A stretch of DNA of 47,544 bases from DHVE2 group archaeon. GTDB taxonomy: Archaea > Thermoplasmatota > Thermoplasmata > Thermoplasmatales > Aciduliprofundaceae. A model generated the notes under the pieces. The model was not told the origin of the DNA, did no database searches, and saw only the letters and a program-made list of their open reading frames with translations. Of this stretch, positions 1-47,544 are shown in pieces. The position numbers and the translations under genes were made by a program. Every line of letters begins with the position of its first letter. Within the stretch, counting starts at the first letter, position 1. The stretch covers positions 1 through 47,544 of the forward strand of contig WAOD01000056.1 of the NCBI GenBank assembly GCA_015521465.1, written 5' to 3'.

Positions 1-1962
1 CCGTTATTCGTAATAGAAACTATAAAATTACTGCTATCCGAAAAACTCATCCGGAAAGACGGGAAGAAATGGAAACTAATGGCCCGTGCTGAAAAGATAA
101 TAATTCCAAAAAAGGCCTACGAGTTAATAAAAAGAAGGCTGGAAAGGTTAAGTGATGAAGAAAGGGAGATTTTGGATGTTGCCTCTGTGGTAGGTGAGGA
201 GTTTGACACGGCCATTCTTGCCTTGACAACCATGATGGATGAGTTGAAGATACTCAAGCTTCTGAACAATATTTACAGGAAACACAAGCTTATTTACGAG
301 AAGGATGGCAAGTATCGTTTTGAGCACTCTATTATTAGGGAAGTTCTCTACAATGAATTGCTTGACGAGTTGAGGAGGAAGTACCATAAAATAATAGGGG
401 ATATTATTTACGAGCTGAACAAGGATAATTTATCCCCAGTAATCAACACTCTTGCTTACCATTACTATGAGGCAAAGGATTCCAAGGCGGTAAAATTTTT
501 AATTGAGCTGGGGGACAGGTCACGGAAAAATTACGCAAACTACGAGGCAATAGAATTTTATATGCGTGCTTTGGAGCTTGCGAATGACCAGAATACCAAA
601 TTGAAAATTTTGGAGAATTTAGGGGACATTCACCTTTACATTGGTGAGTATGATGTAGCCATAAAGAGGTATAGAGAAGCTCTTGGAGCTGCAAGCAATA
701 TTATTATTGATAAAGTGAGGCTTAAGAGAAAGATTGCGGATATTCTTTCAAAGATGGGAGATTATGAGGGCTCGTTGAAAATTCTTAGTGAATCTATAAA
801 GATGGTTCCCAGAAATGAGCCCATAGTAATTGGAAGGATTCACCGGGATATTGGTGCAGTATATTTCATGAGGGGGGAGTATCAGAAGGCATTGGAAGAA
901 TTCAGACACGCTCTCCGGATAATAACCTCATCAAAAGGTAAGGGTGCTGACACCAAAAGGGATTTGGGAGATATATTGCGGGGTGTTGGGAATATACATT
1001 TAGTAATGGGTGATTACGAAAAGGCAAAGAAGTATTATACAAAATCTCTGGAGATAATGAAAGAAATTGGAGACATGAAAGAGGTGGCAGAAGTTCTATC
1101 TGAGATGGGAAACGTGTACCTTACCCTCGGGGATTTGGACAGAGCATTGAGAATCTACAGTTCCAGCCTCGGTATAATGCAAAATGTGGGGTACAAGTAC
1201 GGCATAGCCACGCTACTGAATAGCATAGGTAACGTTTATTACAGACGAGGTGACCTTGGAAAAGCGCTGGAACACTACCAGAAGAGCTTTGAAATAAGCG
1301 ATAAAATAAATCAGTTGGGATTGAAGGTATCCGTGCTGAATAATCTGGGGATGATTTTGTATCTTATGGATGGAATGGAAGATGCCCTTGAGAAATTCAA
1401 GGAATGTCTTAAAATAAGCAGGGAAATAGGGGATAGACATACATCCACTCGAGTTCTTCTGAACATAGGCAGAATTTATATGGAGAAAAAGAAGCCTGAT
1501 TATGCAAAGAAGATACTTAACAATGTGAAGAATATGCTCCTTGAAATTGGGGATAAAAGCGGTTACGCGGAGGTGCTCATAACTCTTTCTGAGGTGCACC
1601 TTACTCTCAGAGAGATTGACGAGGCTGAGGTTTGCGCGAGAGAAGCAATCGAAATTTCCGGAGATATTGGTTCTAAGGATATGGAGATGGTTGCGAGGAG
1701 GACAATGGGGTCTGTGATGAGGGATAGGGGTGATTATCGCAGAGCAATAATCGAGTTAACAAAAGCTATGAGATACTTTAAATCATCTGAAAACGACTTT
1801 GAGCTCGCTCGCACCTATTACGAATTTGGTTTGCTGTGGCTTCGCAAAAAAGAGTACGATACTGCAAGGGAAAGTTTAGAAAGGGCCATAGAAATTTACA
1901 GTGCTATGAACATAAAGCTGTGGGTGAGGCATTGCAGGGAAGCGATGAAACTGTTACGGTAA
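1..1962 (+). CDS. STAND/AAA-type ATPase-like TPR protein, 5' truncated by window edge
   Basis: The frame is open from base 1, so the first internal ATG at 79 is not the real start and the N-terminus lies outside the window. The first visible residues (PLFVIETIKLLL, then a basic stretch, then RRLERLSDEEREILDVASV) match the region just after the NTPase domain in COG3899-type predicted ATPases related to MalT-like STAND proteins. The rest, about 500 residues, is a string of TPR units with repeated patterns such as GNVYLTLGDLDRAL and GNVYYRRGDLGKALEHY. TPRs usually bind protein partners, so this is probably a signalling or regulatory scaffold; its ligand is unknown. The 3' end overlaps the convergent GTPase gene by 9 bp. 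Confidence is high for TPRs and moderate for the missing ATPase domain. Confidence 0.85.
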   Translation, partial: PLFVIETIKLLLSEKLIRKDGKKWKLMARAEKIIIPKKAYELIKRRLERLSDEEREILDVASVVGEEFDTAILALTTMMDELKILKLLNNIYRKHKLIYEKDGKYRFEHSIIREVLYNELLDELRRKYHKIIGDIIYELNKDNLSPVINTLAYHYYEAKDSKAVKFLIELGDRSRKNYANYEAIEFYMRALELANDQNTKLKILENLGDIHLYIGEYDVAIKRYREALGAASNIIIDKVRLKRKIADILSKMGDYEGSLKILSESIKMVPRNEPIVIGRIHRDIGAVYFMRGEYQKALEEFRHALRIITSSKGKGADTKRDLGDILRGVGNIHLVMGDYEKAKKYYTKSLEIMKEIGDMKEVAEVLSEMGNVYLTLGDLDRALRIYSSSLGIMQNVGYKYGIATLLNSIGNVYYRRGDLGKALEHYQKSFEISDKINQLGLKVSVLNNLGMILYLMDGMEDALEKFKECLKISREIGDRHTSTRVLLNIGRIYMEKKKPDYAKKILNNVKNMLLEIGDKSGYAEVLITLSEVHLTLREIDEAEVCAREAIEISGDIGSKDMEMVARRTMGSVMRDRGDYRRAIIELTKAMRYFKSSENDFELARTYYEFGLLWLRKKEYDTARESLERAIEIYSAMNIKLWVRHCREAMKLLR

Positions 1963-2754
1963 TGCTGATTCCACCACGCCCAATCTCCTTATCCTGTTTT
2001 TCTGCGCTTTTTCCATACCTATTTTGTAAATTTCAATTTTGTATAACTTATCAATGAGGATGTGTATCTGCTCTATGGTTGGATTTCCAATGTCCATGCC
2101 TATGGCCCTCACATTCGCCTCAACTATGGCCATACCATCATTCCAGTTTCCGTAGTTCCTGCAAAAATCACTCATAATGTAATCCAGGGCACCTTTTAAA
2201 TCTATTATCTCCTCTTTATTTTTGTCAGTACTGTGTATTGGTTTGAATATCATCATTAACCGGGCAAGCTGGTAAAATCCGTATTCAACGTTCTCCCCTG
2301 TTTTTGCGCTGGTAATCAGGTATGGCAATCCCGTTATCTTGCTGAATTCATCAAGCTCATCTTTTGAAATTTCAATGTTTTCCAAATCGCTTTTGTTTGC
2401 GAGCAGAATCCCCGGCACTCCCGCAACGGATTCCAGAGTTGGTATCCAGTAGTGAAGTATGCTGTGCAATGTCTCCTTTCTCGTGAGGTCGCATACAAAA
2501 ATAGCCCCGTCGCTACCCCGAAATGCCGCGCTTTTAACTTTTGAATATCCCTGCTGCCCAAGTACGTCCCATATAACCAGAGCTATTGAGTATTTCTCAC
2601 CCTCGTAATGAATATCTATTGTCTTCTTGCTAACCTTCGTTCCGATGGTTTGTATGTACTCATCGCTGAACTGGTCATACACAAACCTCTGAACCAGCGA
2701 GGTTTTTCCCACCGCCGAATCGCCTAACAGGACTACCTTTCTTTTGAGTTCCAT
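1954..2754 (-). CDS. Rab/Ras-like small GTPase with C-terminal extension
   Basis: This 266-aa protein has the complete GTPase signature set: P-loop GDSAVGKTS (residues 11-19), switch I threonine in QTIGTK, the G3 motif WDVLGQQG (63-70), NKSD near 120 for guanine recognition and TSAK near 149. The WDxxGQ form and the overall spacing are those of Rab/Ras-like GTPases. Residues from about 180 to 266 form an extra, mostly helical domain that I cannot assign, ending in a basic stretch (KNRIRRL). There is no C-terminal prenylation CaaX box, so membrane anchoring as in eukaryotes is not supported. A TATA-like TATTAAATA lies about 30 nt upstream of the ATG. It overlaps the convergent TPR gene; a functional link between the two is only a possibility. 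Confidence 0.88.
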   Translation of the reverse strand: MELKRKVVLLGDSAVGKTSLVQRFVYDQFSDEYIQTIGTKVSKKTIDIHYEGEKYSIALVIWDVLGQQGYSKVKSAAFRGSDGAIFVCDLTRKETLHSILHYWIPTLESVAGVPGILLANKSDLENIEISKDELDEFSKITGLPYLITSAKTGENVEYGFYQLARLMMIFKPIHSTDKNKEEIIDLKGALDYIMSDFCRNYGNWNDGMAIVEANVRAIGMDIGNPTIEQIHILIDKLYKIEIYKIGMEKAQKNRIRRLGVVESALP

Positions 2755-2871
2755 GTTTTATCGTTAATCTAAATTGACCATTCGTATTTAATACTTCTCC
2801 ATTAAAAATTTACGTGAGTATTCAGATAATTTTAGAGCAGTTGTGCTTGTGTGAATGTCCTTTAAATAAAA

Positions 2872-2880
2872 GATATATAC
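2872..2880 (+). promoter_or_regulatory. TATA box of cyaB
   Basis: GATATATAC centred 24 nt before ATG 2900; TTTAAATA at 2861-2868 is an alternative. Confidence 0.5.
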
Positions 2881-2899
2881 GCGCAGATAATCTCTCTTT

Positions 2900-3403
2900 A
2901 TGGAAGTTGAAATTAAAGCAAGGATTAATAGCGAGAGTGAATTCATTGATAAAATTGAGCATATGGGTGCGGTGTTTTTGAGAGAAGAAATTGAAGTGGA
3001 TGTGTATTACAATCACCCATGCAGGAATTTTGCAGAAACTGACGAGGCTTTGAGAATTCGTAACGATAATTCCCTAACTTACAAAGGTAAAAAAGTGGGA
3101 ATGGACACCAAGAGCAGGGAAGAGTTCATAGTTCATTTTGATAATAGCGAGGCGATGGATAAAATCCTGAAAGTTCTGGGGTTTCGTGAGGTTGCTACTG
3201 TCAGGAAGAGAAGGAAGTATTACAAGATGGGTGAACTTAACATATGCGTGGATTCTGTGGATGGCCTTGGTGAATTCACAGAGGTGGAGTGTATTGGTGA
3301 TTATGAGGATTGCAGGAAAAGAGTCCTTGATGCGACAAAAAAATTGGGATTGAAAAATATGGAAAGGAAATCGTATCTTGAGCTGGTGCTTGAGAATCAG
3401 TGA
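2900..3403 (+). CDS. cyaB: CYTH-domain protein (class IV adenylate cyclase / CyaB-like phosphohydrolase)
   Basis: At 167 aa this is the size of stand-alone CYTH proteins. It opens with the diagnostic ExExK motif (MEVEIKARI), where the glutamates bind metal and the lysine binds triphosphate. Later strands carry further charged tunnel residues (ALRIR, LTYKGKK, KRRKYYKMGELNICVDSVDGLGEFTEVE). Family members hydrolyse triphosphates (ThTP, inorganic PPPi) or make cAMP; the archaeal role is not settled, so I do not claim cAMP synthesis. GATATATAC at 2872-2880 is centred 24 nt before the ATG, and no Shine-Dalgarno is present, so a leaderless mRNA is likely. Its 3' end overlaps the convergent PIN-ATPase gene by 7 bp. 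Confidence 0.85.
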   Translation: MEVEIKARINSESEFIDKIEHMGAVFLREEIEVDVYYNHPCRNFAETDEALRIRNDNSLTYKGKKVGMDTKSREEFIVHFDNSEAMDKILKVLGFREVATVRKRRKYYKMGELNICVDSVDGLGEFTEVECIGDYEDCRKRVLDATKKLGLKNMERKSYLELVLENQ

Positions 3404-5196
3404 AGATCCACGTAAATGGGCTCTCCTCTTTCAATAGCTTCCATTATTTTCTTTCCATTGGTGGTGCTTTTTCTTATGTTTTTGTACCCGTTGGCAGATA
3501 CCGTTGAAACGAACAGCTGCCTGTTATCCGCATAGATATCCACCTTTTTGTGGGCAAATTCCTCCCCGACGACCAACCTGACCGTTTTTTTGTGCATTTC
3601 CACATTCACAAGTTTCCTATTTTTCTGGTTTCCCGCTCCGAAGCTTTCCATGGGCTCCACGTTCAGTGATAATCCTAATTCCTCTTCCAGCCTTGCAATG
3701 TTCTTCCCATTTTTTCCTATTATCTTTGGAATTGCAGAAGCGCTCACGTATATGCTTGCGCTGTTGCTTCCTGTTACCTTTGCTTTAACATTTGTGCCCG
3801 GGTACCTTTTCTTTATTATCCTTTCAATCTCCCGTTCTGCAAGGTGATAAATCCCGTTTGATTCCTCTTCAACGGGTACAACCACAACCTGCTCACCAAA
3901 GCTGTATATTTCGTAAAGAAGTTTCTCCGAATTGAGATCTCTGACCTCTATAACTGGCCTTGCAAGGTCATCTTCATTCATTCCTGAGGGTACCTTTACA
4001 GTGTAATTTAGTGTGAGCACAGATTCCACGTCTCCTCCGGATATGTGGATTATGGTATCCACTATTTGCGGAATCACTCCCAACTCCACTCTACCTATGA
4101 ATCTTTGGATTGCGTCCACGGCGCGGGTGGCATGCACCACGCCCACCATTCCCACACCTGCAAGTCGCAAATCGGAGAACACGCGAAAATCGTCAGTTGT
4201 GCGCATCTCATCGAATATGGTGTAATCTGGCCTGACCAGAAGTAAAATATCCCCCGTTGCCGCCATTTCTCCGTTCAGGGCGGTGTATTGTGTTATTTCA
4301 TCGCTCAGGACGAGGTCCCTTGGCTTCTCCATGGTCTTTACTATTTTGCCCTTGGCAGCGTAGTGCTCGGCTATTGCTTGGACAAAAGTGCTCTTGCCAG
4401 CACCTGGCGAGCCGGATATCAATATGCCTTCCGCTCTCTCATCGATTCTCTTCATGAGTTTGTCTGTTATGGAGTAATCATCCATTTTTAGCTTTACCAC
4501 CGGTCTTACGGCTGTGATTTCCATCGCGTCGGAAAAAGGAGGCCTTGTTATGGCAATTCTGTACTCTCGTAATTGCACAACAGTAGCTCCTCTCGTATCC
4601 ATCTCTATGAATGATTTTCTATCCCGTCTAGCTCTCTCGATAATATCATTTGCAATTTCTTCTACTTCTCTATAGCCAACTCTCCTTAAATACTCCAGAG
4701 AGAAATTACCAGGTCTTCCAATCTTGGCGTAAGCACCCACATCCGCTTTTATGTGCACGCTCATGGTGTCTTCGGTGAAAAAATCTTCAATTTGCATATC
4801 AACTTCTCTTCTTTCTTCTAAGAATATAACGGGTATGCCTTTTATCTCCGCGATTTCTTTTTGTACATGGTCTCCGGTAACAAGGGTTGCATTATTGGAA
4901 AGAGCGCATTCACGAATGATGTTGTCCATCTCACCAAGTTTTGCGCCTTTAATCAACATTTCCGTTGGTCTAGTTCCCCAGAATTTCAGTTCAATTTTTC
5001 TCTCCTTGCAGAGTCTCCTGATCTCTTTTAATTCCTTCATGCCCGAGGTTCCTATGGCGAGCCCCCTGTTTGCTTGATGCTCTATTTCTCCCAGCACCGC
5101 TTCTGGGATTATAATCTCCTCCACTTCCTCCTCGCCTGATAAAAACTCCGAAAATCTGCCATCTACGATTACGCTGGTATCCGGTACGTATTTCAT
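3397..5196 (-). CDS. PIN domain - P-loop ATPase - KH domain protein (COG1855 type)
   Basis: This 599-aa protein has three parts. Residues 1-130 form a PIN nuclease-like domain with acidic residues in [12 protein letters not shown] and LVTGDH. Residues 230-420 form a VirB11/PilT-type secretion-ATPase-like core with Walker [10 protein letters not shown] (262-270) and YTIFDEMR (325-332). Residues 475-515 form a KH RNA/DNA-binding domain with the signature IIGKNGKNI (492-500). This order is conserved in a broadly distributed archaeal family whose biochemical role is poorly known; RNA or DNA processing is plausible. A TATA-like TTTATTTAAG (plus-strand reading, 5216-5225) is centred about 25 nt upstream of the start, with no Shine-Dalgarno, suggesting a leaderless transcript separate from herA-nurA, which lies immediately upstream on the same strand. 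Confidence 0.9.
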
Positions 5197-5215
5197 ATTT
5201 TAGTAATCTCGCGCA

Positions 5216-5225
5216 TTTATTTAAG
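5216..5225 (-). promoter_or_regulatory. TATA box of PIN-ATPase-KH gene
   Basis: CTTAAATAAA (minus strand) centred about 25 nt upstream of the start at 5196. Confidence 0.5.
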
Positions 5226-5235
5226 GTTAACCAGG

Positions 5236-6750
5236 TTATCCTTCCTCTTTGTAGCTTTCGCTGTATCTTTTTAGTGCCTGGACTATGTCTATGTCCCCAC
5301 CGCCTTCCTGGGTCTTTCTCTCTTTTATTTTCACAATTGCTGGCACGTTTACCACGGGTCCAACTATTATTGCCTCTCCTGGATTTAGATGGGGAAGCAG
5401 AGTGGAAAGGTCATCTCCAAGATTCTCAGCTGCAATTTTTACAGCGGTGATATCCTCGCTATTGTTCAATCTCATGACCACATAGCTATTTGCTTGTGAG
5501 AGTGCATCCGCATCTATTTTGTGAGGCCTCTGTGTAATCATTATGAGCATAACCCCGAATTTTCTCCCCTCTCCTGCAATTTTTTTCACTATGTCTTTTG
5601 ATTTTGAATATTGAGTGCCGGGTACGAAGTTATGTGCCTCTTCAATAACGATAAACACAGGTTCAATTTTCTTGGAGGTTGTGTTTTTCTCGTAAATCTT
5701 GGTTAAAAATATATTCGCTATTACTTCCTGGATATCGCTTTTGAGTCCCGAGAGGTCTAGAACGGATATTTGCTTGGGTTTTATTATTTGCTCCAGCGGT
5801 GTGGTTTCTTCCGAGAAAATTCCTGTTACCCCTCTTTTCTCAGCAAGAGCCAGATATCTCAATACGTTCTGGGCATCATCGTCTTTGTATGATTTGGGTG
5901 GTTTTTCGGAACCATTTGCCCAGCTCTCAATTTTTCCTTTCAAATCTTCGTAATTAATGCTGTCCTTAAAAGAATCTATGGCGGCGGATAATATGCCAAT
6001 CATCCTCTTGTAGTTTGAAGATATGCCAATTATGTTTGCTATTTCATCAGGCATCAAATCTTTAAGGGAGATGGTCAGCGGGGAGGTGTCCACATCGTCA
6101 AACCTGCTCACACTCATGGAATTTCTGAACACGGAAAACCTGTGTATTATAACATCTCCAGTCCTGCTCCTGTTCATTCTAACGTAATCAGCGTGAGGGT
6201 CAATGATTACTATGCTCGCTCCCTTATCGTAAAGCTCTTCAATTATAACGCCCGTGGTGTAGCTTTTTCCGCTTCCTGTCTGGCCAATAATTGCCATGTG
6301 CCTCAAAAAACCCTTTGGATTCAGATTTATGCTCACATCTTCTCTCGTCAATAATGTACCCACGTGAATTGGTAGCTCTCCAACGTGATAAAAATTGTCC
6401 AGCAGATCTTTGGATGCACGGTACACCTTTTCTCCAGGCATTGGTGGATTTCTCGGGAATTTAACACATCCATTGTCCAGATACCCTATTGTTTCTATTT
6501 CCGCGTAAATCTTGGGCACGTCAATATCCCTGCTCACTAACTTCATCAGGGAATCGTAAGTGGTTTCGTGGGTTAAAATCTCAGATAGTGCACCCATCAG
6601 CTCAACGCGTCCAACCACATCCCGCAAAACATCTCTTTCTCTAACTTTTGTTACCACATATTCGTTCTCCATTAGCTTTGTATCTTTTGGTAGGGCAATA
6701 ACGAATTTTCCTGTTTCCGTGTTTCCAACAACTATTCCTACTTCTTTCAT
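5236..6750 (-). CDS. herA: HerA-type DNA translocase/helicase
   Basis: HerA is a hexameric FtsK/HerA-superfamily ATPase that pumps DNA and works with NurA, Mre11 and Rad50 in resection of double-strand breaks. The N-terminal HAS barrel spans about residues 1-130. Walker A is GQTGSGKSY (near 158), followed by VIIDPHADY. Walker B lies in PVFIVIEEAHNF, and the ITQRPHKIDADALSQ segment is typical of the family. The gene follows nurA with a 4-nt ATGA overlap if the ATG at 6756 is used. The ATG at 6750 sits 6 nt after GAGGTGA, whereas the upstream one has no spacer, so I prefer 6750. The pair forms a classic archaeal herA-nurA operon; mre11 and rad50 are not in this window. Confidence 0.95.
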   Translation of the reverse strand: MKEVGIVVGNTETGKFVIALPKDTKLMENEYVVTKVRERDVLRDVVGRVELMGALSEILTHETTYDSLMKLVSRDIDVPKIYAEIETIGYLDNGCVKFPRNPPMPGEKVYRASKDLLDNFYHVGELPIHVGTLLTREDVSINLNPKGFLRHMAIIGQTGSGKSYTTGVIIEELYDKGASIVIIDPHADYVRMNRSRTGDVIIHRFSVFRNSMSVSRFDDVDTSPLTISLKDLMPDEIANIIGISSNYKRMIGILSAAIDSFKDSINYEDLKGKIESWANGSEKPPKSYKDDDAQNVLRYLALAEKRGVTGIFSEETTPLEQIIKPKQISVLDLSGLKSDIQEVIANIFLTKIYEKNTTSKKIEPVFIVIEEAHNFVPGTQYSKSKDIVKKIAGEGRKFGVMLIMITQRPHKIDADALSQANSYVVMRLNNSEDITAVKIAAENLGDDLSTLLPHLNPGEAIIVGPVVNVPAIVKIKERKTQEGGGDIDIVQALKRYSESYKEEG

Positions 6751-6752
6751 GA

Positions 6753-7982
6753 TCATTCACCTCTCCATATGTACCTGTAATCACCAACAGAAGCATTAGC
6801 TTCTAATTCCCTCTCTATGAGTGGATAATACATTTTCATAAAATCTCCGTGCGTTAATCTTGCCTCCAAATCCGCCGCGTAGAGATGCACGTTGTGCACG
6901 TAATTATCCCCGTGTTCTCTTCTTATTATCCCCACGATGTTGGAAATATCCTCTTTAATGGGTTCTGGCCAGTACACTTCCTGCATTCTTCTCTCAATGC
7001 CTGCCACGAAGGCGGGCATATCCACTCTAAGTAAAAATCCCGGTGCGAATGAAATGTAGAATGACACGAAGGCGTAATTGTTCAGGTATTCTTTCACGGT
7101 ATTTACCTCGGTATCGTCCAAATCTGTGCCGTAGAAGATGTCTTTTATGTAATTTTCATCGGAGGATATTGACTTGTACATTCTCCTTGCTCTGGCAGAA
7201 GAGCCTAACAGCACAGGCGCACTCATTCCCGGCTCGAACATGGTCAGTATGGAAGCATCCGGTCTCTTTTTTGTGAGTTCTTCGATATACCTGTACGCTT
7301 TCTCGAGGCCATTGTCTTTTAATTTTTTTCGTGCGGTCTTCAAGGCAGCGTTCTTCCTGTCAAGCGCCAGGTAGGGAAGACTTTTTAGATCATCTTCACC
7401 GTCCAATCCATTTATCTCCAGTTCTTCCATGTACAGCTCCATAACCACCATGTCCCTCAAAAAAGTGGTTCCCGAGCTCTTGCTTATGCCTATCAGCTTT
7501 GAATTTTTCTTTCTGGCATTTTCTATAAGGTGATTGTAATTTGAGTAGTATTCCAGGATAAAATTTTCAAATCCGTCGTTGTGAAATTGCAGCGGCACGT
7601 GGCTCGCGCGCCCGTACAGTGAGCCGTCTACAAAGCTAACCTCTTCAATATTTTCGCTCATTAGACTGTTTTCCATATTTTCCATGAGTCGATTTCCAAG
7701 CTCGGTAACTTCTCCTGTGGTTATGTACACTTTCAAATCTCTTTTTTTGGCAGAGGATGCTAAGCATGCTCTAACGACAATCAGGGTGTATCCTGTTGAA
7801 AGTGCAACGCTCTGTAAACTGGAATCAACGCCAACCGCAGAAAAAGAATCCACCAGTTTATCTGGAATATTCTTCCAGTACCTGTGCATTCTCCCAGCAA
7901 TTTCTTTCGCTATGTCGCTTTCTCCCCTGAACGACTTCAATTTTGAAAGCTCATTTGCAAACATATCTATGTACTCGCCCAT
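6753..7982 (-). CDS. nurA: NurA 5'-3' nuclease
   Basis: This 409-aa protein carries the NurA domain, an RNase H-like fold. It has the conserved acidic motif GVDSSLQSV (D53), a second acidic site in SFVDGSLYGR, the SKSSGTTFLRD segment, and a C-terminal acidic site in LLRVDMPAF. NurA degrades the 5' strand at DNA ends in a complex with the HerA hexamer. The start is well supported: GGTGA, 4 nt, then ATG. It is the first gene of the herA-nurA pair, and its stop overlaps the herA start region. It is longer than many NurA proteins (about 330-400 aa), with no sign of damage. Confidence 0.9.
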   Translation of the reverse strand: MGEYIDMFANELSKLKSFRGESDIAKEIAGRMHRYWKNIPDKLVDSFSAVGVDSSLQSVALSTGYTLIVVRACLASSAKKRDLKVYITTGEVTELGNRLMENMENSLMSENIEEVSFVDGSLYGRASHVPLQFHNDGFENFILEYYSNYNHLIENARKKNSKLIGISKSSGTTFLRDMVVMELYMEELEINGLDGEDDLKSLPYLALDRKNAALKTARKKLKDNGLEKAYRYIEELTKKRPDASILTMFEPGMSAPVLLGSSARARRMYKSISSDENYIKDIFYGTDLDDTEVNTVKEYLNNYAFVSFYISFAPGFLLRVDMPAFVAGIERRMQEVYWPEPIKEDISNIVGIIRREHGDNYVHNVHLYAADLEARLTHGDFMKMYYPLIERELEANASVGDYRYIWRGE

Positions 7983-8147
7983 TTAATCACCGTGCTTGTT
8001 TTAATGGTGAATTTCTCCATGGATGGGTATGCGCAATCTCGTATAAAGATATGGGAATGCCTAATGATTTCAATAACTCCTTTATCTGAGAAGCCACATG
8101 TCGATTAATTGTGAAAATTATTTGTAAGGTGCTGCATATATCTTTTT

Positions 8148-9089
8148 ATGAGTAAGAGGATAAGAGATATGCGTTTAAACGAGGACATCGAGGGAAAATA
8201 TGCCCTTGTAAATATCCAAGAACCAAAGGAATACAATGGCGGGAAGAGAATGGTGCTTAAAATCAGGGATAAGTACTTAGATGAAATAACCGTGACATAC
8301 TGGGGAAATAAAGATGAGGATTTGAAATCCCTTTACGATTCCTTGAAAGATGCAAAGTGCGTTAGTATTAGGGGACACGTTACCGAGAATAGGGGTAACG
8401 GGGCGTTGTACATAAGTGTGAGCAAGAATTTTGACAATTCTATAAAAGCTACTGATGATTATGATTTGAATGATTGTTTGATGTCCATAGACGAGTTGCC
8501 ATGGCTGGATGCGAACGCTGAAGATATGAAAGAGGAGTTTTTCTCTATTATTAGTGCCGTGGAAAACAGGTACCTTAAAGAGCTTCTTAACAATGTGTTT
8601 AGTGGGGAGTTCTGGGATAAATTTTACATTGCCACGGCCTCCCAGAAATTCCATTCTGCAGGTATTCACGGGTTGCTACACCATACCCTCAATGTTACAA
8701 AAATTGCCAGGGCTGTTGCAGCTCTTTATCCCTCAGTGGATATTGACCTGATTACTGCGGGAGCGCTTCTTCACGATATTGGGAAGGTATGGGAGTACGA
8801 ATTTACTCCAACAATAGAGTACAGTGATGATGGAAAAATGCTTGGGCATATTTACATGGGGGCGGAGATGGTGAGCAGAAAAATAGACGAAATTGAGAAT
8901 TTCCCCTTGAAACTGAAAAAAGAGCTGCTTCACATAATACTAAGTCACCACGACCTGATCTCTATGGGCTGGGGTTCAGCAAGGGACCCATCCACTCCAG
9001 AGGCGGTCATTGTGGCTCATGCGGATAACATGGATGCAAAAACGTACAGTGAAGTTAGAAAAAAAGAAGGTAAACTTAATAAAAATTAA
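8148..9089 (+). CDS. OB-fold plus HD-domain protein, YhaM/Cbf1-type 3'-5' exoribonuclease-like
   Basis: This 313-aa protein has an N-terminal OB-fold nucleic-acid-binding domain (about 1-105) and a C-terminal HD phosphohydrolase domain (about 160-300). Metal ligands are visible in GIHGLLHHTLNV, ALLHDIGKVWEY, ILSHHD and VAHADNMDA. This OB-HD architecture matches bacterial YhaM/CBF1, a 3'-5' exonuclease on RNA and single-stranded DNA. The archaeal members are less studied, so the activity is inferred from family. The gene stands alone, running divergently from nurA across 165 bp. ATTATTTG near 8118-8125 lies about 26 nt before the start and may be its TATA box. It ends 7 bp from the convergent amrS gene. 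Confidence 0.85.
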   Translation: MSKRIRDMRLNEDIEGKYALVNIQEPKEYNGGKRMVLKIRDKYLDEITVTYWGNKDEDLKSLYDSLKDAKCVSIRGHVTENRGNGALYISVSKNFDNSIKATDDYDLNDCLMSIDELPWLDANAEDMKEEFFSIISAVENRYLKELLNNVFSGEFWDKFYIATASQKFHSAGIHGLLHHTLNVTKIARAVAALYPSVDIDLITAGALLHDIGKVWEYEFTPTIEYSDDGKMLGHIYMGAEMVSRKIDEIENFPLKLKKELLHIILSHHDLISMGWGSARDPSTPEAVIVAHADNMDAKTYSEVRKKEGKLNKN

Positions 9090-9096
9090 GACACAA

Positions 9097-10104
9097 TTAA
9101 AGTACTATGTTTATTTTCTTGCCGCAATTGTTGCACCTTCCATCAGAGGTGAGCCCGGTAATCTCCGTGTTGTAAAACTCCCTTTTTATTAGCAGGTTTC
9201 CGCAATTTGGACAGTAGGTGCTCTCGTACTCTGGCTCCCATGTGTTTCCTAAGTAAACGTATTCTAATCCAACATCCTTGGCAATTTTGTAAGCGTTGTG
9301 AACGGTCTTCAACGGTGTCTCTTTTCTGTCTGTGAGCTTGTAGGTGGGATAAAACCTTGAAAAATGAACGGGAATTTTGGGGGATATGGAGTTAACCCAC
9401 TCTGCAAATTTTCTTATTTCTCCGGGGTCATCGTTTAAGCGTGGAATTATCAGATATGTTAGCTCAAGATGCTTACCCGCTCGATGTACAAATTCTGCTG
9501 TTCTTAGAACTGGCTGCAGTGTCCCTCCTGTTATTTTGATATAAAATTCATTTGTAAATGCCTTTATATCTATGTTGAAAGCGTCTATGTAATTTACTAA
9601 CTCTCTTAACGGTTCTTCCTGTATGTACCCGTTTGTGACGTATACGTTGTACATACCCTTTTTCTTTGCTATTTTTGCCACCTCTACCGAGAACTCGTGC
9701 CATATGGTTGGCTCGTTGTATGTGAACGCAATTCCCTCGCTCCCGTGCTCTTCCGCAATTTTTACTATGTCTGAAGCTTTAAAATCCCTCGTGTAAGGGT
9801 ACTCGGGTCCAACCTGGCTTATCTCCCAGTTCTGACAGTGTTTGCATCGCAAGTTGCAGCCTACGGTTGATACCGAAAATATGCGAGAACCGGGTTTGAA
9901 GTGAAACAGGGGCTTTTTTTCTATCGGGTCAACTGCCATGGAAGATACCGTTCCGTAGTTGAGCGTGTACAGTTTTCCCCCTATATTTTTTCTCACCCTG
10001 CAGATCCCCACCTGCCCGTCATCAAGAATGCACCTGTGTGGGCACAGTTCGCATCTTACCTTTTTCTTATCAAGTTTGGTCCAGTACCTTGCCAAAGCTT
10101 TCAT
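9097..10104 (-). CDS. amrS: AmmeMemoRadiSam-system radical SAM enzyme (AmrS)
   Basis: This 335-aa radical SAM protein has CNLRCKHC (C83, C87, C90), the CxxxCxxC ligand set for the 4Fe-4S cluster. It also has an N-terminal cysteine cluster (CELCPHRC, then C35) and a C-terminal zinc-ribbon-like pair (YCPNCGN and RCNNCGK). Together with FKPGSRIFSVST and GIAFTYNEPTIW these identify AmrS, formerly annotated as a PflA-like activase. AmrS is usually encoded near MEMO1 and AMMECR1 homologues, which are not in this window; the reaction catalysed is not established. The start is supported by GGAGG 8 nt upstream. It overlaps the end of thiL by 35 nt, so the two are almost certainly co-transcribed. Confidence 0.9.
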   Translation of the reverse strand: MKALARYWTKLDKKKVRCELCPHRCILDDGQVGICRVRKNIGGKLYTLNYGTVSSMAVDPIEKKPLFHFKPGSRIFSVSTVGCNLRCKHCQNWEISQVGPEYPYTRDFKASDIVKIAEEHGSEGIAFTYNEPTIWHEFSVEVAKIAKKKGMYNVYVTNGYIQEEPLRELVNYIDAFNIDIKAFTNEFYIKITGGTLQPVLRTAEFVHRAGKHLELTYLIIPRLNDDPGEIRKFAEWVNSISPKIPVHFSRFYPTYKLTDRKETPLKTVHNAYKIAKDVGLEYVYLGNTWEPEYESTYCPNCGNLLIKREFYNTEITGLTSDGRCNNCGKKINIVL

Positions 10105-10957
10105 AACCCTTGCCTCCGTAGTCTATCTTTCCCTCTACTACCTCTCCTATTTCATATCCTAAAATTTTGCTGGATGCAGTATATACAAGCTCGTAGTCCC
10201 CGCCGAAATTCAGGATATCTTTTAAGGATATCTTCAGGTCTTCCATAACCTCAATGGCAAGCGGATGCAGGGGTACGGAATCAAGGTCAATTGAAAATCC
10301 GAGGTTATTTATTTTTTGCATCTGAAACATGCTGGCAATTAAGCCATCGGAAGTGTCCATGCACGTATGCGCTTTGCCTGCGAGTTCTTTTCCTTCCCTC
10401 ACGCGGGGTTCCACTTTCAACACGGGTTCAAAATCCCCCAATCCTGCTTTCCAGAGGTAATATGATGCAGCGTTCTTTCCCATTGGAGCGGTTACGAAGA
10501 TCCCATCCCCAACCTTAGCCCCTCTTCTTCGAAGTATGTTTTCCTTCAATACCCTTCCAACTGCAAATCCTGAAAAGCCTATCATTTTAGCTTTTTTGAA
10601 ATCTCCACCTAAGTATTCAACATCGTATCTTTCTAACATGGATCGCATTCCTGTGATCAGCTCCTTTGCGAAATCAAAATGTGTGTCTCCTGGCATGAAT
10701 GAGGATAGCATGAAAAATTCCGGAGTGCCGCCCATTGCCGCTATGTCGCTTAAATTCACAGCCGCTATAAATCTGCCCAGTGCTCTGGGATTTACATTCC
10801 CCGGGAAGTGTGTTTCCTCTCCAACATAGTCCGTGGTCAGGAGCAGGTAATGTTTTCCATCATCAATCACCGCACAGTCATCGTAATCTACTTTCTTGCC
10901 AATGGCATCCCATATCATGTCTATTGCCCTGCGTTCTCCTAACTCTTCCAGTTTCAC
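10070..10957 (-). CDS. thiL: Thiamine-monophosphate kinase
   Basis: ThiL phosphorylates thiamine monophosphate to the cofactor thiamine diphosphate, needed by the pyruvate:ferredoxin oxidoreductase encoded further along. Family motifs are DDCAVID (residues 26-32), the VNLSDIAAMGG segment, EYLGGDFKKA, MDTSDGLIAS and NFGGDYELVYT, in the order of PurM/ThiL-fold ATPases. At 295 aa it is a normal length. The start is GTG at 10957: TATTAAAC (10980-10988, read on the minus strand as GTTTAATAC) is centred 26 nt upstream and no Shine-Dalgarno exists, so this looks like a leaderless GTG start. It is followed by amrS in an overlapping arrangement. Confidence 0.9.
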   Translation of the reverse strand: MKLEELGERRAIDMIWDAIGKKVDYDDCAVIDDGKHYLLLTTDYVGEETHFPGNVNPRALGRFIAAVNLSDIAAMGGTPEFFMLSSFMPGDTHFDFAKELITGMRSMLERYDVEYLGGDFKKAKMIGFSGFAVGRVLKENILRRRGAKVGDGIFVTAPMGKNAASYYLWKAGLGDFEPVLKVEPRVREGKELAGKAHTCMDTSDGLIASMFQMQKINNLGFSIDLDSVPLHPLAIEVMEDLKISLKDILNFGGDYELVYTASSKILGYEIGEVVEGKIDYGGKGYESFGKVLDQT

Positions 10958-10979
10958 GTGGATAGGTATTTAGAGGACT

Positions 10980-10988
10980 GTATTAAAC
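10980..10988 (-). promoter_or_regulatory. TATA box of thiL-amrS
   Basis: GTTTAATAC (minus strand) centred 26 nt upstream of the GTG start at 10957. The same element read on the plus strand might also serve AOR with a long leader. Confidence 0.5.
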
Positions 10989-11094
10989 TTTCCTCGATCC
11001 CAATTTCAGTTTTAGAAGCCGTTATGCTTGGGCTTACATGTGGAAAAGTACATTAGGTATGTTGTATGATATACATTGGCAAGAAGGTGATATG

Positions 11095-12912
11095 ATGTAT
11101 GGGTACTGGGGCAAAATATTGAGAGTGAACTTGAGCACGGGAGAAATAAAAACGGAAGAATTCGGAGAAGATTTTGTGAAGAAATGGCTCGGCACGAGGG
11201 GATTCGGAATACATTATCTTCTGAAAGAAATGGACTCGAAGGTTGACCCGTTGAGCGAAGAAAACAAGATGATCTTCTCCACAGGCGCTTTGACAGGTAC
11301 CACCGCTCCCACTGGCGGAAGGTACATGGTCATAACTAAAAGCCCGCTAACCGGGTACATAGCAATGGCAAACTCCGGCGGATTCTTTGGAGCGGAACTC
11401 AAAATGGCTGGCTGGGACGCAATTATCGTGGAAGGAAAGAGCAATAAGCCAGTATATTTGCGCATAGAGGATGACAAAGTGGAGATAAAAGACGCATCGC
11501 ACGTGTGGGGCAAGAGGGTCGGAGAAACGGAAAGAATATTGACGGAAGAGTTCGGAGACAAGCACGTGCAAATCGCTTCAATAGGACCCGCGGGAGAAAA
11601 TCTCGTGAAATTTGCAGCAATAATGAACAACGGGCATCGCGCCGCTGGTCGAGGAGGAGTCGGCGCCGTGATGGGCTCTAAGAAGCTCAAGGCGATAGTT
11701 GTCAGAGGGCATAAAAGAGTTGAGGTAATTGACAGAAGCAAGTTCATATCCGTTGTGAGGGAAAAAACTGAGAAATTGAAGAACGATCCCGTCGCAGGAA
11801 GCGGGCTTCCGTCATTCGGCACCGCTGTTTTGGTGAACATAATCAATCAGAACGGGCTTTATCCGACGATGAACTTCCGCTACGGACAATTCAAGTACGC
11901 GGAGGAGCAGAGCGGTGAGGCCATGGCGAAGAAATATCTCAAGAGGAACAAGCCGTGCTACGCCTGCCCAATTGGGTGCGGTCGCGTGAACGATATGGAT
12001 ACCGTGGGCGAAACGGAGGGACCGGAGTACGAAAGCACATGGGCCATGGGTGCAAATTTAGGAATCAATGATCTTGCCTCGATAATCGAAGCGAACCATC
12101 TATGCGACGATTTGGGCTTAGATACCATTTCCACCGGCGGAACGTTGGCTACGGCGATGGAATTATATGACAAGGGATTGCTCAAGCAGGATGATTTGGG
12201 CGACGCCCCGCCGTTCCGCTGGGGAAACACGGAAGTTCTGCATTACTATATATCTAAATTGGCAAAGCGTGAAGGCTTCGGCGACGTTCTCGCAGAAGGA
12301 GGATATCGCCTCGCGGAGAAGTACGGGTGCGTGGATTGCTTCATGGGCGTGAAGAAGCAGGAACTTCCCGCTTATGATCCAAGAGGCGCGGAGGGCCACG
12401 GACTCGGTTACGCAACGGATAACAGAGGAGGAGACCACATAAAAGCTTATCTCATAAGTCCGGAAATTTTGGGTTATCCTTACAAGATGGACCCGCACGA
12501 TATCAGCGACGAGAAGGTGAAGATGCTCATTCTATTCCAGGACTTGACGGCAGTTATAGATGCCGCTGGCATGTGCGTCTTCACAACCTTCGGACTCGGA
12601 GCGGATGATTATCGAGACCTGCTGAACGCGGCCTTCGGATTCAATCTCAGCACGGAGGAATGGCTCAAAATAGGCGAAAAGATATGGAATGCAGAACGAT
12701 TATTTAATCTGAAAGCTGGATTGAAGCCACTGGAAGAGGATACGCTGCCAAAGAGGCTAACGGATGAGCCAATGCCCGAAGGTCCCAACAAGGGCCATGT
12801 GGTGCGCCTCAAAGAGATGGTTCCAAGGTACTATGCGCTTCGAGGCTGGAACGAGGATGGCTCGATTTCCGAGGCGAAATTGAAAGAGCTCGGTTTGGAG
12901 GAATACATTTAA
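11095..12912 (+). CDS. aor: Aldehyde:ferredoxin oxidoreductase, tungstopterin type
   Basis: The family (AOR/FOR/GAPOR) oxidises aldehydes to acids with ferredoxin as acceptor, using a tungsten-bispyranopterin and a 4Fe-4S cluster; in peptide fermenters it removes aldehydes made from 2-keto acids. Visible signatures are the N-terminal YGYWGKILRVNLS, GGRYMVITKSPLTGYIA, the cluster ligands CYACPIGC and a downstream cysteine in DAAGMCVFTTFG. An in-frame ATG exists at 11038, but ATG 11095 has GGTGA with a 4-nt spacer and family-like N-terminus, so I prefer it. Sampled lines reach 62% G+C, well above many neighbours, and codon choice differs, suggesting transfer or strong expression. The downstream MoaD-like and radical SAM genes support tungstoenzyme maturation. 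Confidence 0.93.
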   Translation: MYGYWGKILRVNLSTGEIKTEEFGEDFVKKWLGTRGFGIHYLLKEMDSKVDPLSEENKMIFSTGALTGTTAPTGGRYMVITKSPLTGYIAMANSGGFFGAELKMAGWDAIIVEGKSNKPVYLRIEDDKVEIKDASHVWGKRVGETERILTEEFGDKHVQIASIGPAGENLVKFAAIMNNGHRAAGRGGVGAVMGSKKLKAIVVRGHKRVEVIDRSKFISVVREKTEKLKNDPVAGSGLPSFGTAVLVNIINQNGLYPTMNFRYGQFKYAEEQSGEAMAKKYLKRNKPCYACPIGCGRVNDMDTVGETEGPEYESTWAMGANLGINDLASIIEANHLCDDLGLDTISTGGTLATAMELYDKGLLKQDDLGDAPPFRWGNTEVLHYYISKLAKREGFGDVLAEGGYRLAEKYGCVDCFMGVKKQELPAYDPRGAEGHGLGYATDNRGGDHIKAYLISPEILGYPYKMDPHDISDEKVKMLILFQDLTAVIDAAGMCVFTTFGLGADDYRDLLNAAFGFNLSTEEWLKIGEKIWNAERLFNLKAGLKPLEEDTLPKRLTDEPMPEGPNKGHVVRLKEMVPRYYALRGWNEDGSISEAKLKELGLEEYI

Positions 12913-12915
12913 ATC
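12908..12915 (+). promoter_or_regulatory. Internal TATA box for moaD-radical SAM genes
   Basis: TTTAAATC overlaps the AOR stop codon and is centred 25 nt before the moaD ATG, allowing expression apart from AOR. Confidence 0.5.
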
Positions 12916-12936
12916 CTTTTTACCTTTTTGAATCAT

Positions 12937-13191
12937 ATGGCCCAAGTGAAATTTTTTGCCACCCTTCGCGATATAACGGGAAAGAGAGAGATGGAGATAA
13001 AAAATGTAAAAAACGTGGCGGAGCTTTTGCAGCACCTTTACGAAATGTTTGGCGATGAGTTCAGGAAAGAAATTGAAGAGAGGAACATGATTTTAGTCAA
13101 TGGCAAAAACATTCTGGATTTGGATGGCTACGAAACGAAAATCAAAGAGAAAGATGAAATTTCCATATTTCCCCCGGCGGGTGGTGGATGA
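12937..13191 (+). CDS. MoaD/ThiS-family ubiquitin-like sulfur carrier
   Basis: This is an 84-aa beta-grasp protein ending in a Gly-Gly tail (PPAGGG), the site of thiocarboxylate formation in MoaD-type sulfur carriers. These donate sulfur to the pyranopterin of molybdenum and tungsten cofactors. Its place between AOR and a radical SAM maturase suggests an AOR-dedicated copy. An in-frame TTG at 12928 would add three residues, but ATG 12937 is better: TTTAAATC at 12908-12915, overlapping the AOR stop codon, is centred 25 nt upstream, and no Shine-Dalgarno is present, suggesting a leaderless transcript. Its stop overlaps the next start (ATGA). Confidence 0.88.
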   Translation: MAQVKFFATLRDITGKREMEIKNVKNVAELLQHLYEMFGDEFRKEIEERNMILVNGKNILDLDGYETKIKEKDEISIFPPAGGG

Positions 13192-14309
13192 TGCATCAAT
13201 TTCATTTGGATAACGCGATAATCAACATTCCGAAAGAACCCAACATGGAATACCTGTACCTCGAAATTACAAATCGCTGCAACCTGCGATGCGAGATGTG
13301 CTTCAAGCAGTACTGGCTCGACGAGGAAGGGGACATGCCATACGAACTCTTCCTAAAAATTCTGGACGATGCCGCTGAGTTTCCAAATCTTAGAATGATT
13401 TATTTCGGCGGGATTGGAGAGCCCACAGTTCACCCTCGATTCATGGACATGGCGAGGGAGGTGAAAAAAAGAGGTTATGCGTTGGGCATTTCAACCAATG
13501 GATTCATGCTAAGCGATGAGAGAATAAAAGAATTGGTGGAGTTGCCGGCGGATTTGATTTTCCTCTCACTGGACACGCTTCCCGTGCAGCCCACGGAAAT
13601 CGGGCACGTGATTCCCGGGGTGACCATTGACCGCGTGAAAAAAATAGTAGAGGCGAGAAAGAAGAGAAGAAGCGAGATCCCGCATGTGGGCGTGGAAGTT
13701 GTCCTTACGAAAGAAAATTACAAAGAGATGGGAAAAATAGCGAAAATCATGGGTGATTACGATGTTGATTCGCTCCTGTTTTCCAATATTGTTCCTGTAA
13801 ATGATAAGCACACGGGTCTGATTTTATATGATGGCTCCGTTTCTCTCGGACCCTATCTTGAGGAGCTGCACAGGAACTCATATAAGGGTTTCGTGCTCAG
13901 AGTTCCGGAATTTGAAATCCGGACCGAAAGGCATTGCGAGTTCGTTGAGAAAAAAGTTGCCGTTGTTAGATGGGATGGAGAGGTTGCACCGTGCTATCGA
14001 TTCCTGCACACATATCCCGAATACGTGAATTCCCGCGAAAAAATTGTTTACGCGCATTCTTTTGGAAATCTAAAAAAACAGAGTTTAAAGGACATATGGA
14101 CTTCCCGAGAATACTCCTGGTTCCGTTTCATAGTGAAGAACTCTATTTATCCATCTTGTACCGATTGTCCTCTGGTGGATGCCTGCCAATACGTGCATGA
14201 TACAAGGAGAGATTGCTGGGGCAATGAACCGAGCTGTGCCGATTGCCTCTGGGCACGGCGCATTGTAATGTGCCCAATCCCCATAGAAAGTATGGGAAAA
14301 TTCTGGTGA
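13188..14309 (+). CDS. Radical SAM maturase of tungsten-cofactor oxidoreductases (SPASM-like C-terminus)
   Basis: This 373-aa protein has the radical SAM motif CNLRCEMC (C31, C35, C38) after EITNR, a GGIGEP SAM-binding segment, and a cysteine-rich C-terminus (CTDCPLVDAC, then CADCLWARRIVMC) like SPASM/twitch auxiliary cluster domains. The family accompanies tungsten AOR genes in archaea and is called tungsten cofactor oxidoreductase radical SAM maturase. Position after AOR and MoaD supports the call; the exact reaction is unknown. ATG 13188 overlaps the moaD stop, and a second ATG at 13191 follows GGTGG, so either is possible. A T-rich stretch follows the stop. Confidence 0.85.
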   Translation: MMHQFHLDNAIINIPKEPNMEYLYLEITNRCNLRCEMCFKQYWLDEEGDMPYELFLKILDDAAEFPNLRMIYFGGIGEPTVHPRFMDMAREVKKRGYALGISTNGFMLSDERIKELVELPADLIFLSLDTLPVQPTEIGHVIPGVTIDRVKKIVEARKKRRSEIPHVGVEVVLTKENYKEMGKIAKIMGDYDVDSLLFSNIVPVNDKHTGLILYDGSVSLGPYLEELHRNSYKGFVLRVPEFEIRTERHCEFVEKKVAVVRWDGEVAPCYRFLHTYPEYVNSREKIVYAHSFGNLKKQSLKDIWTSREYSWFRFIVKNSIYPSCTDCPLVDACQYVHDTRRDCWGNEPSCADCLWARRIVMCPIPIESMGKFW

Positions 14310-14328
14310 TTTTTTAGTTTTTATTTTT
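14310..14328. terminator. T-rich convergent gene end
   Basis: T runs (14310-14315, 14318-14322, 14324-14328) directly follow the radical SAM stop and overlap the end of the convergent GH5 gene. Confidence 0.4.
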
Positions 14329-16899
14329 AAGCTTTCTTATTACTGCCGTGCCTATCATCAGTAGGAGAACCATAGAGACGAGCGTCCCGCGAAATTCTGG
14401 TACGGTGTTTTGGTAAATTCCCACGTAGTCTATGTTAGCTCCAGTGTCCGTGGTGAATCCTATGTAGTCCGTGGAATCAAAGTATGGATAGTACGATATA
14501 TCTGCTGTTAAAATCAATATGCCGTCAATGTACACTTTCATTGTGTCTCCGCTGATGCTTATGTAGTAGGTGTTGAGTTCGAATGGCCTAAAAGATGTAT
14601 TGGCGTAGGATACATTGTGCTGCACTTTTCCATTTACCACGTAATATATCTCTGCAAATCCGTTATCGTGGAGGGTGAATCCAAGATAATTATCAAGGTT
14701 GGTATCATGTGCTTTCACAAATGTAATCCCGCTTGACCAGTTGCTTCCTGGTATCCCGTATCCCCTGTAACTCATTGAAAAATCGCTCCATTTGTCTTTT
14801 TCAAGAACAAGCGTATTTGTGCTCATTTCCATCATGCTATTTGAATTGCTAGCGCTGCCCTGTACCGTGCTCCAGTTTGCCATGGTGTTCATTTCGTCAT
14901 CTACCACGGTGTTTAGATTTGGATCATACACCTTTATTGAACTGTCGTATTCATCACCAAACCACTCCACGTGCTCACGGAGCATTCTCCAGGAGAAAGA
15001 GTATTTTCCCGGAACTGAAGGTGCGGTTATGTTGAACTTGAATGTGTATTCTTCTTCAGGATATATAGTTGTTGATGGATTCATATCCACTCTTCCCAGG
15101 CCCCAAATCTGATTATCTTGAGGTTGCTGAGAGCCAAGACGGTAATTGCGAGTGGCGTTCCAGTATGTATCTCCGGTATCGTTGTATGTTATGCTTACAC
15201 TTGCCGTTTCGCCGCAATTCATAGTTTCTGGATGGGATGAGGACACAAATTTGGCGTTGTTTATTAGTTGCGTTCCATTGAACTGGTCCCTGAATACTAC
15301 CCCGCTGGGTTTCAGGGTGTAATTTAATCTGTATAGTCCGAAGAAGTGCTGGGTGCTGTTTGGATCTGTGCTGTCCGGAATTCCCCCTGGAGAGAAATCG
15401 TTGAGAATCCAAATCATTGGATAAACGTTATTGTAGTTTTTCACGGTTGTTAAAACATTTGATAGCCAGGTCGCCACGGAACTTTCGTTGTAAGGGCAAT
15501 TAGTACCGGCGGTGGGCAAACCTATTTCTTCTATGAATATTGGCTTATCTGTGTGGTTTTCCAGGGCGTTGAAAACATACTTGAGCTCGCTGCTCTGCTC
15601 GTACCAGTGAAACATGGGAAAATCAACATCTTTGAATATGTCATCATCAATAATGGAGGGCCCCAATCTTACTTTGACATCATCAAATTCCGCTCCGGGG
15701 CAAGAAGCGTTTAATGCAATCCCTCCATATACGTTTCCGGATACGTTTATGGGATTCGGGTCCCAGTAGTACAGGTACTTTACTCCGTCAACGTAAACTT
15801 CTATGTCTTGCCTGAATGTAACTATCTTGAAATCGTGCCACTCTGTGCAGTTTAAAGTGGTGGATGTGGAATTTAGGTATCCTATGTGCGTACCATTCTG
15901 AACTTTGGCAAGCTCTAAAACTCCGTTAGTGTGGAGTATAAGCTCGTAAAAGTTTGACTGATTGGCGTACCTGAATTCAATGGTCGCTACATTCCAGTTA
16001 TTAGATCCAGGATTGCTCGTTCTCATCCTGAGTGATAGTGTGTATCCTGTTTTATCCCACCAAGATGTGTCGTTAATCTTAATTACTCCTTCATCTCCGT
16101 TCAAGTACCCTGAATTGGCGTTCCATGACCCACTTACCACTGTCCATCCATTGTATGTATCGTTATTAAATGTGTAGTTCACTGGATAGCTTACGGGCGT
16201 GTGCCTATCTCCAAGGTACCACCCGTACTCTCCAACGGTAACGAGGTGGTTTGGATCATCTTTCTTTACCTCGTTCAGTATGGTGTGAAGGTAATCCATC
16301 ACGAAGGGCTTTGACAGGTGTGGCCACCAGCTTTTGCTGTAATAAAAATGGTCTGGCTCGTTGCGCAGGTCCCAAGCGAAAATTCTCGGATCGCTCTTAA
16401 ATGCGCTTACTATTGTTCTTACCTGTGTTAGCTGAGCTGTCATGTTGTCCAGCGGGTTCTCCTTGTCAAGCAGGGTGACTATTGCCTTCATGTTGTACTT
16501 GTCCAGTATTGAAAGCATGGTGTTCAGCTTTGACAGATTTTGCCTGACTCTTGTGGCATTTCCTCCGCCGAACGCGTTGTATTGTATTATAATCCTCACC
16601 ACATTAACCCCAAGCGCCTTAGCCCTTGCCATGTCTGCATCAATTACCCCCTCTATTTTCGTAAAGTTTTCCCACATGTATCGCCATCCGTAATCCCGTG
16701 GGTAGTAATTTACTCCCTTTGGTATGAACACCTTCCCGTTTAGATAAAATTTGCCGTTAGATATTGTGACAAATGGATTAACATCCTTTGTTTCGGTGTT
16801 TCCATTGCTTTTTTCAATGTTGGTATTATGAACACTTCCCAATGAAGAGTATATTACCAGTGCAGCTATTAGTACTACCAATAAAGCAATTCCTCGCAT
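14314..16899 (-). CDS. Surface-anchored GH5-like glycoside hydrolase with inserted jelly-roll and NBR1-type Ig domain
   Basis: This 861-aa exported protein starts with a signal peptide or anchor (hydrophobic 3-20). A GH5-like barrel begins at GKVFIPKGVNYYPRD; the acid/base is E181 in DLRNEPDHF and the nucleophile is E457 or E458 in PIFIEEIGLP. Between them, residues 240-412 form a jelly-roll LamG/CBM-like domain inserted into the barrel. Residues 553-657 match the bacterial/archaeal NBR1-type Ig domain (WGLGRVDM, WRMLREHVEWFGD). A second jelly-roll spans 664-830. The C-terminus is VPEF, a hydrophobic span and a basic tail, resembling PEF-CTERM. Substrate is probably a beta-linked polysaccharide or glycan, not determinable here. 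CTTAAATATG upstream (minus strand) is centred 25 nt from the ATG, so the mRNA is likely leaderless. Confidence 0.85.
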   Translation of the reverse strand: MRGIALLVVLIAALVIYSSLGSVHNTNIEKSNGNTETKDVNPFVTISNGKFYLNGKVFIPKGVNYYPRDYGWRYMWENFTKIEGVIDADMARAKALGVNVVRIIIQYNAFGGGNATRVRQNLSKLNTMLSILDKYNMKAIVTLLDKENPLDNMTAQLTQVRTIVSAFKSDPRIFAWDLRNEPDHFYYSKSWWPHLSKPFVMDYLHTILNEVKKDDPNHLVTVGEYGWYLGDRHTPVSYPVNYTFNNDTYNGWTVVSGSWNANSGYLNGDEGVIKINDTSWWDKTGYTLSLRMRTSNPGSNNWNVATIEFRYANQSNFYELILHTNGVLELAKVQNGTHIGYLNSTSTTLNCTEWHDFKIVTFRQDIEVYVDGVKYLYYWDPNPINVSGNVYGGIALNASCPGAEFDDVKVRLGPSIIDDDIFKDVDFPMFHWYEQSSELKYVFNALENHTDKPIFIEEIGLPTAGTNCPYNESSVATWLSNVLTTVKNYNNVYPMIWILNDFSPGGIPDSTDPNSTQHFFGLYRLNYTLKPSGVVFRDQFNGTQLINNAKFVSSSHPETMNCGETASVSITYNDTGDTYWNATRNYRLGSQQPQDNQIWGLGRVDMNPSTTIYPEEEYTFKFNITAPSVPGKYSFSWRMLREHVEWFGDEYDSSIKVYDPNLNTVVDDEMNTMANWSTVQGSASNSNSMMEMSTNTLVLEKDKWSDFSMSYRGYGIPGSNWSSGITFVKAHDTNLDNYLGFTLHDNGFAEIYYVVNGKVQHNVSYANTSFRPFELNTYYISISGDTMKVYIDGILILTADISYYPYFDSTDYIGFTTDTGANIDYVGIYQNTVPEFRGTLVSMVLLLMIGTAVIRKLKNKN

Positions 16900-16920
16900 A
16901 GGTGAAATAAAAAGAATGCA

Positions 16921-16928
16921 TATTTAAG
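16921..16928 (-). promoter_or_regulatory. TATA box of GH5 gene
   Basis: CTTAAATA (minus strand) centred 25 nt upstream of ATG 16899. Confidence 0.5.
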
Positions 16929-17052
16929 ACTTTTCATGGATGCCTCTTTTATGGTGGGGTAGATAGACACAATATTCTAATTTTTTTTATATAACTACAT
17001 GTTGTTTTAAATCCAAAAATTTATTATGGTTTAATTAAAAAATACCGAAATG

Positions 17053-17060
17053 TTAAAATA
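17053..17060 (+). promoter_or_regulatory. TATA box of TPR membrane protein/giant surface protein operon
   Basis: TTAAAATA centred 26 nt upstream of ATG 17083. The intervening 16929-17052 is AT-rich without other visible features. Confidence 0.5.
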
Positions 17061-17082
17061 ACAAAAGTTCAATTGTTATACC

Positions 17083-18273
17083 ATGGAGAGATATGCAGAG
17101 TATATATTAGGGCTGGATGTCGCAGCGGTTGTTTCATCTCTAATAATTTTCATATTCGGCAACTTAACCGTTGAAAGTGTTTTCTGGGTGGCCACCGAGC
17201 TCATATTTTCCCTTGGGGTGCTGTCCCTTGCATTCACCTTTTTGTATTTTACCAGAGTTGGTAAAAGCAACTGGCTGTTGATACCCTCACTGGTAATTCT
17301 CGGCATCGGTGTGATAATAACTTTTTTCAGCTGGTTTATAGGGGGATTGGTTTCCCTCGTGTCTCTGTTAATGTTGCTCTTTACAAAAGACCTTGATTAT
17401 AGGGAAATTCGGAGTCTAGTATTATCTTTTGTGGGATTTTCTATTCTATCTATTATGCCTCCTTTAAGTGTACTCTTTTCTTTTCACTTTGGGATATTGG
17501 ATGAGGTGGTAATTGCTATTGGTATAGTTCTTATTGCTGTGGGGATTTATCTTTCCCTGAGAACCAAAAAACCTGCCGAAGCAGCTAATGTTGGTTTTAT
17601 ACTTTTAAGCTTGTCATTTATGTTTATCGCACCTGCCCACGAGCTTCTTAACATACATTCAAATGGGAGCTATGGAATTTACGACATGTCAATAGTGTTC
17701 CTTTCCACTTTGACTTTCTTCATATACTTTGTCAATATGCTCATCGCTAAAATTGCGGAAGAAAAGGTATATCGTGACATAGAGAAAGGATGCAAATTAC
17801 TTGAAAGTGGCAAGTACAGGGAGGCTTACGAGCACCTTAAAAGGGCTTATGAAGTGTATCCTGACGATGAAAGAGTTCTCAACGGAATGGGAATTGCATT
17901 GATGAAAATGGGTAAGTACAATGAAAGCGAGGTTTATCTCAGAAAATTGAACAGGATTAAGCCAGGGGATAAGGTTTATATGACTAATTTGGGGAACCTG
18001 TATTTCAGAACCGGAAAAATGGATGAAGCTATGGAAACTTACAGTAAGGTTCTCAAGAAATATCCGGATTATTACAATGCACTTAACAATCTTGCAAGAT
18101 GCTACATGGAGAAGGGTGCATATGAAAAAGCGAGGGAACTTTTAGAAAAAGCCATAATAATAGATGAGGATAAAAAAGCCGCAAAGGTGAATTATTATTT
18201 CCTGCTAACAGCTCTTGGGATGTCTGAGGAGGCGAATAAATATAAATCACAGATAGGTGGGTTGGTAGAATGA
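17083..18273 (+). CDS. Polytopic membrane protein with C-terminal TPR domain
   Basis: This 396-aa protein has roughly seven hydrophobic membrane segments in residues 10-225 and a soluble region from 235 with about four TPR units (for example LLESGKYREAYEHLKRAYEVYP and NLGNLYFRTGKMDEAM). TPRs next to the last membrane segment would face one side and bind a partner. The next gene overlaps by 4 nt (ATGA), so the two proteins are translationally coupled and probably interact. TTAAAATA at 17053-17060 is centred 26 nt before the ATG with no Shine-Dalgarno, consistent with a leaderless mRNA. I do not recognise a named family; the function is unknown. Confidence 0.8.
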   Translation: MERYAEYILGLDVAAVVSSLIIFIFGNLTVESVFWVATELIFSLGVLSLAFTFLYFTRVGKSNWLLIPSLVILGIGVIITFFSWFIGGLVSLVSLLMLLFTKDLDYREIRSLVLSFVGFSILSIMPPLSVLFSFHFGILDEVVIAIGIVLIAVGIYLSLRTKKPAEAANVGFILLSLSFMFIAPAHELLNIHSNGSYGIYDMSIVFLSTLTFFIYFVNMLIAKIAEEKVYRDIEKGCKLLESGKYREAYEHLKRAYEVYPDDERVLNGMGIALMKMGKYNESEVYLRKLNRIKPGDKVYMTNLGNLYFRTGKMDEAMETYSKVLKKYPDYYNALNNLARCYMEKGAYEKARELLEKAIIIDEDKKAAKVNYYFLLTALGMSEEANKYKSQIGGLVE

Positions 18274-21200
18274 GCTTAGAATACGAAAAGTTACCATATA
18301 TTGGCAAAAAAAGAGCAAAAAAATTAAAAGAGGCGGGGATAGGTATTGAAGAAATTGCCAAGATGGATGAGGATGAGTTGAAAAAGCACATCCCCAGGAT
18401 TTCAAAGGGGAAGTTAAAGGTAATAATCGCGACAGCAAGGGAAATTATAGGAAAAGCTTATAACATTGCTGATTCCACGGGGATTGACAGGGAAAAAGCC
18501 CTTGTTTTGGCTCTGAACGATTACGATGTGGAGAGCATAGCTAAGGCGAAAAAGGAGGAGATAGCAAAACTTCTCGATATTTCTCAGGAGGATGCGTTTA
18601 ACATTATATTCAATGCAGCTCTAAAAACCGGAGTTAAAAAGCCACAGATAAAAATCAAAAAAGAACAGATTGACGGGAGTGGAATTGTCTCAAAGGAGGG
18701 GTTTATAAATGGATTTGGATTGAAATCGTTTAAGTCAGAAAAAATCGTTAAATTCAGAGTTGTTCCATTTATAATAATTGTTTTGCTGATTATTTCTGGC
18801 ATATCTGCAACTCTTTTCCTGATTTCACCGGGAATAAGGATAGATGGTAACTTTTCAGAGTGGAACGCAATTCCTGGCTACGAATTAGGGGGGTTACATT
18901 ACAAATACATGTGCCAAGGAGGGGCGTTATATTTTTATCTTCACAAGCAGTACTTGTTTTCAGAGCCAGAGAGGGTATATGTGATGGTGGATGACGGTGA
19001 GAATGAAGGGTATTATGTGAGTGGTATTAAGGCAACTTACGTGGCGGAATTTTACGGGTGGAATGATACTCTGAAGGGTGCGGTGCTGTGGAAACATTCA
19101 TCTTCGGAATATATGTGGAACTTTACGAAAACAGGTGGTATGCAATACGCATACGGTAAAAACAGCATAGAGTTCATGATTAATGGTATTAGAAAGAATG
19201 CAAAGGTGCTGGTTATAGAAAAGGCAAACACTACGCTGAAATCCGCGCCTTTGTTCGTGGATAAACCCACCGTGCAGGTGGAAATCACGACCGCAGGGGA
19301 TATAGCTAAGAATAACACGCCTTTGATGAATATATACATAAATTCGCCTGTGAAATTTGTTTTATCCAAGGTGGAGTTTGAATATGCAGGCGCAAGTATC
19401 ACTTCTGCTACCCTGAGTACAGAACACGGTAATTACTCCGGCTCATGTGTAAACGGCACTGTGATTTTCAAAGTGGATAAGAAAATATTGAAAGAGCAGA
19501 TGACTTTATATGCAAAATTAGCCGGTAACGAGAGTTCTCTCGTCACAATGGACGCCTCTATATATGCCAAGAGCTTGCCGGTATCCTACCTTCGAGAGGA
19601 GAAGAACATGTACCTCTTCAAAGCTCCTAACAGAGTGATAATAGATGGTGCTTTTGGAGACTGGAAAAACAGAGAATCAGATGTTATAATGGATGTTCAT
19701 GATGCCAATATAGACCTAGTTAATTATTCAAGAACCCCCGATTTCAAGGATGTGTACATGCAGGTCAGGGGGGAGTTTATGGGCGGGGATGATGTTCCCA
19801 TAGTGAGAGAGTGGGTGCCAAAGGATAGCGATAGGGACACGGTTCCGGACAAATACGATCCGTATCCCCACGATTTCAACAATGATGGTGTACCGGACAA
19901 CGAAAGTTACGTTGTAGTAAATGGCGAGAAATTGCCAGACGTGGATGGCGATGGAATTCCCGATTATCCTTATGGTCCGGACATGTGGCTCAATACCACC
20001 ATTCCTAATGATTTCCCAAAACCGTATGCAGGAAGGCACGTTAGCGTGTATATCGGGCCACCACCACCGGTACGACCGAAGAATGGAAACGACACCGCAG
20101 AGATTTATTTCGAAGATTTAAACATGAAGGAGAGTGCACATCTCCCCTGGGTGCCGTTTCCCGTAAATTACAAAATTACAATCACAGGTAGGGATGGAAT
20201 TTACAATGCGCATCTTTTCAAATTCACCGATGGAACATGGAAAAATTTAGGCACAGTATCCGATATAGCCTCCGGGTACCACGCGGTTGAGCTGAGCACG
20301 GGGTTAAACATCACCCGTGGGAAAATGTGGATTACCGTGTTTAACTGGAAACACGAGTACGATATGCCGTCAATAACCAAAGCAGGAGAGCGTTCTTCCA
20401 CATCCATGTACACCATGCATTTGCACGCTGATATTAATGAAGAGCCCGGCAACATGAACTGGACCGTGGGGAGCAGTGCTGAGACCATAAAATTGATAGC
20501 TAACTCTTTACCAATATTTAACACATATTCTTATGCATACGCTAACTGGGATTATGAACAACCTCTCTGTGAAAATCTTACGGTGAATCTCCCAGCGCTG
20601 TGGCTTCAGGTGGGTGATATCGAAAATGGCTCAGGAACGGACTATCTGAATATAAGCCTTATCGGGAAAAGCGGAAATACAAGACTATTGGTGGGATTCT
20701 GGAATAACTCCCTTCAAAGCGGTAAGCTCAAGGAAAATAGCCCTAATCTGATTCCATTGCAGGTGGTTCACAGCACCATTCCGAAGGGATACATAATGGC
20801 TTTAAATATTACATTCATGTCTGATTTTAATGCTGCTGAAAATGATTATATAAAGATAACTTACAACGGTTCGTCTATCACTTCTGACGATTCTTATCTC
20901 AGTTTCACTGCGAACGGGATAAGCATTACGGATTTATATACTGAAAATAATGGTACAAAGGTATCCAATTTCACGAAAGGGGATACCGTATCAATATTTG
21001 CAAATATAACTGACCCTCTGGGATTCCGGCACATAAACAGCAATGCGGTTAATGTCTCTGTTCGGGATGCTCTTGGCCATGTTATTCTATCAAATTCCAA
21101 GATGAGCGTGTACGCGAACACTTCCTGCTACGGCGTTTTTTACTTCAGCTTTGCCCTTGATGGAATAGTGATAGATAACACAAGCACGCTTTACGCCTTT

Positions 21201-22961
21201 GTTGGTAAGTACAATATAAGTGTTGAAGCGCAGAACAATGAGGCCACGCCGGAGCATGTGTCTATGAACGCTTCTTTCTGGGTAAACAGCAACGTTCGTC
21301 ATGCAGTTTCAAAGTGGTTGTTCGTGCCATCTGGAAAGTACCATGCGTGGTTCAGACACAGGATTGATAACACTGGAGATGGCGACGATGTGTACAATTT
21401 CCAGATTAACTCTAATGATGCACCTCCATTTGAGGTTTCGATATATCGGGATGTGGATAACAACAAAATCATTGATTCAAAGGATGTTCTTTACGCTGTT
21501 TACAATTCTACTAAGGGTGGATGGGTATATATCCGAAATGACACCGATAAAAATAACGAGCCGGATATAACGGTCATGCAGGGGGATAAAGTTAGATTTA
21601 TAATGCAGGTCAATCTATCTCTTAGCGATACTGAACCTGACTCTTACGTGAACATTACCATTTCTTCCTTTACAGGCAATTCTTCCTTCACCGTGCACGA
21701 TGAGGCAATTTTGAGGGCAAACGATAACAAGACTCTCTATTTGGGTGTGGGATCTTCTGAAAACACGCTTTATCCGGAGCTTGGGTCATCGGAGGGAGAA
21801 GAATCAAGGGTTACCTCTGCAAAATGGGTTCAGGAATCTACTTTCATAAATGATTTCACGCTCACTGGAAATATAACCGTGACCATGTATATATATACCC
21901 GCTTTGCTACAGCTGGAAATGTATCACTTTATATGGACGATGGCACATATATAGGGGGTGCGAATATTACGTTGGTTGATAGAGAAACAAAGGCATATAC
22001 CCTAAGCTTTGCTCCCGAAATATCGCTAATTCCTAAGGGACATGGCGTTTATCTTGTTTTCACTGCAGATAATGATTGCAACATTTACTTCAACACATCC
22101 ACGTATCCTTCTAAAATTAATTTCACCACCACCTCTTATATCTATGCCCAGAATGTGATTCTTTACAATGTCACGTCAGGTGGTAATTACGTGGAGCAGA
22201 GCAATTACTCTGCTGGTGATGAAATTCATGTGAGTACTAAGATAATAGAGCCGTTTGGAAGCTTCGATATAAAAAGCGTGAGCGCCGAAATATTAGCACC
22301 TGATGGTAGCTCCTCAAATTTGACTTTGGGGCTGGAAGAGGATCACACTTCACAGGGATATTACATATACGGTGCTGATTACTCGCTACCCGCAGATTCT
22401 TACGCAGGTACTTACTGGGTGAAAGTTACCGCTGAGGAGGGAAACGGTGTGATAAATTACACGTATACTTCGTTCAGCATTGCTTGCAATATTTCTATAT
22501 CTCCTCACAATAATGGAACAACTGGAACTACCGTGTGGTATTACCACGATATTTGGAACAACGGAAGCGGTACGGATATAATAACTCTGGAAGTCAGTTC
22601 CACCGCAACATCCAATATAACTCTTTATGTTTATGACAGCTCAAATTCACAGTGGGATTTGGTGGCGTACAGCAACACGGGTACTGGATGGAGCTGGGTA
22701 AACAGCAGTTACGATATAAATGATGATGGAAAGCCTGATTTTGTCGTGGGTGAGCACAGTTACGTAAGGATTAAGGTAAGAGTGATAAGCTCTGCCGATG
22801 TTAATACTACCCTTAGCGTGGATGATAGCGTACTTGGGAACTCGTGCAGTGATTCAGCAGTGGATTACACTAAAGTCCCCGAGTTGTCCGTATATATACT
22901 GCCTTTGGTTATTCCTGCATTAATGATTTTGCTCAGGAAGAAAAAAGGATATGTGCAATGA
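18270..22961 (+). CDS. 1563-aa surface protein with cytoplasmic helix-hairpin-helix head and VPEL-TM C-terminus
   Basis: Residues 5-60 form a helix-hairpin-helix unit (LPYIGKKRAKKLKEAGI, then ISKGKLKVIIATAREI) and residues 60-125 a possible second helical repeat. A transmembrane segment lies at about 163-187. Outside it, the long remainder has many N-glycosylation sequons and beta-rich repeats. Two copies of an IDGxFxxW motif occur (191-198 and near 455), as in CBM9/DOMON-like modules. Residues about 515-567 contain DxDxDxxPD-type calcium-binding repeats like thrombospondin type 3. The C-terminus is VPEL, a hydrophobic span and RKKK. The HhH fold usually binds DNA, so a cytoplasmic HhH on a surface protein is unexpected. 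It is coupled to the TPR membrane protein upstream. No function is known. Confidence 0.82.
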   Translation: MSLEYEKLPYIGKKRAKKLKEAGIGIEEIAKMDEDELKKHIPRISKGKLKVIIATAREIIGKAYNIADSTGIDREKALVLALNDYDVESIAKAKKEEIAKLLDISQEDAFNIIFNAALKTGVKKPQIKIKKEQIDGSGIVSKEGFINGFGLKSFKSEKIVKFRVVPFIIIVLLIISGISATLFLISPGIRIDGNFSEWNAIPGYELGGLHYKYMCQGGALYFYLHKQYLFSEPERVYVMVDDGENEGYYVSGIKATYVAEFYGWNDTLKGAVLWKHSSSEYMWNFTKTGGMQYAYGKNSIEFMINGIRKNAKVLVIEKANTTLKSAPLFVDKPTVQVEITTAGDIAKNNTPLMNIYINSPVKFVLSKVEFEYAGASITSATLSTEHGNYSGSCVNGTVIFKVDKKILKEQMTLYAKLAGNESSLVTMDASIYAKSLPVSYLREEKNMYLFKAPNRVIIDGAFGDWKNRESDVIMDVHDANIDLVNYSRTPDFKDVYMQVRGEFMGGDDVPIVREWVPKDSDRDTVPDKYDPYPHDFNNDGVPDNESYVVVNGEKLPDVDGDGIPDYPYGPDMWLNTTIPNDFPKPYAGRHVSVYIGPPPPVRPKNGNDTAEIYFEDLNMKESAHLPWVPFPVNYKITITGRDGIYNAHLFKFTDGTWKNLGTVSDIASGYHAVELSTGLNITRGKMWITVFNWKHEYDMPSITKAGERSSTSMYTMHLHADINEEPGNMNWTVGSSAETIKLIANSLPIFNTYSYAYANWDYEQPLCENLTVNLPALWLQVGDIENGSGTDYLNISLIGKSGNTRLLVGFWNNSLQSGKLKENSPNLIPLQVVHSTIPKGYIMALNITFMSDFNAAENDYIKITYNGSSITSDDSYLSFTANGISITDLYTENNGTKVSNFTKGDTVSIFANITDPLGFRHINSNAVNVSVRDALGHVILSNSKMSVYANTSCYGVFYFSFALDGIVIDNTSTLYAFVGKYNISVEAQNNEATPEHVSMNASFWVNSNVRHAVSKWLFVPSGKYHAWFRHRIDNTGDGDDVYNFQINSNDAPPFEVSIYRDVDNNKIIDSKDVLYAVYNSTKGGWVYIRNDTDKNNEPDITVMQGDKVRFIMQVNLSLSDTEPDSYVNITISSFTGNSSFTVHDEAILRANDNKTLYLGVGSSENTLYPELGSSEGEESRVTSAKWVQESTFINDFTLTGNITVTMYIYTRFATAGNVSLYMDDGTYIGGANITLVDRETKAYTLSFAPEISLIPKGHGVYLVFTADNDCNIYFNTSTYPSKINFTTTSYIYAQNVILYNVTSGGNYVEQSNYSAGDEIHVSTKIIEPFGSFDIKSVSAEILAPDGSSSNLTLGLEEDHTSQGYYIYGADYSLPADSYAGTYWVKVTAEEGNGVINYTYTSFSIACNISISPHNNGTTGTTVWYYHDIWNNGSGTDIITLEVSSTATSNITLYVYDSSNSQWDLVAYSNTGTGWSWVNSSYDINDDGKPDFVVGEHSYVRIKVRVISSADVNTTLSVDDSVLGNSCSDSAVDYTKVPELSVYILPLVIPALMILLRKKKGYVQ

Positions 22962-22981
22962 ATTAATATTGATGTGATCGT

Positions 22982-23767
22982 ATGAGCACGGGCACGATAA
23001 GAGGAAGCATTGCGGAAACTGCGTACAAGGCTTACGAGAAAAAATTGATGGATGTGGTTAAAAAAGGGAGCATCCCAAGGCATGTGGGCATAATAATGGA
23101 CGGTAATCGGAGATTTGCATCAGAGCTGGAAATGAACGACATGTTAGGTCACGATATGGGACGCAAGAAATTGGAGGAAGTGCTGGAATGGTGCCGCGAG
23201 ATAGGAATAAAGATTGTGACCGTGTATGCGTTTTCCACCGAGAATTTTTTGAGGAGTAGAGACGAGGTTGAGCACCTCATGCGTCTTTTTGTGGGTAGCC
23301 TGAAAGAAGCTGCAGATGATGAAAGAACCTATAAATACGGTATGAGGATAAGGATAATCGGACAGACAGAGTTTTTGCCGCAAGATGTGCAGGATGCCAT
23401 AAAATATGCGGAAGAGAAAACTAAGAGCAATGATAAATTTCTGCTCAATGTGGCAATTGCTTACGGTGGAAGGGAAGAAATAATAAGGGCAATACGGGAA
23501 ATTGCCCGGGAGGTTGTTGAGGGGAAGCTGAAAATAGATGATATTGACGAAGACACTGTTAGAAAGCATCTGTACACGGGAGATTTGCCCGACCCGGACC
23601 TGATATTCAGGACATCTGGCGAGGAGCGCATTTCAAATTTTTTGCTGTGGCAGAGTGCGTACTCTGAATTTTATTTTTCGGACGTGTACTGGCCCACCCT
23701 TCGTAAAATAGATTTTTTGAGGGCCATAAGGGCATATCAGCTTAGAAAGAGAAGGTTTGGAAGGTAG
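22982..23767 (+). CDS. uppS: Cis-prenyltransferase (undecaprenyl/polyprenyl diphosphate synthase family)
   Basis: This enzyme elongates farnesyl or geranylgeranyl diphosphate with isopentenyl diphosphate in cis configuration; in archaea the product becomes the dolichol-type lipid carrier for protein N-glycosylation. The 261-aa protein has the catalytic signature HVGIIMDGNRRFA near residue 37, YAFSTENF, and the C-terminal PDLIFRTSGEERISNF and SEFYFSDVYWP segments. It sits 20 bp after the giant glycosylated surface protein, so both could share a transcript, which would fit its role in glycosylation. GTGATC just upstream of the ATG may act as a Shine-Dalgarno. Confidence 0.93.
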   Translation: MSTGTIRGSIAETAYKAYEKKLMDVVKKGSIPRHVGIIMDGNRRFASELEMNDMLGHDMGRKKLEEVLEWCREIGIKIVTVYAFSTENFLRSRDEVEHLMRLFVGSLKEAADDERTYKYGMRIRIIGQTEFLPQDVQDAIKYAEEKTKSNDKFLLNVAIAYGGREEIIRAIREIAREVVEGKLKIDDIDEDTVRKHLYTGDLPDPDLIFRTSGEERISNFLLWQSAYSEFYFSDVYWPTLRKIDFLRAIRAYQLRKRRFGR

Positions 23768-23806
23768 GTTATAGAAAAGATTAAGTAAATAAAAACATGG
23801 GGAGCT

Positions 23807-25120
23807 ATGCAGGAGGAGATTGTAAAGCTTGCCAAAGAGAAGGGAATCAAGTACGTGCACCTTCAGTTTATGGACATACTTGGACAGGTAAAAAGTGTGA
23901 TGATACCGTCGGAGCTTTTAGAAAAGGCTCTCAGTGAAGGCATAGTTTTTGACGGCTCGAGTATAGTTGGTTACGCTACCATTGATGAAAGCGATATGCG
24001 AGCGGTGCCAGATCCGCAAACTTTTCAGGTACTTCCCGATGATGATAGAAGCGCAACGATAATATGTGATGTGTATTCAAGCGATGGGAAGAGATTTGAA
24101 GGTGATCCGAGGTACGTGCTCCAGCGTGTACTTGAAAAAGCGTCTAAACTGGGATTTGGATTTTACACAGGGCCTGAGTTTGAGTTTTTCCTTCTAAAGA
24201 TTAAGGATGGAAAAACAATTTTAGAGCCAAATGATTACGCAGGGTATTTTGATTACGGGCCGATTGACCAGGGTGAGAAAGTTAGAATGGAAATAATTGG
24301 TTTGCTAAGCACCATGGGATACAACCCGGAGGCTGCACACCACGAGGTATCTCCAGGGCAGCACGAGATTGATTTGAGATATGACTACGCTTTGAAGATA
24401 GCTGATAGGATACTCACATTAAAGGCTATGATCAAGCGCGTTTCACTCAGACATGGATTGTACGCGACGTTTATGCCAAAACCTATTTTTGGAATCAATG
24501 GAACGGGAATGCACGTGCATCAAAGTTTGCTCAGCGAGGATTCCGGGGAAAATATGTTTTATGACCCGAGTGGGAAGTGGGAGTTGAGCGAAATAGCCCT
24601 GAGGTACATTGCAGGGTTGCTGGCCCATGCAGAAGAAATGACTGCCGTGCTGAACTCATGGGTAAACTCGTACAAGCGTCTGGTTCCCGGGTATGAGGCA
24701 CCCGTTTACATATCATGGGCAAATAGAAACAGGAGCGCGCTTATTCGTGTTCCTGCAGGAAGAAAAGCGAAAACTCGTTTAGAGCTGCGCAATCCAGACC
24801 CTGCGGGCAATCCCTATCTCCAGTTCGCCGTCATGCTTGCAGCTGGGCTGGACGGCATCGAAAGAAAAATGGAGCCTCCAGAGCCGGTGGAGCAGAACAT
24901 ATTTGCAATGAGCGAAGAAGAGCGGAGAAAAATGCGAATAAAATCCCTACCTGAGAGTCTTGGCGAGGCATTGCACCATTTCTCTCGCAGCGAGCTAATG
25001 CGCAATACCCTGGGAGAACATCTTTTCTCTCATTTTCTACACGTTAAGCGCAAAGAGTGGGAAGAGTACAGAGCGCAGGTTACCCAGTGGGAGATTGAAA
25101 ATCTATTACCGATTCTCTGA
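23807..25120 (+). CDS. glnA: Glutamine synthetase, type I
   Basis: GlnA makes glutamine from glutamate, ammonia and ATP. The 437-aa length and motifs fit GSI-alpha: FDGSSIVGYATIDESDM, the metal-binding GPEFEFFLL, HHEVSPGQHEIDL, NGTGMHVHQSL, the ATP/glutamate-binding RVPAGRKAKTRLELRNPDP. The C-terminal NIFAMSEEERRK region resembles unadenylylated archaeal and Gram-positive enzymes and I see no clear adenylylation tyrosine motif. TTAAGTAAA at 23781-23789 could serve as a TATA box; a weak GGGGAG lies very close to the ATG. No nitrogen regulators such as GlnK are adjacent. Confidence 0.95.
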   Translation: MQEEIVKLAKEKGIKYVHLQFMDILGQVKSVMIPSELLEKALSEGIVFDGSSIVGYATIDESDMRAVPDPQTFQVLPDDDRSATIICDVYSSDGKRFEGDPRYVLQRVLEKASKLGFGFYTGPEFEFFLLKIKDGKTILEPNDYAGYFDYGPIDQGEKVRMEIIGLLSTMGYNPEAAHHEVSPGQHEIDLRYDYALKIADRILTLKAMIKRVSLRHGLYATFMPKPIFGINGTGMHVHQSLLSEDSGENMFYDPSGKWELSEIALRYIAGLLAHAEEMTAVLNSWVNSYKRLVPGYEAPVYISWANRNRSALIRVPAGRKAKTRLELRNPDPAGNPYLQFAVMLAAGLDGIERKMEPPEPVEQNIFAMSEEERRKMRIKSLPESLGEALHHFSRSELMRNTLGEHLFSHFLHVKRKEWEEYRAQVTQWEIENLLPIL

Positions 25121-25155
25121 AAAATGTTAATTACTTTTACTCTTTTTACGGGGGT

Positions 25156-26253
25156 ATGGAAGATGCTGAGATTATGGATGCTCTGAACTCGTATTATAGA
25201 GAGGATATGCACTACGAGTCAGGGCGGATACTGAGCTCTATGTACACTGCTCCTCCTGAGGTCGTGCTAAGTTCTTTTTTCAGGTTTTATCAGGCAAATT
25301 TGGGAAACCCCGGCTTGTATCCGGGTACGGTGAAAATGGAGCGCGAGGTCGTGCGGTTCATGGGCAAGCTAACGGGAAACAGTTCTCCATTTGGGCACGT
25401 GGTTAGCGGGGGAACTGAAGCGAATATCACGGCACTATGGGCCGCTAGAAAAATGGGGTTTCGGAGAATATTAACAACGGAAGATGTGCATTTCTCTGTT
25501 ATCAAGGCGGCTGATCTCCTTGGTATGCCGGTGGAATACGTGCCCATGCGCGGGTTCGTAATGGATACTTTGGCTTTAGAAGATATGATTCACGATGGAG
25601 ATGTGGTTGTTCCCACGGCTGGAACCACGCCCTTAGGATATATTGACCCAATTTCCCGTATTGATAGTATTTGCGCAGAACTTTCGTGCCATCTTCATGT
25701 GGATGCAGCTTTTGGCGGTTTTGTGATTCCCTTTTTGCCCGAAAATATAGATTTTGCGTTTACTGTGCCTTCCGTGAAAACCGTGACCATTGACCCTCAC
25801 AAAATGGGATTTGCGCCGTATCCTGCAGGGGGTATACTTGCCAGAGAAAATATATTTGAGCGAATAAGGGTGGATGCACCTTATCTTATTGATGGAAAAA
25901 GTGAGACTCTTTTGGGCACGAGGCAGAGTGGAAGCGTGGCTGCCAGCTATGCAGCAATACTTCATTTTGGTATGGATGGCTATCGTGATTCTGTAACTGA
26001 GCTGATGAAAAGAACGAAGTATCTTGTGAATCGTGCTCGTGAGTGCGGTTTTGAGATACTTACCAGACCCGTGATGAACATCGCAAATATTGTCGTGGAC
26101 AATGTTGAATGTGTGAAAAAAGAACTTTTAAAGAGAGGGTGGGCAGTTTCAGCAAATCCAAAGTACTCTTCCCTGAGAATCGTGGTCATGCCCCACGTTA
26201 GAAAAGAAATCATTGATGAATTTCTAAAAGAATTAAAAAAAGTTTATGGATGA
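25156..26253 (+). CDS. mfnA: PLP-dependent tyrosine/aspartate decarboxylase
   Basis: This 365-aa group II decarboxylase has SGGTEANITALWAAR, the HVDAAFGGF aspartate contacting the PLP ring nitrogen, and the Schiff-base lysine in TIDPHKMGFAPYPAGG. In methanogens MfnA decarboxylates tyrosine for methanofuran; in Thermococcales the homologue acts as an aspartate decarboxylase giving beta-alanine for coenzyme A. Nothing here suggests methanogenesis, so the aspartate role is my preferred inference. The gene follows glnA after 35 bp. GGGGGT directly before the ATG may be a ribosome site. Its 3' end overlaps the convergent porB by 10 bp. Confidence 0.88.
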   Translation: MEDAEIMDALNSYYREDMHYESGRILSSMYTAPPEVVLSSFFRFYQANLGNPGLYPGTVKMEREVVRFMGKLTGNSSPFGHVVSGGTEANITALWAARKMGFRRILTTEDVHFSVIKAADLLGMPVEYVPMRGFVMDTLALEDMIHDGDVVVPTAGTTPLGYIDPISRIDSICAELSCHLHVDAAFGGFVIPFLPENIDFAFTVPSVKTVTIDPHKMGFAPYPAGGILARENIFERIRVDAPYLIDGKSETLLGTRQSGSVAASYAAILHFGMDGYRDSVTELMKRTKYLVNRARECGFEILTRPVMNIANIVVDNVECVKKELLKRGWAVSANPKYSSLRIVVMPHVRKEIIDEFLKELKKVYG

Positions 26254-27137
26254 TAGTGGTGCCCGTACCTGGCCCACCACGCATCCACATCTTCCTGCAA
26301 TTTTTTCACATATTCAGGATTCTTTAACAGGTGTCTGAACCTGCCCTGTGGCTTGAGGTACTCTTCTACTGGCTTGAATTTCTTCGGCTTGTACGTTATG
26401 CGCATGTTTTCAATATCTCCATTTTCAATTTCGTAGAGCGGGAATATGCCTGTATCTGTTGCAAGTCGCATGATTTCCACGGTCTTGCTCGGGTCGTGTC
26501 TCCATCCTGTTGTGCATGAGGAGATCACGTGCAGGAACTTTGCGCCCGGAGTGCTAAGCGCTTTTTGCACTTTCTTCTTGAAATCCTGGAACATTGCGGG
26601 GTTTGCAGTTGCCACGTACGGGGCGTTGTGTGCGGCAATAATCATGGCTATTGGTTTTTTGGGCCTTAACTTCCCAACCGGATTTGCAGAACCTACCTTG
26701 CTGGTGGTGGTCCATGCTCCCCACGGAGTTGAGCCGCTTCTCTGTATTCCGGTATTCATGTACGCCTCGTTATCGTATAGCACGTAAAGAACGTTATGTC
26801 CGCGCTCAACCATACCGCTTAGTGCCTGGAATCCTATATCCACGGTTCCTCCATCTCCTCCAAAGGCGATTATGTTTAGCTTTTCACCTTTGGCCCTGGT
26901 GGCTGCCTCCACACCGCTTGCTGCCGCAGCTGCATTCTCAAAAGCAATATGGATCCATGGCACGCGCCATGATGTGCGTGGATACGCGGTAGTTGCCACT
27001 TCCAGGCATCCAGTTGCGTTTGCAACTATGGTATTTGGGCCTGCCCACTTCAAAATCCATTTAACTATTATCGGTGCAGCGCATCCGGCGCACATGCCGT
27101 GTCCGGGTGCAAAGAATTCTTCATTTTCATAATTCAT
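26244..27137 (-). CDS. porB: Pyruvate:ferredoxin oxidoreductase beta subunit
   Basis: The beta subunit holds thiamine diphosphate and contributes to the proximal 4Fe-4S cluster. Motifs are GHGMCAGCAAP near the N-terminus (cluster cysteines), NATGCLEVATTAYP, and the ThDP/Mg-binding GGDGGTVDIGFQ. At 297 aa its size fits four-subunit archaeal POR. It is the last gene of the minus-strand porGDAB transcript and overlaps porA by 4 nt. The complex oxidatively decarboxylates pyruvate to acetyl-CoA with reduction of ferredoxin; a branched-chain (VOR) specificity is less likely but cannot be excluded by sequence reading alone. Confidence 0.93.
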   Translation of the reverse strand: MNYENEEFFAPGHGMCAGCAAPIIVKWILKWAGPNTIVANATGCLEVATTAYPRTSWRVPWIHIAFENAAAAASGVEAATRAKGEKLNIIAFGGDGGTVDIGFQALSGMVERGHNVLYVLYDNEAYMNTGIQRSGSTPWGAWTTTSKVGSANPVGKLRPKKPIAMIIAAHNAPYVATANPAMFQDFKKKVQKALSTPGAKFLHVISSCTTGWRHDPSKTVEIMRLATDTGIFPLYEIENGDIENMRITYKPKKFKPVEEYLKPQGRFRHLLKNPEYVKKLQEDVDAWWARYGHHYHP

Positions 27138-28330
27138 TGTAATCCCTCCGACTTGTAAACAGCTTCTTTATTTACATCTATCCAGTTCACATCATCAACA
27201 TCCTGAGTTAGGGCTTTTTCTGCCACTTTGTACACTGATTCCAGTGTGTTGAAAGTGATATCTCTTCCACCAAGGCCCACTATGAAATCCACGAACTTTG
27301 GTTTTTTGCTCTTATTTGCAAAGGTTGCCGCAAGCTCCCCATACACAGCTCCTGCAAATCCCATGGATATGTTCCTTTCCACTACTGCAACGACCTTTGC
27401 ATTCTGCAAAGCCTCAATTAATTCTTCCTTGGGGAACGGGCGGAACACAGTAATCTTAACCATGCCAACTTTCTTGCCCTGCGCCCTCAGTTTCTTTATG
27501 TACTCGCGCATTGTTCCGCTCATAGAGCCCATAGTTACGAATATAATATCTGCATCTTCGGTGTGTTCGGGCATAACCTTTCTGTATTTTCTTCCAAACT
27601 TCTTTTCAAATTCTTCAAATACCTCATCAATTACCTTCTTGGCCTGCTCCATGGCAACCCACTGGGCAAACCTGAATTCTGTGTAGTGCTCTGGAAATCC
27701 GAATGAGCCGAGAGTCGCAGGTTTGTTCGGGTCAAGGGTAACGTAGTTGGGCTTGAACTCACCTAAGAAATCATCAACTTCGCTCTGCTCTGGCATGTCC
27801 ACAGGCTCTACGGTGTGGGTTAGAACGAAAGCGTCCAGACCAACCATTGCTGGAAGGAGAACTCTCTTGTCCTCGGCAATTTTGAATGCCATTATTCCAA
27901 GGTCAAGGCCCTCCTGATTGTTCTCACCGTAAAACTGCATCCAACCGGTATCGCGCTGAGACATGCTATCCTGGTGGTCGCACCATATATTTATCGGTGC
28001 GCTCAGTGCCCTGTTACCGATTCCCATCACTATGGGCAATCTCATGCCGGATGCGATGAACAGTACCTCGTGCATGAGGGCAAGGCCCTGAGATGCCGTG
28101 GCAGTGCCAACGCGAACGCCTCTTGCGCTTGCACCTATAGCTGCGCTTATTGCGCTGTGTTCGCTCTCCACTGGCACGAACTCGGCTTTCATCTCGCCGT
28201 TAGCTATGAATTCGCTTATCTTCTCCGGTACTAAGGTGGACGGAGTGATGGGGTACGCTGGTACAACCTGTACCCTTGCCAGCTTAAACGCATACGCAAT
28301 TGATTCATTACCTCTTATCATCGCCTTCAT
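27134..28330 (-). CDS. porA: Pyruvate:ferredoxin oxidoreductase alpha subunit
   Basis: This 398-aa subunit carries the pyrimidine-binding (PYR) ThDP domain and the transketolase C-like domain. Recognisable segments are ARVQVVPAYPITPSTLVPE, FVPVESEHSAISAAIGASARG (split around the catalytic-region glutamate), ATASQGLALMHEVLF, and the C-terminal VAVVERNISMGFAG. It lies between porD and porB and starts directly after the porD stop, with GAGGAGAGAT as ribosome site. The order gamma-delta-alpha-beta is the usual one in archaea. Confidence 0.94.
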   Translation of the reverse strand: MKAMIRGNESIAYAFKLARVQVVPAYPITPSTLVPEKISEFIANGEMKAEFVPVESEHSAISAAIGASARGVRVGTATASQGLALMHEVLFIASGMRLPIVMGIGNRALSAPINIWCDHQDSMSQRDTGWMQFYGENNQEGLDLGIMAFKIAEDKRVLLPAMVGLDAFVLTHTVEPVDMPEQSEVDDFLGEFKPNYVTLDPNKPATLGSFGFPEHYTEFRFAQWVAMEQAKKVIDEVFEEFEKKFGRKYRKVMPEHTEDADIIFVTMGSMSGTMREYIKKLRAQGKKVGMVKITVFRPFPKEELIEALQNAKVVAVVERNISMGFAGAVYGELAATFANKSKKPKFVDFIVGLGGRDITFNTLESVYKVAEKALTQDVDDVNWIDVNKEAVYKSEGLQ

Positions 28331-28648
28331 TTATCTCTCCTCCATAACAAAATCTATTGCTTTAACAGGACATTCATTCGCGCATATCCCACAGCCCTTG
28401 CAGTAGTCATAATCTATTTGCACAACGGGCAGCTTTTTAAGGGCATCTTTGGCAGCCGGCGTCTCTTTTTTCGTTTTTTCATCTTCTAACTTCAGTATGG
28501 CCGGCTCAGGACAGTACTGCCAGCAAATCATGCAGCGAATGCACTTTTCGTAGTTAATTACGGGCTTGAATACTCTCCAGGAGCCAGTCTTATTTTCAAC
28601 TGCATTTCCTGGCTCAGTTATAACTGCACCTCTTGTTATTAATTCCAT
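28331..28648 (-). CDS. porD: Pyruvate:ferredoxin oxidoreductase delta (ferredoxin-like) subunit
   Basis: This 105-aa protein has two 4Fe-4S motifs, CIRCMICWQYCPE and CKGCGICANECPVKAI, typical of the delta subunit that passes electrons from the catalytic cluster to soluble ferredoxin. The N-terminal part (about 35 residues) docks on the complex in known structures. GGTGG precedes the ATG by several nt. It is 3 bp from porG on the 5' side and adjacent to porA on the 3' side. Confidence 0.94.
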   Translation of the reverse strand: MELITRGAVITEPGNAVENKTGSWRVFKPVINYEKCIRCMICWQYCPEPAILKLEDEKTKKETPAAKDALKKLPVVQIDYDYCKGCGICANECPVKAIDFVMEER

Positions 28649-28651
28649 TAT

Positions 28652-29203
28652 TTACCACCCCAGAACAGTTTTTTCATAAGCAGCCTCGGCCGCTTTTGCA
28701 TTTTCTTCTTTCTTTGCAGGAGCGTTCTCTCTTATCGCTTCTAACACGTGCTCGATTTTCACGTTGCCAACGGCTTTTGAGTAAGCACCAAGGATTGCGG
28801 TGTTCACGATGGGTGCTGCCTGGGAACCAAGCCTGTGTTCAATGGCGATCTCCGTTGCGTTAACTGTGGCAACTTTGTATCCTGAGAATCCTAATTCTTC
28901 AGGTTTCTTTGCCGTGTTTATTATGATTATACCGCCTTCCTTGAGCCCCTGCGTCACGTCAATGACGCTCATGAGTGTTGGGTCGAGAACAACCACGGCG
29001 TCGGGCTCGTAAACGTTCATTCTCAAATCGATACGCTTATCGTCAATCCTTGTAAATGCCTGTACAGGTGCACCTCTTCTTTCCACGCCAAAATACGGGA
29101 AAGACTGTGAATAAAATCCCTGTTTCACTGCAGCAATAGCCAGGATGTTCGCAGCCGTAACGGCTCCCTGGCCACCTCTTCCATGGAACCTTACCTCGTA
29201 CAT
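28652..29203 (-). CDS. porG: Pyruvate:ferredoxin oxidoreductase gamma subunit
   Basis: The gamma subunit of POR begins with the family hallmark [17 protein letters not shown] and continues with [21 protein letters not shown] longer reading from ATG 29215 would add four residues, but I choose ATG 29203: TTTAAA (29227-29232) is centred about 26 nt upstream of 29203, and there is no Shine-Dalgarno, so the message is probably leaderless. It is the first gene of porGDAB, expressed away from the structured RNA locus at 29292. Confidence 0.93.
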
Positions 29204-29226
29204 GGATGAGGGCATGGGGACATGAG

Positions 29227-29232
29227 TTTAAA
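29227..29232 (-). promoter_or_regulatory. TATA box of porGDAB
   Basis: Palindromic TTTAAA whose centre lies about 26 nt upstream of the porG ATG at 29203, the spacing expected for a leaderless archaeal transcript. Confidence 0.65.
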
Positions 29233-29264
29233 TGTTTCTCTGAAAATTTCAACATGTGGAAAAC

Positions 29265-29271
29265 TATATAT
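29265..29271 (+). promoter_or_regulatory. TATA box for the structured RNA
   Basis: TATATAT centred at 29268 is 24 nt upstream of G29292, the first base of the GC-rich structured RNA, so promoter and RNA boundary agree. Confidence 0.6.
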
Positions 29272-29291
29272 CTGTCGTGCAATTGTGTTAT

Positions 29292-29420
29292 GGCATCAGG
29301 GCCCCCGGCGGAGAGCGATGGGTCATCGAGCTGTGATGCACGGGCCAGAGGATGCCGCATAAACCCCCGGCAGGGTCAGGCATCTTGATGGATGATAGGT
29401 GCTGTTAGTGCCGGGGGATA
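29292..29420 (+). ncRNA. Candidate two-hairpin H/ACA guide RNA, predicted target 23S rRNA helix 69
   Basis: This non-coding stretch has 62% G+C by hand count over 29291-29420. Hairpin I closes with GGCATC (29292-29297) and GATGCC (29351-29356), with an inner GGCCC/GGGCC stem. Hairpin II has a perfect 9-bp lower stem, CCCCCGGCA (29364-29372) with TGCCGGGGG (29409-29417), followed at once by an ANA box (ATA). Above it is a pocket with arms GGGTCA (29373-29378) and GTTAG (29404-29408). An upper stem GGCATC/GGTGCT leads to a loop TGATGGATGAT that forms a K-loop (U-U, then tandem G-A and A-G pairs), the L7Ae site. The 3' pocket arm lies 14 nt from ATA, as in H/ACA guides. The pocket would bind UAAC-UA-UGACCC, presenting U1915 (E. 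coli numbering) of helix 69 for pseudouridylation. No tRNA or known riboswitch pattern fits. Confidence 0.62.
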
Positions 29421-29421
29421 T

Positions 29422-30828
29422 TCACTTCTTGAATATGTCAACGAACATTAAAAGCACAGGGTATATTTCAAGACGGCCGAACCACATCTCTAAAATCAAA
29501 ACTATTTTTTCCACCCATGGCATGGTGTGCGATGTTATCCCCACGCTTAAACCAACGTTTCCCTCGGCGCTTGCCACTTCAAACAGAGAGTTTGCCAGGG
29601 AGTTACCATATAGCATAAATACCATTGCTCCTGCAAGGAGGAAAAGAAGGTAAGTTGTGGTGTATATGGAAACATCTCTGACCTCTGCTGGCTCAAAAAC
29701 TTTCTTTCCGATTTTGAATGGTATGACCGCGCTCTTGGGTGCCAGCCTTACTTTCACGTACCAAGCGATTCCGTAAAACAGCACCACGACGCGAATGAGT
29801 TTTAAAGCCGATGCTGTGGAGCCGTACGCACCTCCGAAAATCATGGCGAGCGTGAGTATGGTTTTTTCGTAATCGCTCATTTTGCCCAAATCGCTGATGC
29901 TGAATCCAGTGCCGGTTAAAGCGGATACTATGTGAAAATTGGCGTTTAGCGTGGCACCCCAGAAACTCATGCCCCGTGCCATCAGGTGAGGAAACATCAT
30001 AAGATAAAATAGGAGAACGATGACAAGCATGGCCTTTACCTCAATGGTGAAAAATTCTCTAAATCTCCCTTTGAAGAGGTTTATGTGTGATACGAAGGAT
30101 ATGCCACCAAAGGCCATGGCGAAAATCATCGCTACCGCAACTCCCGGAGGATACGCTGCTATGCTGTTGTTGGTAACCGCAAAACCTCCCGTGGCCAAGG
30201 CTGTCATCGCTATGTTTATGGAATCGAAGAAAGGAGCGCCCAGGATGAAGAATATAAAAGCGAAGAGAAACGTGTAAAACACGTATATGAGCCAAATCTT
30301 GCGCACGGTCCCGATTATAGTCGGTTCCGTCTTGTCGCTTCTGCCCTCCGCGAAGTAAAGGGTCTGGACAACCTTGCTTGTGCGGTACATGACCGAGAGA
30401 AACAGGGCGATTACGCCCACGCCGCCAATCCACTCTGTAAGGGAGCGCCATAAAAGTATGCTGCGCGGTAAAGATTCCACATTGGAGAACATGCTCAGAC
30501 CCGTGGCCGTGAATCCGGACATGCTCTCGAACCATGCATCTAAGGGGTCGAGGTAACCTGAGAGGAAGAATGGCAGGGCGCCCACGAAGGACATTAGAAG
30601 CCATCCCAGACCTGCAACCTGAAAAGATTCCCTTAGTGTGAGCTTTTCCGGTGGGGGATTATTCATAAAGAGTGTCCAGAGGAATATTACCCAGATGGCA
30701 GGAAACAGAAACGATAGGGATAGCATGGTGCTGTGGTCTACCAATAACGCGTAAACGGCGTCAAAAATCATGAATGGCGTGATGTACGTTATCAGTTTCA
30801 GAACCAGATACCATACCTTGCTAATCAT
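29422..30828 (-). CDS. trkH: Trk/Ktr-type potassium uptake membrane protein
   Basis: This 468-aa polytopic protein is the K+ translocating subunit of a Trk/Ktr system, with repeated M1-P-M2 units and filter-like glycine segments such as SMSGFTATGLSMF, ALATGGFAVTNN, SALTGTGFS and EGNVGLSVGIT. The frame extends upstream to 30870, but ATG 30828 is favoured: it comes one base after the trkA stop and 7 nt after GGTGGA, giving the N-terminus MISKVWYLVLK. Gating would be by TrkA encoded immediately upstream in the same operon. The gene ends next to the structured RNA on the opposite strand. Confidence 0.93.
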   Translation of the reverse strand: MISKVWYLVLKLITYITPFMIFDAVYALLVDHSTMLSLSFLFPAIWVIFLWTLFMNNPPPEKLTLRESFQVAGLGWLLMSFVGALPFFLSGYLDPLDAWFESMSGFTATGLSMFSNVESLPRSILLWRSLTEWIGGVGVIALFLSVMYRTSKVVQTLYFAEGRSDKTEPTIIGTVRKIWLIYVFYTFLFAFIFFILGAPFFDSINIAMTALATGGFAVTNNSIAAYPPGVAVAMIFAMAFGGISFVSHINLFKGRFREFFTIEVKAMLVIVLLFYLMMFPHLMARGMSFWGATLNANFHIVSALTGTGFSISDLGKMSDYEKTILTLAMIFGGAYGSTASALKLIRVVVLFYGIAWYVKVRLAPKSAVIPFKIGKKVFEPAEVRDVSIYTTTYLLFLLAGAMVFMLYGNSLANSLFEVASAEGNVGLSVGITSHTMPWVEKIVLILEMWFGRLEIYPVLLMFVDIFKK

Positions 30829-30829
30829 C

Positions 30830-31480
30830 TTACTTTCCACCGATGAGTTCTCTAACCTTGCTTTCCACACCCTTCTTGTTAATAACCACTATCTCGTCCC
30901 CTTCTCTAAGCTCTATTTCTTCAGTGGGAATCATTATGTTTCCATCTCGCAGGATGGCTGCAAGCACGCTGCCCCACGGCATGTGAAGATCTCGCACTTT
31001 TGCGGAATTGAGGGGGGAGTCTTTTGAAATCCTTGCGTAAATGAGTTCCACGTCCCTGCTGAATGTCAAAACCGCAGAGAACCCCTTTATGCCCGCGTAA
31101 ATTGCCTTGGCGGAAGCTTCGGTGGTACTGACCACGACGTCCACGCCTAACTTCTCGTAAAGTATTTTGTTGCTTGGATTGGTCGTTCTTGCTATTACCT
31201 TTTTTACGGAATAAGAGCTCTTTGCAAGCTGGCAGGCCACGAAGTTAATCTGGTCGTTTCCCGTGCATGCCACCAGCACGTCCGCTTTGTGTATTCCAGC
31301 ATCTTCAAGGAATTTTGCCTCGCCCCCGTCCCCGTTGATAACTAAAATATCGTAATTTTCAGCCATGTGCTTTGCCCTTCCCATGTCTTTCTCGATGAGC
31401 GCGATATCGTGGCCCTCTTCAATGAGCATGCTCACCAGGTACTCCCCGATCCTGCCACCGCCTATCACGATAATATACAT
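30830..31480 (-). CDS. trkA: TrkA potassium-uptake regulatory subunit (RCK_N-RCK_C)
   Basis: This 216-aa cytoplasmic protein has a Rossmann NAD/ATP-binding domain with IIVIGGGRIGEYLVSML at the start and ALIEKD at the end of the second strand. From about residue 135 it has a TrkA-C domain (PWGSVLAAILRDGN, EEIELREGDEIVVI). It binds nucleotides and controls the TrkH pore. It is the first gene of the trkA-trkH pair. No clear TATA box was chosen in the AT-rich 5' flank. Confidence 0.94.
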   Translation of the reverse strand: MYIIVIGGGRIGEYLVSMLIEEGHDIALIEKDMGRAKHMAENYDILVINGDGGEAKFLEDAGIHKADVLVACTGNDQINFVACQLAKSSYSVKKVIARTTNPSNKILYEKLGVDVVVSTTEASAKAIYAGIKGFSAVLTFSRDVELIYARISKDSPLNSAKVRDLHMPWGSVLAAILRDGNIMIPTEEIELREGDEIVVINKKGVESKVRELIGGK

Positions 31481-31703
31481 GATAGTGGATAATGAAACTG
31501 CGGATTTAAAGATTTTCTAAAAATCAGGCTTGGCACCGTATTTAAAAATTTGTATTTTCATTAAAATTTTTATTTTTAAAATACGACCAATGATAACATA
31601 TATCACGGCAAAATTTTCAAAATACGCCTTGATTTTAGCGAAATGTTTAAGTATTGGTGGTGGTATATATCACATGCCCAATCGGGCAGGAGGACTGAAC
31701 AAA

Positions 31704-32192
31704 ATGAAGAAGATATATAATAAGAAGGAAGAAGGCGTGAGCCCCGTAATCGCTACCATCCTGATGGTGGCAATTACGGTAGTGCTGGCAGCGACCGTGT
31801 ACATAATGGTCGCAGGAATGGGAACAGGCGGAACGAACAAGATGATTGCGAGTTTGACTTATGACCAGCAGCAGTCTAACCCAAGTAATGGACCCGTTTA
31901 TTTGAGGATTGCTATGAGCAATCCGACCAGTGCTGCCTTTTCCAAGGTTACTGTTGTGCTCACACCTGCAACTGGTGCTGGAGGTAAAACTACGTTGAAT
32001 ACAACAGGAGGAGGCACTATTACCGTAGGAGGTAACACATACACCGTAAGTGTGCAGGATCTGGATGGAAATGGGCAGCTATCCGATGGGGATATGCTCG
32101 TGATATCTGGTGGCTCTCTCAGTGGATATACTGTGTCCGTTAGTATCTCTGGATATTCTGGAAATGCACAGACAACTATACCAAGCCAGTAA
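31704..32192 (+). CDS. Archaeal type IV pilin-like protein 1 with EF-hand-like loop
   Basis: The 162-aa product has the archaeal pilin/flagellin N-terminus, KKEEG followed by VSPVIATILMVAITVVLA, where a class III prepilin peptidase would cut near the glycine so that the hydrophobic helix forms the pilus core. The reading frame extends upstream to 31530, but AGGAGG 10 nt before ATG 31704 and the family N-terminus decide for 31704. A 12-residue loop DLDGNGQLSDGD (32058-32093) matches the EF-hand/dockerin calcium-binding pattern. The rest is a Thr/Ser/Gly-rich beta domain. TTTAAGTA near 31645 and TATATA near 31664 are possible TATA boxes. First of four tandem paralogues. Confidence 0.88.
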   Translation: MKKIYNKKEEGVSPVIATILMVAITVVLAATVYIMVAGMGTGGTNKMIASLTYDQQQSNPSNGPVYLRIAMSNPTSAAFSKVTVVLTPATGAGGKTTLNTTGGGTITVGGNTYTVSVQDLDGNGQLSDGDMLVISGGSLSGYTVSVSISGYSGNAQTTIPSQ

Positions 32193-32207
32193 TCACAACT
32201 TCTACCA

Positions 32208-32220
32208 TTTTTTATTTTTT
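32208..32220 (+). terminator. Oligo-T terminator after pilin 1
   Basis: Two T6 runs follow the stop of pilin gene 1 by about 15 bp, typical of archaeal intrinsic termination; some read-through to pilin 2 is possible. Confidence 0.5.
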
Positions 32221-32233
32221 GGGGTGTTTTTAA

Positions 32234-32749
32234 ATGGTAAGTGAGGAGGGCGTTAGTCCCGTGATTGCCACAATTTTGATGGTTGCCATAACGGTGGTTT
32301 TAGCTGCCACGCTGTACGTTATGGTGAGCACCAACATGCTGGGGGGAACCGCGACCACGGCTAAAGTGACGGGAAGCCTTACCGAAATTCCGCGCTCTTC
32401 TTTTGCCCGTAGCGTGAATTTCACGGTGACCATGACAATCCCGGAAAAAGCCGCCTGCAGCAACGTCAGGATTGTGGTCGTGTTGAATAATACAGTTACC
32501 GCTTTGAAGTACGACGGAGAAAAAGGCATATGGACTAACGCGACCTCGGGTGGGAAGTGGCACTTTGAAGCCAGGCTGGACGACCTGGACGGAAACGGTG
32601 AGTTCAGTGATGGGGACAAGTTATGCGTGTGTATCGTTGATGATAACCCTGCCGATTCCACGATTCCTCCTGTGTTTCATACCGGTGACCAGGTTTTGTT
32701 CAGCATAGTTGGATACCACGGCACGGCCAGCGGTGTGATACAACTTTAA
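32234..32749 (+). CDS. Archaeal type IV pilin-like protein 2 with EF-hand-like loop
   Basis: This 171-aa protein has a short leader MVSEEG and then VSPVIATILMVAITVVLA, identical to pilin 1 in this segment, so both should be processed by the same peptidase and may assemble together. The loop DLDGNGEFSDGD (32582-32617) again fits a calcium-binding EF-hand loop and is followed by a CVC motif. The C-terminal half ends GDQVLFSIVGYHGTASGVIQL-like strands shared with paralogues 3 and 4. GGGGTG precedes the ATG. A T-rich tract follows the stop. Confidence 0.87.
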   Translation: MVSEEGVSPVIATILMVAITVVLAATLYVMVSTNMLGGTATTAKVTGSLTEIPRSSFARSVNFTVTMTIPEKAACSNVRIVVVLNNTVTALKYDGEKGIWTNATSGGKWHFEARLDDLDGNGEFSDGDKLCVCIVDDNPADSTIPPVFHTGDQVLFSIVGYHGTASGVIQL

Positions 32750-32753
32750 CCCC

Positions 32754-32764
32754 TTTTATTTTTT
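32754..32764 (+). terminator. Oligo-T tract after pilin 2
   Basis: T4-A-T6 directly after the pilin 2 stop codon, a likely transcript end. Confidence 0.45.
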
Positions 32765-32830
32765 GAGCGGATGAGCAGGGCGATGATTTTATATATTGTT
32801 TTTTCTATACATGCAAGTGGGGGTGTGAGT

Positions 32831-33304
32831 ATGAAAAGTTCCACGGTTATAGCTCTGGTAGTTTTCGCTGTGATTTTTGGGTTGTTGGTTGCGGCAATTG
32901 CATATTTGAGCATGGTTCCTGTTGGGGGATGTAACTGTCGGAAAATAAAAGGAAGTCTGGATGAAATATCTGTATCTGGGGATAACCGCACGGTGAAATT
33001 CGAGATTCACCTCAAATATCCTGAGAAAGTGACTAACTGGACTGACCTGGTAATAACACTCAACATATCCGGTCATTATTTTGGATATCAGTACCCCGGC
33101 CCTCAAAAAACATGGGTTAAGGGGAATTACACCGCTAAAATTTACGACATCAACGGCGATGGTGCTATCGATTCCGGAGATTATCTCGTAATCCATTCCA
33201 GTGGTGCCCCGTTCAAAACCGGCGATGGAGTAATGATTTACGTTACTGGGTCTGGGATTTGCAGCAATATATATGCGCCTGTATCTCTGGGGGAGATTAA
33301 ATGA
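32831..33304 (+). CDS. Divergent pilin-like protein 3 with CxC and EF-hand-like loop
   Basis: The frame opens at 32771, but GGTGT-GAGT-ATG supports the start at 32831, giving 157 aa (MKSSTVIALVVFAVIFG). It keeps the N-terminal hydrophobic helix but lacks the GVSPV processing motif. A CNC motif follows the helix (GGCNCRKIKGSL). The later domain parallels pilins 1 and 2, with loop DINGDGAIDSGD (33146-33181) and FKTGDGVMIYV. It is probably a minor or accessory pilin or a membrane-anchored partner. Its stop overlaps the start of gene 4 (ATGA), so the two are coupled. Confidence 0.78.
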   Translation: MKSSTVIALVVFAVIFGLLVAAIAYLSMVPVGGCNCRKIKGSLDEISVSGDNRTVKFEIHLKYPEKVTNWTDLVITLNISGHYFGYQYPGPQKTWVKGNYTAKIYDINGDGAIDSGDYLVIHSSGAPFKTGDGVMIYVTGSGICSNIYAPVSLGEIK

Positions 33305-33759
33305 GTAAATTCCCGAAAATTTTAGTTCCATTTGCTATTATAATAGCCATAGTGGTTCTGACTGTGACGGTGTACATCATGGTTGCAGGCGTTGGTGGTT
33401 GTCCGTGCAATTTCGTGAATGGAAGGTTGACGCAACACTTCATATCTGAAGGCGGAAAAACGGTGGAGTTCGAGATAACCCTCAACAACCCATATCAAGT
33501 TACCAATATGAGCTGGATAACCATACTGGTTAACTCCAGCGGAAATGTGGAAGCATTGAAATACAATTCCACGAAAAACATATGGGCATCTGAAAATTAC
33601 ACCGCAAAAATCATTGACAAGAATAACAACAGCGCTTTAGATTCCGGAGATTTCTTGGTTGTGCGAGCTCTCTTCAAAAAATTCAAGAGCGGTGATGTTA
33701 TTGGAATGCGCATTCTTGGATATGGGCGCGAGATATGGTCTCCAGTTCGCCTGCCGTAA
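33301..33759 (+). CDS. Divergent pilin-like protein 4 with CxC and degenerate EF-hand-like loop
   Basis: This 152-aa paralogue of gene 3 starts with MSKFPKILVPFAIIIAIVV, then TVYIMVAGVGG as in pilin 1, and CPC right after the helix. The loop DKNNNSALDSGD (33616-33651) keeps the first and last aspartates but has lost the central glycine, so metal binding may be weaker. The C-terminus repeats FKSGDVIGMRILGYG and ends SPVRLP, similar to SPVSL in gene 3. GGGGGAGAT upstream acts as ribosome site inside the end of gene 3. Function is inferred from paralogy only. Confidence 0.78.
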   Translation: MSKFPKILVPFAIIIAIVVLTVTVYIMVAGVGGCPCNFVNGRLTQHFISEGGKTVEFEITLNNPYQVTNMSWITILVNSSGNVEALKYNSTKNIWASENYTAKIIDKNNNSALDSGDFLVVRALFKKFKSGDVIGMRILGYGREIWSPVRLP

Positions 33760-33835
33760 ATTGCAACTTTCACATTAAAAATTTTTGTCAGTGAAACATT
33801 ATAATACTCCACGGCCATGCTGGTACGGTGATAAA

Positions 33836-35128
33836 ATGTTAGAGGAAGCCGTTAAACTCGAGGAGCTGGTTAAGAAGCACACTGATTGGTTCCGGGACTC
33901 TCTTCCCATGATTGCATCGGAGAATCTTTTGAGCCCTGCGGCAATGAAATATCTCATCTCGGATTTGCACAATCGCTACGCTGAAGGCCTGCCGGGAAAG
34001 AGGTATTATCAAGGCAACATATATGTGGACGAAATCGAAAGAATTACAACGGAGCTCGCTAAAAAACTTTTCAACGTTCCGTATGCGGACGTACGGCCAA
34101 TAAGCGGCACCAACGCGAATCAGGCGGTTATTTTCTCCCTTCTAAAACCGGGAGACGTCATGACTGGCCCTCCGCTTCAGGGTGGAGCTCATATAAGCAG
34201 CGCGAAGTTCGGAGCAGTGGGAATGAGAGGTGTGAACAAAATAGAGTACCCTTTCGACGTTGAAGAGATGAATTTAGACGTGGATTTGACTGCTAAATTA
34301 ATAAAACTGGTTAAGCCAAAGGTTGCACTCTTCGGAAGGAGCGTTTTCCTGTTCCCGGCACCGATAAAAGAATTGCGCGACGCTCTTGATGAAGTTGGCG
34401 CGAAGGTCTGGTACGACGGCGCTCACGTCCTTGGTTTAATTGCTGGTGGACAGTTCCAGGACCCGCTGCACGAGGGCGCTGATGTGATGACAGGAAGCAC
34501 GCACAAAACCCTGCCGGGCCCGCAGCGCGGCATAATACTTGGAAATCCGAAAGGGGACGAAGAACAGGGAGAGAAATTGTGGAAAAAACTCCAGCGCGGG
34601 GTGTTCCCGGGGGTGATAAGCAATCACCATCTTCACCACATGGCAGCTCTCGCTATTTCCCTTGCGGAGCACATTGAGTTCGGAAGGCAGTACGCGGAGC
34701 AAATAGTAAAGAACGCTCAGGCGCTCGCGGAAGAGCTTCACGCCTTAGGTTTCAAAGTTTTAGGCGAGAAGAACGGGTTCACGAAATCTCATACCGTTTT
34801 GGTCGATGTCGTTGCTCAGGGCGGTGGTAGAAAAGTTGCCGAGGACTTGGAGAAGGCGAACATAATCTGCAACTACAATCTTCTCCCGTACGATGATCCG
34901 AAGAAGCCGAGGAATCCCAGCGGAATTAGATTGGGAGTGCAAGAACTAACCCGTTTGGGAATGAAAGAGGGTGAGATGAAGCATGTGGCCGAGCTCATGA
35001 AGAAAGTGGCCATGGACGGAAAAATAAATGAAGTGCGTGAAGAAGTAAAGGAGATGAAGAAGGAGTTCAACAGGGTGCGCTACTGCTACCAGGAAGACGA
35101 AGCGTACAGATTCCTCTCCTCTCTCTAA
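33836..35128 (+). CDS. glyA: Serine hydroxymethyltransferase
   Basis: GlyA interconverts serine and glycine with transfer of a one-carbon unit to a pterin carrier. The 430-aa protein has PMIASENLLSPA, GKRYYQGNIYVDEIE, the active-site MTGSTHKTLPGPQRG with the PLP lysine, and SGIRLGVQELTRLG. The reading frame opens at 33785, but ATG 33836 with GGTGA and a 4-nt spacer is the likely start. Sampled sequence reaches 62% G+C, clearly richer than the pilin genes beside it; this may reflect transfer or codon selection for high expression. A strong T-rich terminator follows. Confidence 0.94.
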   Translation: MLEEAVKLEELVKKHTDWFRDSLPMIASENLLSPAAMKYLISDLHNRYAEGLPGKRYYQGNIYVDEIERITTELAKKLFNVPYADVRPISGTNANQAVIFSLLKPGDVMTGPPLQGGAHISSAKFGAVGMRGVNKIEYPFDVEEMNLDVDLTAKLIKLVKPKVALFGRSVFLFPAPIKELRDALDEVGAKVWYDGAHVLGLIAGGQFQDPLHEGADVMTGSTHKTLPGPQRGIILGNPKGDEEQGEKLWKKLQRGVFPGVISNHHLHHMAALAISLAEHIEFGRQYAEQIVKNAQALAEELHALGFKVLGEKNGFTKSHTVLVDVVAQGGGRKVAEDLEKANIICNYNLLPYDDPKKPRNPSGIRLGVQELTRLGMKEGEMKHVAELMKKVAMDGKINEVREEVKEMKKEFNRVRYCYQEDEAYRFLSSL

Positions 35129-35166
35129 TTTTTTCATGAATAAAAAATACTTTTTTCTGATTTTTT
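35129..35166 (+). terminator. Multiple oligo-T terminator after glyA
   Basis: Three separate T6 runs (35129-35134, 35151-35156, 35161-35166) lie just after the glyA stop. The remaining intergenic sequence to 35389 shows no convincing gene: a minus-strand frame of about 28 codons near 35217-35300 has no recognisable start signal or family. Confidence 0.6.
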
Positions 35167-35389
35167 AATATGGGGCGCTCTTATGTAAATAGCGGGTCGA
35201 GTTTTTTAAACTTTCCGTTGAATTGTGACCATTACCAGCTCGGACATCTCCGCGGAGAGCATCATTTCAATTTTCAGGTGCACACCCTGTTCTCATGACG
35301 GAGATAAATTACGAAATTCAGCTATGCGATCATCTACGCTAGCTCTTGCCCCGCTGCCAGAATTTAGAGAATACATTTTCGAAGCAGAG

Positions 35390-36250
35390 CTACAGAAATT
35401 CTCTGGGCTCTTTTTCTAAAGCTACAAGAAACATTGCAATGAGTATCAGGACTGCTCCAATTATCCCGAACACTGTGAAACCTTCTCCAAGGAACATGTA
35501 CGAGAACACTCCTGCAAATGCAGGCTCTGTGGTAAATATTACGGCAGCTTTGGACGGTGGAATATGCTTCTGTGCGTGAACCTGAACCAGAATTCCGATC
35601 GCTGATGCGAATATACCTGTGAATACTATGCCAAATAGCAGTATGGGAACAGGATTGATTGCTGGTCCCTCTCCAGCCCACCATAGCGACGAGAAGAGAA
35701 ACACGAAGAATAGCTGCATCATTGTCAGCGTTACCGCATCTTTCTCCCTGCTGAACTTTCCTATGAGTGCCACATGCACGCCGTATGCCACGGCGCAGAA
35801 CAACTCCAGGATATCTCCCGTGCTGAACCCGTTGATTCCAGATAAAAGGTACAATCCAGATAGGGATAGCAAGAGAGCAATGATAACTCTTTTACCAATG
35901 CGCTCCTTCACGGTAAAATGAGAGAATATTGGCGTGAAAACTACGTATAACCCCGTGATGAATCCTGCGTTGGAAGATGTAGTGTATTTCAATCCAATGG
36001 TCTGAAAAGCGTATCCCAAGAACAAAAAAATACCCAAAATCAGGGAGGCATTAATTGCATCTTTGTGCTTCATAATCCTTCTGAAGTAAATTGCGAGCAA
36101 AATTGCAAAAGCCAGCAGGAATCGAAGTGATAAAAATCCTATTGGTGAGATGTAATTCAGTGATACTTTTACGAGGGGAAATGTTGCACCCCAGATCAGT
36201 GAGACGGATATTAATCCGACCACGTATTTCAGATACTTCAGATTTTCCAT
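35390..36250 (-). CDS. EamA/DMT-family transporter
   Basis: This 286-aa membrane protein has about ten hydrophobic helices arranged as two EamA repeats, with SLIWGATFPLVKVSLNYI in the first and an EPAFAGVFSYMFLGE segment in the second, hallmarks of drug/metabolite exporters. Substrate cannot be told from sequence. An upstream reading to 36301 exists, but ATG 36250 is 24 nt from the centre of TTTATAAA (36270-36277) and lacks a Shine-Dalgarno, so it looks leaderless. The same TATA element faces the divergent ribosomal operon. Confidence 0.88.
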   Translation of the reverse strand: MENLKYLKYVVGLISVSLIWGATFPLVKVSLNYISPIGFLSLRFLLAFAILLAIYFRRIMKHKDAINASLILGIFLFLGYAFQTIGLKYTTSSNAGFITGLYVVFTPIFSHFTVKERIGKRVIIALLLSLSGLYLLSGINGFSTGDILELFCAVAYGVHVALIGKFSREKDAVTLTMMQLFFVFLFSSLWWAGEGPAINPVPILLFGIVFTGIFASAIGILVQVHAQKHIPPSKAAVIFTTEPAFAGVFSYMFLGEGFTVFGIIGAVLILIAMFLVALEKEPREFL

Positions 36251-36269
36251 CGCGTGTAATATGAAAACA

Positions 36270-36277
36270 TTTATAAA
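36270..36277. promoter_or_regulatory. Palindromic TATA box shared by DMT exporter and rpl18e operon
   Basis: TTTATAAA is its own reverse complement. It lies 24 nt from the DMT start on the minus strand, and on the plus strand would start transcripts near 36298, giving an 18-20 nt leader with a GGGGGAT ribosome site before rpl18e. Confidence 0.55.
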
Positions 36278-36316
36278 GGAAATGCCTATTGCAGTGTGCA
36301 AAGCGGGGGATTCAAT

Positions 36317-36670
36317 ATGAAGAAGGAGAACCCTGAACTGATGGAGCTCATAAGAGCGCTTAAAAATAAAGCTAGAGAAAATAACGCTAAAATCTGGAAG
36401 GATATAGCCATGAGGCTCGAAAGTCCCAGTAGCAATTACGCGGAAGTGAACGTTAGCAGGATACAGAGATATGCCAGAGATGGCGAGGTTTTGGTTGTGC
36501 CTGGAAAGCTTCTCGGCTCTGGAACCCTTGATAAAAAGGTAACCGTAGCAGCATGGAAGTTTTCCAAGAAAGCTGAGGAAAAGGTTAAGAATGCTGGAGG
36601 TAGGGTAATTAGCATTAGTCAGCTTATGATGGAGAATCCGAAAGGCTCAAATGTTAGGATCATGGGGTGA
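36317..36670 (+). CDS. rpl18e: Ribosomal protein L18e
   Basis: This 117-aa large-subunit protein, related to bacterial L15, has the family pattern NPELMELIRALKNKARENNAKIWKDIA, then EVLVVPGKLLGSGTL and a C-terminal AAWKFSKKAEEKV. The frame begins at 36296, but ATG 36317 preceded by GGGGGAT is the likely start. It leads an archaeal cluster conserved as L18e-L13-S9-RpoN. Its stop codon overlaps the ribosome site of L13. Confidence 0.95.
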   Translation: MKKENPELMELIRALKNKARENNAKIWKDIAMRLESPSSNYAEVNVSRIQRYARDGEVLVVPGKLLGSGTLDKKVTVAAWKFSKKAEEKVKNAGGRVISISQLMMENPKGSNVRIMG

Positions 36671-36675
36671 TTCTT

Positions 36676-37092
36676 GTGAAGGTTGTTGATGCAAGCAATA
36701 TGGTGTTGGGGCGCCTTGCAAGTAAAATAGCAAGGGACCTGCTCAACGGAGAGGAAATCGTGGTTATTAATGCGGAAAAAGCTGTGATAATTGGAAACAA
36801 GGATAATATAATTGAGAAGTACACTTCTCGGAGAGAAATAGGGAGTGTTAGAAAAGGTCCTTATCATCCCAAGAGCCCGGATCGCATACTCAGAAGGACA
36901 GTACGTGGCATGCTCCCCATGAAAAAGTCCAAGGGTGTTGATGCTTACAGTAGATTGAAGGTTTACATGGGCGTTCCTAAGGATTTGGGTGTGAAAAATG
37001 CCTTTCAGTACGAAGATGCAAAAAACACGAAATTGAAGGGATACACCACCCTTAAAGAATTGTCTATACGGCTGGGTGCCAAGGTGAGGTGA
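36676..37092 (+). CDS. rpl13: Ribosomal protein L13
   Basis: This 138-aa protein matches L13: VVDASNMVLGRLASKIARDL at the start, NAEKAVIIGNK, and RRTVRGMLPMKK. Two GTG codons are possible; GTG 36676 is favoured because GGTGA ends 5 nt before it, while GTG 36667 lies inside that ribosome site. It overlaps nothing but sits 5 bp after rpl18e, and rps9 follows at once. Confidence 0.94.
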   Translation: MKVVDASNMVLGRLASKIARDLLNGEEIVVINAEKAVIIGNKDNIIEKYTSRREIGSVRKGPYHPKSPDRILRRTVRGMLPMKKSKGVDAYSRLKVYMGVPKDLGVKNAFQYEDAKNTKLKGYTTLKELSIRLGAKVR

Positions 37093-37096
37093 TATG

Positions 37097-37495
37097 ATGA
37101 AGGTTGTTATTGCAAGTGGTAAGAGAAAGACTGCTGTTGCAAAGGCAGTGGTTAAAGAGGGTAAGGGCAGGTTTAGGGTAAATCACAAACCTTTTGAGAT
37201 TTACGAGCCGGAAATTGCCAGGTACTCTGTTTTGGAGCCAGTGTATCTGGTAGGGGACAGGGCCAATAGCGTTGATATTGACGTTAGGGTTCGAGGTGGT
37301 GGCGTCGTTGGTCAGGCCGAGGCTGCAAGGACTGCCGTTGCCCGCGCGCTCGTAAAATACTTTGATGATCCGAGCGTAGAATCTCTGTTCAAAGAGTATG
37401 ACAGGAGCTTGCTTGTGAATGATGTGCGCCGCAAGCTGCCAAAGCTGCCGCTTGGCCGCGGTGCGAGAAAGCGCAGACAGAAGTCGTACAGGTGA
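37097..37495 (+). CDS. rps9: Ribosomal protein S9
   Basis: This small-subunit protein of 132 aa begins KVVIASGKRKTAVAKAVV and ends in the conserved basic tail RGARKRRQKSYR, which reaches the P-site tRNA. Start choice: GAGGTGA is followed by TATGATG; the second ATG (37097) has the 4-nt spacer seen elsewhere, the first (37094) only one base. It lies directly after rpl13 and before rpoN. Confidence 0.95.
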   Translation: MKVVIASGKRKTAVAKAVVKEGKGRFRVNHKPFEIYEPEIARYSVLEPVYLVGDRANSVDIDVRVRGGGVVGQAEAARTAVARALVKYFDDPSVESLFKEYDRSLLVNDVRRKLPKLPLGRGARKRRQKSYR

Positions 37496-37499
37496 TATC

Positions 37500-37721
37500 A
37501 TGATTATCCCTGTACGTTGTTTTTCTTGCGGCCGGGTTATTGCCTCTGATTACGTTGCCTTTGTTAACAGGGTGAAGTTCATAAGGGAAAACGAGAAAAG
37601 GGAGCCCACTTCTGAGGAGATAGAGAATATATTTGATGAGCTTGGGGTTGAGCGGTACTGTTGCAGGAGAATGATTCTCAGCCATGTTGACCTCGTTGAC
37701 GAGGTAATACCCTACGATTGA
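37500..37721 (+). CDS. rpoN: RNA polymerase subunit N (Rpb10 homologue)
   Basis: This 73-aa zinc-binding subunit has CFSCG near the N-terminus and RYCCRRM near the middle, the atypical CX2C...CC zinc site of RpoN/Rpb10, and the conserved ILSHVDLVDEVIPY end. ATG 37500 is preceded by GGTGA and 4 nt. It closes the L18e-L13-S9-RpoN block. Confidence 0.96.
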   Translation: MIIPVRCFSCGRVIASDYVAFVNRVKFIRENEKREPTSEEIENIFDELGVERYCCRRMILSHVDLVDEVIPYD

Positions 37722-37765
37722 AGATTCACAGGTAATCTTATATACGATAAGGAGAATTGAGATGT

Positions 37766-37921
37766 ATGGTACCTGAAGAAGTGGATGTTGACCAGTTGGC
37801 CAGAGAAGTGAGACATCTTCGCAGGGAGATGGATGAGATGAAAAAGCTGTTGAGGAGTCTCCTTCAGGAAATAGTGGAGAGCAACAGCGGTGATGAGGGA
37901 GATTTCTTTGATTTTAACTAA
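37766..37921 (+). CDS. Small 51-aa coiled-coil protein
   Basis: Translation gives MVPEEVDVDQLAREV, then RHLRREMDEMKKLLRSLLQ, then EIVESNSGDEGDFFDFN. The central 30 residues have heptad-like leucine/methionine spacing and dense charge, so a dimeric coiled coil is likely, followed by an acidic aromatic tail (DEGDFFDF). CTTATATACG is centred about 25 nt upstream, and AGGAGA lies 10 nt before the ATG. Coding potential is supported by typical codons and the clean fit between rpoN and the LSm gene. I do not recognise a family; the acidic tail suggests a protein- or RNAP-binding peptide, which is speculation. Confidence 0.65.
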   Translation: MVPEEVDVDQLAREVRHLRREMDEMKKLLRSLLQEIVESNSGDEGDFFDFN

Positions 37922-37963
37922 AGGTTTATATGTGTGTTATAAATTAAGGAAGGTGGTGGAAAA

Positions 37964-38182
37964 ATGACAATGCCATTAAAGATGCTGGAAAGCTTTATGA
38001 ACAAGAGAATATCTCTTTTACTAAAAGATAATCGCGAGTTGGTAGGCAAGCTGGTTGGATTCGATGATTACATGAATATGGTTCTTGAGGACACTGAAGA
38101 GAGAACTTCCGAAATGACGAGGAAACTCGGAGTTGTGATATTGCGGGGAAACAACGTAGTGAGAATGACTTTAGTTGGATGA
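37964..38182 (+). CDS. Sm-like archaeal protein (LSm)
   Basis: This 72-aa protein is a stand-alone Sm fold. Sm1 is seen in KRISLLLKDNRELVGKLVGFDDYMNMVLEDTEE and Sm2 in LGVVILRGNNVVRMTLVG, where ILRGNNV matches the [IL]RG-N signature contacting uridines. Archaeal LSm proteins form heptameric rings that bind U-rich RNA. TTTATATG at 37924 and the strong AAGGTGGTGG site support its own promoter and leadered translation. Its stop overlaps the next start (ATGA). Confidence 0.94.
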   Translation: MTMPLKMLESFMNKRISLLLKDNRELVGKLVGFDDYMNMVLEDTEERTSEMTRKLGVVILRGNNVVRMTLVG

Positions 38183-39975
38183 GTATGAGTGGCCAGGATG
38201 TTATTTGCCCCAAGTGCGGCGGGATAATAGATCCGGAGACTTTGAGATGTAATGAGTGCGGTACGCAATACACTAAAGAAGAGTACGAATCTCTTAAAAA
38301 CGAGCAGTCCCTTAAATCCTGGCTTTTGGGTGGGGACGAAACAGAGATTATTCCTGAAGATGAAGAGGCTGATGCTGAAGCTCTCAAAAAATGGTTAGAA
38401 GGTGATGAGGAAGCGTTTTTAGATTGGTCTGATGAGATGGCTATAGGTGAGGAAAAAGTTGAGGAATTAAAGGAGAAAGCTGAGGATATGAAGGACTCGG
38501 TTGAGGGGGGGGAGGTGAATGTTGACAATGTTATCAAGGAAAATCTTCGCCTGAAAAGTCTTCTTGAAGTTGAGAGTGCAAAGAGGGAAGAACTTGAAGA
38601 CGAGGTTGAAAAGCTCCGCAAAGAACTTGAAATTCTGAAGCAAGAAGCGGTTAAAGAATTGCCCCAGGATGATAGAGAGCTTAAAATGCTTGAGATGGAA
38701 CTAAAGCAGAAGGAAATAGAACTGGAGATGAAGGAGAAGAGATTGGCTTTTGAGACCACAAGCTTGACTGCAATTTCAACTGACCAGTTAGACGAGCTCA
38801 AAAATTTAGCCAAGGATGCAAATACCAAGGAGCTCCTGGATAGGATAAAAGATTTGACCGAGCAGCTTGCTGAGAAGGAGAAGGTTATTGAAGAGTTGAA
38901 AAGTGATATAAAGGTAAAAGAAGAGGAAATGAAGAAATTGCAAGACATGATAAAATACAAGGAGGAGGAGCTTACCAGGAGAGAGCAGGATTTGATGTTC
39001 AGAGAGAAGAAATTAGAAAAAGAGCTGCGGAATTTGGAGATGGCAAAGAGCGAAATGGGGGATATGGACGAGCTTGAGCTCAAGCGCAGGTTGGAGGATT
39101 TGCAGGAAGAAATTAATAGGAAGGAAGAAGAACTCAGGATCAAGATGAAATACCTGGAAGCGAAAGAGAGAGAGCTCAAGGCCAAAATGGAAGGCCTTGT
39201 GGAAGAGGAAATAGCGATGGCTGAAGAAGAAATAAAATCTGAGATAAAGGAGAAAAAGGTAAAGACCGGAACGCGGAGGCTTGATGACCTCCTTTATGGT
39301 GGATTTCCTATCGGTTCAAATATTATTATTTACGGTCCTCCTTATAGCAAGAAGGAGATTTTGATATACTCTTTCATGGCTGAAGGGCTCAAAAAGGGCA
39401 TACCTATCGTCTGGATTCTCACTGACAAGACTGCTGTGGAGATTAGGGAGGCCATGAGCTTCGTGCTTCCAACTTACGAGCAGTACGAGAAGATGGAACT
39501 GGTTTATTACATAGATGCTTACTCCAAGAGCATAGGTGAGACCGAGGAATTGGAGGGAGTTATATATTTGGATAACCAGACGGATGTTGATGGTTTGCTT
39601 AATAAGACTGCAGAAATATCCAAGAAATTAAAGGGGAAATATCCTTACTATCGCGTTGCGTTCATGAGCCTGTCTACTATTATGGCGTATATGAACCAGC
39701 AGGACCTTCTCAGATTTCTTCAGATATTCACATCCTGGCGCAAGAGGGACAAGGCAGTTTCTCTTTATCTGGTGGAAAAAGGTTTGCACAGTGAGAATGA
39801 GATACAGATGGTTGGTAGCCTGATGGATGGCATGGTTGAATTCAAGATGGAATCGCACAAGACCTACCTATCTGTTAAGGGTATAACCGAGGTGCAGAGC
39901 AGGGGCTGGATAGAGGTAACAGCTTCCAAGAGTGGAATACAGCTAGGCTCTTTCAGCTTGGGTCACATCAGGTGA
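38179..39975 (+). CDS. Zinc ribbon - coiled coil - KaiC/RecA-like protein with degenerate P-loop
   Basis: Residues 10-27 form a zinc ribbon (CPKCGG, then CNECGT). An acidic linker follows, then a very long coiled coil (about 95-360) rich in Glu/Lys heptads. The C-terminal 240 residues are KaiC-like: TGTRRLDDLLYGGFPIGSNI is the usual entry, but the P-loop reads GPPYSKKE instead of GxxxxGK[TS]. It keeps a lysine but has lost the catalytic Ser/Thr, so ATP hydrolysis is doubtful. The gene overlaps LSm by 4 nt and the following 100-aa protein starts at its end, forming one operon. Family function is unknown; a scaffold or nucleotide sensor is plausible. Confidence 0.85.
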   Translation: MSMSGQDVICPKCGGIIDPETLRCNECGTQYTKEEYESLKNEQSLKSWLLGGDETEIIPEDEEADAEALKKWLEGDEEAFLDWSDEMAIGEEKVEELKEKAEDMKDSVEGGEVNVDNVIKENLRLKSLLEVESAKREELEDEVEKLRKELEILKQEAVKELPQDDRELKMLEMELKQKEIELEMKEKRLAFETTSLTAISTDQLDELKNLAKDANTKELLDRIKDLTEQLAEKEKVIEELKSDIKVKEEEMKKLQDMIKYKEEELTRREQDLMFREKKLEKELRNLEMAKSEMGDMDELELKRRLEDLQEEINRKEEELRIKMKYLEAKERELKAKMEGLVEEEIAMAEEEIKSEIKEKKVKTGTRRLDDLLYGGFPIGSNIIIYGPPYSKKEILIYSFMAEGLKKGIPIVWILTDKTAVEIREAMSFVLPTYEQYEKMELVYYIDAYSKSIGETEELEGVIYLDNQTDVDGLLNKTAEISKKLKGKYPYYRVAFMSLSTIMAYMNQQDLLRFLQIFTSWRKRDKAVSLYLVEKGLHSENEIQMVGSLMDGMVEFKMESHKTYLSVKGITEVQSRGWIEVTASKSGIQLGSFSLGHIR

Positions 39976-39980
39976 TGTGC

Positions 39981-40274
39981 TTGAAGGTAAAGCGCATAAG
40001 CAAGGTTGAATATGTAATCGACATGGACAAGAAGCCGGATAAAATTCGGTTTTTGTGGAAAAAAGGCCAGTTGTATCTTTCTGTGGGGGGTATACTCTTA
40101 AACAGTGATGAGACATGGTATGAAATCCCATCGAATAGCATCAAGGATGTGTTAATTGATGAGAGTGGATTGCTCATTGTTGATTTTGACACTGGTGACA
40201 TAAAGATTTTGTCCAAGGATGTAAACTCTTTGAGGGCAATGAGGCATTTTCTATTGCCGTATGTGCGGGGGTAA
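39981..40274 (+). CDS. Conserved-looking 97-100 aa protein of unknown function
   Basis: The protein is beta-rich: KVKRISKVEYVIDMDKKP, then FLWKKGQLYLSVGGILL, then VLIDESGLLIVDFDTGDIKIL and a C-terminal helix ending RHFLLPYVRG. It looks like a small PH- or Sm-like barrel, which is a guess. Start: ATG 39975 overlaps the previous stop but has no spacer after GGTG; TTG 39981 has GGTGA plus 5 nt, the spacing used by its neighbours, so I choose TTG with low certainty. It lies between the KaiC-like gene and kae1-bud32. Confidence 0.7.
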   Translation: MKVKRISKVEYVIDMDKKPDKIRFLWKKGQLYLSVGGILLNSDETWYEIPSNSIKDVLIDESGLLIVDFDTGDIKILSKDVNSLRAMRHFLLPYVRG

Positions 40275-42408
<2,134 letters not shown>

Positions 42409-42416
42409 TAAAAAGG

Positions 42417-42424
42417 TTTATGTC
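42417..42424 (+). promoter_or_regulatory. TATA box of exported PLD gene
   Basis: TTTATGTC centred 25 nt upstream of ATG 42446. Confidence 0.45.
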
Positions 42425-42445
42425 TTTTAATATCATTCGTTTTGT

Positions 42446-43888
42446 ATGGGAATTTCAAAATATGCTTGGATGCTATCTTTGGTGATAATTTTCGCCCTGT
42501 TTTTATCAATGTTTCACTATTCCTCTGCAAATGTTATCAGAGCAGTTACTGATGATGGTTTGAGTATTGTTCCCGTGGAAAACTATGGCTACGCTCCCAT
42601 TGTTAAGCATCTTATTGATAACGCCACATCATCAATTTTTATCTCGATGAACGTTATAAGTGACTATGAGCCCGTGAAAACACTTCTCAATTCTTTAATC
42701 GCTGCGAAAAATCGTGGGGTGGATGTTCGTGTTCTCTTTGAAGGAGAGATATCTTCAAACTGGTACGCTGTGAATTATCTAAGGGAGCAGGGGGTAAACG
42801 TTAAAAACGATTCGTCTAACACTTTTCTTCACACCAAGATGGTCGTAATCGATGGAAAAGTTGTGTACGTAGGTTCTCATAACTGGAGCCCTTACGCTCT
42901 GGGCAAGAACAACGAGTTTGGCGTGTTTATATTTAATTCCACCATTGCAGAATTCTACATTTCGTATTTCAATTCATTATGGAATGATGCCAATGCTACA
43001 CCGGAAATAGGGGAAGTTAGTGAATCCGCTGGCAACTTGAGCGTGGAGACCACTTATGATGGTTACACCTATTCCTCTCTTTACAATCTGATTGCATCGG
43101 CGAGAGATAGGTTGTACGTTGGACTATACACTATGGCTTATTACTCTGAGCCAAATTCCACGGAATCTCGTGTGGATAACCTGATTGATGAAGTTGTTGA
43201 TAAGGAGAGCATAGCGAAGGTGATTTTGGATGACCATGACAGTGAAAACGCTTACAACTATCTTGAAAATAGTGGGGTGGATGTGATTTACGATTCTTCA
43301 TCAACCATAACCCACCTGAAAATGGTAATCTCCGATGATTCTGTGTACATAGGGGACGCCAACTGGGGTTACCAGTACCTTGATAATGAGACGCACACTG
43401 TTGGTGTAATTATCCACAATGCCAGCGTTGCAAACTTCTTTGCAGGGTACTTTAACACTATTTACAAGTATGGAGACGCGCCGTATTATATTCCAGATGG
43501 TTTTATTGAGAACTGGAGTTATTCTGCTCTTCCGAGAGATAGTGTAAAAATTAATGTGTATCTGGCTAATGGCGGTGCGAAGAACAACACATATTTTCAC
43601 ATAATTCCACATGGTCCCCTATACGTATCCCTCAATGAAACCCCATCCTGGAACCGCACCAGCGTTTATGACTGGCGCAATGAAACCGCTGTAGTAACCA
43701 TTCCAAGTGATGCTCAGGGGAATTACACAATATCCCTTACTTTTTACTCGACGTATTATCACATAAACTATACCATGTACCTTGTAATTCATGTAGGAAG
43801 GGTGGTGCCTGAGCTAAATCCTGTTTTATTGGTGGTATTCTTGATTATTGTTCCCGTTGCTCTTCGCAATCGACTCAATTGTGGATGA
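42446..43888 (+). CDS. Exported phospholipase D-family protein with VPEL-TM C-terminus
   Basis: This 480-aa protein has an N-terminal hydrophobic signal or anchor (7-28). Two PLD half-sites follow: H129-x-K131-x4-D136 with GSHNWS, and H290-x-K292-x4-D297 with GDANWG, so both catalytic HKD motifs are intact. A beta domain (about 345-445) with sequons precedes VPEL, a hydrophobic span and a short basic end. It should act outside the membrane on phosphodiesters; substrates may be phospholipid or DNA. TTTATGTC at 42417-42424 is centred 25 nt before the ATG with no Shine-Dalgarno, so the mRNA is likely leaderless. The 3' end overlaps the convergent MFS gene by 14 bp. Confidence 0.87.
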   Translation: MGISKYAWMLSLVIIFALFLSMFHYSSANVIRAVTDDGLSIVPVENYGYAPIVKHLIDNATSSIFISMNVISDYEPVKTLLNSLIAAKNRGVDVRVLFEGEISSNWYAVNYLREQGVNVKNDSSNTFLHTKMVVIDGKVVYVGSHNWSPYALGKNNEFGVFIFNSTIAEFYISYFNSLWNDANATPEIGEVSESAGNLSVETTYDGYTYSSLYNLIASARDRLYVGLYTMAYYSEPNSTESRVDNLIDEVVDKESIAKVILDDHDSENAYNYLENSGVDVIYDSSSTITHLKMVISDDSVYIGDANWGYQYLDNETHTVGVIIHNASVANFFAGYFNTIYKYGDAPYYIPDGFIENWSYSALPRDSVKINVYLANGGAKNNTYFHIIPHGPLYVSLNETPSWNRTSVYDWRNETAVVTIPSDAQGNYTISLTFYSTYYHINYTMYLVIHVGRVVPELNPVLLVVFLIIVPVALRNRLNCG

Positions 43889-45053
43889 ATATTTTAATGG
43901 CTATTAATCCTGCAATTAAAGAAAGTGTGGCTGAGAAAGAGAATAGTATAACTGGGGAAATGCTGTATAAATATCCTGCACCCATGCTGAATGCCATGGC
44001 AGACAGGTAGGATATGAAAAGGAACACGCCGGTGAATCTTCCTCTTCTCTCTGCGCTCACCAGGTCTGCTATTAGTCCCTGGTTTGAAGGCTGGAAGAAC
44101 GCCGAGCCTAGACCGGATATTATTGCATAGGTGAAAAGAAAAATTGCAGCTGGAAATATAAAAATTGTAAGGGATAGGGTGAGAAGAAGTATCCCCGCTA
44201 TGTAGAATCTCTCTTTACCACGAGAATCACCCATGCGTCCTATGAATATACCTGTCACCGCAGATATTAGCATGGAAATTCCCATGGCTATTCCAAAAAT
44301 TAGTGATGATGTATATGTATACGCGTATTTTATCACAAAATAATTAACCATGCCGCTTGATGCTGAAACCAAACTTCCCACCACTATTATTCCTTTTGCC
44401 CTGAAATTGACGTTTTTGAGAACTTTGAAGTATGCTGCAAATTTATCTCTTTCTTCCTTCTTCTTTTTTAACGTTTCCTTGAGAAACAGGCGCAGAATTC
44501 CCGCGGTGAATGCCAAGATGAACAGGATGATGTATCCCAGCCTCATCCCTGAAATCACGCCCATGGTGTACAATATGTACCCACCTACCGCGGGGGCAAT
44601 CAGGGCGGGTAGTGATGAAAGATTGGTTATGGCAAATCCCTCTGCACGTCTTCCTGGAGGTAGCGAGTCCATGATAATGGAAAACAGTGCAGGCTGGTAC
44701 AGCATGGAGATGTTCGAAATCACAAGCCCTATTACTACAAACTGCCAGTTAGGGGCGAAGGCGAATATCAGCATTGAGAACGCCATGACAAATGTGAAGG
44801 TCACTATTACTTTTTTTCTGCCTAACGTGTCCGCTAAATGGCCACCTGGAATCTGTAATAGAGCCATCATTCCGAAAGTGAGCGATGCCATGTATCCCAA
44901 TATGACATCCGATGCTCCAAGTGCCGAGAAATAGATCCCGTCAAACCTGTGAACCATGTTTTCACCGAAGCTTAGAAGAATCCATGTTATGAATAATATG
45001 AGCACGTTTCCGCGTAGAATCGAAGATATGTCCCTGAAAACTCTGACAGCCAT
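43875..45053 (-). CDS. Major facilitator superfamily transporter
   Basis: This 392-aa protein has twelve predicted helices and the MFS loop motif GGHLADTLGRKKV between helices 2 and 3, repeated in weaker form as GRMGDSRGKERF in the second half, and a later RRGRFTG. Substrate is unknown; the pattern is that of multidrug/sugar-type MFS exporters. TATATATAT at 45078-45086 lies 28-29 nt upstream of the ATG and no Shine-Dalgarno is seen, so it is probably transcribed alone and leaderless. Confidence 0.9.
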   Translation of the reverse strand: MAVRVFRDISSILRGNVLILFITWILLSFGENMVHRFDGIYFSALGASDVILGYMASLTFGMMALLQIPGGHLADTLGRKKVIVTFTFVMAFSMLIFAFAPNWQFVVIGLVISNISMLYQPALFSIIMDSLPPGRRAEGFAITNLSSLPALIAPAVGGYILYTMGVISGMRLGYIILFILAFTAGILRLFLKETLKKKKEERDKFAAYFKVLKNVNFRAKGIIVVGSLVSASSGMVNYFVIKYAYTYTSSLIFGIAMGISMLISAVTGIFIGRMGDSRGKERFYIAGILLLTLSLTIFIFPAAIFLFTYAIISGLGSAFFQPSNQGLIADLVSAERRGRFTGVFLFISYLSAMAFSMGAGYLYSISPVILFSFSATLSLIAGLIAIKIFIHN

Positions 45054-45077
45054 TATTGCATGCTAATGCAAATTGGC

Positions 45078-45086
45078 TATATATAT
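45078..45086 (-). promoter_or_regulatory. TATA box of MFS gene
   Basis: TATATATAT, 28-29 nt upstream of ATG 45053 on the minus strand. Confidence 0.5.
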
Positions 45087-45220
45087 GTTATGAGGTAATC
45101 CTATTAGAAAATTTTTCCTGCCCGTTTTAAACTATTGATTTGAATTACGGTAAGCGATATTTCGGTTGTAATGAAAAGAAAGATAATATACGACTTTGCG
45201 TTTAAGAATCTGGTGATACT

Positions 45221-46477
45221 ATGGGGATGACCCTTACGGAAAAGATTTTGGCAAACAAAGCAGGTAAGAAAGAAGTAGCACCTGGAGAGATTGTTACCGT
45301 TGAGCCAACCTGGGTGATGAGCCACGACAACTCCGCTGCCATACTTTTGAAATTTAAAAAAACTGGAGTTAAGAAGGTATGGGACCCTGAAAAAGTGGTT
45401 ATAATACTTGACCACACAGTCCCTCCGCCAACAGCTGAATACGCTAATAATCACAGGAGCATACGAAACTTTGTTAAGGAGCAGGGTATTGTTAATTTCT
45501 GGGACATGAACACAGGAATATGCCATCAAGTTATGGCTGAAAAGGGTTACGATTTGCCAGGTGCTGTGATAGTTGGTGCAGACTCCCATACAACAACTCC
45601 CGGAGCATTTGGCGCTTTTGCTGCGGGAATAGGAAGAAGCGAAGTTGCGGCCATATGGGCCACTGGCAAGATATGGCTCAGAGTTCCGGAGAGTTACGAG
45701 ATAATGGTTAATGGGAAGCTTCCAAAGGGTGTGTTTGCGAAGGACCTCGCTCTGCATATAATCGGAGATGTTACTGCCGGAGGTGCGGTTTACAAGGCTG
45801 TTGAGTTCAAGGGTGAGACAATAAGGGATATGACAATAGCATCTCGTATGGTTCTCACCAACATGAGTGCAGAGATGGGTGCAAAAAATGGAATAATAGA
45901 GGCAGATAAGAAAACGGAGGAGTACATAAAGGAGAGGAAGAAGGCTCCTTACAAGGTCTTCCATCCAGATGAGGACGCTAATTACGAGAGAAGGTACGAA
46001 TACGATGCGTCGGATTTGGTTCCAAAGGTTGCGTTTCCCCACACTGTTGACAATGTTTATGATATAGACAAGGCGGAAGATATTGAGATTAACCAGGTTT
46101 TCCTGGGAACATGCACGAATGGTAGGGTTGAAGACCTGGAAATAGCAGCCAGGATACTCAAGGGCAAGAGAATTCATCCAGACGTGAGAATGCTGGTGTT
46201 CCCCGCTTCCTGGGAAGTGTGGAGAGAAGCTGATGAAAAGGGAATATTGAGGACCCTGGCAGATGCAGGTGCTATGGTTATGAATCCCGGATGTGGTCCA
46301 TGCCTTGGAGCTCACGAGGGCGTTCTTGCGGATGGAGAAAAGTGCTTGAGCACCGCGAACCGCAATTTCAAAGGGAGAATGGGCAATCCAAATGCTGAAA
46401 TATATCTTGGTTCCCCTGCTACGGCGGCGGCCACCGCTTTAAAGGGCAGAATTTCAGACCCGAGGGAGGTGCTTTAA
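45221..46477 (+). CDS. leuC: Aconitase-family dehydratase large subunit (LeuC/HacA-like)
   Basis: This 418-aa large subunit has the three 4Fe-4S cysteines in GTCTNGR and GCGPCLGAHEG, and the GADSHTTTPGAFGAFAAGIGRS segment. It belongs to the archaeal isopropylmalate isomerase/homoaconitase group. LeuA, LeuB or homocitrate synthase are not in the window, so the substrate (isopropylmalate, homoaconitate or another malate derivative) is open. The start is supported by GGTGA and a 4-nt spacer; a TATA-like AATATACG lies near 45188. leuD follows without a gap. Confidence 0.9.
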   Translation: MGMTLTEKILANKAGKKEVAPGEIVTVEPTWVMSHDNSAAILLKFKKTGVKKVWDPEKVVIILDHTVPPPTAEYANNHRSIRNFVKEQGIVNFWDMNTGICHQVMAEKGYDLPGAVIVGADSHTTTPGAFGAFAAGIGRSEVAAIWATGKIWLRVPESYEIMVNGKLPKGVFAKDLALHIIGDVTAGGAVYKAVEFKGETIRDMTIASRMVLTNMSAEMGAKNGIIEADKKTEEYIKERKKAPYKVFHPDEDANYERRYEYDASDLVPKVAFPHTVDNVYDIDKAEDIEINQVFLGTCTNGRVEDLEIAARILKGKRIHPDVRMLVFPASWEVWREADEKGILRTLADAGAMVMNPGCGPCLGAHEGVLADGEKCLSTANRNFKGRMGNPNAEIYLGSPATAAATALKGRISDPREVL

Positions 46478-46972
46478 ATGGGAAAGGTATGGAAGTACGG
46501 AAATGATGTGAACACCGATGTCATATTTCCCGGCAAATACACTTACAAGATTATGAGTGATGAGGAGATGGCATCTCACGCTTTGGAAGATCTCGATCCC
46601 AATTTTGCAAAGAATGTGAAAGAGGGAGATGTTATAGTTGCAGGTACCAACTGGGGGTACGGCTCTTCCAGGGAACAGGCTGTGAAGTGCCTTAAGGCTG
46701 CAGGTGTAAAAGCTATCATTGCGGAGAGTTTTGCCAGGATTTATTACAGAAACTGCATAAACCTCGGATTGCCAGCCATAACTCTTAAGAAAGAGGATAT
46801 TGATAAATTTGATGCGGGAGATGAGGTTGAGGTTGACATAGAAAATGGAGTGATTGCAAACAAAACTAAAGGATTCGAGGTGAGATTTCCACCATTTGAA
46901 GGATACGTTATGGACATAATAAAAGCTGGTGGAATAATTGAGTACATAAAAAATCAGGGAAACAGAGAGTAA
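46478..46972 (+). CDS. leuD: Aconitase-family dehydratase small subunit (LeuD/HacB-like)
   Basis: This 164-aa swivel-domain subunit pairs with the large subunit encoded directly upstream (GGAGGTGC ribosome site inside its end). Motifs are NDVNTDVIFPGKYTYKIM, GTNWGYGSSREQAV and ESFARIYYRNCINLGLP. The substrate-specificity loop after PGKY reads TYKIMS; known methanogen enzymes use YLRT (homoaconitase) or YLV-type (isopropylmalate) loops, so this variant does not settle specificity. A T-rich stretch follows. Confidence 0.9.
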   Translation: MGKVWKYGNDVNTDVIFPGKYTYKIMSDEEMASHALEDLDPNFAKNVKEGDVIVAGTNWGYGSSREQAVKCLKAAGVKAIIAESFARIYYRNCINLGLPAITLKKEDIDKFDAGDEVEVDIENGVIANKTKGFEVRFPPFEGYVMDIIKAGGIIEYIKNQGNRE

Positions 46973-47000
46973 AATACGCAGTGTGTTATCTGGTTATCTA

Positions 47001-47013
47001 TCTTTTTCTTTTT
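47001..47013 (+). terminator. Oligo-T terminator after leuCD
   Basis: T5-C-T5 about 30 bp after the leuD stop, before the tRNA promoter. Confidence 0.45.
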
Positions 47014-47060
47014 GCTATTGGCTGTTTTTATGTCATACAGTATGGGTTGCCTGGGAAAAA

Positions 47061-47068
47061 GATATAAG
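47061..47068 (+). promoter_or_regulatory. TATA box of tRNA-His
   Basis: GATATAAG centred about 30 nt upstream of G-1 of tRNA-His, allowing a short 5' leader. Confidence 0.55.
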
Positions 47069-47094
47069 TATGTTTTTACATTCCCCACTGCAAT

Positions 47095-47167
47095 GGCCGG
47101 GATAGGGTAGGGGCTATCCTGGGGGACTGTGGATCCCCTGACCCGGGTTCAAATCCCGGTCCCGGCC
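47095..47167 (+). tRNA. tRNA-His (GUG)
   Basis: The cloverleaf folds completely. The acceptor stem G96-A102 pairs with T160-C166 (prefix 47). The extra 5' G at 47095 (G-1) pairs with discriminator C at 47167, the histidine identity feature. D-arm has A14 and A21; the anticodon stem GGGGA/TCCCC encloses CTGTGGA with anticodon GTG at 47129-47131. The T-arm is CCGGG-TTCAAAT-CCCGG. CCA is not encoded. The coding sequence of the primase large subunit begins 4 bp after the tRNA. Confidence 0.96.
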
Positions 47168-47171
47168 CTGA

Positions 47172-47544
47172 ATGTCGCTGCTTATGCTGGCAAGATATCC
47201 ATTTCTTCCTGAGGCAAGGAATATATTAAGTGGTATATCTCTTGACGAGCTGTTCACATCTGAGATTTACAAAGATGCCAGAGTCCTTGGTTTTTTAAGG
47301 GTGAGGTCTTCAATAACTGGAGAGCCTGTAATCATGCCATCAATTGCGAAGGAGAGTGGACAAAAGGAGATATTTCTATCTTTTTTAGTTGCCAAACTAA
47401 TACTTATTGCTCTGGACGATCCACTTATAACCCGAAGATTTGCAAATGTTGAGCGCGATAAACTGGTGAAAAGTTTAACTGAAGTGCCAGATGACATTGA
47501 CCTTATTGCGAGTACCTTTGAAATTCGTTTCAGGAAGGATGATA
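47172..47544 (+). CDS. priL: DNA primase large subunit, 3' truncated by window edge
   Basis: The first 124 codons are visible and the frame stays open to the window end. The N-terminus MSLLMLARYPFLPEARNIL is characteristic of archaeal PriL/PriB, which regulates the catalytic PriS subunit and carries a C-terminal 4Fe-4S domain (outside this window). A second ATG at 47184 is another possible start. The gene begins 4 bp after tRNA-His, so its mRNA is probably made by processing of a joint transcript or from a promoter inside the tRNA. Confidence 0.8.
   Translation, partial: MSLLMLARYPFLPEARNILSGISLDELFTSEIYKDARVLGFLRVRSSITGEPVIMPSIAKESGQKEIFLSFLVAKLILIALDDPLITRRFANVERDKLVKSLTEVPDDIDLIASTFEIRFRKDD

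Follow-up and report, generated by a model that had tools for sequence, protein, structure and literature searches.

Bacterial exosortase/PEP-CTERM systems, which are found in Gram-negative hosts and use a PEP motif, are associated with glycan genes. In archaea, a comparison is offered by ArtA of Haloferax volcanii, whose PGF-CTERM substrates carry a tripartite tail and are cut and then lipid-anchored at the C-terminus (PMC7157517). A second archaeal enzyme, ArtC, is reported to recognise PEF-CTERM, according to a passage of PMC5244752 that cites Haft et al. 2012. Here we compare with these systems a stretch of 47,544 nucleotides (the window), which is contig C56 of an archaeal metagenome-assembled genome (MAG; G000) of the DHVE2/Aciduliprofundum family, of 1.5 Mb in 108 contigs, that is 96% complete. 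The original prediction was that three otherwise unrelated surface proteins of the window end in a VPE[FL] motif, a hydrophobic span and a basic end resembling PEF-CTERM. The closest relative of this genome, G007, served as the reference for orthologue pairs and synteny. The sequence compared came from regions surrounding the tails and the enzyme locus. The three proteins and their tails are the following:

14314–16899, minus strand: 861-aa exported protein with an N-terminal signal or anchor (residues 3–21), a GH5 mannanase-like region, a laminin-G/3-keto-disaccharide-hydrolase-like domain, an Ig-like domain and the C-terminal tail.
14317–14403, minus strand: tail of the 861-aa protein, TVPEFRGTLVSMVLLLMIGTAVIRKLKNKN, with VPEF at 14392–14403, a membrane span and RKLKNKN; VPEF is kept in the G007 orthologue (L071).
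18270–22961, plus strand: 1563-aa protein with an N-terminal HHH_5 domain, a membrane span (residues 167–185), a very large ectodomain and the C-terminal tail.
22875–22958, plus strand: tail of the 1563-aa protein, KVPELSVYILPLVIPALMILLRKKKGYVQ, with VPEL at 22875–22886, a membrane span and RKKKGYVQ; the G007 orthologue (L063) differs at the last residue alone.
42446–43888, plus strand: 480-aa exported phospholipase-D-family (PLD) protein with an N-terminal signal or anchor (residues 6–24) and two PLDc_2 domains.
43805–43885, plus strand: tail of the PLD protein, VVPELNPVLLVVFLIIVPVALRNRLNCG, with VPEL at 43805–43816, a membrane span and RNRLNCG; the orthologues have VPEL in G007 (L072) and VPEF in G011 (L082) and G013 (L086).

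All three tails lie in frame at the gene ends, with the V of the motif 29, 28 and 27 residues from the C-terminus in the 861-aa, the 1563-aa and the PLD protein, respectively. Sequence comparison found no mutual similarity among the three proteins, as had been claimed. Among the 39 window proteins, VPE[FL] is present four times; the fourth copy is internal, in a radical-SAM protein (at residue 239, 135 residues before the end). The composition of the window predicts 0.008 such C-terminal placements by chance in 39 genes, and 0.32 in a set of about 1600.

The description of all three proteins as exported holds for the 861-aa and the PLD protein. The 1563-aa protein, however, has no classical signal peptide; the approximately 165 residues before its first span, which include the HHH_5 domain, are presumably cytosolic, and the protein is bitopic rather than plainly exported. 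It is a paralogue of a 1640-aa tail protein on another contig of the same genome (G000:C32, L033; 29% over 1528 aa). The GH5 label of the 861-aa protein found no match in Pfam and is weakly supported by a phmmer match to GH5-type beta-mannanases among PDB sequences (1.5e-5). Judged by the PLD protein, the closest named relatives are two DHVE2-group MAGs (95% and 78% identity).

Several neighbouring genes were also noted in the window. The 1563-aa gene is preceded by one for a 396-aa protein that has TPR repeats and about seven membrane spans; the two overlap by 4 bases (17083–22961) and, because of this overlap, are probably co-transcribed. Four small consecutive proteins with N-terminal hydrophobic spans are encoded at 31530–33759; one starts pilin-like (MVSEEGVSPVIATILMVAITVVLAATLYV), and their C-terminal ends are related and rich in D-x-D/N-G motifs. 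A single gene for 531 aa lies at 40275–41870, and its two ends read, by eye, like a Kae1 and Bud32 fusion.

The tails are not confined to the window. A DNA-level search of this genome for VPE[FL] shortly before a stop gave 65 matches, against 27 for the reversed control, and inspection identified 14 of the matches as true protein C-termini, all with a hydrophobic span and nearly all with a clearly basic end. Profile searches added four variants (TPEF twice, IPEM and IPEL), giving at least 18 tailed proteins, and the genome-wide family that had been foreseen is thereby borne out. Thirteen of the 14 VPE[FL] proteins have no hydrophobic spans besides an N-proximal one and that of the tail, and the same fraction shows the tripartite PEF-CTERM form with motif, single span, basic end and N-terminal signal or anchor. 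The 14th is a 98-aa fragment, an open frame at 6032–6328 of L038 (G000:C91). Its tail is almost the same as the one on a 1257-aa G004 protein, and the frame resembles the terminal part of a longer gene that a frameshift or an assembly error has interrupted. The tailed proteins belong to several unrelated families, though some are homologous to each other; PEF-CTERM, too, is borne by multiple unrelated proteins per genome.

The distribution of the tails was then assessed in 18 genomes of the DHVE2/Aciduliprofundum archaeal family and in other families of the order. Since a DNA-pattern scan across 41 genomes was too noisy, tail counts were taken from profile searches. Tails were found in all 18 family genomes (3–28 each), and in the other families few or none; the median was 12.5 in the family and 1 in its order-mates (p=2e-7), an enrichment that is confounded by ancestry. 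As a separate observation, three large tailed proteins (1257, 1232 and at least 976 aa) are encoded in tandem in G004 (L091; G004:C29:73000-85500).

We searched for the archaeosortase that the original prediction implied. PF09721 and TIGR04178 gave no usable match in the genome of the window; a weak TIGR04178 match on contig C57 (E=0.72, containing a stop) was judged to be noise, as were weak matches in G008. PF09721 was not relied on alone, as it matched one control genome only, and not Haloferax. It nevertheless finds an archaeosortase in six other genomes of the family. The enzymes of G011 (a single-contig genome of 1,486,778 bp) and G017 pass the archaeosortase C (ArtC) model TIGR03762 with 361 and 341 bits (cut-off 100), and that of G015 aligns with them. 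The enzymes of G007, G013 and G009 stay below this cut-off (62.2, 63 and 50 bits) and are referred to here as ArtC-like; they pass the general signature TIGR04178 (G007 with 48 bits, cut-off 23). The motifs CSG, NV[LI]R and H-x-x-LGN are common to all six. The G007 enzyme is intact (315 aa) and has CSG, NVLR and HQWLGN, conserving Cys, Arg and His. A search of PDB sequences with the enzyme found no relatives.

A lineage-specific HMM built from the six enzymes gave a match in the genome of the window (C87:3385-3519, E=2.6e-8), corresponding to residues 1–44 encoded by an archaeosortase-C-like gene. The contig is 3,519 bases long and its end falls inside this gene; 38 of the 44 residues are identical to G007, and the catalytic residues lie beyond the assembled part. 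The contig is colinear with G007:C25:87551-91069 (87% DNA identity). Beyond this point the G007 island continues for 7.6 kb, which carry the remainder of the enzyme gene, genes for a flippase-like and a large membrane protein, and others that look glycosyltransferase-like by eye; this part has no other match in the G000 assembly. Because the contig ends inside the gene, is colinear with G007 and is followed there by an island whose rest is unmatched, we conclude that the enzyme gene is present in this genome and hidden by an assembly gap. The original prediction had staked itself on an archaeosortase homologue and on further proteins with the motif in this genome, and both were found, the former as the start of its gene.

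In the Aciduliprofundum-like genus, ArtC and the diverged ArtC-like enzyme have the same setting in different genomes, with a coiled-coil protein on one side and a flippase-like protein on the other (L043, L045, L047, L048), which suggests that one enzyme type replaced the other at the same site.

Compared with ArtC/PEF-CTERM, the present system has the same tripartite tail with PE[FL], the same enzyme motifs (CSG, NVxR, H..LGN) and a flippase neighbour; bona fide ArtC and passing tails occur in Aciduliprofundum-type sister genomes of the family, and in one genus ArtC has the same neighbours. It differs in the scores and in the last residue of the motif, where L is as common as F. Whereas five of six scanned G011 tails pass the PEF-CTERM model TIGR03024 (cut-off 23 bits), including one VPEL tail and the PLD orthologue, none of the 14 VPE[FL] tails of G000 does (best 20.4), nor any of the three in the window. 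The predicted likeness to PEF-CTERM was therefore right in kind, but the tails of this genome and the enzyme of its closest relative miss curated cut-offs that their relatives pass. Because of this, both tail and enzyme are, judged from sequence, diverged from the curated models, and we describe them as a diverged ArtC/PEF-CTERM system of a known kind. ArtA/PGF-CTERM follows the same logic, with a tripartite tail that is cut and joined to a lipid, but uses PGF instead of PE[FL]; moreover, ArtC is the best-scoring model for the enzymes of this family, and ArtA is absent among the matches listed. PEFG-CTERM (TIGR04296) shares the PEF core and was the only match of the window GH5-like tail, but at 16.3 bits it stayed below the cut-off of 25 and has no other support. 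With the bacterial exosortases, the system shares the enzyme superfamily, as indicated by TIGR04178.

Taken together, the three tails are likely to act as sorting signals at the C-terminus for a single archaeosortase system of the ArtC kind, by which the proteins would be cut and joined to an acceptor. In such a system, the N-terminal signal or anchor would carry the proteins across the membrane until transfer is stopped by the hydrophobic span and basic end at the C-terminus. The ArtC-like membrane enzyme (Cys-Arg-His), most likely the partner of these substrates, would recognise [VIT]PE[FL] at the outer face and cut there. The most likely acceptor for the new C-terminus would be a lipid of the membrane or a glycan-linked molecule; it is by analogy with Haloferax ArtA that we propose a cut at PE[FL] and transfer to such a lipid. 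For the 1563-aa protein, the N-terminal span would still hold the protein after cleavage, and its tail may therefore serve a purpose other than first anchoring.

Alternatively, the tails could be plain C-terminal membrane anchors in which PE[FL] marks a membrane boundary or a turn and is cut by no enzyme. Each tail is indeed a good single span with a positive-inside end, and genomes without a detected archaeosortase still keep 3–28 tails. However, a plain anchor gives no reason for unrelated proteins to share an invariant Pro-Glu at one fixed position, and PE is held while the span drifts. This was measured as codon changes in 15 orthologue pairs of G000 and G007 (Fisher test): the 30 PE codons showed 6 synonymous and no amino-acid changes, whereas the 14 codons after the motif (210 in total) showed 28 synonymous and 45 amino-acid changes (p=0.005). 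Conservation of the PE codons did not differ significantly from that of 20 upstream codons in the same pairs (p=0.33). In addition, tails that pass the PEF-CTERM model co-occur with ArtC proper, and G000 has the start of the enzyme. We therefore regard uncut anchors as unlikely.

The flanking positions of the motif are less strict. In these pairs V was replaced by I twice and L and F were swapped once, indicating that V/I and L/F are interchangeable. The L variant that had been suggested is thus real, but it does not stand outside the family, since L and F interchange between orthologues and the G011 VPEL tail passes TIGR03024. The last residue of the motif was L in 28, F in 25 and M in 1 case in genomes with the ArtC-like enzyme, and L in 5 and F in about 24 cases in genomes with ArtC (Fisher p=0.002; tallied by hand, with orthologues that are not independent). 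That L is rarer with ArtC proper and about equal to F with the ArtC-like enzyme is only suggestive.

Returning to the archaeosortase reading, tails and enzyme were found together in 7 of the 18 family genomes (in one as the fragment), and the 11 less complete ones have tails only. Detection of the enzyme tracks completeness (p=0.0007), and the gene is present in all five genomes that are at least 99% complete, which suggests that the glycan island drops out of assemblies. Independent random MAG loss across all 11 enzyme-less genomes would have a probability of about 1e-9. Since detection tracks assembly quality, and since in G000 the contig stops within the gene and the island is otherwise absent, loss of the gene from assemblies is probably not random.

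Two genomes stand out. In G003 (93% complete) and G004 (95%), three models did not find an archaeosortase, despite 28 and 26 tail matches, and the enzyme gene is not next to the syntenic flank, which is present in both. In these lineages the enzyme may lie at another location, or another enzyme may be used. We hold it rather unlikely that some members of the genus retain a complete set of PE[FL]-tailed surface proteins without any archaeosortase, the tail being handled by a different, undescribed enzyme or by none. A broader version, in which the tails are processed by an enzyme with no relation, or only a very remote one, to archaeosortases while the ArtC-like gene has another role in the glycan island, could draw on these two genomes and on the improbability of random loss in 11. 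It is nevertheless quite unlikely, given the dependence of detection on assembly quality and the broken G000 contig, and no candidate for such an enzyme was found. That the likeness is not a signal but arose by chance or through common descent of the C-termini is practically negligible: some of the 14 proteins are mutually homologous, but 14 observed against 0.32 expected genome-wide refute it, and the lack of similarity among the three window proteins speaks against it.

With sorting by an ArtC-kind archaeosortase as the preferred reading, these results warn that an assembly gap can make a MAG seem to have "no archaeosortase"; PF09721 and TIGR04178 alone would have wrongly suggested a tail family without an enzyme in this genome. 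Likewise, curated models miss the whole tail set in part of the archaeal family. The occurrence of ArtC and ArtC-like enzymes between the same neighbours, together with differing use of L and F, in one genus makes co-evolution of motif and enzyme testable. For the DHVE2/Aciduliprofundum family, about 10–20 surface proteins per genome, including GH5-like, PLD, repeat-rich and giant bitopic proteins, thereby share one probable route of anchoring.
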